A DNA stretch of 64,000 nucleotides. Source: Sulfurihydrogenibium sp. YO3AOP1 (GTDB lineage: Bacteria > Aquificota > Aquificia > Aquificales > Hydrogenothermaceae). A model generated the notes under the pieces. That model saw nothing but the letters and a program-made list of their open reading frames with translations, searched no databases and was not told the origin of the DNA. This document shows, in pieces, positions 1 through 64,000 of the stretch (the first letter of the stretch is position 1; the number at the start of each line of letters is the position of its first letter). The stretch spans positions 827,501 through 891,500 of the forward strand of contig NC_010730.1 of NCBI RefSeq assembly GCF_000020325.1, read 5' to 3'. A program made the translations under genes and the position numbers.

Positions 1-1
1 A

Positions 2-622
2 GGACAGTATTTTATTGAAAAAATCAAAGATGAAATACAGTGCTACATAGCAGATGCTACAGGTTTTGCCTATGGAGATATTTATAGCCTTAAATGGAGA
101 AGAGGGATAGAGGTAAAACAGATAAAATCCCATATAAGACTTGAGGTTATTATGGCAGTAGATAACGAAGATAAAGTGGTAATTTTGGGATGTGAAACAG
201 GTAAAGCCTATGCAAGTGAGATAAAGATGTTAAATCAGATATTAGACAAAGTAGATTTTATCAAAGGACTACCTTTTATAGCTGATAAAGGTTATGATTC
301 AATAAGTGTAATACAAAAAATCTTAGACATTGGACTTATTCCTGCTATAAAGATAAAGGAAACATTTAGAATAAAAATAAAGCATCCATTGAGACAGTTA
401 TCAAAGGAAAATTGGTTAAAGTATGGAAAGAAAAGATATAGAATAGAATCTTTATTTGGTAATATAAAGAACAAAGCAAATTCAGTGTTTAGAGTTAAAA
501 GAGAAGATATAGCTAAGAAGTTAGCTATTGCTTGGGCTATTCTTTGGAATTTCTACATGATTTTAATTTATGTATTTTTGTTTATCCTATCAGTCTTAAT
601 TTTTAGAAGAAGTTTTTTTTGA
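2..622 (+). CDS. DDE transposase, C-terminal part (5' end outside window)
   Basis: The reading frame is open from the first bases of the window, well upstream of the first ATG at 152, so this is the C-terminal part of a longer transposase. Visible motifs are a first catalytic Asp region (ADATGFAYGD, bases about 47-76), a second Asp in FIADKGYDS (about 277-303) and a Glu in RYRIESLFGNIKNKAN (about 436-483), the DDE pattern of IS4/IS5-type elements. A hydrophobic tail follows. The frame looks intact within the window. The exact IS family and right terminus are not resolved; the element probably ends between 625 and 660. Function as a transposase is confident, activity is unknown. Confidence 0.8.
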   Translation, partial: GQYFIEKIKDEIQCYIADATGFAYGDIYSLKWRRGIEVKQIKSHIRLEVIMAVDNEDKVVILGCETGKAYASEIKMLNQILDKVDFIKGLPFIADKGYDSISVIQKILDIGLIPAIKIKETFRIKIKHPLRQLSKENWLKYGKKRYRIESLFGNIKNKANSVFRVKREDIAKKLAIAWAILWNFYMILIYVFLFILSVLIFRRSFF

Positions 623-680
623 TTTTTGGAACAGGGCTCAGGGGATATAAGTGGTACCTTAAAATTTATATAACTTTCAA

Positions 681-713
681 TTGAAAAAACAACCCATCTC
701 TATTAAGAGATGG
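681..713 (-). terminator. Rho-independent terminator of rpsO-pnp
   Basis: Read on the minus strand just after the pnp stop: CCATCTC, a 6-nt loop, GAGATGG (694-713), followed by a T-rich run (TTGTTTTTTC). This 7-bp stem plus U tract is a classical intrinsic terminator placed 9 bp past the gene. Confidence 0.8.
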
Positions 714-721
714 AATAGTGT

Positions 722-2833
722 TTATTCAAATAAAAATTTATTTTTAGCTTCTACATTTTCTGGAACGTCTTTTAGAGAAACTTTTATTCTACCTTGGTCA
801 TCAATTTCTGAAACTTTAACTTTTAAAACATCTCCTACTTTAACTACATCCTTAGCAGATTTTAATCTTTCTGAAGAGATTTGTGATACATGTAATAATG
901 ATAATTTACCAGGCATTAATTCTACAAATGCACCATAATCTTCAACTCTTGTAACTTTACCTAAGTATACTTCTCCAAGCTCTATATCCATTATAAGCTG
1001 ATTTATCATATCGATAGCTTTTTCTGCAGCTATTTTACTTGTTGCATATATCTTTACTAAACCAGTTGGATCTAAGTCAATCTTAACGCCTGTTTCTTCT
1101 ATTATCTTCTTAATATTTTTACCTGCTGGACCTATAATCACGCTTATTTTTTCTGGAAGTACTCTAAGAGTTGTTACTGTTGGTGCATATGGAGATAACT
1201 CTTTTCGTGGCTCTGGTATAGCTTGATACATAAGGTCAAGTATATAGTTTCTGCCTTCTCTTGCTTGCTCTAATGCTTTCTGTAAAATTTCCCTTGTTAA
1301 ACCTTTAACTTTAATATCCATTTGTATAGAAGTTACACCATCTCTTGTTCCGGCAACTTTAAAGTCCATATCGCCAAGATGATCTTCATCTCCAAGAATA
1401 TCAGATAATACTACAAATTTATCTTCACTTTTTATTAAACCCATTGCTATTCCGGCAACATGTTTTTTCATTGGAACGCCAGCATCGAATAATGCCAATG
1501 AACCGCCGCAAACTGTTGCCATAGATGTTGAGCCGTTAGATTCTAAAATATCAGATACTACTCTTATAACATATGGAAATTCCTCTTCCGATGGAATTAA
1601 AGGTTCCAATGCCCTCTCTGCAAGATTTCCATGACCAATCTCTCTTCTTGATACCGGTCTTGGAGGCTTTGCTTCTCCTGTTGAGAATGGTGGGAAGTTA
1701 TAATGTAGCATAAATCTTTTTAGAGTCTCACCGGCTTCTATACTCTCTTCTATCTGTCCTTCAGAAGGTGAACCAAGTGTTACAGTTACGAAAGCTTGAG
1801 TCTGCCCTCTTGTAAAGATAGCTGAACCATGATTTCTTGGGAAAACTCCAACTTTTATCCAAATAGGTCTAATTTCTTCTGGTTTTCTTCCATCAATTCT
1901 TATATTTTCATAAAGTACAAGGTCTCTCATAACATTACTAACAACATCTTTATAGACAAAAGAAGCTTTTTTTACTTTTTCTTCAGGAATTTCTAATGTA
2001 GTTTTAATTTCTTCAAAAATAGCATTTATCTGTTTATTTCTTTCTTTTTTATCTGAAATATTAAATGCTTCTTTAATTCTTACATAGGCTAATTCTTTAA
2101 ATTTCTCTTTCAGTAAAATTTCTTCTTCATCTATTGGTATTTCAATTTTTTCTTTTCCGTATTTTGCCCTAAGCTCTTCTTGTAATTCTATTAATTTTTT
2201 AATTTCCTGATGACCAAAAAGCATAGCTTCAAGAATAACCTCTTCTGGAACTTCCTTAGCCCCACCCTCTACCATAACGATGGCGTCTTTAGAACCAGCA
2301 ACAACAATTTCTAAATCCGATTTTGCTTTTTGTTGATAAGTTGGATTAACTATAAATTGACCATCTACTCTACAAACTCTAACACCAGCAATTGGCCCTT
2401 CAAATGGGATGTCTGAGATATGCAAAGCAGCAGAAGCTCCAACTATACCTAAAACATCTGGGTCATACTGATCATCTGCGGATAATGTATAAGCTGTGAT
2501 GATTACATCATTATAAAAACCTTTTGGGAATAAAGGTCTGATAGGTCTATCTATATTTCTTGCAACTAAAATTTCTCTCTCTGAAGGTTTTCCTTCCCTT
2601 TTAACAAATCCACCCGGGATCTTACCATAAGCATAATATTTTTCTCTGTATTCAACCGTTAATGGAAGAAAATCTATATCAGCTTGAGGCTCTTCAGACA
2701 TAACTGCAGCAACTAAAACTGCTGTATCTCCTTGTCTTACGATTACGGCACCGTTTGCCTGCTTTGCAAAGTATCCTGTTTCTATGCTATATGGTGCTCC
2801 GTTGACTACAGTTTCTATTTTAATCTCTTCCAT
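722..2833 (-). CDS. pnp: Polyribonucleotide nucleotidyltransferase (PNPase)
   Basis: A 703-residue protein of usual length and domain order. It has an N-terminal RNase PH-like domain (about 1-215), a helical linker, a second RNase PH-like domain (about 310-540, with the FTRGQTQ and DEDHLGDMDFKVAGT segments), a KH domain with the GxxG-type IGPAGKNIKKI (about 560-610), and an S1 domain (about 620-690, GKVTRVEDYGAFVEL). It degrades RNA 3' to 5' by phosphorolysis in the cytoplasm. It starts at ATG behind AGGGG, 11 bp after rpsO, giving the conserved rpsO-pnp operon. An intrinsic terminator follows. Confidence 0.98.
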   Translation of the reverse strand: MEEIKIETVVNGAPYSIETGYFAKQANGAVIVRQGDTAVLVAAVMSEEPQADIDFLPLTVEYREKYYAYGKIPGGFVKREGKPSEREILVARNIDRPIRPLFPKGFYNDVIITAYTLSADDQYDPDVLGIVGASAALHISDIPFEGPIAGVRVCRVDGQFIVNPTYQQKAKSDLEIVVAGSKDAIVMVEGGAKEVPEEVILEAMLFGHQEIKKLIELQEELRAKYGKEKIEIPIDEEEILLKEKFKELAYVRIKEAFNISDKKERNKQINAIFEEIKTTLEIPEEKVKKASFVYKDVVSNVMRDLVLYENIRIDGRKPEEIRPIWIKVGVFPRNHGSAIFTRGQTQAFVTVTLGSPSEGQIEESIEAGETLKRFMLHYNFPPFSTGEAKPPRPVSRREIGHGNLAERALEPLIPSEEEFPYVIRVVSDILESNGSTSMATVCGGSLALFDAGVPMKKHVAGIAMGLIKSEDKFVVLSDILGDEDHLGDMDFKVAGTRDGVTSIQMDIKVKGLTREILQKALEQAREGRNYILDLMYQAIPEPRKELSPYAPTVTTLRVLPEKISVIIGPAGKNIKKIIEETGVKIDLDPTGLVKIYATSKIAAEKAIDMINQLIMDIELGEVYLGKVTRVEDYGAFVELMPGKLSLLHVSQISSERLKSAKDVVKVGDVLKVKVSEIDDQGRIKVSLKDVPENVEAKNKFLFE

Positions 2834-2844
2834 TAATACCCCTA

Positions 2845-3132
2845 TTATTTGCTTTCGTTAGATGTTTCTCTGATGTTTAATGCTTCAATAATTTTTCTAT
2901 ATCTTTCTTCGCTCTCTCTTTTGAGATAGTTTAAAAGCTTTCTTCTTTTGTTAACCATTCCGATAAGACCTCTTCTTGAGTGAAGGTCTTTTTTGTTTGC
3001 TTTTATATGCTCTGTAAGATTTCTGATTCTTTCAGTTAAAACAGCAATTTGGACCTCTGGAGAACCAGTATCATTTTCATGTAATGCAAACTTTTTAATA
3101 AGCTCTTGCTTTTTCTCAGCAGTAATTGACAT
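2845..3132 (-). CDS. rpsO: 30S ribosomal protein S15
   Basis: The 95-residue S15 is slightly longer than the usual 88-89 because of a polar C-terminal tail (RETSNESK). The family signature [19 protein letters not shown] and the [21 protein letters not shown] helix region are present. S15 binds 16S rRNA in the small-subunit platform. The start is ATG with a strong AGGAGG ribosome binding site. It is the first gene of the operon with pnp, and its leader is about 30-40 nt if the extended -10 at 3172-3180 is used. Confidence 0.98.
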
Positions 3133-3171
3133 TTATACCTCCTATAACTAATTTAAAATTTTTGAATTTAT

Positions 3172-3180
3172 ATTATAACA
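3172..3180 (-). promoter_or_regulatory. Extended -10 promoter for rpsO-pnp
   Basis: On the minus strand the sequence reads TGTTATAAT, an extended -10 (TGnTATAAT), about 40 bp upstream of the rpsO start codon. The -35 region at the expected spacing (GACCTA) is poor, which is tolerated with an extended -10. Motif-based call only. Confidence 0.55.
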
Positions 3181-3247
3181 TACTTTAGAAAAAGTAGGTC
3201 TTAGTTATTAAAGATTATAGTTGATATTTACGTTTGATAAATTTAGA

Positions 3248-3334
3248 TGGTGGGAAAGGAGGGAATCGAACCCTCACGGCCTTTCGGCCAAGGGATTTTA
3301 AGTCCCTCGCGTCTGCCAGTTCCGCCACTTTCCC
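3248..3334 (-). tRNA. tRNA-Leu (UAA anticodon)
   Basis: On the minus strand the gene runs from GGGAAAG to CTTTCCCACCA. The acceptor stem is GGGAAAG/CTTTCCC, the D arm contains GGCGGAACTGGCAGACGC, the anticodon loop is ACTTAAAATC with anticodon TAA, the long variable arm TTGGCCGAAAGGCCGTGA is typical of a class II tRNA, and the T arm has GGTTCGATTCC. The CCA end is genomically encoded (3248-3250). Length is 87 nt. Confidence 0.97.
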
Positions 3335-3406
3335 TTTCAAATTGTGGAAATATAATATATCATATTTTTATATCTTATGCAAGTGTTTTTTTACTTGGAG
3401 ATTGAG

Positions 3407-4615
3407 ATGATAAATTTCAAGCCTATGCAAATACAAAATGAAGTCATAACAATATTAAAAAATCTTGGAAGCTCTATATCTCTAAAAGCTGGTGAAAATG
3501 TTAATGCTGAAGTTATTGATGTCCTGCCTTCCGGTGCAGCTGTCCTTAGAATAAAAAACAGTTATATAACAGTCAATACAGAAATTCCTTTAAGCAAAGA
3601 CAATCAGTTATTACTTAAGGTTCTTCCCCCAAAGGATGACAAACTTCAATTTCAATTAATTTCAGTTTCTGATAAAAAACCTGTTAATGAAGTTTTCTTA
3701 AAAGAAATTCCTATAGAGTTAGCATTAAAAAATTTAGATAAACTTCCAGAAAATATCAAATCTCAATTTATTCAAAATTTAATTAACAATATAACAAAGC
3801 TTGAAGAGAATAGACTTAATTTACCGGTTAAAGATGTTTATCAAATTGATGAAAAAACAATAAAAGAAGCAATACAAAACTCTGGCAGTTTTTTTGAAAA
3901 TAAATTGGCTAAATTGATTAATCAAATTGAGAATTTAAAACAGATGGACTTGCAAGCTTATAAAGAAATTTTTGACGGCAAGGAAAATATATTAGAAAAT
4001 ATAGATAAGATGATTTTAGAAAACAATCAGTTAAAAGAATCTTTGGAAAGTATAAAGAAAGATTTACATTCCGGCGTTGAAGTTAAGGATAAAGATATCT
4101 TAAAGCAATTGAATTTGCAAACTTTCAAAGATGTATTAGTTGTAAAGGAGCATGTTTTAGAAAAATTAGAAAGACTAATTTCGGAAAGACAACAACTGAA
4201 AGAAATTCTAGAAAGTATAAAAAATAGTTTGGGGTCTATCTACCCAGATGCAAAAATTAACATAAAAGATGAAAATGTAAACAGCTTGATAAAAAGTTAT
4301 CAACAACTAAGTTTATTATCTGATAGCATTTTTGGAGTTTTCCCTTTTGTGTTAAATGGTATTAAAATTTCTAAGTACGAGATTAAAAAGAAATTCAATG
4401 AAAATGGAAATATAATTTATTTTAAAGGTGATATAGAATTTAACGATGATACTTTTGTATCCTATATAATTGCTAAGTTTTACGACGGTTATTATATTAC
4501 GATTAAGAGCAATGATAAAAATCTTGTTGAAAATCTAAAAGAACTTAAAAAAATAGCTATAGAAAGGTTAAAGGATAGCAATATAAACGTGGTGAGTTTT
4601 GATGTCTATGGATGA
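3407..4615 (+). CDS. FliK-like hook-length/export-associated protein (putative)
   Basis: About 402 residues from the ATG at 3407, chosen because GGAG at 3397-3400 has ideal spacing; the frame is also open from an ATG at 3377 that lacks a site. The N-terminus has a compact beta-rich region (about 20-95, AEVIDVLPSGAAVLRIKNSYI). A long Lys/Glu-rich helical centre holds two related blocks, each with an LQ-x-(Y/F)-K-(E/D) motif and (E/K)-x-LE-(N/K)-(I/L) (about 190-240 and 255-300). A folded C-terminus follows. I see no catalytic motif. The next gene overlaps it and resembles the FlhB C-terminal domain, FliK's usual partner, so a flagellar/export role is inferred from context and architecture. Sequence similarity to FliK itself is weak. 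Confidence 0.5.
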   Translation: MINFKPMQIQNEVITILKNLGSSISLKAGENVNAEVIDVLPSGAAVLRIKNSYITVNTEIPLSKDNQLLLKVLPPKDDKLQFQLISVSDKKPVNEVFLKEIPIELALKNLDKLPENIKSQFIQNLINNITKLEENRLNLPVKDVYQIDEKTIKEAIQNSGSFFENKLAKLINQIENLKQMDLQAYKEIFDGKENILENIDKMILENNQLKESLESIKKDLHSGVEVKDKDILKQLNLQTFKDVLVVKEHVLEKLERLISERQQLKEILESIKNSLGSIYPDAKINIKDENVNSLIKSYQQLSLLSDSIFGVFPFVLNGIKISKYEIKKKFNENGNIIYFKGDIEFNDDTFVSYIIAKFYDGYYITIKSNDKNLVENLKELKKIAIERLKDSNINVVSFDVYG

Positions 4616-4865
4616 GAAAAAAGCAGTAGCTTTGAGATATGAAAGGTATAGAGATTCTGCTCCAAAGGTTGTAGCTAAAGGTAAAGGTATAATTGCAGAA
4701 AGAATTATAGAGGTAGCAAAACAACACGGAGTTTATCTCAAAGAAGACCCGACGTTGGTTGAGGTTTTGTCGGGTCTTGAACTTTATGAAGAAATTCCTG
4801 AAGAACTTTATAAAGTAATTGCTGAAATTTTTGTATTAATCTACCAAGCTAAACAGAAACGTTAA
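4602..4865 (+). CDS. FlhB C-terminal-domain-like protein (YlqH/FlhB-related)
   Basis: An 87-residue protein starting at the ATG at 4602 behind GGTGAG, overlapping the previous gene by 14 bp. AVALRYERYRDSAPKVVAKGKGIIAERIIEVAKQHGV matches the cytoplasmic domain of the FlhB/YscU export-switch family, and the EDPTLVEVLSGLELYEEIPEELYKVIAEI end matches its last helices. There is no transmembrane region, and the NPTH autocleavage site that precedes this domain in FlhB is missing, so it cannot self-cleave as FlhB does. Such stand-alone copies are known next to FliK-like genes. The last 17 bp overlap the convergent dapD. Confidence 0.8.
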   Translation: MSMDEKKAVALRYERYRDSAPKVVAKGKGIIAERIIEVAKQHGVYLKEDPTLVEVLSGLELYEEIPEELYKVIAEIFVLIYQAKQKR

Positions 4866-5664
4866 ACTCTCTCAACGCATCGTTTAAAGAAGTTTTTTTA
4901 TCTGTTGACTCTTTTCTTTTTCCGATAATTAAAGCACATTGTACGCCATACTCACCAGCCGGGAATTTCTTCGTGATTGTTCCTGGCACTACAACGCTTC
5001 TTGCAGGAACTCTTCCTCTGTACTCTACAGGTTCATCACCAGAAACGTCTATAATTCTTGTAGAAGCTGTTATTACAACGTTAGCTCCTAAAACAGCCTC
5101 TTCTTCTACTATTACACCTTCTACGATAATACATCTGGAACCTATAAAGCAGTTATCTTCTATTATTACAGGTCTTGCTGAAGGTGGTTCTAAGACTCCA
5201 CCTAAACCTACTCCACCTGAAAGGTGAACGTTTTTTCCAACTTGGGCACAAGAACCAACCGTTGCCCATGTATCAACCATTGTTCCGCTTCCAACGTAAG
5301 CACCAATATTTACATAAGATGGCATAAGAATCGCTCCCGGCTCTATATAACTTCCATATCTTGCTGTTGCTGGCGGAACAACTCTAACGCCTCTTTCTTT
5401 ATAATTTTTCTTTAAAGGAATTTTATCGTAATATTCAAAAGGTCCAACTTCCATAACCTGCATCTCTTGAATAGGAAAGTATAATAAAATAGCTTGCTTT
5501 ATCCATTCATTGACTATCCATTCGCCATTTATCTTCTCTGCTACTCTTATTTTTCCATTGTCTAATAAGTCAATGGTTTCTCTTACTGCTTCTTTGTATT
5601 TATTTTCTTTTAAAAACTCTCTGTTTTCCCATGCTTCTAAAATAAGTTTTTTAAGTTCTTCCAT
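4849..5664 (-). CDS. dapD: 2,3,4,5-tetrahydropyridine-2,6-dicarboxylate N-succinyltransferase
   Basis: At 271 residues it has the length of E. coli DapD. It transfers succinyl from succinyl-CoA to tetrahydrodipicolinate in lysine and diaminopimelate synthesis. The centre is a left-handed beta-helix of hexapeptide repeats (IGAYVGSGTMVDTWATVGS, then VGKNVHLSGGVGLGG), followed by the family-typical NCFIGSRCIIVEGVIVEEEAVLGANV. The start is ATG behind AGGAGG. It stands alone, ending inside the convergent FlhB-like gene. Its presence indicates the succinylase branch of lysine synthesis. Confidence 0.96.
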   Translation of the reverse strand: MEELKKLILEAWENREFLKENKYKEAVRETIDLLDNGKIRVAEKINGEWIVNEWIKQAILLYFPIQEMQVMEVGPFEYYDKIPLKKNYKERGVRVVPPATARYGSYIEPGAILMPSYVNIGAYVGSGTMVDTWATVGSCAQVGKNVHLSGGVGLGGVLEPPSARPVIIEDNCFIGSRCIIVEGVIVEEEAVLGANVVITASTRIIDVSGDEPVEYRGRVPARSVVVPGTITKKFPAGEYGVQCALIIGKRKESTDKKTSLNDALREFNVSV

Positions 5665-5741
5665 CTAAACCTCCTGTAATTAAATATTGGAGTTTATTAT
5701 ATCAAAAATATACTATAGAGACTGTTTCAAAAATCAATGTT

Positions 5742-5770
5742 GTCATTCCACACAGTCGGCGAAGAGTCTT
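5742..5770. repeat. Degenerate single copy of hairpin repeat family A
   Basis: GTCATTCCACACAGTCGGCG followed by AAGAGTCTT resembles the family A small arm found throughout the window. It lies alone in the 158-bp gap between dapD and the P-type ATPase gene, without a recognisable partner arm. Confidence 0.55.
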
Positions 5771-5822
5771 TTATTTTTAATCTCACAACTTTTATTGAAT
5801 TTATTACCAGACGTATTAAAGA

Positions 5823-8255
5823 CTATAAATCATACTTTTTGTAAAAGAATTTTTTACCTATTTCTACAGTCAGTATATAAAGAATTATCACAATTATCAC
5901 AAATAAATAAAGACTTAAAGTTAAAGGCTGCAGTTCTAATAATTTTCCAATTGGAGTAAATGGAATTATAAATCCGGATATAAATATTGAACTTACAGTT
6001 AAGATTAAAAAGTTAGATGGTCTGCTTTTTAGGAAAAATTCTCTTGTTCTTAAAACTAATAAAATGGCTACTTCTGTCAATAGACCTTCAAGAAACCAAG
6101 CAGAACGGAAAAGTTCTTGGCTTGCATTAAATACATATATCAGAGAGAAGTACGTTACAAAATCATAAACAGAGCTTATTAATCCAAAGACTATCATAAA
6201 TCTTTTTATAAACTCAATATTCCATTTTTTTGGAGTCTTGATCCAATCTTTGTCTACGTTGTCTGTTGGAATTGACATTACAGCAACATCTGACATTAAA
6301 TTTTGAGATAAAACTTGTTTTGGTAGCATTGGCAAGAAAGGAATTATAAAAGATGCACCTGTCATAGAAAATACATTTCCAAAATTAGAGCTTACTTGCA
6401 TAAAAAGATATTTCATAGTATTTAAGAATGTTTTTCTTCCTTCAACGACTGCGTCAATTATAGTTTGTAAGTCTGCTTTTAATAAAACTATATCTGCTGT
6501 TTCTTTCGCTATGTCTACTGCGTTATCGACAGAGATTGCAACATCTGCCTCTCTCATAGCTGCAATATCGTTTATTCCATCACCCATATATCCTACCACA
6601 TAGCCGGCGTCTTTTAAGGCACTAACTACCAAATCTTTTTGAAGTGGTGTAAGCTCTGCAAACACAAAAGTATCTTTAACCTTATTAATAAGAGCATCTT
6701 CCGATAGATGTCTTATATCTTCACCGCTTAGCACCTTTCCATCAAGTCCCAAGCTTTGAGCTATATGCTGAGCAACCAACTTGTTATCTCCTGTAATTAT
6801 CCTAAGTTCTATTCCTAAATCTTTTAGCTTGTTGACTAAATCTTTTGCATCAGGTTTGAGTGGGTCGTGAAGTATAACAAAGCCGATAAAAATCTCACCA
6901 GACTCGTCGTTAAAATCTATTCTTTCCTTGTCTATGTATTTATAAGAAACAGCAATAAGTTTATAGCCTTGACTACTATACAAAGTATAAAGTTTTTCAA
7001 TATCTTGAATTATATCTTTTAAATCTAAAATCTTTCCATCTATCTCGGCATATGTGCAAACTTCTATGATGTGAGAATATGCACCTTTTGTTATTAAAAT
7101 GTTTTTGTCATCTTTTTTTACTAAGATAGACAATCTTTTTCGGTTAAAATCATAAGGAATTTCATCTAACTTTTTATAATCTGAAATATCTAAATCTTTA
7201 TGACTTTCTTTTATAGCATCGTCAATTGGATTTTTATAACCTGTTTGTAGACATGAGTTAACACATGAAAAAATTGCAACCTTATTATCATCTTGATCTT
7301 TTATATTTTTGAATGCGAAAATTTTCATTTTTCCTTCTGTTAAAGTTCCGGTTTTATCACAGCAAAAAACATTCATACTTCCAAAGTTTTCTATCGATGC
7401 TAATCTTTTAACTATCGCACCTTTATTAGCCATAAATCTTGCACCATAAGACAATCCAACGCTAACAACAGCAGGCAAAAGAACAGGAGTTATACCAATT
7501 CCAAGGGAAAGTGCAAATAATAGAGAATCTATAACACCTCTGTGATAGTAAGTATTTACAGCAAAAACAACGATAATTAAAATCGTTGCAACTTGTAATA
7601 GTGTATATCCAAATCTTCTTAAGCCTCTTTCAAAATCTGTTTCTGCTTTACCAAGTCTTAATTTATCAGCAATTTTTCCGTATTCTGTATCTTTGGCTGT
7701 TTTGACAGTCTTCATAATTCCAAAACCGCTAACAACATGAGTTCCCATAAATACATTATCGTTGGCGAATTTTTCAACCGGATATGGCTCTCCTGTAAGA
7801 AGAGATTCATTGATAAAAATGTCTTTTGCTTCTAATAAAACTCCGTCAGCCGGCACCATATCACCAGCTCTTAAAACAATAATATCATCTGGCACAACAT
7901 ACTCAATAGGTATTTCTGTCTCTTTCCCATCTCTAATTACATTAACATATGTCTTAATCATAGAAAGAAGCTTTTCAACTGTTCTATGTGCGCCTCTTTC
8001 CTGCCAAAAATCTAATATGCTACCAAGCAAAACAATCGTTATGATAACTAAAGCATCTATTGTTTCTCCTAAAATGGCTGAAAGTATGGCGGTAAACAAA
8101 AGTAATAAGATGTATGGACTTTTAAATTGATTTAAGAATAATTCTAAATCTGTAAATCTTTTTTCTTTACCAACTTTATTTAAACCATATTTTTTAAGTC
8201 TTTCTTCAGCTTCTTTAGAAGACAGTCCTATTATTTTTTGAGTGTTAGCTTTCAT
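5823..8255 (-). CDS. Magnesium-type P-type ATPase (MgtA/MgtB-like)
   Basis: An 810-residue P-type ATPase. It has an N-terminal cation-ATPase domain (about 1-45), paired transmembrane helices (about 50-90), an actuator domain with SLLTGEPYPVEK, two more helices (about 215-275), the phosphorylation site CDKTGTLTEGK (Asp about 300), a nucleotide-binding domain, the hinge YMGDGINDIAAMREADVAISV, and a six-helix C-terminus. QVLSQNLMSDVAVMSIPTDN followed by VDKDWIKTPKKW is characteristic of type IIIB Mg2+ importers rather than Ca2+ pumps. It is shorter than MgtA (about 900). No obvious Mg-sensing leader is seen in the 90 bp upstream. Substrate is inferred from family. Confidence 0.85.
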   Translation of the reverse strand: MKANTQKIIGLSSKEAEERLKKYGLNKVGKEKRFTDLELFLNQFKSPYILLLLFTAILSAILGETIDALVIITIVLLGSILDFWQERGAHRTVEKLLSMIKTYVNVIRDGKETEIPIEYVVPDDIIVLRAGDMVPADGVLLEAKDIFINESLLTGEPYPVEKFANDNVFMGTHVVSGFGIMKTVKTAKDTEYGKIADKLRLGKAETDFERGLRRFGYTLLQVATILIIVVFAVNTYYHRGVIDSLLFALSLGIGITPVLLPAVVSVGLSYGARFMANKGAIVKRLASIENFGSMNVFCCDKTGTLTEGKMKIFAFKNIKDQDDNKVAIFSCVNSCLQTGYKNPIDDAIKESHKDLDISDYKKLDEIPYDFNRKRLSILVKKDDKNILITKGAYSHIIEVCTYAEIDGKILDLKDIIQDIEKLYTLYSSQGYKLIAVSYKYIDKERIDFNDESGEIFIGFVILHDPLKPDAKDLVNKLKDLGIELRIITGDNKLVAQHIAQSLGLDGKVLSGEDIRHLSEDALINKVKDTFVFAELTPLQKDLVVSALKDAGYVVGYMGDGINDIAAMREADVAISVDNAVDIAKETADIVLLKADLQTIIDAVVEGRKTFLNTMKYLFMQVSSNFGNVFSMTGASFIIPFLPMLPKQVLSQNLMSDVAVMSIPTDNVDKDWIKTPKKWNIEFIKRFMIVFGLISSVYDFVTYFSLIYVFNASQELFRSAWFLEGLLTEVAILLVLRTREFFLKSRPSNFLILTVSSIFISGFIIPFTPIGKLLELQPLTLSLYLFVIIVIILYILTVEIGKKFFYKKYDL

Positions 8256-8345
8256 AATGTTTTCCGGATTTTTTATATTTTGATTGGTTATTATATCAGA
8301 AGAATTTTTAGATTAGGTTAAAGTGGGGACAAGAACACAAACTAA

Positions 8346-9470
8346 TCAAATTTTAACTTTTACAGTTTTATTTTCATAGTTTCTAAAAACTATATAATCC
8401 TCATTTTTTTCAATTATATAATTTGGAAGGACAGGGACTTTACCAAGTCCACCTAAAAGGTCAACGGCAAAGGTTGGTATTCCAAGTCCTGACAATCTTC
8501 CTCTTAAATACTCCATGATTTCTAAACCGACTTCTAACGGTGTTCTAAAATGATACACTCCTTTCGTTGGGTCGCATTGAAAAAGATAGTATGGTTTTAT
8601 TTTTGCTTTAAGTAAATCTCTCATAAGATTTTCTATTGTTTCTTTACTATCGTTGATTCCTTTTAGTAAAACGGTTTGATTTAAAACAGGTGTTCCTGTT
8701 GATAGAATGTTTTTTACAGCTTTCTTTGTTTCTGATGTTATTTCATTTGGATGATTAAAATGTGTAATAAGCCAAACTTTATCGTATTTTTCAAATAGTT
8801 GTAATAGTTTTTCATCGTAGAATCTGTAAGGATTTGCAACAAGCTCTCTGCTTCCGATTCTTATAACATCAATATGTGATATCTCATAAAGATTTTTGAG
8901 AATATATTCTATCTTTTTATTTGGGAGGGTTAGGGGGTCTCCGCCGGATATCAAGACTTCTTTTATAGATTTATTATTTCTTATGTATTCAAACATAGCA
9001 TCATATTCTTCTTTTGTCCTTGCTCTTTCATCTTCTAAGAACATTCTCTTTCTCATACAGTGTCTGCAGTAAACACTACAAAAGTTTGTAGCTCTAAATA
9101 AAACTCTGTCAGGGTATCTATGGGTTAAACCGGGTACAGGAGATTTAACATCTTCTAAAAATGGGTCTAAAAAAGCTCCTTCTTGATATTTTTCATCTAT
9201 CTCTTTTATGTCCGGTAGAATTTGCTTTAATATTGGGTCATTCTCATCATTTGGATTGATTAGTGATATATAGTAAGGAGTGGTTCCAAAATGAAATATT
9301 TCAGATATTTTCAAGAAATCTTCTTCGTTTTTAATCGGTATTATTTGTTTTAACTCATTTAAAGAAGTAGTTCTATTAGCTATTTGCCACTTCCAGTCTT
9401 GCCACTGCTCCTTTGAGATATCTTTATAAAGATGTATCTTTTGCCAGAAATTTTCTTCTAAATTTTGCAA
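8346..9470 (-). CDS. Lysine 2,3-aminomutase-type radical SAM enzyme
   Basis: 374 residues. The radical SAM cluster motif is CSVYCRHC (about 131-138) in RATNFCSVYCRHCMRKR. ISGGDPLTL follows, and near the C-terminus FAVDLLGGLGKVPVLPNYII contains the family's PLP-binding Lys. The two acidic positions associated with lysine binding in the clostridial enzyme (in QCDPTKG and VDL) are Asp here, favouring lysine over glutamate as substrate. That is family knowledge applied by eye. Beta-lysine can serve as an osmolyte precursor, but no beta-lysine acetyltransferase is adjacent, so the pathway is open. An EpmB-like role is an alternative. Confidence 0.85.
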   Translation of the reverse strand: MQNLEENFWQKIHLYKDISKEQWQDWKWQIANRTTSLNELKQIIPIKNEEDFLKISEIFHFGTTPYYISLINPNDENDPILKQILPDIKEIDEKYQEGAFLDPFLEDVKSPVPGLTHRYPDRVLFRATNFCSVYCRHCMRKRMFLEDERARTKEEYDAMFEYIRNNKSIKEVLISGGDPLTLPNKKIEYILKNLYEISHIDVIRIGSRELVANPYRFYDEKLLQLFEKYDKVWLITHFNHPNEITSETKKAVKNILSTGTPVLNQTVLLKGINDSKETIENLMRDLLKAKIKPYYLFQCDPTKGVYHFRTPLEVGLEIMEYLRGRLSGLGIPTFAVDLLGGLGKVPVLPNYIIEKNEDYIVFRNYENKTVKVKI

Positions 9471-9585
9471 CTTTGCTCCGTTTTAAGAGGTATTTATAAA
9501 AAGTTTATTTTATCATAGGTTAGATAATAGAGTGTATAGTCTTAGTCCTTGATTTTATTTACACATTAGTATTTACACATTAGTT

Positions 9586-9864
9586 GAGAGTGCTTTAAAA
9601 TTTTAACCAAGTCTAAAATTAATTAACCTTTCGATGTCATTCTCCAGTCCTTCGAAGAATCTCCGTCTTTATGACTCTAAAGCGTCATTCTGAGGGTAAG
9701 CGAAGAATCTCCGCCCTTTCTTGCCCATTACCTCTCACTTATTCACTTACTCACCTTTTTTAAGAGAGAAGATCCTTCGGACATACGTCCTCAGGATGAC
9801 GAGCAAAGGTAAAGTTATATTTACATATACATTCTACAACTTACAAAAATTTTAGAACAGCCTC
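9586..9864. repeat. Family A repeat element with terminal inverted repeats (three arms)
   Basis: The 474-bp gap 9471-9944 holds no gene. The element starts with GAGAGTGCTTTAAAATTTT and ends with the inverse CTTACAAAAATTTTAGAACA. Inside are three hairpin arms: 9636-9666, 9684-9712 (GTCATTCTGAGGGTAAGCGA...) and, inverted, 9766-9800 (ending CCTCAGGATGAC). ACATTAGT occurs just outside each end (9577-9584 and 9867-9874), as expected of a target-site duplication; a further ACATTAGT lies farther left, which weakens that reading. Confidence 0.7.
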
Positions 9865-9944
9865 ATACATTAGTCTGAAGAATCTTAGTTTTTTTGATAA
9901 AATAAAAAAATTGGTTAAACTGTCAAACAATAGGAGTTTTATAA

Positions 9945-10730
9945 ATGAATGTTTTGCTTATAGGTGATGTAATCGGTAGAACTGGCAGGAGGGCTGTTAA
10001 GTCAGTCCTTCCTAATTTGATTGAAGAACTAAACATTGACTTTGTTGTTTTAAATGGTGAAAATTTAGCGCATGGAAACGGCATCACAAAATCAGTTTTT
10101 CAAGAAATGATAGAAGTAAAGGTTGATGTTATCACATCAGGAAATCATACCTTTGATAAAAAGGAAGTTTTTGAAATCATTGATGATGAAAGACTTTTAA
10201 GACCTGCAAATTTACCGCCATCTGCACCGGGAAAAGGATTTAATGTATATGAAAAAAATGGCTATAAAGTGGCTGTTATAAACCTAATGGGTAGAGCTTT
10301 TATGGGAATGGTCTTAGATTGTCCGTTTAGAAAGTTTGATGAAATTTATGAGATTATCAAAGATAAGGTAGATTACATTATCGTAGATTTTCATGCTGAA
10401 GCAACATCAGAAAAACAAGCATTTGGCTATTATGTAGATTCAAGAGCTGATATAGTTTTTGGAACCCATACCCATGTACCAACAGCAGATGAAAGATTTT
10501 TACCCGGTGGTACCGCTTTTATATCAGATGTAGGAATGACGGGAGCTTTAGACTCTGTTATTGGCGTTAAGAAAGATGAAATCATAAAAAAATTTATCTC
10601 AGGAATTCCACAAAAGTATGAACCTGCTGAAGGTCAGTTTATTTTTAATGCACTTTATGTTAATCTTAAAGACAGGAATTTAAAAAGAATGCAGATAAAG
10701 GAAGAGGTCGGGAAAGAAGGTAAGGGGTGA
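9945..10730 (+). CDS. YmdB-family metallophosphoesterase
   Basis: 261 residues, the normal length of the family (TIGR00282-type). The two-metal phosphoesterase motifs are all visible: LLIGDVIGRTGRRAV (about 4-18), NGENLAHGNGI (about 38-48), ITSGNHTFDKKE (about 63-74), DFHAEATSEKQAFG (about 149-162) and FGTHTHVPTADE. Characterised members hydrolyse 2',3'-cyclic nucleotides and influence RNA turnover in Bacillus; the physiological substrate here is unknown. The start is ATG behind TAGGAG. It is followed 30 bp later by an aldo/keto reductase on the same strand. Confidence 0.93.
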   Translation: MNVLLIGDVIGRTGRRAVKSVLPNLIEELNIDFVVLNGENLAHGNGITKSVFQEMIEVKVDVITSGNHTFDKKEVFEIIDDERLLRPANLPPSAPGKGFNVYEKNGYKVAVINLMGRAFMGMVLDCPFRKFDEIYEIIKDKVDYIIVDFHAEATSEKQAFGYYVDSRADIVFGTHTHVPTADERFLPGGTAFISDVGMTGALDSVIGVKKDEIIKKFISGIPQKYEPAEGQFIFNALYVNLKDRNLKRMQIKEEVGKEGKG

Positions 10731-10760
10731 AGAATTGAGAATAAAAATAAAGGTGAGAGC

Positions 10761-11777
10761 ATGAATTATAAAAACTTTTTAGATTTACAACTTTCAGAAA
10801 TAGGAATTGGAACATATTTAGGAAATCCTGACCCGATAACCAATGAAAGCTACAAAAATACCATCAAAAAAGGGATAGAGCTTGGCATAAATGTTGTAGA
10901 CACTGCTATAAATTATAGAGATATGGAAAGTGAAAGGGTGATCTCAGAGGTATTGCAGGAAGTAGACAGAAGTAAAGTCATAATCTCTACAAAAGGCGGA
11001 TACTTTCCACGAGACAACAAGCTTAAAATTGACAATATTACAAAATACTTAAAGGAAGAATTTATAGACAAAGGCATTATTACAAAAGATGATATCACAC
11101 CATATGGCAATATACTTACTCCAAAATATATAGATTGGTCGTTTGAAAAAAGCTTAGAAAACCTAAAAACAAGCTATATTGACGTTTATTTTCTTCACAA
11201 CCCAGAAGACCAGCTCCAAATTGTTTCAAAAGAAAAGTTCTATCAAAAAATATGGACAGTTTTTAGATTGTTAGAAGGAAAAGTTAAAGAAGGTAAGTTA
11301 AGATATTACGGTCTTGCAACATGGAACGGCTTTAGAGTAGAAGAAAACCATCCACAGCATCTAAATCTGTATGAAATTTTCAAGATAGCAAGAGAAGTTG
11401 GCGGAGAAAACCATCATTTTAGATTTATTCAGCTACCATATAATATTGCAATGCTTGAAGCGTTTAAACCAAAAAATCAGCCTTACGAAGGAAAATATTA
11501 CTCAACCTTAGAACTTGCCAAAAAGCTTGGAATTTACACATACATTAGTGCTCCTTTACTTCAAAAAAGGGTTTTAAGAAACTTCCCGGAAAATGTAAAA
11601 GAGATGTTTAAAGTAAAAAAGGATGTTCATATTCCTATTCAATTTGTAAGAAGTACCCCATACGTTGGAACTGTTTTAATTGGTATGAGTAAAGTAGAGC
11701 ATCTATTGGAAAATATAGAGATAGAAAATTATCCAAAGCTTGAAGAAAGCGAAATTTTAAATATTATCGAGAAGTGA
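10761..11777 (+). CDS. Aldo/keto reductase
   Basis: 338 residues of the aldo/keto reductase fold. Catalytic tetrad positions can be seen: Asp and Tyr in VDTAINYRDMESERV (about 47-61), Lys in VIISTKGGYFP (about 73-83) and His in VYFLHNPED (about 133-141). It probably reduces a carbonyl with NADPH in the cytoplasm. Compared with short family members it carries an insertion after the Lys motif (about 85-120). The start is ATG behind AAGGTGAG. Physiological substrate cannot be read from sequence. Confidence 0.88.
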   Translation: MNYKNFLDLQLSEIGIGTYLGNPDPITNESYKNTIKKGIELGINVVDTAINYRDMESERVISEVLQEVDRSKVIISTKGGYFPRDNKLKIDNITKYLKEEFIDKGIITKDDITPYGNILTPKYIDWSFEKSLENLKTSYIDVYFLHNPEDQLQIVSKEKFYQKIWTVFRLLEGKVKEGKLRYYGLATWNGFRVEENHPQHLNLYEIFKIAREVGGENHHFRFIQLPYNIAMLEAFKPKNQPYEGKYYSTLELAKKLGIYTYISAPLLQKRVLRNFPENVKEMFKVKKDVHIPIQFVRSTPYVGTVLIGMSKVEHLLENIEIENYPKLEESEILNIIEK

Positions 11778-11812
11778 GACGTAAGACGTGAAACGTGAGA
11801 TGTGAGACGTGA
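11774..11812. repeat. Short irregular repeat of an ACGTGA-like unit
   Basis: Immediately after the aldo/keto reductase stop is a run of short variants of GTGAGACGT/GTGAAACGT. A matching run lies at 28322-28351 and a weaker one near 52650-52675. Neither coding nor an obvious hairpin; recorded as a third repeat type. Confidence 0.5.
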
Positions 11813-11822
11813 TATAAATATT

Positions 11823-11993
11823 GAGAGTGTTCCAAATTTTAACTAAGTTTAAAAATTAAGTCGTCATTCTGAGCGTAAGCGAAGAATCTCCTGTTTTTCT
11901 TTTCAATTCAAAAAATCAAAAGAGGAGATCCTTCGGACGAAAGTCCTTAGGATGACAAGAAAAGGCAAACTTACAAAAATTTTAGAACACTCT
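11823..11993. repeat. Compact family A element with terminal inverted repeats and flanking duplication
   Basis: The clearest unit in the window, 171 bp. Left end GAGAGTGTTCCAAATTTT, right end the inverse AAAATTTTAGAACACTCT. Arm 1 at 11863-11891 (GTCATTCTGAGCGTAAGCGA...) and inverted arm 2 at 11924-11956 (GGAGATCCTTCGGACGAAAG...) flank a 30-bp AT-rich spacer, so the whole unit can fold into one long hairpin. TATAAAT lies on both sides (11813-11819 and 11994-12000), a candidate target-site duplication. The 309-bp gap 11778-12086 otherwise holds only the start of the ctpA leader. Confidence 0.75.
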
Positions 11994-12086
11994 TTATAAA
12001 TGCTTAATATCTTAACCTTTTACTCTTACTTCTCACCTTTCTATGATATACTAAAATTTAATGAAAATTTTAATAAAGGAGCAAAG

Positions 12087-13319
12087 ATGAAGAGCAAGAT
12101 TTCACTCGCAGTAGGAGTAATGTTAATTTTTATCGCCGGCATGAGTTTTGGACTAAACTCAAAAAACCAACCTAAAACAGACTACTCAGATGAAGTTCAA
12201 ATAATAAGAACCTATACAGATGTATTAAAAATCGTTGAAGATAATTATGTAGAACAGCCAAAATCAAAGGATTTATTGTATGGCTCATTAAGAGGTATGT
12301 TGTCATCCTTAGACCCGTACTCAACCTTCTTCACACCAGAAGAGTTTAAAGAGTTTACATCAGAGACTCAAGGAGAGTTTGGCGGTCTTGGTATAGAAAT
12401 AACAATGGAAAATAATAAACTTATCGTTGTTTCTCCTATAGAAGACACTCCTGCATACAAAGCTGGAATAAAGCCCGGAGACTGGATAATAGAAATTGAC
12501 GGCGAGCCTACAGATAAAATGACGATGTTTCAAGCAGTCAAAAAAATGAGAGGACAGCCTGGAACAAAAGTTACATTGACTATTTTCAGAAAAGGAGTAG
12601 ATAAGCCTTTTAAAGTTGAAATAGTAAGAGATATAATCAAAGTAAAAAGCGTTAAAACAAAAGAGCTTGAAAGTGGAAAGATTGGCTATATTAGATTAAC
12701 CCAATTTCAAGAAAACTCAGCTGATGAGTTTGAAAAAGCCTTAAAGCAATTTAAAAACAAAGAAGGCATAATAATAGACTTAAGAAATAATCCCGGTGGT
12801 TTATTGACATCTGCTGTTTCTATAGCAAGCATGCTTATTCCAAAAGGCAAACTTATCGTATACACACAAGGAAGAGACCCTAAGAATAAAGAAGAGTTTT
12901 ACTCAGAATCAGACCCAATAATTCCAAAAGACGTTCCTATTGCTATCCTTGTTAATAAAGGTTCTGCTTCTGCTTCAGAAATCTTGACAGGTGCATTAAA
13001 AGACCATAAAAGAGCTATAATCGTAGGAGATACAACCTTTGGAAAAGCTTCAGTTCAAACATTAATACCTTTACAAGATGGTTCTGGTATAAAGCTTACC
13101 GTTGCTCACTATTACACACCTAATGGAAATCTAATAATGAACAAAGGAATTACTCCGGATATTATTGTTAAAATGACGGAAGAAGAAGAGATGGCAAAAG
13201 CTAAAGCAGAAAGAGAAGCAAAAATAAATGGAAAAGATGAGACAGAAGTAAAAGACCCACAATTGGAAGCTGCAGTTAATGCAATTAAAATTCTAAACTT
13301 TGCTAAAAAAATGAATTAA
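12087..13319 (+). CDS. ctpA: Carboxyl-terminal processing protease (S41 family)
   Basis: About 410 residues from the ATG at 12087, chosen because AAAGGAG precedes it and a hydrophobic signal anchor follows (ISLAVGVMLIFIAGMSFG). The frame extends upstream to 12000 without support. The PDZ domain covers about 85-170 (GLGIEITMENNKLIVV, AYKAGIKPGDWIIEIDG). The S41 core contains GKIGYIRLTQF, DLRNNPGGLL and the Ser/Lys dyad in NKGSASASEILTGALKD and GKASVQT. It processes or degrades proteins in the periplasm. tsaD starts 1 nt after its stop, so the two are co-transcribed. Confidence 0.93.
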   Translation: MKSKISLAVGVMLIFIAGMSFGLNSKNQPKTDYSDEVQIIRTYTDVLKIVEDNYVEQPKSKDLLYGSLRGMLSSLDPYSTFFTPEEFKEFTSETQGEFGGLGIEITMENNKLIVVSPIEDTPAYKAGIKPGDWIIEIDGEPTDKMTMFQAVKKMRGQPGTKVTLTIFRKGVDKPFKVEIVRDIIKVKSVKTKELESGKIGYIRLTQFQENSADEFEKALKQFKNKEGIIIDLRNNPGGLLTSAVSIASMLIPKGKLIVYTQGRDPKNKEEFYSESDPIIPKDVPIAILVNKGSASASEILTGALKDHKRAIIVGDTTFGKASVQTLIPLQDGSGIKLTVAHYYTPNGNLIMNKGITPDIIVKMTEEEEMAKAKAEREAKINGKDETEVKDPQLEAAVNAIKILNFAKKMN

Positions 13320-13320
13320 T

Positions 13321-14334
13321 ATGGTAGTTCTTGGAATAGAAACATCCTGTGATGATACTTCAATAGCGGTATACGACAGTGAAAAAGGTATACCGTCTAA
13401 TGTTGTAACGTCACAACTTATTCATGCTCAATTTGGCGGTGTTTATCCAGAAATCGCAGCAAGGGAACATACAAAAAACTTTTTACCAGTATTAGATAAA
13501 GCCCTAAGAGATGCAAGTATAACCTTATCCGATATAGATGCTATCGCTACCACTTTTATGCCCGGTCTTATAGTTTCTCTTGTTGCAGGTGTTTCCGGTG
13601 CAAAAACTTTGTCTTTTTCTTTAAAAAAACCATTAATCCCGGTTCATCATATAGAAGCTCATATATTTGCAAACTTTATAACAAAAGAAATTGAATATCC
13701 GTTTTTAGCTCTCGTAGTTTCTGGTGGTCATACGGAACTAATTTTAGTTAAAGAATTTGAAGATTATATCTATCTTGGCGGAACCTTAGATGACGCAGTC
13801 GGTGAAGTCTATGATAAAGTAGCAAGGGCTTTAGGTCTTGGATTTCCCGGCGGTCCATTAATTGATAAGTTAGCAAAAGAAGGAAAGGAAGCCATAAAAT
13901 TTCCAAGACCTTTATTAAATGATGAAGAAAATAAGTATAATTTTTCTTTTAGCGGATTAAAATCTGCTGTGATTAGAGAGATTAATAAAGGTATCTATAA
14001 AAAAGAAGATATCACAAAATCTTTTCAAAATGCTGTTGTTGATGTTTTAGTCAAGAAAACAGTTTTAGCATGTAAAGAGTTTGGAATAAATAGAGTTGTT
14101 GTGGCTGGAGGTGTATCTGCAAACTCTCAGTTAAGAGAAGAATTTTTAAATATCAAAGATTTAGAAGTTCATTTTCCGCCTATGCACCTATGCACTGACA
14201 ATGGAGCAATGGTGGCATACACTGGATACAAAAGGTTTAAAGAAAAAGGTATATCAGTATCTCTTGATTTTGAGGCAAAGGCAAGATGCAGAATAGATAA
14301 ATTCCCGCAATTACTTAGAAGCTTTCATGCCTAA
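13321..14334 (+). CDS. tsaD: tRNA N6-adenosine threonylcarbamoyltransferase TsaD
   Basis: 337 residues, the usual length. It transfers threonylcarbamoyl to A37 of ANN-decoding tRNAs. Metal-binding HHIEAH (about 108-113), VSGGHTELIL, the nucleotide-binding DDAVGEVYDKVARALGLGFPGGP, and the C-terminal VAGGVSANSQLR and CTDNGAMVAYTG are all present. The start overlaps the ctpA operon boundary by position (1-nt gap) with no clear Shine-Dalgarno sequence, suggesting translational coupling. Its 3' end overlaps a convergent 27-codon ORF by 24 bp. Confidence 0.97.
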   Translation: MVVLGIETSCDDTSIAVYDSEKGIPSNVVTSQLIHAQFGGVYPEIAAREHTKNFLPVLDKALRDASITLSDIDAIATTFMPGLIVSLVAGVSGAKTLSFSLKKPLIPVHHIEAHIFANFITKEIEYPFLALVVSGGHTELILVKEFEDYIYLGGTLDDAVGEVYDKVARALGLGFPGGPLIDKLAKEGKEAIKFPRPLLNDEENKYNFSFSGLKSAVIREINKGIYKKEDITKSFQNAVVDVLVKKTVLACKEFGINRVVVAGGVSANSQLREEFLNIKDLEVHFPPMHLCTDNGAMVAYTGYKRFKEKGISVSLDFEAKARCRIDKFPQLLRSFHA

Positions 14335-14394
14335 GATTCCTGCAAAAATAACCACTGCAAAAAAGACAAACATAACTGCTAATATAAGTTCCAT
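14311..14394 (-). CDS. Candidate 27-residue single-pass membrane peptide
   Basis: A small ORF too short for standard gene calling. It begins at ATG 14394 with GGAG nine nt upstream (minus strand) and ends at TAA 14311-14313, overlapping the end of tsaD by 24 bp in the opposite direction. The translation is almost wholly one hydrophobic helix (ELILAVMFVFFAVVIFAGIL) followed by a short basic tail (GMKASK), which orients the C-terminus to the cytoplasm. The start signal, codon pattern and composition suit a real small membrane protein, but conservation is not testable here and no family is recognised. Confidence 0.5.
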   Translation of the reverse strand: MELILAVMFVFFAVVIFAGILGMKASK

Positions 14395-14505
14395 TCAAAT
14401 CATCTCCGATATTTTTGTTTTATCTAAATTATAACAAATTCTTATAAAATGATGAGAAGTATGTGAGCTTTGTTGACTATCTTTAAATTCAATTTCAATT
14501 TTTGC

Positions 14506-14713
14506 TGAGGGTGCTGCAAAAAATTTTTGATAAAGATATTATCTTGCCTGTCATTCTGCAGCCGGCGAAGAATCTCCGTTCTTTTACCTCTCACTTACTC
14601 ACTTTCTTTAAAATGAGGAGATCCTTCGGACTAAAGTCTTCAAGATGACGAGCAAAGGTAAAGTTATATTTACATATACATTTTACAGCTTACAAAAATT
14701 TTAGAACACTCTT
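14506..14713. repeat. Family A element between tsaD and pheA
   Basis: In the 399-bp gap 14395-14793. Left end TGAGGGTGCTGCAAAAAATT, right end AAAATTTTAGAACACTCTT. The left arm at 14549-14578 is the GCAGCCGGCGAAGAATCTCC variant; the inverted right arm is at 14615-14648 (GGAGATCCTTCGGACTAAAG...). The tail TAAAGTTATATTTACATATACA is shared with the element at 9586-9864. No gene is seen in the rest of the gap. Confidence 0.7.
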
Positions 14714-14793
14714 CCTAATAAATTGCCAAATTAATTTTTAAAATTTAAAACTGCAAAAAAATACCCTAAAGTTTCCTACTTATTTAAAAAAAC

Positions 14794-15873
14794 CTAATCA
14801 ACCGCCTTAGGATATGAGCCTAAAATCTTGAAAAATGGAACGTTGGATTTTAATTCTTCAAGAGTATTCTTTACTACTTCGTCATCAATATGACCCTCAA
14901 TATCCGTAAAGAAAATGTAATCCCAAGCCTCTTTTTTAGATGGTCTTGATTCTATTTTAGTCATATTTATACCATTTCTATAAAATGGCTCTAAGGCTTT
15001 ATATAACGCACCAACTTCGTTTTTTACAGAAAAAATAAACGTTGTTTTGTCATTTCCTGTTTTGCTTGGTATTTCATTTCCAATGATTAAAAATCTTGTA
15101 TAGTTATAAAGATGCTTATCTATCTTTCTTTCTAAAATGTATAATCCATAAACTTCTGCCGCTGATTCGCTGGCTATTGCTGCAGATTCATAATCATCTT
15201 TTGCCATTTCTGCAGCTTTTGCTGTACTTTCAACTTCTATAAGCTGAACATGTGGCATATTTTTTAGTATCCAATCTCTACATTCTGCTATTGCAAATTT
15301 ATGACTGTAAATTCTTTGAATTTCATTAATGTTTGGATTTATACTCATTAGATGTAAAGAAATTTCTAAAATAACTTCACCTATGATTTTTAAATCATAC
15401 TCTAAAAACATATCGAGAGTATAGTTAACAACTCCCTCTATTGTATTCTCTACCGGAACTACGCCAAAGTCTGCTTTTTTCTTGACTATCTCTTCAAATA
15501 CATCTTTTATTGTTGATACGGGTATATGCTCTACAGAATGTCCAAAGTATTTTAGGCTTGCTTGATGGGTAAACGTTGCCTTTGGTCCAAGATAAACGAC
15601 TTTAATATTCTCTTCTATGCTTCTACAAGCTGAAATTATCTCTCTAAATATATGCTTTACAATATCCGTTGGAAGTGGTCCTTTGTTGAGTTTTTCTAAT
15701 CTATCAAAAATTTCCTTCTCTCTGCTTGGAACGAAGATTGGAAGGTTGTTTGCTTTTTTAATCTCTCCAACTTCTTTAGCTAAGGTTGCTCTTTTATTTA
15801 TAAGCTCTAAAATCTGATTGTCTATACTGTCAATTTCTTGCCGCAAAGCTTTTAGCTTTTCTTGATAATCCAT
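14794..15873 (-). CDS. pheA: Bifunctional chorismate mutase / prephenate dehydratase (P-protein)
   Basis: 359 residues in three domains. The AroQ-type chorismate mutase (about 1-90) has LRQEIDSIDNQILELINKRA. Prephenate dehydratase (about 93-270) has YLGPKATFTHQA, GVVPVENTIEG and the TRFLIIG motif near its end. A regulatory ACT domain (about 280-355) has GALYKALEPFYRNGINMTKI and ESRPSK, consistent with feedback inhibition by phenylalanine. The enzyme converts chorismate to phenylpyruvate. Its start lies directly against the stop of the upstream suhB-like gene, so they form an operon. Confidence 0.96.
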   Translation of the reverse strand: MDYQEKLKALRQEIDSIDNQILELINKRATLAKEVGEIKKANNLPIFVPSREKEIFDRLEKLNKGPLPTDIVKHIFREIISACRSIEENIKVVYLGPKATFTHQASLKYFGHSVEHIPVSTIKDVFEEIVKKKADFGVVPVENTIEGVVNYTLDMFLEYDLKIIGEVILEISLHLMSINPNINEIQRIYSHKFAIAECRDWILKNMPHVQLIEVESTAKAAEMAKDDYESAAIASESAAEVYGLYILERKIDKHLYNYTRFLIIGNEIPSKTGNDKTTFIFSVKNEVGALYKALEPFYRNGINMTKIESRPSKKEAWDYIFFTDIEGHIDDEVVKNTLEELKSNVPFFKILGSYPKAVD

Positions 15874-16647
15874 TTATTTACTACTCCTGACTATATCATA
15901 TAAAACATCGTAAATCTCTTTTCCCCCTGCAATTACATCTCCGGAGGATAGATCTTTTCCCCCTTCAAAATTTGAGTATATGCCGCCTGCTTCTTGAATG
16001 AGTAATACACCTGCTGCTATATCCCAAATTGAAAGCTTCATCTCAAAAAATCCATCAAAAACACCCTCTGCTACTAATGCTAAATCAACTGCTGCGGCTC
16101 CGGGTCTTCTAACTCCTGAAAATGTAATCATTGCTTTTTTTAGCATGTTAAGATAATTATCAAGCTCTGCTACATATCTAAATGGAAAGCCTGTTGACAC
16201 AACTGCCTGCTCGATTGGTCTGTTGGATACTTTTATCTTTTCTCCGTTTAAATAGCTACCTGCTCCTTTTTCCGCCCAGTAAATTTTATCTAACATAGGA
16301 ACGTAGATAACGCCAACTATCGGCTCATTGTTTTGAAGAAGTGCAACCGATACAGCAAAAATCTCAAAGCCACATATGTAGTTTTTCGTCCCATCTAATG
16401 GGTCAACCACCCAAGTAAATTCGCTTTCGCCAAACCTTCCGTCCTCTTCACCAAGAAAAGCATGGTCAGGAAAGTTTTTAAGTATGTGATTTCTTATCCT
16501 TTCTTCTGATAATTTATCAACATATGTTACAAAGTCTTTTATTCCTTTATTCTCTATATCAGATTTTTTTACTTTTTTAAAATTTTCTTTTAAAATTCCC
16601 CCACCAATAAAAGCCGCTTCTTTTGCTACTTCTAAGAATTTACTCAA
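15874..16647 (-). CDS. suhB: Inositol-monophosphatase family phosphatase (SuhB-like)
   Basis: 257 residues. Metal- and phosphate-binding motifs of the family: FLGEEDGRFGES (about 66-77), WVVDPLDGTKNYICG (about 82-96) and the C-terminal LSIWDIAAGVLLIQEAGG. Likely hydrolyses inositol-1-phosphate or a related sugar phosphate; thermophile homologues also act on fructose-1,6-bisphosphate. The start is TTG at 16647, with AAAGGAG upstream deciding it. pheA follows with no gap. Whether it has the SuhB role in transcription antitermination is not visible. Confidence 0.88.
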   Translation of the reverse strand: MSKFLEVAKEAAFIGGGILKENFKKVKKSDIENKGIKDFVTYVDKLSEERIRNHILKNFPDHAFLGEEDGRFGESEFTWVVDPLDGTKNYICGFEIFAVSVALLQNNEPIVGVIYVPMLDKIYWAEKGAGSYLNGEKIKVSNRPIEQAVVSTGFPFRYVAELDNYLNMLKKAMITFSGVRRPGAAAVDLALVAEGVFDGFFEMKLSIWDIAAGVLLIQEAGGIYSNFEGGKDLSSGDVIAGGKEIYDVLYDIVRSSK

Positions 16648-16683
16648 GTTCAGCTCCTTTTAATCTTGGTTTTTAAATGATAG

Positions 16684-16874
16684 TTTTCTAAAATTTTTAT
16701 AAACTTACCTTTTTGTCATCCTGAGGACGTAAGCCCGAAGGATCTCCTCTTTTAAAAAGTAAAAAAAGAGATTCCTCGCTTACGCTCAGAATGACATATA
16801 AGATTATCCTTTCTCTAATGCTTTTCAGTCAACCTTTCACTGTCATCCAGAGGACGTAAGCCCGAAGGAACACC
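16684..16874. repeat. Family A arms between suhB-like gene and pgk
   Basis: The gap begins with a terminal-repeat-like segment, GTTTTCTAAAATTTTTATAA. Arms follow at 16715-16747 (GTCATCCTGAGGACGTAAGC...), 16768-16795 (inverted, ending GCTCAGAATGAC) and 16842-16874 (GTCATCCAGAGGACGTAAGC...). The first and second can pair with each other across an AT-rich spacer. Confidence 0.7.
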
Positions 16875-16923
16875 TATTAAATTTATAAAGATTAATAACT
16901 TCTCACCCCAAAATAATCCAAAC

Positions 16924-18120
16924 TTAACCCTTTCTTGTGATTGCCTCTAAGCAAGGTAGCTGTTTTCCTTCAAGAAGTTCTAAGAATGCACCGCCACCTG
17001 TTGATAGATAGCTTATTTTGTCTACTACACCGGCTTTATGGATTGCGTAGTCTGTATCGCCACCGCCTGCGATTGACAATGCCGGTGATTCTGCTATTGC
17101 ATGAGCAAGTTCAAAGGTTCCCATTTTGAATTTATCTATCTCAAAAACTCCCATAGGTCCGTTCCAAACTATAGTTTGTGCATCTTTTATGATTTCTTTT
17201 ATTAAAACTACCGATGCATGTCCTATATCAAGACCAAGCCAGCCAGATGGTATTTCTTGCCATGCAACTTCAATAACCGGTGTTTGGTCAGAAACAGCTT
17301 GACCACAGATAAAGTCTACCGGTAGATAAAATTTAACGTCCTTTTCTTTAGCTTTTTCTATTATTTCCAATGCTTTATTAATCATTTCCTCTTCAACAAG
17401 AGATGAACCTACTTTGTAGCCAAGAGCTTTTATAAAAGTAAAAGCCATTGCACCGCCGATAAATATTTTATCCACCTTGTCAAGTAAAAACTCTATAACT
17501 CCAAGCTTAGATGAAACCTTAGACCCTCCAAGAAATGCAACTACAGGTCTTTGTGGATTTAATAATGCTTTTTTAAAGTATTCTATTTCTTTCTCAAGCA
17601 AAAATCCCATTACAACAGGTTGGACGTAGTCTTTTATTCCATACATTGAAGCGTGTTTTCTATGACATGTTCCAAATGCATCTATTACATAAATTTCAGC
17701 AAGCTTTGCTAATGCTTTTGCAAATTCTGGATCATTATTTTCTTCTTCTTTATGAAATCTTAAATTTTCCAGTAGAACTATTTCACCTTCTTTCATATTT
17801 AAAACTGTTTTTTCTACATCATCACCTATACAGTCGGGTAAAAATTTAACTTCTTTTCCTACCAATCTTTCTAATCTTTTAGCCACTGGGTATAAAGAAT
17901 ATTTAGGGTCTGGTTTTCCTTTTGGTCTTCCAAGATGTGATGCAAGAATTATTTTTGCATTTCTATCAAGAAGATAATTTATAGTCGGAACAGTTTCTCT
18001 TATTCTTACATCATCTTCAATGTTTCCGTTTTCATCAATTGGCACGTTGTAATCAACTCTAACAAAAACTCTTTTTCCCGCTACGTCAACATCTTTTAAA
18101 GTTAGGTAATTGTCAAACAT
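16924..18120 (-). CDS. pgk: Phosphoglycerate kinase
   Basis: 398 residues, typical single-domain-pair bacterial Pgk. It interconverts 1,3-bisphosphoglycerate + ADP and 3-phosphoglycerate + ATP. N-terminal substrate site: RVFVRVDYNVPID and ILASHLGRPKG; basic patch ENLRFHKEEENN; hinge and nucleotide site: FLGGSKVSSKLGVIEFLL and VWNGPMGVFE; C-terminal SIAGGGDTDYAI and STGGGAFLELLEG. Start is ATG behind GGAGGG. It follows a 115-residue unknown gene by 14 bp and guaB further upstream, all on the minus strand. Confidence 0.97.
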   Translation of the reverse strand: MFDNYLTLKDVDVAGKRVFVRVDYNVPIDENGNIEDDVRIRETVPTINYLLDRNAKIILASHLGRPKGKPDPKYSLYPVAKRLERLVGKEVKFLPDCIGDDVEKTVLNMKEGEIVLLENLRFHKEEENNDPEFAKALAKLAEIYVIDAFGTCHRKHASMYGIKDYVQPVVMGFLLEKEIEYFKKALLNPQRPVVAFLGGSKVSSKLGVIEFLLDKVDKIFIGGAMAFTFIKALGYKVGSSLVEEEMINKALEIIEKAKEKDVKFYLPVDFICGQAVSDQTPVIEVAWQEIPSGWLGLDIGHASVVLIKEIIKDAQTIVWNGPMGVFEIDKFKMGTFELAHAIAESPALSIAGGGDTDYAIHKAGVVDKISYLSTGGGAFLELLEGKQLPCLEAITRKG

Positions 18121-18134
18121 TAAACCCTCCTTTA

Positions 18135-18482
18135 TTAAAATTCCTCTTCGTTATCTCCTTCCATACTGTCAAATAAAGTAAATCCTTCTATGTCAATTCC
18201 TTTTATCTTTAATGCGGTCTCTCTAAGTAATTCAAGATATGATGCGATTTCTCTGTAAGATTCAAGCATTGCAGACAGTTTTAATAACTGTTCTGGTGGT
18301 AATTTTTTCTCATAAATCTTAATAGCCTTCTTTATAGCAGCTTTTGTGATAACTATTTCACCGGCTTTCCTTTGCCACTCACTCCAAAATTCGTTTGTTC
18401 CAAGAGGGCTTTTGATGATAAATCTATCTAAATTTGTAATTTCTTGAGCTAAAAGTAATTCAAAATCTGTTGGTTTTTCCAT
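18135..18482 (-). CDS. Conserved-looking protein of unknown function
   Basis: 115 residues, mostly helical by composition, ending in an acidic tail (DSMEGDNEEEF). I do not recognise the family. Features visible are an N-terminal PTDFELLLAQEITNLDRFII, a central basic stretch (KAAIKKAIKIYEKKLPPEQLL) and a helix YREIASYLELLRETALKI. No signal peptide, no transmembrane segment, no cysteines. It has a ribosome binding site (AAAGGAGC) and lies in the guaB-pgk row with 14-15 bp gaps each side, so it is almost certainly expressed. Confidence 0.75.
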   Translation of the reverse strand: MEKPTDFELLLAQEITNLDRFIIKSPLGTNEFWSEWQRKAGEIVITKAAIKKAIKIYEKKLPPEQLLKLSAMLESYREIASYLELLRETALKIKGIDIEGFTLFDSMEGDNEEEF

Positions 18483-18497
18483 CTTTTGGCTCCTTTT

Positions 18498-19976
<1,479 letters not shown>

Positions 19977-20056
19977 CTAAGGATGATATAAATTAATATT
20001 TTAGCATAAAAATATGGTAAAATTTCTATTATTTTTCTTGATGGAGGAAGGATTAA

Positions 20057-21283
20057 TTGGCAAAAGTAAAGGCTTTAAAATGCAAAGAGTGTGGAGCTGA
20101 GTATCCTGTAGAACCAATTCATGTATGTGAATTTTGTTTTGGTCCATTGGAGATTGTATACGATTATGATGAGATTAAAAAGAATATATCAAGAGAAAAA
20201 ATAGAAAAAGGTCCAAAAAGTCTTTGGAGATATATTGATTTACTACCGGTAGAAAATCCAACCGTTGGTCTATCTGCCGGATTTACACCACTTGTAAAAG
20301 CAGAAAATCTTGGTAAGCTTTTAGGATTAAACAATCTTTATATAAAAGATGACTCAGTTAACCATCCAACATTATCATTTAAAGATAGAGTTGTTGCAGT
20401 TGCTCTTTCTAAGGCAAAAGAGTTTGGTTTTGATACTGCTGCTTGTGCTTCTACGGGAAACCTTGCTAACTCTGTTGCAGCTCATGCAGCATCTGCAGGA
20501 ATGAAATGTTATGTATTTATACCGGCAAACTTAGAAACAAACAAAATCATTGGTAGCTTGGTTTTCAATCCTGTTGTTGTAGCAGTTGATGGAAATTATG
20601 ACGATGTTAACAGGCTTTCTTCTGAAATTGCAAATGAGTTTGGATGGGCATTTGTTAATATAAACGTTAGACCTTTCTACTCTGAAGGTTCAAAAACCTT
20701 AGCATTTGAAGTTGCAGAGCAACTTGGTTGGAAAATACCAAACGTAGTAGTTGCACCTCTTGCATCAGGTTCTCTTTATACAAAGATTTGGAAAGGTTTT
20801 AATGAGTTAAAAGAAGTTGGTTTAGTAGAAGGAGACCTTCCAAGAATGCTTGGAGCACAAGCAGAAGGATGCAGTCCTATATACCAAGCACTTAAAGAAG
20901 GAAGAGATTTTATAAAACCAGTAAAACCTAATACAATAGCAAAATCTATAGCTATAGGAAACCCAGCTGACGGACCATATGCTATTAAAGTAGCAAAGGA
21001 AAGTAAAGGTGATATCCAAATAGCAACAGATGAAGAAGTTATAGAAGGTATCAAATTGCTTGCAAAAACAGAAGGAATCTTTACAGAAACAGCCGGCGGA
21101 ACAACAATCGCAGTATTGAAAAAGTATGTAGAGATGGGAATGATAGATAAAGACGAGGTGGTAGTTGCTTACATTACAGGAAATGGTTATAAAACAATGG
21201 AAGTTCTTGAAGGAAAGCTTGAAAAACCTATACATATAAAACCATCATTGGCAGAGTTTAAAAGCAAAGTTATAGGTGGATAA
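20057..21283 (+). CDS. thrC: Threonine synthase
   Basis: 408 residues, PLP fold type II. The N-terminal zinc-ribbon-like segment (LKCKECGAEYPVEPIHVCEF) is common in thermophile ThrC. The PLP lysine lies in HPTLSFKDRVVAVAL (about 96-110), and ASTGNLANSVAAHAASAG is the phosphate-binding region. It converts O-phosphohomoserine to threonine. Start is TTG at 20057 with GGAGGAAGG upstream. It heads a tight plus-strand row with a MoaD-like carrier and a NIL-domain protein, which raises the possibility of a sulfur-transfer partnership (see findings). Confidence 0.95.
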   Translation: MAKVKALKCKECGAEYPVEPIHVCEFCFGPLEIVYDYDEIKKNISREKIEKGPKSLWRYIDLLPVENPTVGLSAGFTPLVKAENLGKLLGLNNLYIKDDSVNHPTLSFKDRVVAVALSKAKEFGFDTAACASTGNLANSVAAHAASAGMKCYVFIPANLETNKIIGSLVFNPVVVAVDGNYDDVNRLSSEIANEFGWAFVNINVRPFYSEGSKTLAFEVAEQLGWKIPNVVVAPLASGSLYTKIWKGFNELKEVGLVEGDLPRMLGAQAEGCSPIYQALKEGRDFIKPVKPNTIAKSIAIGNPADGPYAIKVAKESKGDIQIATDEEVIEGIKLLAKTEGIFTETAGGTTIAVLKKYVEMGMIDKDEVVVAYITGNGYKTMEVLEGKLEKPIHIKPSLAEFKSKVIGG

Positions 21284-21284
21284 A

Positions 21285-21557
21285 ATGGCGTATACACTGC
21301 CAAGAAGTTTATATAACATATTAGAAGAGGCGCTTGGAAGCAAAGAAAATGAGCTTGTAACCCGTGACCTGTTTGAAGAAAGGTTTAAAGTTATTAATGA
21401 AAGATTTAATTCAATTGATGAAAAATTTAAAGTAGTTGATGAGAAATTTAAGAGATTGGAACTGAAACTAAATATTCTAATTATACTCGTTTTATTAGCT
21501 TTAACGTTATTCAATCCGGCTTTTTTAAGTATTATTGAAAAATTATTAAAACTTTAA
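21285..21557 (+). CDS. Coiled-coil protein with C-terminal membrane helix, unknown function
   Basis: 90 residues from the ATG at 21285 (AGGTGG five nt upstream); an in-frame GTG at 21276 would overlap thrC. The middle contains repeats of a heptad-like unit (ERFKVINERFNSIDEKFKVV then DEKFKRLELKL), a strong coiled coil, followed by one hydrophobic helix (ILIILVLLALTLFNPAFLSII) and a short basic end. This organisation, coil then tail anchor, matches small DUF1640-like or hemolysin XhlA-like proteins only loosely. Function unknown. It is 1 bp after thrC and 13 bp before the MoaD-like gene. Confidence 0.75.
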   Translation: MAYTLPRSLYNILEEALGSKENELVTRDLFEERFKVINERFNSIDEKFKVVDEKFKRLELKLNILIILVLLALTLFNPAFLSIIEKLLKL

Positions 21558-21570
21558 GGAGGTTAGATAA

Positions 21571-21849
21571 ATGGCAATAACTGTGAGAATACCAACAGCT
21601 TTAAGAAGAATTACTCAAGGACAAGGAGAAGTTCAGATATCGGCTTCTACAATCGGAGAGTTGATAGAAAATTTAGAAAAAGAATTCCCGGGCATCAAAG
21701 AAAGACTTGTTGATGAAAACGGAGAGATTAGAAAGTTTGTTAACTTTTTTGTAAATGATGAAGATATAAGATTTTTACAAGGAAAGGATACACAATTAAA
21801 AGATGGAGATGTGGTAGCTATAATACCGGCAATAGCTGGAGGAAAATAA
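21571..21849 (+). CDS. MoaD/ThiS-family sulfur carrier protein
   Basis: 92 residues with the beta-grasp pattern of the family: VRIPTALRRITQGQGEVQI, ASTIGELIENLEKEFPGIKERLVDE, then FVNVN-like FVNFFVNDEDIRFL and DGDVVAIIPAIAGGK. The C-terminus is GGK rather than GG. Active carriers end in GG, so a one-residue trimming step would be needed, as known for the HcyS and CysO systems that use JAMM-type proteases. Start is ATG behind AAGGAGG. The next gene overlaps its stop (TAATG). Neighbouring thrC and a NIL protein suggest sulfur incorporation into an amino acid rather than molybdopterin. Confidence 0.87.
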   Translation: MAITVRIPTALRRITQGQGEVQISASTIGELIENLEKEFPGIKERLVDENGEIRKFVNFFVNDEDIRFLQGKDTQLKDGDVVAIIPAIAGGK

Positions 21850-22091
21850 TGAATTCGATGAAGCTAAAGCTTATCTATCCGGAAGAGAAAATAAAAGAAC
21901 CGCTTTTAAGTAAAGTTTGTAAAAATTTTAATATTGACATAAACATAAGAAAGGCAAACGTTCAAGAAAAGATGGGCTGGTTGGAACTTGAATTCATCGG
22001 AAATGATGAAGAAATAGAAAAAGCTATAAACTTCTTGGTAGAAAATGGCGTAGAAGTCCAACCAATAGAAGGTCAGGTTTTTATAGAATAA
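21849..22091 (+). CDS. NIL-domain protein
   Basis: 80 residues corresponding to one NIL domain, the small ferredoxin-like fold found at the C-terminus of the methionine importer ATPase MetN and in proteins tied to homocysteine synthesis. Visible pattern: LKLIYPEEKIKEPLLSKVCK, NIDINIRKANVQEKMGWLEL and the final VEVQPIEG. It probably binds a sulfur amino acid or acts in its synthesis; there is no transporter nearby. Start and stop are coupled to neighbours by TAATG overlaps on both sides, so it is translated with the MoaD-like gene and the Ppx/GppA gene. Confidence 0.85.
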   Translation: MNSMKLKLIYPEEKIKEPLLSKVCKNFNIDINIRKANVQEKMGWLELEFIGNDEEIEKAINFLVENGVEVQPIEGQVFIE

Positions 22092-23008
22092 TGAAGCCAA
22101 AAATTATAGCATTACTAGATATTGGAACATATTCAACGCGTATGTTAATAGTTGCTGTCCATTCTGACGGACGGTTTGATGAGATATTAAGCGTAGGAAG
22201 AATTACAGCACTTGGAAGAAAATTAAAAGAGACTGGCTATTTGCAAAAAGAAGCAATGGAAGAGACTTTGGCTGTTTTAAAGGAGTATGTTCAGATAGCA
22301 AGCCAGTATAAACCGGAAAAAATATTGGCAGTGGCAACGCAAGCTTGCAGAGAAGCAAAAAACGCAGATGAATTTATCTCAAAAGTAAAAGAGCTTGGAA
22401 TTGATGTAAGAGTTATTACAGGAGAAGAGGAAGCAAGATTAGCTTTTATAGCAACAGCAAAAGCTTTAAACATCGAGGGAAAATTTACAGTAATAGACCA
22501 AGGTGGCGGGAGTACTGAATTTTCGTATGGAGAAAAATCAAACCTAATAGTATCTATATCATTTCCATTTGGAATTGTCAATTTTACAGAAAAATATATA
22601 AAATCAGACCCACCAAAGCCAGAAGAGATTATGCAAATAAAAGACTTTCTAAAACAACAATTGCCTATAGCCTATGAGAAGATGAAAGATACAGAAATTT
22701 TAGTTGGGCTTGGTGGAACAATTACTACGGTTGTAGCCTTAGAGTATAACATCTATCCATACGATTCTAAAAAAGTTCATGGTTCAAAACTTACCTATGA
22801 AGCAGTTACAAAATGGCTAAATAAACTTGCAAGTATGACAGTAAACCAAAGAAAAGCAATTCCTATGATAGAAGATAAAAGAGCCGAAGCTATAGTACCC
22901 GGAATTGTCATATTTCAAACAGCTATGGAAGTTTTCCAAAAAGATGAGATCACAGTTAGCGAGTGGGGAGTAAGACACGGTTTACTGTTGGAATTAATAC
23001 AAAATTAG
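22091..23008 (+). CDS. Ppx/GppA family phosphatase
   Basis: 305 residues of the ASKHA fold, equal to the catalytic core of exopolyphosphatase/guanosine pentaphosphate phosphatase without the C-terminal HD domain. Motifs: LLDIGTYSTRMLIV (about 7-20), VATQACREAKN, ITGEEEARLAF, FTVIDQGGGSTEFSYG (about 133-148) and LVGLGGTITTVVAL. It likely hydrolyses polyphosphate or pppGpp. Start ATG overlaps the NIL gene stop (TAATG). uvrB follows after 14 bp. Confidence 0.9.
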   Translation: MKPKIIALLDIGTYSTRMLIVAVHSDGRFDEILSVGRITALGRKLKETGYLQKEAMEETLAVLKEYVQIASQYKPEKILAVATQACREAKNADEFISKVKELGIDVRVITGEEEARLAFIATAKALNIEGKFTVIDQGGGSTEFSYGEKSNLIVSISFPFGIVNFTEKYIKSDPPKPEEIMQIKDFLKQQLPIAYEKMKDTEILVGLGGTITTVVALEYNIYPYDSKKVHGSKLTYEAVTKWLNKLASMTVNQRKAIPMIEDKRAEAIVPGIVIFQTAMEVFQKDEITVSEWGVRHGLLLELIQN

Positions 23009-23022
23009 CATAAATTATTTGT

Positions 23023-25014
23023 ATGAGTAAAAAAATATTCAATCTAAAATCAAACTTTAAACCTACCGGAGACCAGCCAAAAGCTATAAAACAGCTTTAT
23101 GAAAATCTTATTTCAGGTGTAAACCAGCAGGTCTTGCTTGGTGCAACAGGAACAGGTAAGACCTTTACCATAGCCAACCTTATTGAAAAATACGGAAGAC
23201 CAACCTTGATATTGTCCCATAACAAAACTTTAGCAGCACAGCTTTACAGAGAAATAAAAGAGCTGTTTCCTGACAATGCCGTTGAATACTTTGTGTCTTA
23301 TTATGATTATTACCAACCGGAAGCCTACATTCCACAAAAAGACCTATACATAGAAAAAGACAGTGCAATCAATGATGCAATAGACAGGCTAAGACATTCA
23401 GCAACAAGAAGTCTGATAGAAAGACCGGATACGATTGTAGTAGCTTCTGTATCCTGCATATACGGACTTGGAACGCCAGAATTTTATGAAAAGTTAAGAT
23501 TACAACTTTACGTTGGAATGGAAATAGACAGACAAACACTTTTGAGAAAATTGGTAGAACTTCAATATCAAAGGGATGACTTTTCGTTAAAAAGAGGAAC
23601 GTTTAAAGTAAAAGGTGATACAGTTGAAATCTTGCCGGCATACACAGAAGACATTATTGTAAGAGTTGAGTTTTTTGGCGATGAAATAGAAAGTATATCA
23701 GAAATAGATATTTTTAATAGAGATGTAAAAAGAAAACTTGATAGAACTGTTATCTTTCCGGCGAGCCACTATGTTATACCAAGACCGGATATGTTAGAGG
23801 CTATAAAACAGATACAAAAAGATTTAGAGATAGAAGTAGAAGAGTTTAGAAGAGCAGGAAAAGAGATAGAAGCAAACAGGCTTTGGCAAAGGACAAATTA
23901 CGATATAGAAATGATGCTTGAACTTGGAACGTGTAAAGGGATAGAAAACTATTCAAGATACTTTGACGGCAGAAAGCCAGGAGAACCACCTTACACTCTT
24001 ATTGATTACTTTCCGGAAGATTTTTTACTTATAGTAGATGAGTCTCACGTTACAATTCCACAGATAAAAGCAATGTATAACGGAGACTTTTCAAGAAAAG
24101 AAAACCTTGTTAAATATGGCTGGAGAATGAAATCAGCCTACGATAACAGACCTTTAAAATTTGAAGAATTTGTGCAAAAAATACAAAAAGCGATTTACGT
24201 ATCGGCAACACCGGCAGATTGGGAAATCAAAAGGTCAAAAGGTGTAATAGTTGAGCAGATAATCAGACCAACAGGCTTGCTTGACCCAGTAATAGAAGTT
24301 AAAAAAACCGAAGGTCAAATAGATGATTTAATCAATGAAATATGGAAAGTCAAAGAAAGGGATGAAAGAGTCATTGTAATAACGCTAACCAAAAAAATGG
24401 CAGAACATTTAGCAGATTATCTGACAGAAAGAGAAATAAAGGCAATATACCTACATTCAGAAATAGACACGATAGAGAGGGTAAAGATAATAAAAGAATT
24501 TAGAGAGGGAAAGTATGATGTAATTGTTGGTGTAAACTTATTAAGAGAAGGTCTTGATATGCCGGAAGTATCTTTAGTTGCAGTGCTTGATGCAGATAAG
24601 CAGGGATTTTTAAGGTCCAAGACAGCATTAATTCAAACTATCGGAAGAGCAGCAAGAAACGTAAATGGAAAAGCTATTTTATACGCTGATAAACTAACAC
24701 CGGCAATGATAGAGACAATAGAAGAGACAAACAGAAGAAGAAAAATTCAAGAAGAGTACAATAAAAAACATGGAATAATTCCAAAAACTATATCAAAAGA
24801 GGTAAAAGACTTAATCTCCTTAGAAGAGCTTGGAATACTTGAAATATATAACCAGCTACCGGACGATATAAACTCAGAAGAAGATCTAATGAAAAAGATC
24901 GAGCAGCTTGAAAAACAGATGTGGGACTATGCTAAAAATTGGGAGTTTGAAAAAGCAGCAGAAATTAGAGACCAACTTGAAAAATTAAAAAAATTAGCAA
25001 CAGTGATTGGATGA
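23023..25014 (+). CDS. uvrB: Excinuclease ABC subunit B
   Basis: 663 residues, full length. Walker A is [10 protein letters not shown] (about 40-49), the damage-inserting beta-hairpin is [16 protein letters not shown] (about 91-106), helicase motifs include [34 protein letters not shown] and QTIGRAARN, and the C-terminal UVR domain (about 625-660) has [20 protein letters not shown]. UvrB verifies damage with UvrA and recruits UvrC. No Shine-Dalgarno sequence is evident before the ATG, so translation may depend on coupling to the preceding gene. Confidence 0.97.
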
Positions 25015-25061
25015 ATAAAACAGGTTTATATGCGATTAAAAATTTTAGAACATTAGCTACG

Positions 25062-25343
25062 ATGAGATTATTCCAAAAAGATTTTTAATAAAGGTGTCAT
25101 CTTGCCTGTCATTTTGCAGCCGTGCGAAGAATATCCTGTTTTTCTTTTCAAATCAAAAAATCAAAAAAGGAGATCCTTCGGACTTACGTCCTCAGGATGA
25201 CACAGAAAGGTAAGCTTACGAGAATTTTAGAACACTCTTCTTTGTTCGTCATTCTACAGCCGTGAGAAGAATGTCCTATCCTTGTTATCTTTTTAACAAA
25301 CAAAAAATGGAAAAGTAAGCTTATGAAAATTTTATAACACTCT
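25062..25343. repeat. Two adjacent family A elements after uvrB
   Basis: The 332-bp gap 25015-25346 has no gene. First unit about 25062-25237: arm at 25108-25136 (GTCATTTTGCAGCCGTGCGA...), inverted arm at 25168-25201, and right end AAAATTTTAGAACACTCTT-like. Second, more decayed unit about 25246-25343: a single arm at 25248-25275 and a right end ATTTTATAACACTCTC. The first unit's large arm gives a fully paired GGAC-GTAA-GTCC tip when read on the minus strand. Confidence 0.65.
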
Positions 25344-25346
25344 CAG

Positions 25347-25622
25347 TTAAATATGTCTCTTACTTCCGCATAAGTACTTTACGCCTTCTTCAGTCTTAGC
25401 CCAATGCTTCGTCCCAGCCGGAACTTCCAAAATATCTCCTGCCTTCAGATGATAAACTTTATCTTTTGTTCCAATAACCATAGACCCTTCTAAAATATAT
25501 CTAACTTCATCTTCGCTATGTGTATGCCAATCATAATATGTTCCGGGAGAATCTTGCCAAACATATAAATCGCTATAGCCTAAGTCTATAAGCTTTTTCT
25601 TTGCCTCATTTATATCAATCAT
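25347..25622 (-). CDS. Small cupin-domain protein
   Basis: 91 residues forming one cupin barrel. Motif 1 is YDWHTHSEDEVRYILEGSMVI (about 30-50) with two His and a Glu as metal ligands, motif 2 is LEVPAGTKHWAKT (about 65-77) with the fourth His. Such proteins bind a divalent metal; the substrate is unknown and some act as sensors. Located at the end of a minus-strand group, 12 bp after the SIMPL gene. Confidence 0.87.
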   Translation of the reverse strand: MIDINEAKKKLIDLGYSDLYVWQDSPGTYYDWHTHSEDEVRYILEGSMVIGTKDKVYHLKAGDILEVPAGTKHWAKTEEGVKYLCGSKRHI

Positions 25623-25634
25623 GGTCTACTCCGT

Positions 25635-26342
25635 TTATTTACAAATAATTTCAGTTTTGACTTTAATATCTATGAAATTAATATTATTCTTTGGTTCCGG
25701 TGCTGATACAGACTCTGCAGTTTTCATAAGCATAGTCCTGTAAATTGGCATTGGATAAACTTGGTCAGATTCGTAATCTAAACTTTTTATATTGCATGAT
25801 TTATTCAATTTCTTAGAAACTTGCTGAGTAAAAGATAATGCTTTATCAATTACACTTAATTTTAATTGATATTCAATCTGTTCTGTTTTTTCTTTTGAAG
25901 CTGTCCATTCAGGTTGTGATACGCTATAATCAAGTTTATCTTTGTATTTACCACTGAAATAACTCAATTTTTCATATATTTTGTTTTGGTCTGTAGGATT
26001 TTTTAGCTCAAATACATAAAAAGAGCTTCCTTTAAAACCTTCACATTTAGTTTTATTATTTTCCCACCAACAGTTTTTGTAAACAGAAAATTTACCTCCT
26101 TTATACTCAAAACCAAGGTCTCTAATTGATTTATCAACTTCACCAAGTATATTTATTAATTCAGACTCTTTAGACCCTTTAACGCTTATATCAACACTGA
26201 CAGCCAAAATATCCGGTTCAATTTCTTTCTTGTCTTGAATAATAGTTTTTATGTATGTGCATTCTTTACATTCATCTGAAAAAGCATTTATCATAGGTAG
26301 TAAAGTAAAGACAGCAGAGATGATGAAAGCTTTTTTATTCAT
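25635..26342 (-). CDS. Secreted SIMPL-domain (DUF541-like) protein
   Basis: 235 residues with an N-terminal signal peptide (KKAFIISAVFTLLPMINAFS), so periplasmic. The body resembles the SIMPL/DUF541 fold: a starting DILAVSVDISVKGSKESELI strand-helix pattern, later SVIDKALSFTQQVSKKL and a closing VKTEIICK strand. Six cysteines, including a CKEC pair just after the signal peptide, could form disulfides. Function of the family is unclear, with outer-membrane or stress roles proposed elsewhere. The family call rests on pattern, not strong motif identity. Confidence 0.6.
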   Translation of the reverse strand: MNKKAFIISAVFTLLPMINAFSDECKECTYIKTIIQDKKEIEPDILAVSVDISVKGSKESELINILGEVDKSIRDLGFEYKGGKFSVYKNCWWENNKTKCEGFKGSSFYVFELKNPTDQNKIYEKLSYFSGKYKDKLDYSVSQPEWTASKEKTEQIEYQLKLSVIDKALSFTQQVSKKLNKSCNIKSLDYESDQVYPMPIYRTMLMKTAESVSAPEPKNNINFIDIKVKTEIICK

Positions 26343-26405
26343 ATTTACCCTCTGTGGTAAGTTTAAAAATTTTTAGCACTAATTTTTTAAGATTATAGCA
26401 AAAGA

Positions 26406-27185
26406 TTAACCTAAATTAAACGCATGTATAACCTTTATCCAAATTAAAAATACAACCGATGCAAATATAAGAGAGTCTATCCTGTCTAAAACTCCCCCAT
26501 GACCCGGAATTAAATTAGAAGAATCTTTTTCGTTAACCTGCCTTTTGATGAAGCTTTCAAATAAGTCTCCAATCTGAAGAATAACAGCAGAAATTATCAC
26601 AGGAATCATAAATTTTATGTCAAAACCAAGATACTTAATAACCAAATAACCTCCAAGCAAAGAGCCTAAAAAACTGCCAACAGCACCTTCTACAGTTTTC
26701 TTGGGAGATATTCTTGGTGAAAGTTTGTGCTTTCCAAAATTTTTTCCAACAAAGTATGCAAGTGTATCACCGGTCCAAACAACGGCAAAAAGTAAAAATA
26801 ACAAATACTTATTATAATCGACTAACAAACCAAGGGATGAAACAAAAAATACACTGTAAGACAGTCCAAAAATAGTAATTGCTAAATAATTTAAATCCCA
26901 TTTTTTAGATGCTACATAAAAGCTAAACAGAAATATAATTAATATAGATAAATATGTATCAATGAAAAGTAAAGATAAAGATGATAAAAAAGCCATTATA
27001 AATACTATTGGATGCTTTAACTCCGGATATTTCTTTCCAATGAGATTAAAGGCTTCATAACTTACTACAACTGTTAATAAAGTTATGACTATCTTTAAAG
27101 CTTGTGCAGGTAGATAAATGATCCCGCCGATTGTAATAGATGCTAAGACTACGGCAGATATTACTCTTTTTATTAATTCGCTCAA
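26406..27185 (-). CDS. cdsA: Phosphatidate cytidylyltransferase
   Basis: 259 residues, integral membrane protein with about seven to eight hydrophobic helices. The family signature near the C-terminus is present: [20 protein letters not shown] and [25 protein letters not shown] (written in two parts: [10 protein letters not shown], then [16 protein letters not shown]). It makes CDP-diacylglycerol from phosphatidate and CTP, the branch point to all phospholipids. It starts at TTG 27185, sharing bases with the TGA of the Trm112-like gene, so it is translationally coupled to it. Confidence 0.95.
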
Positions 27186-27358
27186 TTTTCTTCCTTTATT
27201 GCTTCGTCTTCTAAGATGATAGGTATATCTTCTTTTATTGGATATAGTAATTTACAATTTTCACATTTTAAAAACTCTTCTTTATCTTTTTGTATTAATA
27301 TTAAATCTCCTTTACAAACCGGACAGGCTAAAATGTCTAAAAGTTCTTTATTTAGCAT
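27182..27358 (-). CDS. Trm112-family small zinc-binding protein
   Basis: 58 residues from the ATG at 27358, preferred over an in-frame start 15 bp upstream because GGAGAG lies at correct spacing before it. [20 protein letters not shown], then [20 protein letters not shown], is the typical Trm112/YcaR pattern with two CxxC pairs for zinc. In eukaryotes and archaea the family activates methyltransferases; in bacteria the partner is usually unknown. It overlaps yggS upstream and cdsA downstream. Confidence 0.9.
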
Positions 27359-28040
27359 AATTTCTCTCTCCAAATATTGCTGTTCCTATTCTAACTATTG
27401 TAGCACCTTCCTCTATTGCAACTTCAAAATCATGAGACATTCCCATAGAAAGATGAGACAGTTTTACATTATACTCTTTTTCAAGATTGTCTCTCAATGT
27501 CCGTAGTTTGATAAAATATGGTCTAACATCTTCAGGATTTTCAAAGTATGGTGGAATAGCCATTAATCCATGAATTTTTATATATTTTTTTGTAAGAATA
27601 TACTCGAATAATTCTTTTAAATTATCTTTTTTAACGCCAAATTTTGACTCTTCTCCAAAGTTAACTTCAATAAGTCCATCTATAACTTTGTTTAGTTTTT
27701 CTCCTCTTTTTTCAATCTCATCAACAAGAGCTTGTCTATCAACTGAATGAATCAATTCATAGTATTTTACAGCATACTTAACTTTATTGGTTTGAAGACC
27801 ACCTATTAGATGCCAATGTATATCTGCATATTCTTTAAGTTTTTCTATTTTTTCAATGCCTTCTTGTACTTTATTCTCTCCAAAGTATCTAATACCTGAC
27901 TCGTAAGCTTCTATAATTTTTTCTACCGGCTGTGTCTTAGATGCTGCAAGAAGAATGACTTCTTCTCTCTTTCTTCCAACTTTATCACAAGCTTTTTGTA
28001 TCCTTTCTTCAATTTTTAACACATTTTCTTTTATGCTCAT
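27348..28040 (-). CDS. yggS: YggS-family PLP homeostasis protein
   Basis: 230 residues of the alanine-racemase-like barrel. The PLP lysine lies in ILLAASKTQPVEKI (about 29-42), followed by RYFGENKVQE and HWHLIGGLQTNKVKY, and the C-terminal LSMGMSHDFEVAIEEGATIVRIGTAIFGER (quoted as SMGMSHDFEVAI and VRIGTAIFG). It binds PLP but has no known enzymatic activity and buffers vitamin B6 pools. It is the first gene of the yggS-trm112-cdsA row. An extended -10 (TGCTATAAT, minus strand, 28180-28188) lies about 140 bp upstream. Confidence 0.93.
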   Translation of the reverse strand: MSIKENVLKIEERIQKACDKVGRKREEVILLAASKTQPVEKIIEAYESGIRYFGENKVQEGIEKIEKLKEYADIHWHLIGGLQTNKVKYAVKYYELIHSVDRQALVDEIEKRGEKLNKVIDGLIEVNFGEESKFGVKKDNLKELFEYILTKKYIKIHGLMAIPPYFENPEDVRPYFIKLRTLRDNLEKEYNVKLSHLSMGMSHDFEVAIEEGATIVRIGTAIFGERNYAK

Positions 28041-28369
28041 TTTAACCTCTCTAATTTAGAGTTCTAAAACTTTTCAAGAATAGGAAAGACAAGAGCTATC
28101 TTCAAACCTTGCTAAGAAAACTTTAGATGTTTTTTCTTTTATAGGATAAGCTTAAATTTGTGCATTATAAATATGCTATATTATAGCAGAAGGCTTATTA
28201 AGATAGCTTTCAATTTTTACTTGACAGGTTTAAAATTTTTTTGTATATTTATGTTAACTTTTAATTTTATAACTGAACCTTGGCAATTGAATAGGTAAAC
28301 TCACACAAGCTTAATTTACATGAGAACGTGAAACGTGAGATGTGGGACGTTAGAAATTTGTTTATCAAC

Positions 28370-28398
28370 TTGCGGATTTTTTAAAAATTTGGTATAAT
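28370..28398 (+). promoter_or_regulatory. Strong sigma-70-type promoter facing the CRISPR remnant
   Basis: TTGCGG (28370-28375), exactly 17 nt, then TATAAT (28393-28398). Transcription would start near 28405 and run into the first repeat at 28439. This is the position expected of a CRISPR leader promoter. GGCAATTGAGTAAGAAAA at 28411-28428 has a near copy, GGCAATTGAATAGGTAAA, at 28284-28301. Confidence 0.6.
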
Positions 28399-28438
28399 GT
28401 TTTATACATTGGCAATTGAGTAAGAAAAATTTTAACGG

Positions 28439-28664
28439 ATTATTAGCTTACCTATGAGGGATTGAAACAAATCATTATAGACTTCAATCTTAGCTGGCTC
28501 TTTATGTTATTAGCCTACCTATGAGGAATTGATATATCTTCAAAAAGTATCCTATTCTGTCCATTATGGTTTGTAGCCTACCTATGAGGAATTAAACAAA
28601 TCGTCCATCTTAAACTCGCCCAAAAATCCTGCCAGTTATTAGCCTACCTATGAGGAATTGAAAA
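28439..28664. CRISPR. Short decayed CRISPR array, four repeats
   Basis: Four copies of a 30-bp repeat with core AGCCTACCTATGAGGAATTG, located at 28439-28468, 28506-28535, 28569-28597 and 28635-28664. Spacers between them are 37, 33 and 37 bp and unrelated in sequence. The first copy ends in the usual GAAAC, the others carry substitutions (GATAT, a 1-bp deletion with TAAAC, GAAAA), so the array is degenerate. No cas gene is present anywhere in the window. The rest of the 875-bp gap 28041-28915 holds a promoter-like leader, an ACGTGA repeat run (28322-28351) and AT-rich sequence with no gene seen. Confidence 0.85.
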
Positions 28665-28915
28665 AGCAAGACGCTAAAAATTAGCATCTCAAAGATTTCT
28701 AACATCTATCAATAGGAAAAAAATCCCTGAAAATGTCCCAAACTATTTATTTAAAATCGAGAAAGAATAGAAAATCTTCATGAAAAAACAACTTTAAATC
28801 TTGTAAAAGTCTCTAATTTCTCATTCAAAAGATTTTCAGAAAACAGTATGACTAATACCTTTACTTTAAGAATGCTATAATAATATGCTATCTAAAAAAC
28901 ACTTAGGAGTAAGAA

Positions 28916-29215
28916 ATGCTTGGAGATATCTTATTAAAGTATTGGAAAATTATACTTGGAGTTGGAATTGTTTTTGCTGTTGGAGGTTTATTTTTACAGC
29001 AAACTTTGCCGGTCATAGGAAAAATAGTTGAATTTATAGGATTTTCATTTGTTGCCATTGTTGCATACGTTCTTGGATATAAAAATGCATCAGATGAGGC
29101 TGAAAAGCAGATAAAAGCTGAAATAGAAAAATTAGCAAAACAAGACATAAGATACAAATTTGCAGCAGATAGAGCTATAAAAAATATCAAAGCACCATTG
29201 ACAGGTAAAAAATAA
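28916..29215 (+). CDS. Small two-helix membrane protein, unknown
   Basis: 99 residues. Two hydrophobic helices near the N-terminus (IILGVGIVFAVGGLFL and VEFIGFSFVAIVAYVLGY) are followed by a charged helical tail (ASDEAEKQIKAEIEKLAKQD) that is probably cytoplasmic. No family recognised. Start ATG follows TAGGAGT; an extended -10 (TGCTATAAT, 28873-28881) lies just upstream, so it likely opens the transcript that continues into gatB 18 bp later. Confidence 0.75.
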   Translation: MLGDILLKYWKIILGVGIVFAVGGLFLQQTLPVIGKIVEFIGFSFVAIVAYVLGYKNASDEAEKQIKAEIEKLAKQDIRYKFAADRAIKNIKAPLTGKK

Positions 29216-29233
29216 AAATAAGGAGCTGAAAAG

Positions 29234-30682
29234 ATGGAGTCAGCAGTATTGATTGATAAAGAGTTTGACGTTGTTATAGGGCTTGAAACCCATGTTCAAA
29301 TGAACACTCAAACAAAAATGTTTTGTGGATGTAAAGTTGAGTTTGGGGCTGAGCCTAACACTAACGTATGCCCAGTTTGCTTAGCACATCCAGGGACGCT
29401 GCCGGTGATAAACAAAAGAGCCATAGAGTTTGCCATAAAAGCAGCTTTGGCGTTAAACTGCAAAGTTCATAACCTTTCTATCATGGCAAGAAAAAATTAT
29501 TTTTATCCAGACCTTCCAAAAGGTTATCAGATTTCCCAGTATGACAAACCACTTGCAACAGATGGATACATAGAAATCAAAACAGAAAACGGATTTAAAA
29601 AAATAAGAATTCATAGATTACACATAGAAGAAGACGCAGGAAAAACAATACACGAGGGGAGTTTTTCTTATGTAGATTTAAACAGAGCAGGTACTCCACT
29701 GATGGAAATCGTCACTGAGCCGGATATATCCTCTGCAGAAGAAGCAAGAAAATACTTAGAAAAATTAAGAAACATCATGAGATATCTTGGTGTATCTGAT
29801 GCAGACATGGAAAAAGGACAGCTTAGATGTGATGTAAATATATCCTTAAAACCAAAAGGTTCTGAAAAGCTTGGCACAAAGGTAGAGCTTAAAAATATTA
29901 ACTCATTTAGATTTATCGTAAAAGCAATAGAGTATGAGATAGAAAGACAGTCTAAACTTCTCAAAAAAGGAGAAAAAATAGTTCAAGAGACAAGATTGTT
30001 TGACCCAAATACCGGAAAAACCTACACCATGAGAACAAAAGAAGAAGCACACGATTACAGATACTTCCCAGACCCAGATTTACTCCCGGTAGTAATAAAA
30101 GATGAAGAAATCCAGCAGATTAAAAACTCACTTCCAGAACTTCCAGACCAAAAATATCACAGATACATCGAAAAGCTTGGACTTCCTGAATATGACGCAG
30201 AAGTGTTAACATCCGATAAAGCCTTAGCAAACTATTTTGAAAAAGTAATAGAAATCTTTCCACAAAATCCAAAGCTTGTAGCAAATTGGATACTAAACGA
30301 GCTTCTCGGAAAGCTAAACGAAAAAGGATTAGAAATAGAAAATTCTCCTATTTCTCCAAACTCTTTGGCAGAGCTTTTATCGTTAATTACTGATGGCACA
30401 ATCTCAGGAAAGATTGCAAAAGATGTGTTTGAAATAGCATTTGAGACACAAAAATCACCAAAACAGATAGTGGAAGAAAAAGGATTAAAACAAATTTCAA
30501 ACGAAGATGAAATAAGAAAAATAGTAAAAGACATTCTTGCTAAATTCCCGGCAGAAGTAGAAAAATATAAATCAGGAAATGAAAAAATTCTCGGATTTTT
30601 AGTCGGACAGATAATGAAAGAAACAAAAGGAAAAGCAAACCCTCAGCTTGTAAATAAAATCATAAAAGAGGAGCTACAATGA
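29234..30682 (+). CDS. gatB: Aspartyl/glutamyl-tRNA amidotransferase subunit B
   Basis: 482 residues, normal for GatB. Signature segments: [36 protein letters not shown] (zinc cysteines in both), [19 protein letters not shown], and the C-terminal YqeY-like tail (about 330-480). With GatA and GatC it amidates misacylated Glu-tRNAGln and Asp-tRNAAsn. Start ATG is behind AAGGAG. purB overlaps its stop by 4 bp (ATGA). gatA and gatC are not in this window. Confidence 0.97.
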
Positions 30683-31995
30683 TAAAAAGATATACCCTTC
30701 CAGAGATGGGAAATATATGGAGTGAAAAAAACAAATTTCAAAAATGGTTAGATGTAGAAATAGCGGTTTGTAAAGCTTGGAATAAACTCGGGAAAATACC
30801 CGATGAAGCGTTAAAAGAAATCATAGAAAAAACACATATAGATGATGAAACAGTAGAGAGAATTAACGAGCTTGATAAAGTTTATAATCATGATGTCCTT
30901 GCTTTTGTTAGTGCAGTGGCTGAGCAGGTGGGAGAAAATGGAAGATACATACACTTAGGACTTACATCTTCTGATGTTATTGATACAGCTTTAGCATTAA
31001 TCATGAGAGAAAGCTTAGACTTGCTTATAAAAGATGTTGAAAAACTTTTAGAAGTTTTAAAAGAAAATGCATTTAAGTATAAAAATACAGTAATGATGGG
31101 AAGAACTCACGGAGTCCATGCAGAGCCTATGACCTTTGGGCTTAAATTTGCATTATGGTATGAAGAGTTTAAAAGAAACAAAAAAAGATTAGAAAATGCA
31201 AGAGAAGTTATATCTGTTGGAACAATATCAGGAGCAGTGGGAACCTATTCTAACATTCCGCCAGAGCTCGAAGAGCTTACATTAAAAGAGCTTAATCTAA
31301 AACCAGAACCAGTAGCAAACCAAGTTATCCAAAGAGACAGACATGCAGAGTATATGACGGCTTTAGCAATAACAGCATCATCTTTAGAAAAAATTGCCGT
31401 TGAAATAAGACACCTACAGAGAACAGAGGTTTTGGAAGCACAAGAACCATTTAAAAAAGGACAGCGTGGCTCATCAGCAATGCCGCATAAAAAAAATCCA
31501 ATCACTTGCGAGAGAATTACAGGACTTGCAAGAGTAATAAGGTCAAACAGCCTACCTGCTATGGAAGATATAACACTATGGCATGAAAGGGATATATCCC
31601 ATTCATCGGTTGAAAGAGTAATACTGCCTGACAGTTCAATAGCTCTTGATTATATCTTAAATCTAACTATCAACGTATTAAAAGATTTGGTTGTATATCC
31701 GGAGAATATGAAAAAGAACATGGATAAATCAAAAGGTTTATACTTCTCTTCTAAGGTTTTAGTAGCACTTGTAGAAAAAGGATTATCAAGAGACCAAGCT
31801 TATGATATAGTTCAAAGAAACGCAATGAAAGCATGGGATACAGAAAACTTAATGTTTAAAGAGGCTTTACTACAAGACCCAGAAGTTATGTCATATTTGT
31901 CAAAAGAAGAATTAGACAAAATATTTGATGTAAACGAGTTTTTAAAAAACATAGATTATATCTACAATAGAGTGTTTGGCAGAGAGTATAGTTAA
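30679..31995 (+). CDS. purB: Adenylosuccinate lyase
   Basis: 438 residues of the fumarase/aspartase superfamily. Conserved regions: [53 protein letters not shown], and the signature [17 protein letters not shown] with the mobile catalytic serine loop. It acts twice in purine synthesis, releasing fumarate from SAICAR and from adenylosuccinate. Translationally coupled to gatB through ATGA. No terminator is evident after it; repeats follow. Confidence 0.97.
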
Positions 31996-32063
31996 ATAAA
32001 TTGCGCACAATTCTTAAGTATTTTTAAGAGTATTTATTGAAAAATTTATAAAATTTAATAAGT

Positions 32064-32340
32064 GATCCTTCGGCCTTACGGCCTCAGGATGAAAAGAAAA
32101 GTGAAACAGTTTGGGCGATTCATGAATCGCCCTTACAGAATAAGCTAAAAAGTTGGAAGTAAAGCTGTGTCATTCTGCAACTGTGCAGAGGATCTCAGCC
32201 TTTTTGTCCCTATTTTGTCATTCTGAGCGTCAGCGAAGAATCTCATTTCTACTATTTTTTTAAAAGATGAGATCCTTCGGCTTACAGCCTCAGGATGACA
32301 AGGAAAGGTAATCTTACAAAAATTCTTACAACACTCTCTT
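32064..32340. repeat. Family A arms and a family B palindrome between purB and miaB
   Basis: The 429-bp gap 31996-32424 has no gene. Family A arms: 32064-32092 (inverted, tip GGCC-TTAC-GGCC), 32169-32196, 32217-32244 and inverted 32267-32300. A right-terminal repeat with ACAACACTCTC ends near 32340. The family B palindrome GGGCGATTCATGAATCGCCC lies at 32113-32132 between the first two arms. Confidence 0.7.
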
Positions 32341-32424
32341 ACAAATCTTGAATATGTTTAAAAACATTCTATATTATTTTAAGTTTATGTAAAATAAATA
32401 TAAAAAAATTAACAGAGGTAAAAT

Positions 32425-33738
32425 ATGAAGTTTTACATAAAAACTTTTGGATGTCAGATGAATGTAAATGACTCAGAAAAAATGGCAGGTATTTTACAAA
32501 CTCTTGGATATACACCTACTGAAAATTGGGAAGAAGCAGATGTTATACTCGTAAATACATGTTCAGTAAGAGAAAAACCAGACCAAAAAGTTTTATCAGC
32601 ACTTGGTGAGTTTAAAAAAGTAAAAAAACATAATCCAAATGCAGTCATTGGCGTTTGCGGTTGCTTAGCACAAAGGGCAGGATACGAAATTTATCAAAAA
32701 GCACCATTTATAGATATAGTTTTTGGAACGACTAATATCCACCATCTTCCAAATCTTTTAGAAGAAGCAAAAAGCGGAAATAAAGCTATAGAAATTTTAG
32801 AAGAAATAGACGAGAACGAAAATCTTTTAGACCAGTTCCCAACTGTAAGAGAAAATAAATATACAGCATTCGTTACTGTAATTAGAGGATGTGATAAAAA
32901 ATGTACTTACTGCATAGTTCCAACAACAAGAGGTAGAGAAAGAAGTAGAAGAATCGGCGATATTCTAAGAGAAGTTCAATACTTAGTTGAAGATGGTGTT
33001 AAAGAAATCCATTTAATAGGTCAAAATGTTACTGCTTACGGAAAAGATTTTGGAGATGTGAAGTTTTGGGAGCTTTTAAAAGCTGTGGCAGAGGTTGATG
33101 GAGTAGAAAGAATTAGATTTACAACAGGGCATCCAAGAGATTTAGATGAAGATACTATAAAAGTTATGGCAGACCTGCCGCAAATCTGTGAAGCCTTACA
33201 TCTACCAATCCAGGCAGGTTCAGACAGAATACTGCAAGCAATGGATAGAGGATATACTCAAAAAGAGTACCTGCAAAAAATAGAGCTGCTTAAAAAGTAC
33301 ATTCCAAATATAGCATTGTCTACTGATATCATAGTTGGATTTCCGGGAGAAACTTACGAAGATTACTTAGAAACAGTTAAAGTTATAAAAGAAGTAGAGT
33401 ATGACCAAGTGTTTGCATTTAAATATTCACCAAGACCAGGAACTCCAGCAGCAGATTTACCAATGACAGAGTCGCCGGAAGAGCTTTCAAAACGTTTAAA
33501 TGACTTGATAAATTTACAAAAAGATATAACTTTTAAAAAGAATCTTGAATATCAAGATAAAATAGTTGAAATCTTGGTAGAAGAGATAAACCAAGAGAAT
33601 AAGTTGGTAGGCAGAACAAGGACTAATAAACTTGTTTATGCAGAAGGAAGTCCAGAGTATTTAGGAAAATTAGTAAATGTAAAAATTGAAAAAGTAAATA
33701 GATTTTCCTTAGAAGGAAGTATAATTGGAGGCGATTAA
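32425..33738 (+). CDS. miaB: tRNA-2-methylthio-N6-dimethylallyladenosine synthase
   Basis: 437 residues with the methylthiotransferase order: N-terminal domain with three cluster cysteines (FGCQMN, NTCSVREKP, GVCGCLAQRAG), a radical SAM domain with GCDKKCTYCIVPTTRGRERSR (about 152-172), and a C-terminal TRAM domain. The RG-R-SR variant after CIVP marks MiaB rather than MtaB or RimO. It adds methylthio to i6A37 in tRNAs. Start ATG is behind AGAGGT. The next gene follows after 2 bp. Confidence 0.96.
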   Translation: MKFYIKTFGCQMNVNDSEKMAGILQTLGYTPTENWEEADVILVNTCSVREKPDQKVLSALGEFKKVKKHNPNAVIGVCGCLAQRAGYEIYQKAPFIDIVFGTTNIHHLPNLLEEAKSGNKAIEILEEIDENENLLDQFPTVRENKYTAFVTVIRGCDKKCTYCIVPTTRGRERSRRIGDILREVQYLVEDGVKEIHLIGQNVTAYGKDFGDVKFWELLKAVAEVDGVERIRFTTGHPRDLDEDTIKVMADLPQICEALHLPIQAGSDRILQAMDRGYTQKEYLQKIELLKKYIPNIALSTDIIVGFPGETYEDYLETVKVIKEVEYDQVFAFKYSPRPGTPAADLPMTESPEELSKRLNDLINLQKDITFKKNLEYQDKIVEILVEEINQENKLVGRTRTNKLVYAEGSPEYLGKLVNVKIEKVNRFSLEGSIIGGD

Positions 33739-33740
33739 TT

Positions 33741-34223
33741 ATGGTTGAGATGGAAGTCCAAGGTATTACATTAGACCCAATAACAAACATGCCTGTGTTG
33801 TTATTAAAAGGCAAAGAAAATGATGAAATTCTAACGATTTGGATCGGAGTATTTGAAGCAAACTCAATTGCTATGTATTTAGAATCAATGACCTATCCAA
33901 GACCGCTAACCTATGACTTATTTACAAACATCCTAAACTCGCTCTCAACATCCGTTGAAAACATAATAATCCATACTTTAAAAGATAATACTTATTATGC
34001 TTCAATCATCTTAAGAGACAAGGAAGGTAGAACTGTTGAAATAGATGCACGTCCAAGTGATGCTATAAACATTGCTCTAAGGTCTAGATGTCCAATATTG
34101 GTTTCAGAAGAAGTTTTAGCTGAAGCTAATAATGGCAAAAAAGAAAAAATTGATGAAGAAGACCTAAAAGAATGGATAGAATCACTAAAGCCAGAGGATT
34201 TTGAGAAAAATATAGAATTCTAA
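33741..34223 (+). CDS. Bifunctional nuclease family (DUF151) protein
   Basis: 160 residues. The conserved core is visible: LDPITNMPVLLLKGKENDEILTIWIG (quoted as ITNMPVLLLKG and LTIWIGVFEANSIAMYLE), RPLTYDLFTNIL and the signature VEIDARPSDAINIALRSRCPILV. Plant and Thermotoga members have been linked to DNA/RNA cleavage, but the bacterial role is unsettled. GGAGG is placed within the end of miaB, and the gap to miaB is 2 bp, so it is in the same transcript. Confidence 0.9.
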   Translation: MVEMEVQGITLDPITNMPVLLLKGKENDEILTIWIGVFEANSIAMYLESMTYPRPLTYDLFTNILNSLSTSVENIIIHTLKDNTYYASIILRDKEGRTVEIDARPSDAINIALRSRCPILVSEEVLAEANNGKKEKIDEEDLKEWIESLKPEDFEKNIEF

Positions 34224-34303
34224 GATTTTAATAAAGCAAAATTTTTTATAAGATATCTTACCTAAATTCACTGTATTTAAAATCATATTTAAAGAGATTT
34301 ATA

Positions 34304-36076
34304 ATGCGAGTATTTCTTTTTATTATTTCAATCTTTATATTTTCTTGTACTTCCGGCAAAGAGATAAAATGGTATGACTTTGAAGAAGGCTTAAAAAAAG
34401 CAAAACAAGAAAATAAACTAATTCTATTAGATATCTCAGCAAAGTGGTGTCATTACTGTAATCTTATGGAAACAACAACCTACTCCAACCCAGAGATAAT
34501 AAAAATAATCAATCAATATTACATACCTATTAAAGTAGATGCAGATTTAAGAAAGGACATAAACAAAAAATATAATCAAGGAGGACTGCCAACGACCGCT
34601 ATCCTAACTTCTGATGGTCAAATCCTTTATGGAAATTTGTATCTTCCACCTGAAGATATGAAAAAAATATTATTGTACTTTATAAACCTTTCTAAGGAAG
34701 ATTTAGAAAATCTAAAACGTCAGAAAAATTTAGCTTTGCTACCAAAAATAAAAATTCAAGAAAAAGAAATTGACGAACCTACGATTAAACTTGTAAAATC
34801 AAGAACTTTGTCATTAATAGACAAAGAATATGGTGGTTATTATGATGAAGTTAAATTTCCAATAGATAACATTGTTTATTTTTTAATTTTAAGATATTTG
34901 GAGAATAAGGAAGATAAAAATCTGCTTATTAAAACCTTAAACGGTTATGAAAAATTGATAGACGACCAAGAAGGTGGTATTTTTAGATATGCAACGCAAA
35001 AAGACTGGACATCTCCTCATTATGAAAAACTCTTGAGAGACCAAGCTCTTATTTCGGTAGCCTTTTTCAATGCATACTCTTTATTACAAGATAAAAAATT
35101 ACTTGAAGATGCAAACATGATATTAAACTTTGCAAAAAACAAGCTCTATGACAAAAACAAAGGATATTTTTATGCAAGCCAAGGTGCGGATATAGTTGAC
35201 GATGAAGGAAAAATTTTAGTCTCAGGAGAAGTGTACTTTTCTAAAAACAAACAGGATAGGGAATTTATAGAAAATGTTTATAGAAGAAAATTGTCGCTGG
35301 ATAAAACTTTTTACTTTTCAGAAAATGCTTTGATGGTAAAGGCTTTGTTATACTCGTATATATTTAATAATGATAATCAAGATTTAAAAAACGCTGAAAA
35401 TCTTATGAGAAAAATAATAAAAGATGGACTTAAAGATAAAGGAATCATTCATACTTATTCTGTTGAAAAGTACTTTTTAGATACACAAGTAAACACTTTA
35501 GAATCATTATTCCTGCTTTACCAAATAACCGGAGATAGCTATTATCTTAAAAATTTCAAAGATTTACTTTTTATAATATTAAAAAATTACTATTCTAAAG
35601 AAATTGGATTGTACACAGATTACGAGGATACCGGTCTAAACCTAAACAGAATAAGTTATGTAGACAGTCTTGTTTCTTTAAATTTTAAACTTGCAAAAAT
35701 CATTTACTCTTATCAACTCTTAGATAACAATAAAGAGTTGGAGAATATAAAAAATAATATATTAAAGAGATTGATCAACTTTGACACGGTAGAAGCCGGA
35801 CTATCTATATATCTCTACACAAAACCGCCATTATTCACTGTATCTGTAGCCAAAAACAGAGAAATAGATAAAGTTTTATTTTCATTTTTTCCTTATTGGA
35901 ATATATCTATGTCTTTTTCTTCTGAAGATAAATTACTCTCTAAAATAGGTTATCCTTACGAAGGAATTGATGTTGTCTATGTTTGCTCTTTGAAACTATG
36001 TTTTGAAAAAATTGAAAAATCAAAACTATCAAATGATAGTATAAAAAATGTTTTTGAAAAATACTTTAAAATCTAA
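34304..36076 (+). CDS. DUF255-family thioredoxin-fold lipoprotein
   Basis: 590 residues. The N-terminus is a lipoprotein-type signal ([12 protein letters not shown], Cys 15), so membrane anchored in the periplasm. A thioredoxin-like domain follows with CHYC in [20 protein letters not shown] (about 44-63), the hallmark of the DUF255/YyaL/SSP411 family. The rest (about 170-580) is an alpha/alpha-barrel glycoside-hydrolase-like region in which family members resemble N-acylglucosamine epimerases. Family length is usually 600-700, so this is a short secreted version. Function unknown. Its 3' end overlaps the convergent fabH by 11 bp. Confidence 0.83.
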
Positions 36077-36998
36077 TTACTGCTGCACCCCAGGTTAATC
36101 CACCACCAAAAGCAGTTAAAAGAATGTAATCCCCTTTGTTAAACCTTCCTTCTTTGTAGGCTTCGTATATAGCAATTGGAATGGATGCAGCACTTGTATT
36201 TCCGTATTCGTGAATATTGCTGTAAACCTTTTCTAACGGTAATTCTAATTTTTCAGCCAACGCTTGAATGATTCGTATGTTGGCTTGATGAGGAATTACT
36301 AACTTAATATCTTCTTTATTTATCCCGGCTTTTTGTAATGCTTTTAAGCAAGCAGTTTCCATGGATTTAACAGCCTGTTTAAAAGTTTCTCTTCCTTGCA
36401 TTCTCAGCTTCTCGCCAACCTGACAGTGTAAAAGATGACCATAAGAACCATCAGACTTCATCACTGTTGATAAAATATCACTTGAAGAGTTAGATTTAGA
36501 AATCACGACAGCACCGGCACCATCTCCAAATAGTACTGCAGTTGTTCTGTCAGTCCAATCGATTATTTTTGAAAAAACTTCACTTCCAACTACAAGAATA
36601 TTTTCAGCTTTCCCGGATTTTATAAAACTATCCGCTATTGTAATACCATATATAAAGCCGCTACAAGCAGCTGAAAAATCAAAAGCCATTGGATTTTTAC
36701 ATCCGAGTTTATCAGCTAATATACAAGCTGTAGAAGGAAATACATTATCCGGAGTAGACGTTGCTACAATTACGATGTCTATGTCCTTTGGAGTTAATCC
36801 TGCATTTTCAATAGCTTCTTTTGATGCGTGAAAAGCAAGGTCGCTTGCCTTAACCCATTCATCTGCTATTCTTCTTTCTTTTATTCCAGTTCTTGTTGTA
36901 ATCCATTCATCCGATGTATCAAGGATTTTTTCTAAATCATGGTTAGTTAAAACCCTTTCGGGAACATACATTCCTATGCCTTTTATTTCACTAGACAT
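36066..36998 (-). CDS. fabH: 3-oxoacyl-[acyl-carrier-protein] synthase III
   Basis: 310 residues with the full Cys-His-Asn triad: Cys in [14 protein letters not shown] (about 113), His in [11 protein letters not shown] (about 235) and Asn in [12 protein letters not shown] (about 265). It condenses acetyl-CoA with malonyl-ACP to start fatty-acid synthesis. It overlaps the end of plsX by 8 bp. The order DUF177-rpmF-plsX-fabH is a widely conserved bacterial lipid/ribosome cluster. Confidence 0.97.
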
Positions 36999-38049
36999 TG
37001 TTTTCTCCGTAAACTTCTTCTTCTTTTCCTTTTATCAGCTCTTGAGGAATTAGAGTGTTAATATTTTCAAGGAGTTTTTTGTTAAAATCGTGATTTACAA
37101 ATTCAGAAGCAAATCTCAATGCGTTTTTTATAGCTTTTTCATCAGCTCTTCCATGAGTTATTATACATGTTCCCTTAGTGCCAAGCAAAGGAGCACCGCC
37201 GTATTCTGTAAAATCTGCTTTTTTCTTAAATCTTTTTAAAGCAGGCAACATTAAAGCTGCACCGATTTTGGATACAAAGCTTTTTTCTACTTCTTCTTTT
37301 ATCATTTCAAGAATAATCATTCCAAGACTTTCACTAGTTTTTAATACAACATTCCCAACAAACCCATCACAAACAATAACATCAAAATCACCGGTGAAAA
37401 TATCTCTACCTTCTGCGTTCCCAATAAAATTTAGTTTGGTCATTTTAAGTAGTGGATAGGTATCTTTTACAAGCTCGTTACCTTTTCCTTCTTCCTCTCC
37501 GATGCTTAAAATCCCCACTTTTGGATTATCAGATGTTTGAAGGATTTCTTTGACATAAGTATGACCCATTACTGCAAAGTATAAAAGATGTCTTGGTCTG
37601 CTGTCTACATTAGCACCAACATCAATCAGTACAGTTCTTGTTCCTTTTTTGTTTGGAAATGCTACTGCTATACCCGGTCTCTCTATTCCTTCTGCAGCTC
37701 CAATGATAAACTTTCCTATGCTCATTGCAGCACCGGTATTTCCGGCAGACACAAAAGCCTGAGCTTTACCTTCTCTGACTAATTTACCTGCAATATGCAT
37801 AGAAGAGTTTCTTTTTTTTCTTAGAGCTATGGATGGGGATTCGTGCATTTCAATGACTTCAGGAGCATCTATGATCTGAATCGGAAGATTTTCTATCGAA
37901 AGATTATTTTTTTTTATTTCCTCTTCTAATACTTCCTTCTTTCCTACTAAATATACACCTATTTTATACTCTTTTGCAAACTCTATTGCACCTTTAATAT
38001 TACAGAGAGGAGCATAATCTCCTCCCATTGCATCTAAAGCTATAAACAC
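36991..38049 (-). CDS. plsX: Phosphate acyltransferase PlsX
   Basis: 352 residues. Conserved segments: [12 protein letters not shown] at the N-terminus, SAGNTGAAM (about 101-109), [12 protein letters not shown] and [13 protein letters not shown], and [14 protein letters not shown]. It makes acyl-phosphate from acyl-ACP for phospholipid synthesis by PlsY. The start is GTG at 38049, with GAGGT lying inside the last codons of rpmF, whose stop abuts it, so translation is coupled to rpmF. Confidence 0.96.
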
Positions 38050-38226
38050 TTATACGACCTCAATAACCTCTTTGTTTTTGTAATATCCACAGTTAGAGCA
38101 AACTCTGTGAGGAGCTTTTGGCTGACCGCACTCAGGACAGATAGAAAGTCCGGGCATTTTTAATTTCCATTGTGCTCTTCTCATAGCTGTTTTTGCTTTA
38201 GATTTTTTCCTCTTAGGTACTGCCAT
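38050..38226 (-). CDS. rpmF: 50S ribosomal protein L32
   Basis: 58 codons, below the usual ORF cutoff. The protein starts AVPKRKKSKAKTAMRRAQWK and has a zinc ribbon of two CxxC pairs, CPECGQ and CSNCGY, the four-cysteine form of L32. It starts at ATG 38226 behind AAGGAGG. It lies between the DUF177 gene and plsX with no gap to plsX. Confidence 0.97.
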   Translation of the reverse strand: MAVPKRKKSKAKTAMRRAQWKLKMPGLSICPECGQPKAPHRVCSNCGYYKNKEVIEVV

Positions 38227-38275
38227 ATTAAAAGCCTCCTTTTTTCAATTTTAAAGGATATATTATATCAAAAAT

Positions 38276-38803
38276 TTAAGATTTAAGAGACTCTAATTTA
38301 GCAAAAGGGGACAGCTTTCTTCTCATTTTCTCTTCACAATCACACTGCTCAACGTTCTTATCCGCTCCACAGTAAGGACATAAACCTTTACAATCTTCAT
38401 TACAAAGAAGTTTCATCGGAGTATTTACAATGATTTCTTCTCTGATAAAATCATACACATCAAATTTTTCTTCATCTTCTAAGTACTCAGAATATAGCTC
38501 AGCCTCTGAAAGTTCCTGATGTTTTAGGTGTTTTTTTGTAAATAAAATACTTTCGCTAATATTAAACTTTTGAGAAAACTCAGTTAAACATCTATCACAG
38601 TGCATTAAAATAGACGTGTTGAAGATAGCTGTGATAACATAGCCATCTTTGTCTTTAAGTAAATGTAATTTTACAGATACACTTTGCCCATCTTTTACGA
38701 TGTACTCTTCTGGTAAATCTAACTCATTCATTGGAATATCAAATTCAAGCTCTTTAAAAGGCTCTTTTTTAAGCTCTTCTTTTAGGTTTAAATATATTTT
38801 CAA
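38276..38803 (-). CDS. DUF177/YceD-family protein (23S rRNA accumulation-related)
   Basis: 175 residues from TTG 38803, which has GAGGTAG at correct spacing; the longer in-frame start at 38866 would run through the dcd promoter and is rejected. LMHCDRCLTEFSQKFNI and LLCNEDCKGLCPYCGADK are the family's two cysteine clusters, with a further CDCEE, suggesting a zinc site. The family is normally next to rpmF, as here (50 bp), and is needed for 23S rRNA accumulation in E. coli and plants. Confidence 0.9.
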   Translation of the reverse strand: MKIYLNLKEELKKEPFKELEFDIPMNELDLPEEYIVKDGQSVSVKLHLLKDKDGYVITAIFNTSILMHCDRCLTEFSQKFNISESILFTKKHLKHQELSEAELYSEYLEDEEKFDVYDFIREEIIVNTPMKLLCNEDCKGLCPYCGADKNVEQCDCEEKMRRKLSPFAKLESLKS

Positions 38804-38830
38804 TTTAACTACCTCATAAAAAAATTTTGT

Positions 38831-38836
38831 TATAAT
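38831..38836 (+). promoter_or_regulatory. -10 element for dcd, implying a leaderless transcript
   Basis: TATAAT ends 8 bp before the dcd ATG at 38845, which places the expected transcription start within about 2 nt of the start codon. No Shine-Dalgarno sequence exists in this interval. The -35 region is weak. Confidence 0.45.
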
Positions 38837-38844
38837 ATAGTACA

Positions 38845-39387
38845 ATGATTTTAAATGACAAGACAATCAGAAAATATATAAGCGAAGGTTTACTTGAGAT
38901 AAATCCTCTTGATGACATCCAAATTCAGCCCTCTTCTGTTGATTTAAGGCTTGGAAATGAGTTTTTGATTTATCCAGAAGACATAGAAATAATAGATGTA
39001 AGAGACCCATATTTTTCTAATAGACTTATAAAAGAGATAGCCACAGAAGAAGGATTTATTATCAAACCAAAACAGTTTGTACTTGCTACGACGATAGAGT
39101 ATATAAAACTTCCAGACTTTTTGACTGCATTTGTAGAAGGAAGGTCTTCCTTAGGAAGGCTTGGCTTATTTATTGAAAATGCCGGGTGGGTGGATGCTGG
39201 ATTTGAAGGTAATATAACCTTAGAGTTTTACAATGCAAACAGTATTCCAATAAAAATTTATCCTGGAATGAGAATCTGTCAGCTTGTTTTCGCAAAAATG
39301 GAAGATAGGTCAGAAAAACCATATAGAGGTAAGTATCAAGGTCAAAGAGGAACAACAGCATCAAGAATATTTTTAGATAGGGATTAA
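38845..39387 (+). CDS. dcd: dCTP deaminase
   Basis: 180 residues, dUTPase-like trimeric fold. Motifs: IQPSSVDLRLGNEFLIY (about 26-42), EGRSSLGRLGLFIENAGWVDAGFEGNITLEF (quoted as EGRSSLGRLGL and AGWVDAGFEGNITLE), and the C-terminal GKYQGQRGTTASR. It deaminates dCTP to dUTP for dTMP synthesis. Divergent from the DUF177 gene with 41 bp between. The translation start appears leaderless. Confidence 0.95.
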   Translation: MILNDKTIRKYISEGLLEINPLDDIQIQPSSVDLRLGNEFLIYPEDIEIIDVRDPYFSNRLIKEIATEEGFIIKPKQFVLATTIEYIKLPDFLTAFVEGRSSLGRLGLFIENAGWVDAGFEGNITLEFYNANSIPIKIYPGMRICQLVFAKMEDRSEKPYRGKYQGQRGTTASRIFLDRD

Positions 39388-39424
39388 GGTTTTTGTTGAT
39401 ACAAGACGAAGGTTATACAATGAT

Positions 39425-39578
39425 GTCATTCTGAGCGTCAACGAAGAATATCCTGTTTTTTTCTTTTCAAAAAACATCAAAAGAGGAGATCCTTCGGCTT
39501 ACAGCCTCAGGATGACAAGAAAAGGTAAATTCATTTTACACATACATTACAACTTACAGGAATTTTAGAACATCCTCA
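39425..39578. repeat. Family A element upstream of the NlpC/P60 gene
   Basis: Arm 1 at 39425-39453 (GTCATTCTGAGCGTCAACGA...), inverted arm 2 at 39483-39515 (tip GGCT-TACA-GCC), and a right end AATTTTAGAACATCCTC near 39578. A clear left terminal repeat is missing. It fills the 255-bp gap after dcd, just before the next promoter. Confidence 0.65.
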
Positions 39579-39586
39579 TAAAAAAG

Positions 39587-39615
39587 TTTACAAAAAATTT
39601 TTTTACTGTTATAAT
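39587..39615 (+). promoter_or_regulatory. Promoter of the NlpC/P60-hslV-priA transcript
   Basis: TTTACA (39587-39592), 17 nt, TATAAT (39610-39615) with TG just ahead of the -10. The start codon is about 34 bp downstream. Good agreement with the sigma-70 consensus. Confidence 0.65.
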
Positions 39616-39648
39616 TTAAATTAGTTTTATAAGAATAGGGGGATGAAT

Positions 39649-40371
39649 ATGAAACTATCCAAGAAAATTATAGGTACGTTTTTAAGTTTGTCAATTTTTA
39701 TTCTACCAAATATAGCAGAAGCTAAAACTAAAGGTCATTCAAGTAAAAAAGCAAACCATCATGCAACAAAAGTATCTAAAAAATCAAGCCATGCAAAAAA
39801 AAGCCATAAACATATAAAGATAACTAAGGTTTCTTACTCTTACGGTCCAAGAGTGTATGGTGATTACCTTGAGCCTAATAGGGATATTTACAAGTATGCA
39901 GTAGGATTACTTGGTACAAAGTACACTTTTGGCGGAAACTCTATAAACGGGATAGATTGTTCATCTTTTGTTCAACACGTTTTTGAGCTTGCAGGATTTA
40001 AACTTCCAAGAACCGCAAGAGAACAAGCAAGATATGGATATTTTGTTAGAAGAGAAAGCTTAAAACCGGGAGACTTATTATTCTTTGCAACTTATGCAAG
40101 CTTTCCTTCCCACGTAGGGATTTATATTGGCGATGGTAAAATGATTCATGCCTCTTCTAAAGGTGGAAGAGTTGAATTAGCAAATATTAATGAAGATTAT
40201 TATGTGAGAAGATTTTTATTTGCTAAAAGAATTCCGGCTAATATTAAAGACTTGAAAGAAGTTGAAGATATTGACTCTATGGAGCAGTATATGAACGACA
40301 ATACATCTGAAAAGAGTAAAGAAAACGACCCAATAGCAAAGATAATACAGGAAAAGAATGGAAAAAATTAA
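39649..40371 (+). CDS. Secreted NlpC/P60-family peptidoglycan endopeptidase
   Basis: About 240 residues from the ATG at 39649; the in-frame ATG at 39643 touches the AGGGGG site and is too close. A signal peptide ([21 protein letters not shown]) leads to a Lys/His/Ser-rich basic linker (about 25-60), then the NlpC/P60 domain: Cys in [17 protein letters not shown] and His in [20 protein letters not shown]. It should cleave peptide cross-links in the periplasm; the basic linker may bind anionic wall material. hslV overlaps its end by 14 bp. Confidence 0.9.
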
Positions 40372-40894
40372 AAGTACAACAATATTAGCTGTTAGAAGAA
40401 ACGGAAAAACAGTTATAGCCGGAGATGGTCAAGTAACTCTTGGGTCTGCTGTTGTTAAGCATACAGCAAAAAAGATAAGAGTTTTAAATGAAGGTAAAGT
40501 TATAGTTGGTTTTGCAGGCAGTGCTGCAGATGGTCTCGCATTGATGGAAAGGTTAGAAGAAAAACTAAACAAGTATAAAGGAAATTTAGTCAAATCTGCA
40601 GTAGAGCTGGCAAAAGACTGGAGATTAGATAAATATCTAAGAAGATTAGAAGCTGTAATGATAGCTGCAGATAAAAATAATATGCTTTTACTCTCTGGAA
40701 ATGGTGATGTGATAGAACCTGATGAGCCTGTTTTGGCTATAGGTTCTGGTGGAGATTATGCAAGGTCTGCTGCGTTGGCGCTCTATAGAAATACAGATCT
40801 TGATGCTCGCAAAATCGTAGAAGAGGCGATGAAGATAGCCGGGGAAATCTGCATTTACACCAACCAAAACTTTGTAATAGAAGAAATTGAATGA
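40358..40894 (+). CDS. hslV: ATP-dependent protease peptidase subunit HslV
   Basis: 178 residues, proteasome beta-type. After a six-residue extension (MEKIKS) the sequence [23 protein letters not shown] matches the mature N-terminus, so the catalytic Thr would be exposed by removing more than the initiator Met. [14 protein letters not shown] and [20 protein letters not shown] are also typical. It partners with the HslU unfoldase, whose gene is not in this window. Overlaps the preceding gene by 14 bp and priA by 8 bp. Confidence 0.95.
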
Positions 40895-42872
40895 AATCTT
40901 TCTTGAAGTAGCTGTTCCTGTACCACTTTACCAAACTTTTTGGTACAGGTTTCAAACTGAGTCCTTAGAAAATTTTGTAGGCAGAAGAGTAATTGTTTCA
41001 TTTAAGAGTACTAAATCCTATGGATTAGTCATTGGAATATCTAATTCTATCAAAAACGTTCCGGCAGAATATAGAAGCAAACTAAAAGATATCATAAAAA
41101 TCGATGATTTTCAAGTATTTACAGAAAAAGAAATAAACATCATTAAAAAAATTTCAGATTATTATCTATCTCCGATAGGTTTGACGATAGATTTTTTCAT
41201 TCCAAATATCTTAAGAGAAAAAGCCATAAAAGACCCGCTTGCTTTTAAAGTTTTTAACATTAATGAAAATGTAGAGCTTAAAAAAATCTCAGAAACAGCT
41301 AAAAAAATTATTCAAATCATTCAAGAAAATCAGGAAGTATCTTATGAAGATTTATTATCACTTGGATTTTCTAAAAAAAGTATTAAGAGTTTGCTTGATA
41401 AAGGTATTCTTATTCCTGTTGAAAGTAGTATAAAAATAAAAACTCCTGTCTTTAGACAGCCAAAAACGGCTGACTATACTCCAAAACTATTAGAAAGTCA
41501 GATGTATGTTTATGATAGATTTTATTTCAAAAATAGGTTAAAAGCTTACACATCGCTTATAAAAAAATATGTTAAAACAAATAAAAGTGTGTTGATTGTC
41601 GTTCCAAGCATTGCCTTTGGAAATATACTTTATAAAGATTTATCTCAAAAGTTTGAAAATGTATATTTTTATCATGATGGAATTAGTCCAAAGCTTCAGT
41701 TTGAAATTTTTAAAGAGATAACAAATAATCCATCTATTGTGATCGGAACAGTATCTTCTTTGCTTATTCCTATAAAAGACTTAAATCTCTTAATTCTTGA
41801 GCAAGAACATTCATCAGCTTACAAAGTTTTAAGGTCTCCAAGATTTGAGACAAAAAGGGTTTTATATTACATTCATAAAGAAAAAAATATTCCAATCATC
41901 TTAGCATCTTCTATCTTATCCATCGAAAGCTACTTGATTAATGCTACAAATCTAAAAAAAGATAAAGATGTTATAAAATCTTATGTAGAAATCAATCCTT
42001 TTAAGTCTATCAATAAAACTTTAAATAAACTCCAAAGCTTGATTTCAAAGAAAGGAAGAACTCTGATTTTAACTAATAAAAGCTATTACTCCGGGTTCAT
42101 TTACTGTCCAAGATGTGGATGGGAAGCAGTTTGTCCAACCTGTGATGTTCCGCTAAAAACTTACATTCAAAATAACACTAAAATTTTCAGATGTCCATCT
42201 TGTAAAAAAAGGTTTGAATACTTTAAAACCTGTCCTGAATGTGATTTTAAGCTAAAGGAGACTGGATTTGGAAAAGAGTTTGTTTTTGAATTTCTTAAAA
42301 AAAGTGATAAACTTAGAAAGCTACTGGATTCTAATAAAATCATTGTAGAATCAAGTTTAAAGGATATATTGCAGTTTGAAAGCTTTGATATGGTTATAAA
42401 TCTTTATCCTGATTTTATTTTAGATTTACCTGATTATAGGTCAAATGAAAAATTTTTAAGGTCTGTAATATCTCCGTTAACAGTAGCTAAGGATAATTAT
42501 ATCATTTTTTCTAATACACTGGAGAGTTGGCTTGCGGAAAACATTGGAGCTAAATCCTTGGATGTAAATCAAATTTTAGAAAATTTTTATAAAAAAGAAA
42601 CTATCTATAGAAAGAAAAACAAGCTACCACCGTTTTTAAAGCTTGTAAGATTTAAAATTGTGTTTAAACCAACTCAAAAAGAGTATGTTGAAAAGGTATT
42701 GAGAGAAATCTCAAGCTTGAAAGTATATTCTTTCTCTCAAAAATCAAATAGTTTTAATTATTATTTTGAGTATAAATCAGAAAAAGAAAAGGAAATGATA
42801 AAGGTTTTAGCTGAAAAACTGTTAAAAAAGGGTGTGGATGTAATTATAGAAGTCGACCCTAAGAGTTTTTAA
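40887..42872 (+). CDS. priA: PriA-like primosomal protein N' with degenerate ATPase motifs
   Basis: 661 residues with the PriA outline: N-terminal DNA-binding domain ([15 protein letters not shown]), winged-helix-like region (about 110-190), helicase lobes, and an intact zinc site of four CxxC pairs ([13 protein letters not shown] and [17 protein letters not shown]). However Walker A is absent: the GVTGSGKTEVY region is replaced by [15 protein letters not shown] (about 207-221). The DEEH box reads EQEH (about 302), and the QVAGRAGR motif VI is replaced by [11 protein letters not shown]. It is probably a helicase-inactive restart scaffold. Start TTG 40887 overlaps hslV by 8 bp; the reading frame is intact. 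Confidence 0.88.
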
Positions 42873-42912
42873 TACCTTGGGTGGGAAATTAGTGGTTTTT
42901 ATAAAATTTAAA

Positions 42913-43022
42913 AAGGAGAAGCTTCGGATTTAGGTCCTCAGGATAACGGTCAAAGGTTGGTTGATAAATATCTGAGAAAGGGTAACCTCATTTGTCATTC
43001 TGCAGCCGGCGAAGAATCTCCT
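42913..43022. repeat. Family A arms after priA
   Basis: An inverted, decayed large arm at 42913-42946 (GGAGAAGCTTCGGATTTAGG...) and a small arm at 42993-43022 of the CAGCCGGCGAAGAATCTCC type. They lie in the 233-bp gap before the transporter operon. Terminal inverted repeats are not recognisable here. Confidence 0.6.
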
Positions 43023-43105
43023 ACTTTTGTTGAATTTTTCACCTGACGTATATTATTTATATATACTAATAAAATATAGCATCTTCCTAAAACAGAGGTT
43101 AATTT

Positions 43106-44224
43106 ATGAAAAAAATATTCTTAATTTTTGCGATTTTTTTTGTATCAACAGCTTTACTTTACTTCTATAACAAAAACAAAAACGGATATGAAACTTATAA
43201 GCTTGAGAAAAAAGAGGTTGTTAAATCTATTTATGCTTCCGGATATATAGATAGTGAAAATAGCGTAATAGTTAAATCAGAAGTTTCTGGCTACGTTGAA
43301 AAAATATATGTAAAGGAAAACGACCAAGTAAAGAAAGGTCAAATCATTGCGAAAATATCAAATCCTACACTTTATGAAAATCTAAAAGATATAGAGTTTC
43401 AAGCACAGCTTGTCAAACAAAAACTTTCTGAAAATTCAGATTTTAGAAAGCAGTTTATCGAAAATATAGAAATGAAAAAAGCAAACTATGAAAATCTTTT
43501 AAAGGTTTACGAGAGAAGAAAAAATCTATTTGAAAAAGGGTTGATCCCAAAAGAGCAGTTTGATGAGGTAGCTAAAAATTTAGAAGTAGCCAAGAGAGAT
43601 TATGAGAAAGCGGTTGCAAGCTATCAAGATAGTTTAAAAGAGTTGTCTTATCAGCTAAAAAGCTTTGAAGCTAAAAAGGCGGAAGTAGCCAAAGAGATTG
43701 ATAAATACTATATAAAATCTCCGACAGATGGCAAAGTTTTAAGAAAATTTGTAAATGAAGGAGACTATATAAACAATATCTCTCAAAATAATCAGCTTTT
43801 TGCTATTGGAAGTTTAGATAAGAGAGAGACGGTTTTATTGGTAGATGAAGAGTATGCACCACTGCTTAAAGAAGGAATGGAAGTTCTCGTAAAGCTTGAT
43901 TCTTATCCGGATAAAGTTTTCACCGGAAAAATCAAAACGATAGAGTCTCAATCTGACAAAAATTCAAGGACGGTCAAAGTTAAAGCAGATGTTAACTATG
44001 ACAGACCTGTATTGTTAAACATGACGGTAGAATCTAATATAATTTTAGGAAAGGTTTCTGGCTTGTTTATTCCAGAAAATGCTTATAAAAATGGCTATGT
44101 CAAATTGTTAGAAAATGGAGAAATCAAGAATGTTAAAGTAGAAGTTGATAAAGAAAAATATAATGGTTATCTAAAAGCTTTAAGTGGTTTAAACGAAGGT
44201 CAAATCATAGTTATTGGTAAATAA
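43106..44224 (+). CDS. Periplasmic adaptor (HlyD/MacA-like) subunit of ABC efflux system
   Basis: 372 residues. An N-terminal membrane anchor (IFLIFAIFFVSTALLYFY) is followed by a split lipoyl domain (SEVSGYVEKIYVKENDQVKKGQIIAKI and the second half PTDGKVLRKFVNEGDYI; quoted in parts: GYVEKIYVKENDQVKKGQ), a long coiled-coil hairpin (about 90-200), and a beta-barrel (VLLVDEEYAPLLKEGMEVLV). It links an inner-membrane ABC transporter to an outer-membrane channel. The permease starts 1 nt after its stop, the ATPase follows, forming a MacA-MacB-like set with the MacB parts on two genes. Confidence 0.9.
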   Translation: MKKIFLIFAIFFVSTALLYFYNKNKNGYETYKLEKKEVVKSIYASGYIDSENSVIVKSEVSGYVEKIYVKENDQVKKGQIIAKISNPTLYENLKDIEFQAQLVKQKLSENSDFRKQFIENIEMKKANYENLLKVYERRKNLFEKGLIPKEQFDEVAKNLEVAKRDYEKAVASYQDSLKELSYQLKSFEAKKAEVAKEIDKYYIKSPTDGKVLRKFVNEGDYINNISQNNQLFAIGSLDKRETVLLVDEEYAPLLKEGMEVLVKLDSYPDKVFTGKIKTIESQSDKNSRTVKVKADVNYDRPVLLNMTVESNIILGKVSGLFIPENAYKNGYVKLLENGEIKNVKVEVDKEKYNGYLKALSGLNEGQIIVIGK

Positions 44225-44225
44225 G

Positions 44226-45479
44226 ATGTATCATATACTTTTTTTAGCTTTAAAGTTTTTAGTTGAAAGAAAAAGACAGACTTTTGTCTCAATTGTTGGT
44301 GTTGGAATCGGTGTTGCAGCTTTTATAGTTATGGCTTCATTGATGAATGGATTTCAAAAATACTTTGTAGAGCAAGCAATAGACTTAAACGCACACATTA
44401 CACTTAAGACAAAACCGGAAGATATACCGGATAGAATTTTAAAAATTTACTATGGTGATAAAATTATTCCGGTAATTCTTGGGTCTAAACCGCCTGAAAA
44501 GAAGGATAAAATCACAGATTACAAATTTATAATAGAAAAGTACTCAAACAATCCTGATATTCTTGGAGTAGCACCACATCTTGTAAGTCAAGGTATATTA
44601 AAATATGGAACGGTTGAAAAGTCTGGGTCATTGATTGGTATAGACCCAAATTTGGAAAGAAAAGCATCGGTAATTGATAAATTTATAGAAAATAAACGAT
44701 TAGATGTTTTATTAGCAGACGAAAACAGCATAATTATCGGTAAACTTCTTGCCAAAGACCTTGGAATATACGAAACGGGAAAAAAAGTAATACTAACAAC
44801 GCCAAACGGAAACACACATCTGTTTAAAGTTGTTGATTTTTTTAACTCAGGAATTACAAACTTAGACCAAACAAGAGTTTATCTAAACCTTAGAACGCTT
44901 CAGACCATGCTTCAAAGACCAAATGAAGTTAATGAGCTAATATTTAAAATAAAAGACGTAAATAAAGCAGAAAGGTTAGCAAGATTAATCTCGCAAGAGA
45001 CCGGTTATTACACTGAAAGCTGGCAATTTGCATACAAAAACTTTTTACAGCTTTTTAAAATTCAAAACTACATCACGTACATGATAGTATTTGCTATTTT
45101 GGTAGTATCAGCTTTTGGAATTTTTAACATCATAATGATGACAGTTATGGAAAAGAAAAAAGATATAGCAATTTTAAAGACCGTTGGATATGAAGATGAT
45201 GAAATAATAAAAATCTTTACATTTCAAGGTATAATCATTGGCTTTTTTGGCTACATAATAGGAGCAATACTTGGCTATTCTATCCAAGAATGGCTATCAA
45301 GCTTAAGAATAGACGTTGAAGGCTTAATAAGAGCAAAAGGCTTTATTCTTGACAGAAGTATTCTTTACTTTGTTTATGGCTTTGTTTTTTCAATGTTTTT
45401 CTCCATATTGGCATCTTTTTATCCATCTTACAAAGCATCTAAGCTAAATCCTGTTGATATTTTTAGAAGTGGTGGATGA
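44226..45479 (+). CDS. ABC transporter permease, MacB/FtsX family
   Basis: About 417 residues from ATG 44226; an in-frame TTG at 44214 would overlap the adaptor. One N-terminal transmembrane helix (FVSIVGVGIGVAAFIVMASLM), a large periplasmic MacB-PCD domain (about 40-270), then three C-terminal helices (IVFAILVVSAFGIFNIIMMT, IIIGFFGYIIGAILGYSI, YFVYGFVFSMFFSILASFY) with the FtsX signature KKKDIAILKTVGYEDDEI. Overlaps the ATPase start by 4 bp. Export substrate unknown; LolCE-like lipoprotein release is an alternative, but the adaptor argues for MacB. Confidence 0.9.
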   Translation: MYHILFLALKFLVERKRQTFVSIVGVGIGVAAFIVMASLMNGFQKYFVEQAIDLNAHITLKTKPEDIPDRILKIYYGDKIIPVILGSKPPEKKDKITDYKFIIEKYSNNPDILGVAPHLVSQGILKYGTVEKSGSLIGIDPNLERKASVIDKFIENKRLDVLLADENSIIIGKLLAKDLGIYETGKKVILTTPNGNTHLFKVVDFFNSGITNLDQTRVYLNLRTLQTMLQRPNEVNELIFKIKDVNKAERLARLISQETGYYTESWQFAYKNFLQLFKIQNYITYMIVFAILVVSAFGIFNIIMMTVMEKKKDIAILKTVGYEDDEIIKIFTFQGIIIGFFGYIIGAILGYSIQEWLSSLRIDVEGLIRAKGFILDRSILYFVYGFVFSMFFSILASFYPSYKASKLNPVDIFRSGG

Positions 45480-46150
45480 TGGAAATTATAAAAGTAGAAA
45501 ATATAAACAAGTTTATTGCTAATGAGCATATTTTAAAAAATATTAATCTTTCAGTAAAACAAGGAGAGTTTGTAAGTATTATAGGTCCATCCGGTTCAGG
45601 AAAAAGTACATTACTATACATACTTGGACTTTTAGACCAGCCAACAGATGGAAAAGTTTTTGTTGAAAATCAAGAAATAAATTTTAAGGATAAAAAAAGA
45701 ATTTCAGAAATAAGAAACAAGAAATTTGGATTCGTGTTTCAGTTTCATTATCTGATAAATGAACTTACAGCTTTAGAAAATGTTATGGTTCCAATGTTAA
45801 AAAGTGGAGTAGAAAAATCTGCGGCAGCGGATAAGGCAATAAAAAATCTCGAAAAGCTTGAACTTGAAAAAAAGCAAGACAGAAGACCTTACGAGTTATC
45901 AGGTGGCGAACAGCAGAGAGTATCTATTGCAAGAGCTTTATCAAACAATCCATTGGTAATTATTGCAGACGAACCAACGGGGAATCTTGACTCAAAAAAT
46001 ACCGAAATAGTCATGGAAATATTTGAAAATCTAAACAAAGAAGGAAGAACTATAATCATGGTAACTCACGAAATTGATTTAGCAGAAAGAACTCAAAGAA
46101 TCATAAAATTAAAAGATGGTGAAATTATAGAAGATTTAAAGAAAATTTGA
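45476..46150 (+). CDS. ABC transporter ATP-binding protein (MacB/LolD-like)
   Basis: 224 residues. Walker A GPSGSGKST (about 38-46), Q-loop FQFHYLINELTALENV, signature LSGGEQQRVSIARAL (about 141-155), Walker B VIIADEPTGNLDS and the H-loop in IIMVTHEIDLAER. It energises the preceding permease. Start overlaps the permease stop by 4 bp (ATGA-type). MotA follows after 38 bp with its own -10-like TATAAT (46153-46158). Confidence 0.95.
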   Translation: MMEIIKVENINKFIANEHILKNINLSVKQGEFVSIIGPSGSGKSTLLYILGLLDQPTDGKVFVENQEINFKDKKRISEIRNKKFGFVFQFHYLINELTALENVMVPMLKSGVEKSAAADKAIKNLEKLELEKKQDRRPYELSGGEQQRVSIARALSNNPLVIIADEPTGNLDSKNTEIVMEIFENLNKEGRTIIMVTHEIDLAERTQRIIKLKDGEIIEDLKKI

Positions 46151-46188
46151 GTTATAATAATTTCTAAAAAAGGGAGGCATAAAAAATA

Positions 46189-46950
46189 ATGGATATTACC
46201 ACAATCGGTGGGATAATCGCTGCCTTAGTTTTGTTTGCTGTAGGTGATATAATGGAAGGTGGAAACCCGGCCGGACTTGTTCATATATCTTCTATTATAA
46301 TAGTCGTACCTACAACATTATCAGCTGCTGCTGTAGCAACAAAACAAAAATATGTTGCAGCTGCTTACAAAGAACTTAAAATCGTATTTGGTAATCCTCA
46401 ATTAAATCCAGAAGAGACTTTAGAACAAATTATAAAAATAGCTGAAAAGGCAAGGAAAGAAGGAATTTTAGCAATAGAATCTGATATAGGTAATATAGAT
46501 GATCCATTTTTTAGAAAAGGTCTGCAGATGCTTGTAGATGGATTAGAGCCTGAGGTAATTAGAGAAAGAATGGAGTTGGAGATTGGAGAGATAGAAGAGT
46601 ATTACGAAGGTGCTGCAAAATACTGGATTACGGCAGGAGAAACTACGCCGGTTTTTGGTCTTGTCGGTGCAGTTATGGGATTAATCCTTGCATTAAAAAG
46701 ACTTGAAAATCCGGTAGAAATGGCAGAAGGTATAGCGGGTGCTTTTACTGCAACTGTTACAGGTATCGTATCTTCCTATCTCCTTTTTGGTCCATGGGGA
46801 CACAAAATGAAAGCTAAAGCTAAAGATATAATTAAAACTAGAGAAATGATATTAGAAGGTATAATTGGAATAGCATTATCTAAAAATCCAAAAATGCTTA
46901 GAGAACAGCTTATGATTTACACAGGAAAATCTGAAGCTAAAGAGGCTTAA
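46189..46950 (+). CDS. motA: Flagellar motor stator protein MotA
   Basis: 253 residues with four hydrophobic helices: IGGIIAALVLFAVGDIMEGG, IIIVVPTTLSAAAVA, and the pair TPVFGLVGAVMGLILAL and FTATVTGIVSSYLLFGP, which carry the conserved prolines and glycines of MotA. The large cytoplasmic loop (about 60-165) contains EEYYEGAAKYWITAGE. With MotB it forms the ion channel that drives rotation. Strong GGGAGG upstream. motB begins 3 bp later. It implies a flagellated organism. Confidence 0.94.
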   Translation: MDITTIGGIIAALVLFAVGDIMEGGNPAGLVHISSIIIVVPTTLSAAAVATKQKYVAAAYKELKIVFGNPQLNPEETLEQIIKIAEKARKEGILAIESDIGNIDDPFFRKGLQMLVDGLEPEVIRERMELEIGEIEEYYEGAAKYWITAGETTPVFGLVGAVMGLILALKRLENPVEMAEGIAGAFTATVTGIVSSYLLFGPWGHKMKAKAKDIIKTREMILEGIIGIALSKNPKMLREQLMIYTGKSEAKEA

Positions 46951-46953
46951 AAT

Positions 46954-47748
46954 ATGGCAAGAAAGAAAAAACATGAAGAACACGGTGCAGGGGAAAGGTG
47001 GGCTGTACCATACGCAGACTTTCTATCATTACTTTTAGCTCTCTTTATCGCACTTTTTGCTATTTCTACAATAGATAAGAAAAAATTAGCGTCATTTGTT
47101 GAAGCTATATCTGCTGCATTTAGCTTTAAACCAATATCTTCGTCTGCCCCTACATCAATAATTGAAGGTGTGGGGGTAAAACAAAAGAGAGAAGATGCGA
47201 AGAAAAAAATAAAAGAAAGAGTTGAGCAGATTATTAAAAAACTAAATCTTGAAGGAAAAGTTAGCGTTGAAGTAATTCCTATGGGTGTAAGAATTAGAAT
47301 ATTAGATTATATATTGTTTCCTCCATGTAGCACAGAAATCAATCAAGAATATAAAGAATTATTAAATGGGATTGCTGAAGTTATAAAAGAAGCCAAACTG
47401 CCGGTAGAAGTTGAAGGACATACAGATGATATCCCACCCGGACCAACCTGTATTTATCCATCAAACTGGGAGCTTTCTGCATCCAGAGCTGCTGCAGTTG
47501 TAAGATATTTAATAACTGCCGGGAATTTACCGCCATACCTATTTAGTGCAGTAGGTTATGCTGACACAAAACCAATCTCTCCAAATAATTCTGAACTAGG
47601 AAGAAAGTTAAATAGAAGAATCGAAATAAATCTTATTACAGGTACTGATAAAGAAGCAGAATTAAAAGAAAAAGCAGATTTTATATATAAAGAAAATTCT
47701 GAAGAGAAAAATGAAAAACAAAAAACAACTACTGAAAGTAAAAGATAA
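46954..47748 (+). CDS. motB: Flagellar motor stator protein MotB
   Basis: 264 residues. The single N-terminal membrane helix contains the essential ion-binding Asp in VPYADFLSLLLALFIALFAI (Asp about 22). A plug/linker follows, then an OmpA-like peptidoglycan-binding domain with EVEGHTDDIPPGPTCIYPSN, WELSASRAAAVVRYL, and GRKLNRRIEI. It anchors the stator to the cell wall. Its last 38 bp overlap the fliJ-like gene in another frame. Confidence 0.95.
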   Translation: MARKKKHEEHGAGERWAVPYADFLSLLLALFIALFAISTIDKKKLASFVEAISAAFSFKPISSSAPTSIIEGVGVKQKREDAKKKIKERVEQIIKKLNLEGKVSVEVIPMGVRIRILDYILFPPCSTEINQEYKELLNGIAEVIKEAKLPVEVEGHTDDIPPGPTCIYPSNWELSASRAAAVVRYLITAGNLPPYLFSAVGYADTKPISPNNSELGRKLNRRIEINLITGTDKEAELKEKADFIYKENSEEKNEKQKTTTESKR

Positions 47749-48127
47749 TTATTTAAACGCTGAAAAAGAAAAGCTGAAAAATATTGATGAGACCTTAGAG
47801 ACATTTTATAATAAAAAATCCGCCATTGAAAATGAAATAAAGTTAGTATTAGAGCTTAATATTAACGATATCTTTTCGATGGGACAAAAATATGAATTTA
47901 TCAATTATCAAAAAGAAAAATTAAAAAAGATAGAAGAAGAGATAAAATCCTTAGAGAGAGAAAAAGAGCAAATTAAAGAAAAGATAGCATTACTAAATGC
48001 AGAGAAAAAAGCTATTGATAAATATTTTACTTTAAAAGTAAACAAAAAACAGATTTTAGACAATTTTAAAGAAATGGTGGAGTCAAATGAGATTTTTAAT
48101 AGGAATTCTATTTTTAATAAGCAGTAG
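47711..48127 (+). CDS. FliJ-like coiled-coil protein
   Basis: 138 residues, nearly all charged coiled coil (EEIKSLEREKEQIKEKIALL is representative), without signal peptide. FliJ is a cytoplasmic export chaperone of similar length and make-up, but sequence alone gives only composition-level support. Context is persuasive: it overlaps motB by 38 bp and the MotE-like gene by 41 bp. Long overlaps on both sides indicate strict co-translation. Confidence 0.6.
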   Translation: MKNKKQLLKVKDNYLNAEKEKLKNIDETLETFYNKKSAIENEIKLVLELNINDIFSMGQKYEFINYQKEKLKKIEEEIKSLEREKEQIKEKIALLNAEKKAIDKYFTLKVNKKQILDNFKEMVESNEIFNRNSIFNKQ

Positions 48128-48524
48128 CTTTGCACAAGTTGAAGAGCTAAAAAAAGAAGCTGAAAAATTAAAACAGATAAGAGATGAAATAAAAGCAACA
48201 TATCAAAAAAACGAAGCTTTATTAGAACAAATAAAAAAAGAAAAACAAGCTTTAGAGCTTTTGAAGAAAGAGATAGAAGAAAGTAAGAAAAAAATTCAAG
48301 ATGAAAGATATAAAAAGCTTGCAAAAGTATTTGAAAAAATGGACCCAGAGATGGCAGGCCAGAAACTGTCTAAAATGGAGTCAGCTGAAGATGCTGCATA
48401 TATTATTTTTAATATGAATGAAAAAAAAGCAGCAGCTGTACTTGATAATACCGACCCAATAATGGTTAGTAAAATCGTAAAAATTTTAACAAGATTGAAA
48501 GAAGAAAGTAATATCAAAAATTGA
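48087..48524 (+). CDS. MotE-like secreted protein (MgtE-N-type domain)
   Basis: 145 residues. A signal peptide (FLIGILFLISSSFA, cleavage near residue 16) is followed by a coiled coil (about 20-85) and a small MgtE_N-like domain (KVFEKMDPEMAGQKLSKMES, IIFNMNEKKAAAVLDNTDPI). This layout matches MotE, the periplasmic motor protein of Helicobacter/Campylobacter-type flagella. Presence directly behind motAB supports a stator-assembly role here. An intrinsic terminator-like hairpin at 48725-48750 lies downstream. Confidence 0.8.
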   Translation: MRFLIGILFLISSSFAQVEELKKEAEKLKQIRDEIKATYQKNEALLEQIKKEKQALELLKKEIEESKKKIQDERYKKLAKVFEKMDPEMAGQKLSKMESAEDAAYIIFNMNEKKAAAVLDNTDPIMVSKIVKILTRLKEESNIKN

Positions 48525-48620
48525 ATGATTAGCAGCAAACAGCAAGATAGACAAGACTGATTGTAAGTTTCCTGTTTTAATACAGAAATGTTCCGTAAGT
48601 CTGAAACGATGTTTAGTATT

Positions 48621-48980
48621 GGCGATTCATGAATTGCTACTATATATTATCCTATCCGATATCCCTGAAATAACATGAGATATAGGGACTTTAAGGAAAA
48701 ATAAAACAACGATTTAATACAATTAAAGCCTCCAAAACTGAGGCTTTTCTAAAATTTTTGTAAGTTTGTCTTCATTGCGTCATTTGAGGACTTTAATCTT
48801 AAGGCTCTCCTTTTTAAAAAGTGAGAGATAACAGGTAAGAAAAGTAGGAGGGAGATTCTTCGCCGGCTGCAGAATGATATATAAGTAACCGTTAACATAC
48901 AATATGTAATGGCAATTCATGAATTGCCCCCTACTTTACTTTACGTTGTCATCCCAAGGACGTAAGTTTGAAGAGCCTCC
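48621..48980. repeat. Mixed family A/B repeat block after the motility operon
   Basis: The 508-bp gap 48525-49032 has no gene. Family B palindromes lie at 48621-48638 (imperfect) and 48911-48928 (GGCAATTCATGAATTGCC). Family A arms are at 48777-48810 (decayed), 48849-48878 (inverted, CGCCGGCTGCAGAATGAT) and 48948-48980 (GTCATCCCAAGGACGTAAG...). A left terminal repeat TTTTCTAAAATTTTTGTAAG begins at about 48745, touching the terminator hairpin. Confidence 0.65.
48725..48750 (+). terminator. Intrinsic terminator-like hairpin
   Basis: AAAGCCTC (48725-48732), 7-nt loop, GAGGCTTT (48740-48747), followed by TCT. The flanks are A- and T-rich, so it could work in both directions. It lies about 200 bp after the motE-like stop. 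Confidence 0.6.
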
Positions 48981-49032
48981 TTTTTAAAACCACTAATATC
49001 TCAGCTAAGGTATTGTAATCTTACTTTCTCAT

Positions 49033-49641
49033 TTATTTTATATTCTTCAATCTTTCATACTCATCTTTTGTGTTAATACTCCAATAACTAAAAAAACTCT
49101 CATCTATCTTAGATATTTCATCTTCATACAATTTTAGGCAATTTAGCTTATTAATCCAAGACATTAAGGACTTGCTTGAATTATATATTTGCTTTGCTTT
49201 TTCTAAAATATCTTTTTTGTAAAGCGTATTTAAAGGTTGATACTTTCCATTGATTATAGGAAGAATGCAATCATAATCTGAAATTTTTTCTTTATAAAAA
49301 TCAATTAATTCTGGATTTAAAAGTGGAGTATCTACAGTAGCTATAAACACATATGGATTATTAATACTATCTGCTACTGATACAACGGCGTTTAATGGAC
49401 CATCGTAAGGATTTTTGTCTTTAATAAAAGTTATCTTATTAAGAAATTCATTAAGTTCTTTTTGATAAATTTCTTCATCTTTATTTATTGAAAGGGTAAT
49501 TTCATCGCATTTTTCATAGAGTTTTTTAACAATTATTTTTAAAAATGTTTGTCCATCAAGTTTTAAAAATGCTTTATCTTCTCCCATTCTCTTGCTTTGA
49601 CCGCCAGCAAGTAGAATGCAAGATATTTTATTCGTAGTCAT
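49033..49641 (-). CDS. mobA: Molybdenum cofactor guanylyltransferase
   Basis: 202 residues. The nucleotide-binding loop LLAGGQSKRMGEDKAFLKL (about 10-28), then DKNPYDGPLNAV (about 74-85) and the metal site VFIATVDTPLLNPEL (about 97-111) are the MobA pattern. It attaches GMP to molybdopterin to form the bis-MGD cofactor of DMSO-reductase-type enzymes, implying such oxidoreductases elsewhere in the genome. Its start overlaps the upstream cysteine synthase by 14 bp. Confidence 0.93.
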   Translation of the reverse strand: MTTNKISCILLAGGQSKRMGEDKAFLKLDGQTFLKIIVKKLYEKCDEITLSINKDEEIYQKELNEFLNKITFIKDKNPYDGPLNAVVSVADSINNPYVFIATVDTPLLNPELIDFYKEKISDYDCILPIINGKYQPLNTLYKKDILEKAKQIYNSSKSLMSWINKLNCLKLYEDEISKIDESFFSYWSINTKDEYERLKNIK

Positions 49642-50578
49642 ATAAAGCCGTTGTTAAATATTTTTCTCCACCGTCAGGACATATAAAAACTATAACACCT
49701 TCATCAATTTCTCTTGCTACTTTTATTGCTGCCTCATAAGCAGCACCGGACGATTGTCCTACAAATATTCCTTCCAATCTTGACAGCTCTCTCGCTCTTT
49801 GATATGCAATATCAGTTCCAATAAAGATAGTTCTGTCAAGCCTGTTTTCATCAAAAATACCCGGCTTTATTGAAGTTTCTATATATTTTAATCCTTCTAT
49901 GCCATGAAATGGACTATCTGGCTGAACGCCTATAACTTGAATATCCGGATTAAAGATTTTTAACCTTCTGCCAGTTCCCATCACGGTACCACCTGTTCCT
50001 ATTCCGGCAACAAAGTGAGTAATCTTTCCTTCTGTTTGATTCCAAATTTCCACTGCGGTAGAATCAAAATGTGCTTTCCAGTTTGCATCATTATTATATT
50101 GGTCTATGTAATAATATTTTTCTGGATACTTTTCAACAAGCTTTCTGACGTATATAATTGCTCCATCTGTGCTTTCAAGTGGATTTGTAAAATGGATTTT
50201 AGCTCCAAACGCTTTTATGATTCTTTTCCTTTCTTCGCTAACATTGGCTGGCATCGCAAGCTCAACTTGATATCCAAGAGCAGTTCCAACCATTGCAAGA
50301 GCAATTCCGGTATTTCCGGATGTTGCGTCTATGATAACTTTATCTTTAGTTAGTTTTCCGGAATTAATTGCTTCAACTATCATTCTTGTTGCCGGTCTGT
50401 CTTTTACAGAACCACCGGGATTATAAGATTCTAACTTTGCATAAATTTTTACATTCTTCTTTTTTATATCTTCAGGCAATGACCTGCTGAGTTCTACTAA
50501 TGGAGTGTTTCCAACAAGCTCTAATATTGATTTTCTTGTTTTTCTATAGCCTTCATCATGCTGTCCAAATATCCACAT
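49628..50578 (-). CDS. Cysteine synthase family protein (CysK/CysM-like)
   Basis: 316 residues, PLP fold type II. The PLP lysine lies in KLESYNPGGSVKDRPATRM (about 48-66); IDATSGNTGIALAMVGTALG is the substrate loop, and VAGIGTGGTVMGTGRRLK the phosphate cup. SGAAYEAAIKVARE closes the domain. It makes cysteine from O-acetylserine (or O-phosphoserine) and sulfide or thiosulfate. The N-terminus before RKSILELVGNTPL is 15 residues longer than typical (WIFGQHDEGYRK), so the start may lie slightly downstream. CysK versus CysM is not decided. Confidence 0.9.
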   Translation of the reverse strand: MWIFGQHDEGYRKTRKSILELVGNTPLVELSRSLPEDIKKKNVKIYAKLESYNPGGSVKDRPATRMIVEAINSGKLTKDKVIIDATSGNTGIALAMVGTALGYQVELAMPANVSEERKRIIKAFGAKIHFTNPLESTDGAIIYVRKLVEKYPEKYYYIDQYNNDANWKAHFDSTAVEIWNQTEGKITHFVAGIGTGGTVMGTGRRLKIFNPDIQVIGVQPDSPFHGIEGLKYIETSIKPGIFDENRLDRTIFIGTDIAYQRARELSRLEGIFVGQSSGAAYEAAIKVAREIDEGVIVFICPDGGEKYLTTALYDYE

Positions 50579-50736
50579 AAAAGCCTCTTGGTTTTTTTGT
50601 AATTATTATATCAGTTAAGACTCAGGTTAGAAATAACTAACATTTGAATATTAATTGTAAAACTAAAGAAGGTTATTAAAATGTATTTTATAATTGCAAT
50701 AATTATACATCGGGCAAAAAATCATTTTAAAAGTAT

Positions 50737-50945
50737 GGGATTCTTCGCCGGGTGCAGAATGACAGATTTTTATTTTTCCTTGTCGTCCAGCAGCGAAGTG
50801 AAGGATCTGATTTTTTAATGTTTTTTGAAAAGAAAAATAGGAGATTCTTCGCTTCGCTCAGAATGACATATAATGTTGCCCTTTCTCTGATGCTTATCAG
50901 CCAACTTTTGGTTCTCATCCTGAGGCTGTGAGCCAAAGCATCTCT
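50737..50945. repeat. Four family A arms between cysteine synthase and queF
   Basis: The 473-bp gap 50579-51051 holds no gene. Arms at 50737-50763 (inverted), 50782-50809, 50841-50867 (inverted, tip GC-TTC-GC) and 50914-50945 (CTCATCCTGAGGCTGTGAGC...) alternate in orientation, giving two facing pairs. An in-frame translation of this block is an artefact of the repeats. Confidence 0.7.
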
Positions 50946-51051
50946 TTCTTAAGTTTATAAAGATCCCTAATTTCCTATCTAATGCAATAGAATTTATTTT
51001 AATTGCGATAAGATAATCCTAATCTGATTGAAATAAAATGGTTTTGATAAA

Positions 51052-51423
51052 CTACTTATTATCTTCACTGCTTACTTTTATTATTGTTTTTACGTTTCCT
51101 CTTGGATTCCAATCTCCAATAACTTCAAGTTTTCTTGGTTTTAAAAGATTGTACAAATCTTCATAAATTTTATTGGTAGCCTCTTCATGGGATATATACT
51201 GATTTCTGTATTTGTTTAGATAAAGCTTTAAAGATTTTAATTCTACAATGTATTGGTCCGGAATGTAGATTATTTTTATTGTTGCATAATCTGGATATCC
51301 TGACCTTGGACAAAGACAAGAAAATTCAGGAAAAGTTATATCAATAGTATAATTTCTCTCCGGATATGGATTAGGCCATGGCTCTAATTTTGCTTCAAGT
51401 ATTTCTTTCTCTCCGTATTTCAT
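51052..51423 (-). CDS. queF: NADPH-dependent 7-cyano-7-deazaguanine reductase
   Basis: 123 residues, the short (type I) unimodular form. The substrate-binding Cys lies in [18 protein letters not shown] (about 31-48) and [22 protein letters not shown] (quoted as [14 protein letters not shown]) carries the family Glu and Ser/Lys positions. It reduces preQ0 to preQ1 on the way to queuosine. It starts with no gap after the polyprenyl synthase stop, so the two are co-translated although functionally unrelated. Confidence 0.95.
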
Positions 51424-52287
51424 CTAAACCTCTCTGCTAATAATATAATCAGCTAATTTAATCAAAAATTCAGAGTTTTTCAAGTCTTTTATCTCATTTT
51501 TTGCCTTTTCAACATAATCTTTTGCAATCTGTATTGACTTTTCTAATCCATACAAAGATGGATAGGTAATCTTATTTTTATCTTTATCTTTGTGTAATCT
51601 TTTTCCTGTTTTTTCTTCATCTCCGATTTCATCTAAAATATCATCCCATATCTGAAAAGCAAGACCGATATTTATTCCATAATTTTTTAATTTTAGTATC
51701 TCTTCTTCTGTAGCATCAGCTAACACACAACCAATTTGACAGCATGCAGATAAAAATTTTGCAGTTTTATTTAAATGAATAAATTCAACATCTTTAAAAT
51801 TTGGCAATATATCAGCTGCTTGACCTCCCACCATTCCATAAATTCCAACATTATGAGACAAAATATTAATTACTTTTACAATTTTTTCAGCTGATAATTT
51901 TTTATTGTTTGAAATAAGCTCAAAAGCAAATGTTAAAAGTCCATCACCGGCAAGAATTGCGATAGCTTCACCAAACACTTTATGACAGGTTGGCTTTCCT
52001 CTTCTTAAATCATCATCATCCATGGCAGGTAAATCATCATGAATTAAAGAGTAAGTATGAATAAATTCTGTTGAAATAGCTATATCTATAAAATCTTCAA
52101 CATTTACATCTTCTTTGACAGCCTTTGCACATTCAATAACTAAGATAGGTCTGATTCTTTTTCCACCCGCTTCTAAAGAATATCTCATTGCGTTAGATAA
52201 TTCTTCAGGAATGCATCTGGGAACGAATCTATCTAATTGCTTATTTATAAAGCTTGCTTTTTCTTTTAAGATATTTTTAAACTCCAT
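51424..52287 (-). CDS. ispA: Polyprenyl (farnesyl/geranylgeranyl) diphosphate synthase
   Basis: 287 residues of the trans-isoprenyl synthase family. First aspartate-rich motif in SLIHDDLPAMDDDDLRRGKP (about 84-103), an insertion-type bacterial FARM (DDLPAMDD), second motif FQIWDDILDEIGDEEKTGK (about 210-228) and the C-terminal IISREV. It condenses isopentenyl diphosphate with allylic diphosphates. Product length cannot be read reliably; FPP or GGPP is likely. Confidence 0.92.
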   Translation of the reverse strand: MEFKNILKEKASFINKQLDRFVPRCIPEELSNAMRYSLEAGGKRIRPILVIECAKAVKEDVNVEDFIDIAISTEFIHTYSLIHDDLPAMDDDDLRRGKPTCHKVFGEAIAILAGDGLLTFAFELISNNKKLSAEKIVKVINILSHNVGIYGMVGGQAADILPNFKDVEFIHLNKTAKFLSACCQIGCVLADATEEEILKLKNYGINIGLAFQIWDDILDEIGDEEKTGKRLHKDKDKNKITYPSLYGLEKSIQIAKDYVEKAKNEIKDLKNSEFLIKLADYIISREV

Positions 52288-52359
52288 AGTAAATATTATA
52301 TAACAGGTTAAGATATGCTTTGGGGGGAGAAATTAGCGATTTTTATAAAATTTAGACAA

Positions 52360-52749
52360 GGAGATCTTTCGGATTAAAGACCTTAGGCGGATGACAAAGA
52401 AACTAAAAGAGGCAATTCATGAATTGCCCGTACAGAAAAAGGTGAGAAAGTTAGAAGTGAAAAGTTATTTTTGTCATTTCTGAAGCCGGCAAAAAATCTG
52501 ATATTTTTACTGAATTTCTCACCCGACTTGACTGTTTAAACATAAACATAATAAACAATAACAACTCAAGTTGCCATCCGTAATCCTTGTTATAATGGCA
52601 AACGTAGGTATAGACCAAAAAACAAGCTTATATATTTAAGACTTAAGAATTAACATAAGATGTGAAACATGAAATTCTTATAAATTTGGGGGAAATACAC
52701 AGGTTTAGTCCTACAATTAAATCATTTATGGGCTATTCATGAATCGCTC
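52360..52749. repeat. Decayed family A arms and two family B palindromes
   Basis: The 540-bp gap 52288-52827 has no gene that I can support. Family A arms: 52360-52396 (inverted, with a 3-bp insertion in its end) and 52472-52500 (AAGCCGGCAAAAAATCTG). Family B: 52411-52428 (GGCAATTCATGAATTGCC) and 52730-52749 (GGGCTATTCATGAATCGCTC, one arm mutated). A weak ACGTGA-like run lies near 52650-52675. Confidence 0.6.
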
Positions 52750-52827
52750 CAGCGTTTACTTTTGTTCCGCTATCCTTGTTCACTCACCCACTTTTTCTTA
52801 ATACATTTTTCTCTCAGAAGTATATTT

Positions 52828-53019
52828 CTAAATTTTAACAGCTCTAAACTCTTTTTTAGAGTAATTACAGACTGGACATCTCCAAGTGTCTGGTAAATCT
52901 ACAAACTCAACGCCCGGAGAGATAAGATTAATCTCATCTCCTTTTTCCGGGTCGTATACATAGCCACAAACTCTGCATCTGTATTTGAGATTTTTTTCTT
53001 CTTTAAGATTTACCTTCAT
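52828..53019 (-). CDS. Rubredoxin
   Basis: 63 residues with the Fe(Cys)4 site: [16 protein letters not shown] (about 13-28) and [17 protein letters not shown] (about 42-58). A ten-residue charged N-terminal extension precedes it. It is a small one-electron carrier, often used in oxygen or peroxide detoxification. Overlaps the end of the iron-sulfur CCG protein by 17 bp, suggesting a shared redox role. Confidence 0.95.
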
Positions 53020-54259
53020 TTTTTTCTTCCTCTACAAGTCTTTCTGCCAAGTATTCTGCTAAGTGCATAACTTTAACTTCTTTATAATGACCGTGCTTAT
53101 ACATACCATCTGCTAAATTTAGTACACATCCCGGACAATCACTTAAAACGTAAGTTGCCTGAGTTTTTCTTAAATCTTCTATTTTTCTTTTTTGAAGCTC
53201 AGAAGCTACTTCATAGTTAGCCACAGAGAAGTATCCGGCAAAACCGCAACACATCATAGCTTCTTCACCTTCAACGTATTGTGCGTCTTTCACATTTTTT
53301 AATACATCTCTAAATACGTTAGGGTCTGTTTTCATTGCAGTGTAAGAATGGCAAGGAAAATGAAAGCTAACTTTTTCACCGCTGCCTTTAAATACTAAAA
53401 ATCCTTCTTCTCTAAGTATTTCTGCAAAATCTTTAACTGGATATTTATACTCTTCTTTTAGAGCCCCGCCACATGTTGGACATGCAACTACGATATAATC
53501 AAACTTGTATTTATCTATTTCGTTCTTATTATGCTTCATAAGTTTATTGAATGCGTCTATCTCTCCACTGTAAAGATGTGGTGCTCCACAGCATCTTATA
53601 TCTTTTGGAACTACAACATCATAACCGGCTTTTTCCATAAGTTTTAAAACACTCTCTCCTACCTTACCTTGAAAAGCATCTATCATACAGCCTGTAAAGA
53701 ATAGCAATCTTCCTTTAGATTTTTCAGCTTTTACTTCTTTGCCTCTCAATCCAAAAGGTTTTGCAGATGGCTTAGGCATTAGTTTAGCATATTTTGGAAT
53801 ACCAACATCTATATAAACAGCATTGTATTCAGGAACTTCTTTACCTGCAAGCTTTCCGTAAGCTTCCATCAAGGTTGGTGCAAACTTCATACCTATTTTT
53901 GTAAGTGGATTTCCCATCATTCCAAGACCTTTGAAAACCACTGTCTTAAAGTAATCTTTTTTTGATTTTTCCTTTGCCATATTTCTTGCTCTAAACATAA
54001 TCTCTTTATATTCAACTTCGTTAGGACATATCCACTCACAACGGCGACACATTGCACATTGATTCCACTGGGCTGCAACTTCTTCAGTAAGTGGTAAGAT
54101 TCCATCTACAACAGCTTCAGCCAATGCAAGCCTACCTCTTGGAGAAGAACGCTCTTCTTTTACGACGCTATATGTAGGGCAAACCTGTCTGCATGCGGAA
54201 CATTTAACACATTGATGTGCCAATTCTATGGTTAATTTTGGCTCTATTAGTTCACTCAT
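53003..54259 (-). CDS. Iron-sulfur oxidoreductase subunit with two 4Fe-4S sites and CCG domains
   Basis: 418 residues. Two ferredoxin-type clusters are at the N-terminus: [15 protein letters not shown] (about 17-31) and [14 protein letters not shown] (about 68-81). Two CCG domains follow, ending in [13 protein letters not shown] (about 224) and [11 protein letters not shown] (about 342). This layout is shared by GlcF, LutA/LldE-type and HdrB/HdrD-related subunits, which pass electrons from hydroxy acids or thiols to membrane carriers. No flavin subunit lies next to it; rubredoxin overlaps downstream. Exact partner unknown. Start ATG behind GGAGAC. Confidence 0.88.
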
Positions 54260-54464
54260 TGATTGTCTCCTTAAATTTTAAAGGTATATAAAATTTATAT
54301 TGGTTAATAAACATTAACAATAATGAAAATCATGTTTTTTTAAAGCCAAAATATTAATAAAGTTTAAAATTGCACAAAAAATATGCAACAATATATTTAC
54401 AATCTTTAAAATTTAATATATCTTTTATACCACAAATTTTAATTTGAAAGGAGGAAAACAAGAG

Positions 54465-54890
54465 TTGATAGGATTTGGACCCCATTTAATGGTCGATGGT
54501 TACAACGGAAATTTTGAAGCTTTGGCAAGCGTAGAGGCTGTTACTAACTTTTTAGATACTTTGCCGGCTGAAATCGGAATGACAAAAATTATGCCTCCGT
54601 ATGTGTTTAAGTATGATGGCGGAGATAAACCAGAAGACTGGGGAGTTTCAGGGTTTGTAATCATAGCAGAGAGCCACATAAGCATCCATACATTTCCGGA
54701 GAAAGGATACTTTTCAATAGATATATTCTCTTGTAAGGATTTTGATATTCCAGCAGCTTTAGAAATAATTAAATCTTTCTTTGGTACAGAAGACCTTGAA
54801 GTTCAAACAACTTCAAGAGGGACCGAGTTTCCAAGAGATATTGGCATGGCTGGAGCAATTACAGCTTCGCAAAGAAGAAGATTATATTAA
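54465..54890 (+). CDS. speD: S-adenosylmethionine decarboxylase proenzyme
   Basis: About 141 residues from TTG 54465. An in-frame TTG at 54444 would place the AAAGGAGG ribosome binding site (54447-54454) inside the gene, so the later start is right. The self-cleavage site is the Ser of [11 protein letters not shown], which yields the pyruvoyl cofactor; [12 protein letters not shown] carries the catalytic Cys. It supplies decarboxylated SAM for spermidine and longer polyamines, common in thermophiles. Divergent from the CCG gene with a 205-bp AT-rich space. A terminator follows. Confidence 0.94.
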
Positions 54891-54897
54891 TAAACAT

Positions 54898-54923
54898 ACG
54901 CCGGCCTAACGGCTGGCGTTTTT
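54898..54923 (+). terminator. Intrinsic terminator of speD
   Basis: ACGCCGGCC, loop TAAC, GGCTGGCGT, then TTTTT. The 9-bp GC-rich stem contains one G.T pair. It lies 8 bp after the speD stop. Confidence 0.85.
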
Positions 54924-54992
54924 AAAAATGACTAGGAGATTTTCCGCACAACTATAAAATAACGTCTATGCTTTACTTCTAACTTCTGTAAT

Positions 54993-55268
54993 GGCAATTC
55001 ATGAATTGCCTCTACTTTCATTTTCTCTGTTATTCTTAGGACACAAGCCCAAAGGATCTATAAAATTGATGCATATTAAAATTAACTTTCCTTAGCCATC
55101 CTGCAGCTGTAAAGCCTAAGTGTCTTCTCTTTTAAAAAGTTGAGAAATTGATAGGTAAAAGGCAGAGATTCTTCACTTCGTTCAGAATGACAAATAAGAT
55201 CACCTTTCTATAGTATTTGTCATTCAACCTTTGACTGTCATCCTGAAGCCGAATGCCGAAGGATCCCC
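54993..55268. repeat. Mixed family A/B repeat block between speD and hemH
   Basis: The 657-bp gap 54891-55547 has no gene. After the terminator comes a family B palindrome at 54993-55010, then family A arms at 55030-55059 (decayed), about 55095-55130 (decayed), 55164-55191 (inverted, tip AC-TTC-GT) and 55237-55268 (GTCATCCTGAAGCCGAATGC...). The AC/GT tip at 55164 is a compensated change relative to the common GC/GC tip. From 55300 to 55490 I see only AT-rich sequence. Confidence 0.65.
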
Positions 55269-55490
55269 TTTTAAAATTTTATAAAAATCACTAATTACTT
55301 ACCCAAATAAAAGTATGAACTTTAATGTTAGCGGTAAAGCGTAAAATGCAAAGCATTTATTAAGCCAGACAAAACATATAGGCACTTGTCTTACTATAGG
55401 CGGTTAATAACTTTCACAATGTTAAGCATCTCTTTTAAACCTTATACATTCCTAATCTTTCATTTCACACCTAACTAATTTAATTTCATC

Positions 55491-55519
55491 TTGAACAAAG
55501 TAAAAATAGCCAGTATAAT
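55491..55519 (+). promoter_or_regulatory. Promoter of hemH
   Basis: TTGAAC (55491-55496), 17 nt, TATAAT (55514-55519), followed by a leader of about 22 nt and AGGAG before the ATG. Close to the sigma-70 consensus. Confidence 0.7.
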
Positions 55520-55547
55520 TTAAACTTACAAAACACAGGAGAAATCA

Positions 55548-56555
55548 ATGACAAAAGAAAAAATTGGCGTTGTACTTTTAAATATGGGTGGTCCTGACTC
55601 CTTAGATGCGATTCAGCCATTTTTATACAACTTATTTTCTGACCATGACATCATACAAATTCCAAAACCTATTCAAAAACCAGTAGCATTCTTAATTTCA
55701 AGACTTAGAGCCAAAAAAACAAAAAAATACTACGAAATAATGGGTGGAAAATCTCCACAAAAAGAACAAACGCTTCAGCAAGCCCAAAAACTCCAAGAAA
55801 AACTTGAGGAAGATTATAAAGTTGTCGTTGCAATGAGATATTGGCATCCATTCACAGAAGAAGCTTTAAACCAGCTTTTCCAAGAAAAAATAAAAAAAAT
55901 AATCTTGCTACCGCTATATCCACAGTACAGCAGAACAACCACAGGATCATCTTTCAATGAATTTGACAGAAGAGTTAAACGATACATTAACCCCGGTAAA
56001 TTTGCTGTACTATCTACACTAAAAGGGACAAAAGACCCATACTATTATTTTTCAAACATTCCCATCGCAAAAATAAACTGCTACTTTGACAATCCTTTGT
56101 ACATAAAAGCAATGGTAGAAAACATTAAAGAAAACCTGCCAGAAGATTATAAAGATTATTATTTCTTATTTACAGCCCATAGCTTGCCAGAAAAAATCAT
56201 TCTTGACGGCGACCCATACAAAAAACAAACAGAAACAACGGTTAAACTAATAATGGAGCATTTTCCAAATGTTAAATATTCCTTAGCTTATCAATCAAAA
56301 GTTGGACCTGTGAAGTGGTTAGAACCTTTTACAGACCAAGAAATTGAAAGATTAATAAAAGAAGGATATAAAAAGCTAATAGTTATACCTGTTAGCTTTG
56401 TCTCAGAACATTCAGAAACACTTTACGAGCTTGATTATCTGTATGGCAACATAGCAAAAGAGCTTGGAGCTGAAAGTTATATCAGAATACCAACTTTAAA
56501 AAGTCATCCAATGTTTATAGAAACACTAAAAGAGCTTGTGATTAAAAACTCTTAG
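55548..56555 (+). CDS. hemH: Ferrochelatase
   Basis: 335 residues. N-terminal VVLLNMGGPDSLDAIQPFLYNLFSD (quoted as VLLNMGGPDSLDAIQPFLYN), metal/porphyrin-site segments LLPLYPQYSRTTTGSS and FTAHSLPEKIILDGDPY with the catalytic His, and VIPVSFVSEHSETLYELD. It inserts Fe2+ into protoporphyrin IX to form protoheme. It is monocistronic, with its own promoter, and is followed by the repeat end and insertion-sequence nest. Confidence 0.95.
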   Translation: MTKEKIGVVLLNMGGPDSLDAIQPFLYNLFSDHDIIQIPKPIQKPVAFLISRLRAKKTKKYYEIMGGKSPQKEQTLQQAQKLQEKLEEDYKVVVAMRYWHPFTEEALNQLFQEKIKKIILLPLYPQYSRTTTGSSFNEFDRRVKRYINPGKFAVLSTLKGTKDPYYYFSNIPIAKINCYFDNPLYIKAMVENIKENLPEDYKDYYFLFTAHSLPEKIILDGDPYKKQTETTVKLIMEHFPNVKYSLAYQSKVGPVKWLEPFTDQEIERLIKEGYKKLIVIPVSFVSEHSETLYELDYLYGNIAKELGAESYIRIPTLKSHPMFIETLKELVIKNS

Positions 56556-56561
56556 GGGTGA

Positions 56562-56602
56562 GAGTGTTTCAAAATTTTTGCGAATTTACCTTTCCTTGTC
56601 AT
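56562..56602. repeat. Left end of a family A element, interrupted
   Basis: GAGAGTGTTTCAAAATTTTT at about 56564 followed by a CCTTTCCTTGTCATC segment is the usual terminal repeat and outer boundary of a family A arm. The expected CTGAGG continuation is missing, replaced by the inverted-repeat-bounded insertion that starts here. Confidence 0.65.
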
Positions 56603-56771
56603 CGTATATTAAATATACCAAAAATTTTTAAACTATAAGAGAATAAGATTTTATAATAATTATAGACATGGGAGAAAAAAGGAAGGACAGATCAAGTCAC
56701 TGTCATTGGTCTTTTAAGACCAATCAGGATGTTTTAGACCGTCCTTCCTCTACTTCCTAAAACCTGAATCA
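56598..56771. repeat. Left inverted repeat of the nest, with internal hairpin
   Basis: Contains a 68-nt hairpin (56681-56748): outer stem GGAAGGAC/GTCCTTCC and an inner stem-loop ATTGGTCTTTTAAGACCAAT (56705-56724). Matches 59006-59180 in inverse. Confidence 0.85.
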
Positions 56772-57242
56772 TGTATAGGTCATACCAGTTTGGGAAAATT
56801 CCGATTTTCTTGAATTTATAATATCACAAAAGTATGCAATAGGTGATTTTTTGTTTAAACTATGATGAGGTCTTTCTATGTTATACCATAGCATATACTC
56901 CATCATTTTTTTATTAAACTCATAAACATCTTTTAATTCATAATCTTCGTAGTACATGATAAATTCATCCTGTAATGTCCTATTCATTCTCTCTACATAT
57001 GCTTGTCCTTTTGGATATCTTGGATAGTTAAAATAATGTTTTATATCTTTTTTCTTTAATGCTTTGCTAAACTCGCCTAAGAATTCACTGCCATTATCTG
57101 TTTGTATACCTTTTATCTCAAATGGTATTGCTTTTATTAATTTCTCTAAAAAGTCCTTTGCGTTTTTACTGTTTAGCCTGCCATATGCAAAAGTAAAAGA
57201 GATTCTTGTTTTTACATCCTTGGCTACAAATATATAAACTTT
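56769..57242 (-). pseudogene. IS481/IS3-type transposase, C-terminal fragment
   Basis: Read from 57242 downward, the frame is open to the stop near 56769, although its first ATG (56987) comes late. The integrase core includes VYIFVAKDVKTRISFTFAYG, a catalytic Asp in GIQTDNGSEFLGEF, and the Glu region YPKGQAYVERMNRTLQDEF, followed by WYNIERPHHSLNKKSPI. The N-terminal helix-turn-helix and first catalytic Asp are missing; a stop in frame and the start of the IS256-like element mark the break at about 57243. Confidence 0.85.
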
Positions 57243-57297
57243 CTACCGGGAGTTAAAATAATGTTGTGTCTAAATAAAATTATAAGGAGGAATAGTA

Positions 57298-58534
57298 ATG
57301 GATAAGAAAGAATACTTTGAAAAAATATTAGACAGATCTACCGAAGAATTAGTAAAAGAACTTTTCCCAAACGGTATAACAACTCAAGAAAAGATAGGTA
57401 TAAGAAAACTTTTAGAATCTGTTGTGGAACTGATTATGAACCAAGAAAGAAATTTCTTCTTGAAAATGACGATGATAACAAAGCAAACGGGTATTATGAA
57501 AGAAGCCTAAATACTGGTTCTTTCAAGCTTAACATAAATGTTCCAAGAGATAGAAAGGGTAAATTTAGACCACAAATATTACCTGACCCTTACAAAAGAG
57601 TTGATGAAGATTATATAGACCTTCTTATGAGTTTGGTATCCAATGGATACTCAGAAAGCAAGATAGATTCTACATTAAAAAGCTTGGGCTTAAACTACTC
57701 AAAACAACATATGGATGCAATCAAAAAACAGCTTATAGAAAGACTTGAGTGGCTTTAAAACAAGAGAGCTTCCATCGGATGCATTTGTACTGTATATAGA
57801 TGCATACCACTGTGATATAAAAGAGAAAAACAAAATCAGAAAAGCTTCTGTCTATGTAGTTCTTGGAATAGATTTACAAGGAAATAAAGATATATTTGGA
57901 TTTTACACATTTTTCAGTAGTGAAAACAAAGCAGACTGGATAAAAGTATTCAATGATTTAATAGATAGAGGACTAAAAAGGATAATGCTTATAGTAAGTG
58001 ATGATTTTCCTGGAATATCAAAAGCCATAGAAACACTGTTTCCTTATACAGACCATCAGCTATGTTTAGTCCATTTACAAAGAAACGTTAGAAATCAGAT
58101 GGATAAAGAAGATTCACAAGTATTTAACAAAGAATTAAAAAACATAAAAGAAAACAGCTTAGATTATGAAGATGGATTAGAAAAATTAGATGATTTATGT
58201 AGTAGATTTAAATCTAAATATCCAAGCTTTATAAAACATATTCAATCTAACAAAGAGAGATACTTATGTTTTTTAAAAATATCCAGAAAATCTAAGAAAA
58301 CACATATACACAACAAATCCAGTTGAAAGTGTTAATAGCATGATAGAGAAGGTAAGAATAAATTTAGGTGGATATTTTCAATCTGTAGACATTCTTGAGA
58401 TAAATCTGCTTATACAGAGAGATAATTTAAAGAATGGAAAATGGAAAAAACCTATACCTGCTTTTAAAGGATCTTCTTATGAAATTTTGCAATTGTTTAA
58501 TAAAAAGTTTTCAATCCAGACACAAAATTATTGA
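57298..58534 (+). pseudogene. IS256-family (mutator-type) transposase with three frameshifts
   Basis: About 410 codons in total, the usual family length, but read in successive frames. Segment 1, 57298 to about 57458 (KEYFEKILDRSTEELVKELF); segment 2, 57459 to about 57740 (ENDDDNKANGYYERSLNTGS); segment 3, 57745 to about 58295 (ELPSDAFVLYIDAYHCDIKE and the second Asp in IMLIVSDDFPGI, then FPYTDHQLCLVHLQRNVRNQ); segment 4, to 58534 (TTNPVESVNSMIEKVRINLG with the catalytic Glu). The start has AAGGAGG. Each shift is 1-2 nt. It is dead unless these are sequencing errors. Confidence 0.88.
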
Positions 58535-58930
58535 TAAGTCTCCATAGGTTAACGATTCTCTTTTGTTTCTTAGCATTGTAAGCTGCTGTTGTAGGTCTTC
58601 CAATATCTTTAGTTTTACTTCTATTTCTTTTTCTACATCTGATTTTGGTTTATAAAGCTCTCCATCGAAAAACGTTCTTCCATATTCTGCAATAAAGAAT
58701 GAATCAGCTTTATCTGTTTTTACTCCCGCATGTTCCATTATGATAAGCATATATGACTTTTTAAACTTCTTAAGGTAAGGCTTTATTTTCATTTCAAACT
58801 CAACTGGGTCTGATTTAACTTCAAAATTTTCTTTCTTGTTATCATATAAAACTGTAGCAGTGAATGAGTTTTTAGATACATCAATTCCTATGACTATTTT
58901 GTAGCCATTCATAAGAATACCTCCTTTCAT
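58535..58930 (-). pseudogene. IS110-family transposase, N-terminal fragment with internal deletion
   Basis: The minus-strand frame starts MNGYKIVIGIDVSKNSFTAT, the RuvC-like DEDD start of IS110 enzymes, and contains MEHAGVKTDKADSFFIAEYG. In intact members the MEHxG and KTDKADS parts are separated by some 40 residues, so an in-frame deletion is inferred at about 58720. The frame ends after the coiled-coil beginning (LKILEDLQQQLTMLRNKRES) and runs into the end of the IS256-like gene at about 58535; the C-terminal Ser-active domain is lost. The start is ATG 58912 with AGGAGG, or ATG 58930 further upstream. Confidence 0.82.
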
Positions 58931-59005
58931 AAAATACTTGACATGAAAGAAACTTCCTGATAACCTATCATCGTAGTTAAATACAGGCTTAAAAGCCTAA
59001 TGTTC

Positions 59006-59180
59006 TGATTCAGGTTTTAGGAAGTAGAGGAAGGACAGTCTAAAACATTCTACAGCGGTCTTAAAAGACCAATGACAAACACTTGATCTGTCCTTCCTTT
59101 TTTCTCCCATGTCTATAATTATTATAAAATCTTATTCTCTTATAGTTTAAAAATTTTTGGTATATTTAATATACGATGAC
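59006..59180. repeat. Right inverted repeat of the nest, with internal hairpin
   Basis: Contains a 69-nt hairpin at 59029-59097 with a 10-bp outer stem GGAAGGACAG/CTGTCCTTCC and an inner GGTCTT/AAGACC stem. It lies upstream of the IS110-like start codon, in the position where IS110 elements carry non-coding sequence. Differences from the left copy fall in the two loops between inner and outer stems. Confidence 0.85.
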
Positions 59181-59206
59181 GGAATATTATGGAAGATTAT
59201 GGAAGC

Positions 59207-59333
59207 GGGGATTCTTCGCACGGTTTTAGAATGATGGATTATTATCTTGTCTGTCATCCTGAAGACTTTAGTCCGAAGGATCTCCTCTTTTAAAAAGGTA
59301 AGAAACTAAGTAGAGGCAATTCATGAATTACCC
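59207..59333. repeat. Family A arms and a family B palindrome before glnE
   Basis: Arms at 59207-59236 (inverted, decayed) and 59252-59285 (GTCATCCTGAAGACTTTAGT...), then a family B palindrome at 59315-59333 (GGCAATTCATGAATTACCC). These may be the right-hand remainder of the element cut by the insertion at 56598. No gene lies in 59181-59417. Confidence 0.65.
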
Positions 59334-59417
59334 ATACAGCGCATAAGTGGCTGGTATGACTTATACAAGCAGGAAACACCCCTTTCTACAAGGTATGGTA
59401 TTTCACTGTTTTACATC

Positions 59418-62129
59418 TCACTTTCTAAAATACTTATAAAACTCTTTTCTTATAATATCTTTTGCATTTTTCACTTCTTTAAAAAACTCTTCAAAGCTCA
59501 TGTTGAACGTGTCAACTATTCTCTCTGTTTGCAAGTCAGACTTAGAGATTTTTGAACTACTGCTACCTTTTACCAATCTTAACCTTGTCTCTACTTCTCT
59601 TAAAAATACATAATAATCAACTATGTCAGGATTTAAATCAAGAAGTCCTTCTAAAATGCTTGTTTTTCTTTGCTTTGTCTCAAGATAGTACAGCTGAACC
59701 ATAAACTCTATATCTGTGATGCCGCCTTTTCCAAGTTTTATGTCCATTTCACTTTCTGTTTCTTTTGTCAATCCTTCTAATTTTAATCTCATCTCTAATA
59801 GGTCTATTTTTATGTCTTTTTTTATTTCTCTGCTGAAGATTTCTTCTTTTATAATCTCTTCAAACTTTTGTTTAACAGATTCATCTCCTGTAATAAATCT
59901 TGCTTTTGTCCATGCTAAGAATTCCCAAGGTCTTGCTTCGTTTTGGAAGTATTTCTTATAAAAATCAAGAGATGGTGAAAGCTCTCCTGCTTTTCCGTAG
60001 GGTCTTAATCTTAAATCTAATTGATAAAGCTGTCCTTCTTTTGTGTATGTAGTCAAATCTTTTATTATCTTTTGTGGAACTTTACTTAATGAAAATTTAC
60101 TTTCTTCGTCTTTGAAAACAAAAACTAAGTCAATGTCTGAGCCGATGTTCATCTCTCTACTGCCAAGCTTTCCAAGTCCATAAATTGCGAATTTACTTCC
60201 TTCGTTAATCTTGTATAAACTTTCAAGAATAAAATCAGCAAGGTTTGTGATTGTATTGTTAAGCTTCTTTAGTCTTGCTATCGGGCTATGGGTTTTTATT
60301 TTATGAAGGTATTCCAAGGTTGCTAATACTTCGCTAATTTTCTTTAATTTCTTAAGGCTTTCAACTTTATCTTCAATCTTTATAATTTCAAGCTCTTTTT
60401 CAAAATCTTCTTTGCTGGATAAAGGTCTTGACGTGATAAATGCTAATTCTATAAGTTCTTTATCTTTTATCATAAGGTTTGTTGCATAGTCTGTTGTTTT
60501 TACAACTTCAATGATAAAATCAACAAGCTTTGATTTGCTTTCTAAAGCTGTTGTAAAAAGTCTGTAAATCTTCCCTTCTGTAAAAAATTTATTCAGATTT
60601 ACAAGCAAGCTTTCTTTTGCTTTACTTTCTTTAAGATATTCTTCTAATTTTGGCAAGAAGTCTATTAAAAGATTTTTATACTTTTCCGATAAGAGAAGAT
60701 ACTCTTCGTCTTCAAAGATTGAAGTAATCAAGTTCAGCGCCCATTTTGGGTCCTTAAAACCGAGAGATTTTAGATATTCTGATACAATTTCTTCATTTTC
60801 TTTTGTAATGATGTAGGCTTGTATAGAAGTAAGTTCTTTTTTTTCTTCTCCCCCAAGACTTTCAAATATTCTTTTAACATTTTTTCTAACATATTCAAGC
60901 TTTTCTAAAAATTTTTCTTCTGAATCAAAGCCAAGTTTTTTAGCATATTCTGATGCATTTTTTAGATTTAAAATTTGTGTTTGAACGCAGTTTTTTAGCT
61001 GTATTACATGCTCTAAATTTCTTAAAAATACGTAAGCATCTTCTAAGAATTTACCTTTTTCTTCTGACAGCAATCCTTTTTCAACAATCTTTCTTAAAGC
61101 TCTTACTGTTTCTCTTTCTCTAAGGCTTGGGTCATGACCACCATGAAGTAGTTGAAATACTTGAACTATAAACTCTATCTCTCTAATTCCACCTTCTGAT
61201 TTTTTAACATCTATCTCATCCGGATTTTTTGGCTTAGAATGTTTCTCTATCATTTTTTTCATATTTAGTATGTCATCTATAATTTCTTTGCTTAAACTTT
61301 TCCTGTAAACAAAAGGAGTGATGATGGCTAAAAACTCTTTAGTAGTGTTTTCATCACCTGCTGCGTGTCTTGCTTTTATAAGCATATGTCTTTCCCAAGT
61401 CCTGCCAACAGACCAATAATAATTTTCTAAAAATGGAATGCTGTAGGTTAATAAACCTTTTCTTCCCTCTGGTCTTAGATCTAAATCTACATTCCAAGCC
61501 ACTGTTTCAGCGTTTCTTTTTGTTAAGTAAAGCGTTGTATCTGTAAATACTTTTGTAAAAAATTCTCTGTTTGAAATGCCTTTTTCGGTAGTTCCTTCTC
61601 CTGAACAGATGTACATCACATCAACGTCTGAGTAGTAGTTTAAATCCGTTCCTCCATGCTTTCCAAGAGCTATAACACTTCCACTTGCTGGTTTGCCTGT
61701 AAGCTCATCTATTGGCGTTCCAAATCTTTGTAAGTATTTTGAATAGGCTTTTTGATATGCGACTTCAAAGCAGGCATCGGCTAAATATGAGTATTCTTCT
61801 GTAAGTTGGATAAGATGATGTTTTTTATATATATCTTTTGCTACTATTCTGGCAAAGTGTTTCATTTTAAAAAATGTTAATTTTGTAATGAATTCATCTT
61901 CCTTTTCTATGTTTAAAAGCTCTAATGCTTCTTTAATTAGATTTTCTCTTCCAAGTAATGGTTTATCAAGACTTTCATACACATAAAACAGCTCTTCTGG
62001 ATGTCTGAATATAAAATCTGTGATGCATGAAGAGTAGAAAGAAAGATTTTCTAAAAGTTTATACTGGCTTGGATTTAGACTAATTAAAAAATCTTTTTTA
62101 AGTGTTTCAAATTTAAATAGGTTTGACAT
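59418..62129 (-). CDS. glnE: Glutamine synthetase adenylyltransferase (GlnE)
   Basis: 903 residues, slightly shorter than the roughly 945 of E. coli. Two nucleotidyltransferase domains are visible, each with a paired-Asp motif: GKHGGTDLNYYSDVDVMYI (about 153-171) and YGLGKLGSREMNIGSDIDLV (about 650-669). Each is followed by a helical domain with GGIREIEFIVQ and GGITDIEFMVQ respectively. One half adenylylates glutamine synthetase and the other removes AMP, linking nitrogen status to activity. It stands alone on the minus strand, without glnA or glnB in the window. Confidence 0.95.
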   Translation of the reverse strand: MSNLFKFETLKKDFLISLNPSQYKLLENLSFYSSCITDFIFRHPEELFYVYESLDKPLLGRENLIKEALELLNIEKEDEFITKLTFFKMKHFARIVAKDIYKKHHLIQLTEEYSYLADACFEVAYQKAYSKYLQRFGTPIDELTGKPASGSVIALGKHGGTDLNYYSDVDVMYICSGEGTTEKGISNREFFTKVFTDTTLYLTKRNAETVAWNVDLDLRPEGRKGLLTYSIPFLENYYWSVGRTWERHMLIKARHAAGDENTTKEFLAIITPFVYRKSLSKEIIDDILNMKKMIEKHSKPKNPDEIDVKKSEGGIREIEFIVQVFQLLHGGHDPSLRERETVRALRKIVEKGLLSEEKGKFLEDAYVFLRNLEHVIQLKNCVQTQILNLKNASEYAKKLGFDSEEKFLEKLEYVRKNVKRIFESLGGEEKKELTSIQAYIITKENEEIVSEYLKSLGFKDPKWALNLITSIFEDEEYLLLSEKYKNLLIDFLPKLEEYLKESKAKESLLVNLNKFFTEGKIYRLFTTALESKSKLVDFIIEVVKTTDYATNLMIKDKELIELAFITSRPLSSKEDFEKELEIIKIEDKVESLKKLKKISEVLATLEYLHKIKTHSPIARLKKLNNTITNLADFILESLYKINEGSKFAIYGLGKLGSREMNIGSDIDLVFVFKDEESKFSLSKVPQKIIKDLTTYTKEGQLYQLDLRLRPYGKAGELSPSLDFYKKYFQNEARPWEFLAWTKARFITGDESVKQKFEEIIKEEIFSREIKKDIKIDLLEMRLKLEGLTKETESEMDIKLGKGGITDIEFMVQLYYLETKQRKTSILEGLLDLNPDIVDYYVFLREVETRLRLVKGSSSSKISKSDLQTERIVDTFNMSFEEFFKEVKNAKDIIRKEFYKYFRK

Positions 62130-62206
62130 GGTGGTTGCTCCTTTTTATCTGTTTATCAAAATCTTAATACTATTATAAAAATTCTCTAATACTTTGGGTA
62201 AAAATA

Positions 62207-62349
62207 AGAGATTCTTCGCCGGCTGCAGAATGACAATATTTTAACATTAACTTCTCATCCTCTTCTGTAGGGGCGATTCATGAATCGCCCCTACTCTTTC
62301 ACTTTTCCATTTTATTTTTCATACTGAGGATTTTATCCAAAGGATTTCC
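62207..62349. repeat. Family A arms flanking a perfect family B palindrome
   Basis: The 310-bp gap 62130-62439 separates divergent glnE and the TauE-like gene. It holds an inverted arm at 62207-62234 (CGCCGGCTGCAGAATGAC), the longest family B palindrome GGGGCGATTCATGAATCG... at 62270-62291 (22 bp, perfect), and a decayed arm at 62319-62349. Confidence 0.7.
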
Positions 62350-62439
62350 TTATATGTTCTAAGTTATTCATGATTGATATCCATCATTGGCATCTTTGTG
62401 TTAAACTAATTTTAACATATCTTAAAAGCAGGTTTTTTA

Positions 62440-63075
62440 ATGATTTTAGAGTATTTAATGATAACCTTAGCAGGTTTTTTAGGTTCCTATCACTGTATTG
62501 GAATGTGTGGTGCTATTCCTTCTATCATCTCTTATAAAAACTTCTGGATTGGAAACATTCTTTACAATATGGGAAGAATTTTTACTTACTCCTTTCTTGG
62601 CTTTTTGGCTGGAATGCTTGGTATGTATTTTCATAAATTTGAGTTTCAGCTTATTCAAAAAGGTCTTTCTATCTTTGTTGGGGTTTTGATGATTCTTTTT
62701 GGTCTTCAAATTACAGGCAATATTAAAGAAAAAGGCGTACCGTTTTTAGATGTTGTGTTTGAGGCAATCTCTGATTTGTTATCAAATTTTAGACAATCTC
62801 CGTTTATTCTTGGAATGTTTAACGGCTTTTTGCCATGCCCATTAGTGTATGCATTTTTAATGAAGGCTGTTTTAGATAAAAATCCGTTGGATGGAATGCT
62901 GACGATGTTATTTTTTGGAATTGGAACAGTTCCGGCTATGCTTTTTTCTTCAAAAATCATAAATATGATTTCTCCAACTTCAAGAAAAAGTTTAGTTAAA
63001 ATTGCCGGAATTATTGTTATTATTTTTGGCATACTTACAATTCTAAGAGGTTTTGGAATAGGTTATCATCATTAA
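62440..63075 (+). CDS. UreH/TauE-SafE-like transmembrane protein (COG2836-type)
   Basis: 211 residues, about six transmembrane helices. The N-terminal LAGFLGSYHCIGMCGAIPSI is the hallmark of the UreH_2-type family, with a second related GMFNGFLPCPLVYAFLMKAV in the other half. The GxxHCxGMCG cysteines suggest a metal or thiol link; members are often found near cytochrome oxidase assembly and copper genes. Exact role is unknown. The start ATG has GCAGGT upstream. The beta-CASP gene follows 10 bp later. Confidence 0.87.
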   Translation: MILEYLMITLAGFLGSYHCIGMCGAIPSIISYKNFWIGNILYNMGRIFTYSFLGFLAGMLGMYFHKFEFQLIQKGLSIFVGVLMILFGLQITGNIKEKGVPFLDVVFEAISDLLSNFRQSPFILGMFNGFLPCPLVYAFLMKAVLDKNPLDGMLTMLFFGIGTVPAMLFSSKIINMISPTSRKSLVKIAGIIVIIFGILTILRGFGIGYHH

Positions 63076-63085
63076 GGAGGAAAAA

Positions 63086-64000
63086 ATGATAGTAAAATCT
63101 TTTGGCGGTGTAGAAGGTGTTACTGGCTCTTGTCATCTTGTTAATGTTGGACATCTAAATTTTTTAATAGATTGTGGAATGTTTCAAGGTATAGATGAGG
63201 ATAAAAATTATGAACCATTTGGTTTTAATCCTGCAAAGATTGATTATCTAATCTTAACCCATGCACATATTGACCATATAGGAAGAGTACCCTTATTAGT
63301 AAAACAAGGATTTAAAGGCAAAATTATCTCAACCCGGGCAACTTATGCTTTAGCAAGAATTATGCTTCTTGATGCTGTTAAAGTAATGTCTGAAGAGTAT
63401 AAAGTTAACTATAAAAAAGCTTTAAGAAGAGGAAAGCCTGAAGAAGTAAAGCCGGTTTTATATGATGAAGACGATGTATTCCAAGCAATGGAACATTTCA
63501 AAATATTCTTAGAATATGATGAGTCATACAAACTGTCTAAGGATGTAACTATCACATTTAGAAATGCTGGACATATTCTTGGCTCTGCTTACGTTGAACT
63601 TTTGGTTAACGATGAAGGAAGAAGTAAAAAAGTAATCTTTTCTGGAGACTTAGGAACAAATAATAAATTGGTTATAAGAGAGATAAATTATCCCCAAGAT
63701 GCAGACTTTATCTTTATTGAATCAACTTATGGAGATAGAAAACATAGACCACTTCCCGAAACTATAAACGAGTTTAAAACAGCTATTATAGAAAGTTTCA
63801 AAGATGGTGGGAATGTAGTAATTCCAACATTTGCACTAGAAAGAGCCCAAGAGATTTTATTTATCTTACGAACGATGTATGATAATGGTGAACTTCCGCC
63901 TTGTAAAATCTTTTTAGATAGCCCACTTACAATAGCTGCAACAAAGCTATTTTTACAATTTCCAAACCAGTTAAATGGTGAAGTCTTAAAACTTTTAAAA
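63086..64000 (+). CDS. Metallo-beta-lactamase/beta-CASP RNA-processing nuclease (3' end outside window)
   Basis: 305 codons to the window edge without a stop. The MBL motifs are LTHAHIDHIGRVPLLV (metal HxHxDH, about 56-71), FRNAGHILGSAYVEL (about 156-170), FSGDLGTNNKLV and FIESTYGDRKHRPLPE. The beta-CASP domain follows (VVIPTFALERAQEILFIL and PCKIFLDSPLTIAATKLF). This is the CPSF/Ysh1-like branch of nucleases, common in thermophiles and acting on RNA. Start ATG behind AAGGAGG. The C-terminal RMMBL part is not visible. Confidence 0.92.
   Translation, partial: MIVKSFGGVEGVTGSCHLVNVGHLNFLIDCGMFQGIDEDKNYEPFGFNPAKIDYLILTHAHIDHIGRVPLLVKQGFKGKIISTRATYALARIMLLDAVKVMSEEYKVNYKKALRRGKPEEVKPVLYDEDDVFQAMEHFKIFLEYDESYKLSKDVTITFRNAGHILGSAYVELLVNDEGRSKKVIFSGDLGTNNKLVIREINYPQDADFIFIESTYGDRKHRPLPETINEFKTAIIESFKDGGNVVIPTFALERAQEILFILRTMYDNGELPPCKIFLDSPLTIAATKLFLQFPNQLNGEVLKLLK

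Follow-up and report, generated by a model that had tools for sequence, protein, structure and literature searches.

The unit described here lies in the genome of Sulfurihydrogenibium sp. YO3AOP1 (G000; 1,838,442 bp, single contig), from which a stretch of 64,000 nucleotides (G000:C1:827501-891500), hereafter the window, was analysed. Positions 11823-11994 of the window hold a unit of 172 bp with terminal inverted repeats GAGAGTGTTCYAAAATTTT, and elements of this type are referred to below as family 1. The features of the locus, and those related to it in the window, are the following:

1-639, plus strand: 3' part of an ISAae1-like insertion sequence (IS), with a transposase frame at 2-622 (PF01609) and the right terminal repeat GATTTTTGGAACAGGGCTC at 621-639; the remainder lies left of the window
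9585-9864: second family 1 MITE, 280 bp, with duplications at 9575-9584 and 9865-9874 that match at 9/10 positions
11813-11822, no strand assigned: left target duplication TATAAATATT, 8/10 in register with the right copy
11823-11994, no strand assigned: family 1 MITE, with terminal inverted repeats and a 10-bp flanking repeat
11863-11892, plus strand: left REP-like palindrome CGTCATTCTGAGCGTAAGCGAAGAATCTCC, tag outward, assigned, like its partner below, from sequence; the 27-mer of one arm is exact in many phyla
11924-11957, minus strand: right REP-like palindrome TGTCATCC...GGATCTCC, tag outward; the whole unit folds, with a z of -6.5
11995-12004, no strand assigned: right target duplication TATAAATGCT, in register with the left copy
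14508-14712: probable third family 1 unit, degraded, with an exact right end, six mismatches in the left end and no duplication
56560-56620, plus strand: family 1 left end and start of the hairpin unit, recognized by motif match and interrupted by an IS110-family element

The right end of the unit is exact, the complement of 11976-11993 reading AGAGTGTTCTAAAATTTT, and the left end, from 11824, reads AGAGTGTTCCAAATTTT, which is the end motif minus one A. The inverted ends of a complete unit, as given in the original prediction, are therefore present, with a left end one base shorter than quoted and a length of 172 bp instead of 171. Allowing up to three mismatches, the end motif matched 13 times in the window, whereas 100 shuffles averaged 0.77 matches and never exceeded 4; allowing up to two, the genome contains 77 matches, and the reversed control yields 7. 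These comparisons exclude chance as the origin of the motif. No ORF of at least 80 aa was found inside 11823-11994, and no Rfam family covers the unit.

The motif TATAAAT had been noticed outside both ends, and it is found there, at 11813-11819 and 11995-12001. It is the start of a longer repeat in register, TATAAATATT/TATAAATGCT, which matches at 8/10 positions and represents a degraded 10-bp target duplication with two differences. The second unit (9585-9864) presents an in-register duplication, ACACATTAGT/ATACATTAGT, matching at 9/10 positions, and one further copy of ACATTAGT lies to the left of this unit, at 9563. The duplication thus measures 10 bp, and not the 7-8 bp first supposed.

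The stretches around 80 clusters of end matches gave 34 inward-facing end pairs, 28 of them distinct. At least nine of the ten flank bases match in nine of the 28 distinct pairs, whereas left flanks set against wrong right flanks give an expectation of 0.25, and the observed mean flank match was reached in none of 300 shuffles, which agrees with the earlier view that the flank duplications are hard to explain by chance. Exact 10-bp duplications are represented, for example, by ATTTTATAGT (1633403), TACATTCACT (1014024) and CTATCTCCAC (902857). An exact 7-mer flank repeat is present in 8/34 pairs, the chance being about 0.8% per element as estimated from mismatched flank pairs. A clear duplication is absent in 19 of the 28 pairs, most duplications having decayed. 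Hairpins picked irrespective of their ends (n=20) provided two more exact 10-mers, TCCAATTATT and AAATTCTAAC, and a family 1 end pair was present in only two of the 20.

Empty sites were searched by joining the flanks over one duplication and querying two congeners. In G002, the sites of the elements at 1344795 and 315285 are uninterrupted (88% and 89% identity) and keep a single target copy each, not both, in agreement with a transposition origin. A third locus, the site of the element at 42045 in G005, is ambiguous: it is without the unit and carries short tandem AAATCT copies. No clean empty site for the unit at 11823 was found in G002, where this locus is rearranged. In G001, G004 and G006 the two genes that neighbour the unit are adjacent and the unit is absent, which indicates that the arrangement of the source genome at this locus is ancestral. 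In G005 a rearrangement has split the unit, its left half having this left flank and its right half this right flank, each of them now joined to different sequence.

The two halves in G005 are on different contigs and have other partners, so copies of the element do recombine. This favours a reading in which the TATAAAT flanks at 11823 are coincidental and the unit arose by recombination between two copies, not by one insertion that left a duplication of its own; the match of only 8/10 and the AT-richness of the flanks point the same way. On the other hand, the ancestral gene order and the register of the repeat, which obeys the 10-bp rule of the family, argue against it, and we consider it unlikely. 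A single insertion with its own, now degraded, duplication is the reading retained for the unit at 11823. It was also observed that several units have left and right flanks on different contigs or beside other units in congeners (L175 and L176 in G005; L323-L325, L329 and L330 in G002); these units therefore mark rearrangement breakpoints between close genomes.

It had been stated that the window holds no transposase with these ends. The transposase frame at 2-622, with the right terminal repeat at 621-639, corrects this statement, and the proposed search for an autonomous element with the same termini identified the ISAae1-like IS both there and in a second copy (L122), the PF01609 transposase having two copies in the genome. 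The second copy is frameshifted and lies beside a MITE, in the order TAAAACCTAT - IS - TAAAACCTAT - MITE - TAAAACCTAT, with one target repeat common to the IS and the adjoining MITE. The termini of this copy, AAGCCTGTTCCAAAATTATT and GAGACTGTTCCAAAAATC, agree with those of the MITEs. An intact driver was not visible in the genome, since L122 is frameshifted and the copy in the window was read over its 3' part alone.

The end type and the duplication length of the IS are settled by homologues in other genomes. Nine of the 12 inspected copies of the G122 homologue were recovered, and each has an exact flanking repeat, which measures 10 bp in five copies and 9-12 bp in four; this homologue has as a rule 980 bp and the ends GAGAGTGTTTGAAAAATC and GAGGGTGTTTGAAAATTGCC. 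The G087 homologue, with one copy of 934 bp, presents the ends GAGGCTGTTC and GAGGCTGTTT and the flanking repeat GCGAAACAGT. In both genomes, full-length homologues thus combine GAG ends with exact flanking repeats close to 10 bp in length. Against the NCBIfam model IS5_2, the G122 protein scores above the threshold (204.8 bits, cut-off 140); the transposase fragment in the window scores 49.9 bits over part of this model, under the same cut-off.

Two other explanations bear on this assignment. The multi-copy IS256-family elements of the genome are numerous (37 PF00872 matches) and might have moved the unit, but their ends, GAGACTTGTCAATAATTTTGTGTC and GGGAGTTAAAATAATGTTGTGTC, differ from those of the MITE, and the repeats seen next to these elements fall short of 10 bp, which makes their involvement scarcely credible. 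Alternatively, no transposition would have occurred, and chance inverted repeats would surround hairpins spread by recombination, as might be expected from the many hairpins without family 1 ends. This leaves unexplained the 10-bp duplications, the empty sites and the insertion, beside a MITE, of an IS whose ends agree with those of the MITE, and it is extremely improbable.

Of the seven genomes of the genus that were compared, G000, G002 and G005 have the transposase, the ends and the hairpin arm together, and the other four have none of them; G006 has zero matches to the ends and to the hairpin arm. In a hybrid unit of G005 (L145 996-1363, G005:C68), the left half of a MITE, with one palindrome, continues into the 3' end of the gene for the ISAae1-like transposase. 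The duplications, the two empty sites, the matching IS and the co-occurrence in three genomes uphold the idea that a non-autonomous, hairpin-carrying element was transposed.

We propose, with a probability of about nine in ten, that the unit is a MITE with ISAae1-like IS5-family ends and a core not derived from the IS, presumably mobilised in trans by the IS transposase. The DDE transposase of the IS would bind ends of the GAG(A/G)(G/C)TGTTC(C/T)AAAA type in trans and would move the unit; insertion would take place at staggered cuts 10 bp apart, with gap repair producing the 10-bp target duplication, and the palindromes would be carried along with the unit. Dozens of such units occur in this Sulfurihydrogenibium genome, and the one at 11823 is by mechanism an ordinary MITE; its core is less ordinary.

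Inside the unit, two REP-like palindromes stand head to head, with their tags outward. The 27-mer GTCATTCTGAGCGAAGCGAAGAATCTC of the common arm is exact in many phyla among the matches listed, and Sulfurihydrogenibium yellowstonense SS-5 (L289, L301) carries the same hairpin arm. The same palindromes also fill a second family of terminal inverted repeats in this genome. Because of this filling and the occurrence of the 27-mer in many phyla, the palindromes are regarded as not IS-derived, which bears on the earlier alternative between hairpins as cargo and hairpins as the element's own core.

Alternatively, the palindromes could be REPs mobilised by a tyrosine transposase of the RAYT type, which would make the inverted repeats outside them incidental. 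The arms do look like REPs in dimers (PMC3733652), and G000 has one Y1_Tnp gene. A Y1_Tnp match is, however, absent in G002 and G005, where the hairpin arms equal or outnumber those of G000, and a RAYT would leave unexplained why the 10-bp duplications keep register with the outer ends; we regard such a movement as very improbable. For family 1, the counts of duplications already tell against it.

Many hairpins lie in units of the second family instead, which have about 170 bp, the ends ACSTYGGGTGAGAAATT (94 end matches, control 0) and the same palindromes with the tags inward. Copies are found in the window at 42874-43049 and 52323-52524, and at L334, L340, L342, L345, L347, L348 and L352-L381. 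Direct repeats of at least 12 bp, unusually long, variable in length and reaching 22 bp, are present in 6/18, with 0.08 expected. One end pair of this family encloses a gene for a transposase of 241 aa, with a flanking repeat of about 24 bp:

L354 679-1517 (G000:C1 about 348801-349639): IS982-like transposase gene, between second-family ends

The 241-aa transposase is weakly IS982-like (34.8 bits, cut-off 130), and IS982-like elements with repeats of about 24 bp seem unusual. The two families thus share the core, and each has an IS partner of matching ends, but they differ in ends, transposase and tag direction, and the direct repeats of the second reach 22-24 bp against 10 bp in family 1. In G002, some 20 contig ends fall inside the final 35 codons of an IS982-like transposase (for example C5, C20, C28, C33, C34, C38, C41 and C43), which suggests many near-identical copies in that genome.

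Other mobile elements were seen at or near these palindromes. An IS110-family element was apparently inserted repeatedly inside palindrome arms, with the junctions GTCAT or CTCAGGATG (window 56600-56700; L032 601-900; L347, L349, L351), and seems to target the palindrome repeat. In the element that interrupts the family 1 copy at 56560, an IS110 domain is encoded in 58511-58930, and an IS256-family element with a broken frame, at 57300-58400 of the window, is nested in this IS110-family element. A long element apparently bounded by MITE ends, at 1398611-1401513, was rejected: this stretch consists of an IS110-family gene that IS256 interrupts, and a hairpin unit lies next to it. The window also presents two matches to the CRISPR direct-repeat family RF01315, on the minus strand at 28439-28664.

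A pilot search in other phyla, with a score of at least 12 as the threshold for outer inverted repeats, found 9/119 palindromes inside inverted repeats, with different ends, where 0.7 were expected. Different perfect or near-perfect inverted repeats around the palindrome, such as GGGCATAAGCGCTAACTTA, were observed in other phyla at L286, L225, L229 and L304.

We infer, tentatively and at odds well below even, that a REP-type palindrome without a transposase of its own spreads through repeated capture by unrelated DDE insertion sequences, which take it up between their ends, with at least two captures here (ISAae1-like and IS982-like) and others, within other inverted repeats, in other phyla. 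The core would then be a repeatedly captured passenger. CGTC-tagged REP palindromes were reported without a dedicated transposase (Di Nocera et al. 2013, PMC3733652). That study did not settle how they spread and suggested that they might be mobilised by many transposases (PMC3733652). The units described here offer one concrete route for the spread of CGTC-type REPs, in which REP-like palindromes serve as the core of MITEs belonging to one ordinary insertion sequence and probably to a second, and the matching ends and target duplications make the 2013 suggestion (PMC3733652) directly testable. Among the papers of the library searched, none prints the palindrome or names ISAae1.

Among known elements, the closest comparison for the ends is ISAae1 of Aquifex aeolicus, which is annotated as IS5-like. 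Its transposase is homologous (ISAae1 and the G087 homologue share 32% identity), and its ends, AAGCCCGTTTAAAAAATC and GAGCCTGTTGAAAAAATC, resemble those of the family 1 MITE. The flanking repeats of ISAae1 have 9 bp, against 10 bp for the MITE, which, unlike ISAae1, has no gene. As for the bacterial MITEs Nezha, RUP and NEMIS (PMC3733652), the units are short and non-coding, have terminal inverted repeats, target duplications and many copies, and coexist with a resident IS of matching ends. The family 1 interior, however, consists of a palindrome dimer, the palindrome being present in many phyla, and not of an IS remnant as in MITEs of the Nezha, RUP and NEMIS type.

The core resembles the CGTC REPs in form, with an incomplete fit. 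In relation to the description in PMC3733652, both arms have a CGTC or TGTC tag and a stem beginning with AT, and they form dimers with the tags outward; occurrence in distant phyla is likewise common to the core palindrome and the CGTC REPs. The stem of the left arm is interrupted, with 5 + 2 bp around mismatches against the 8-9 bp of the described CGTC REPs, and the tail is CTCC instead of CCA-like (PMC3733652). Aquificota is absent from the phyla given for CGTC REPs in PMC3733652, and the palindromes described here, unlike those REPs, are enclosed by IS ends.
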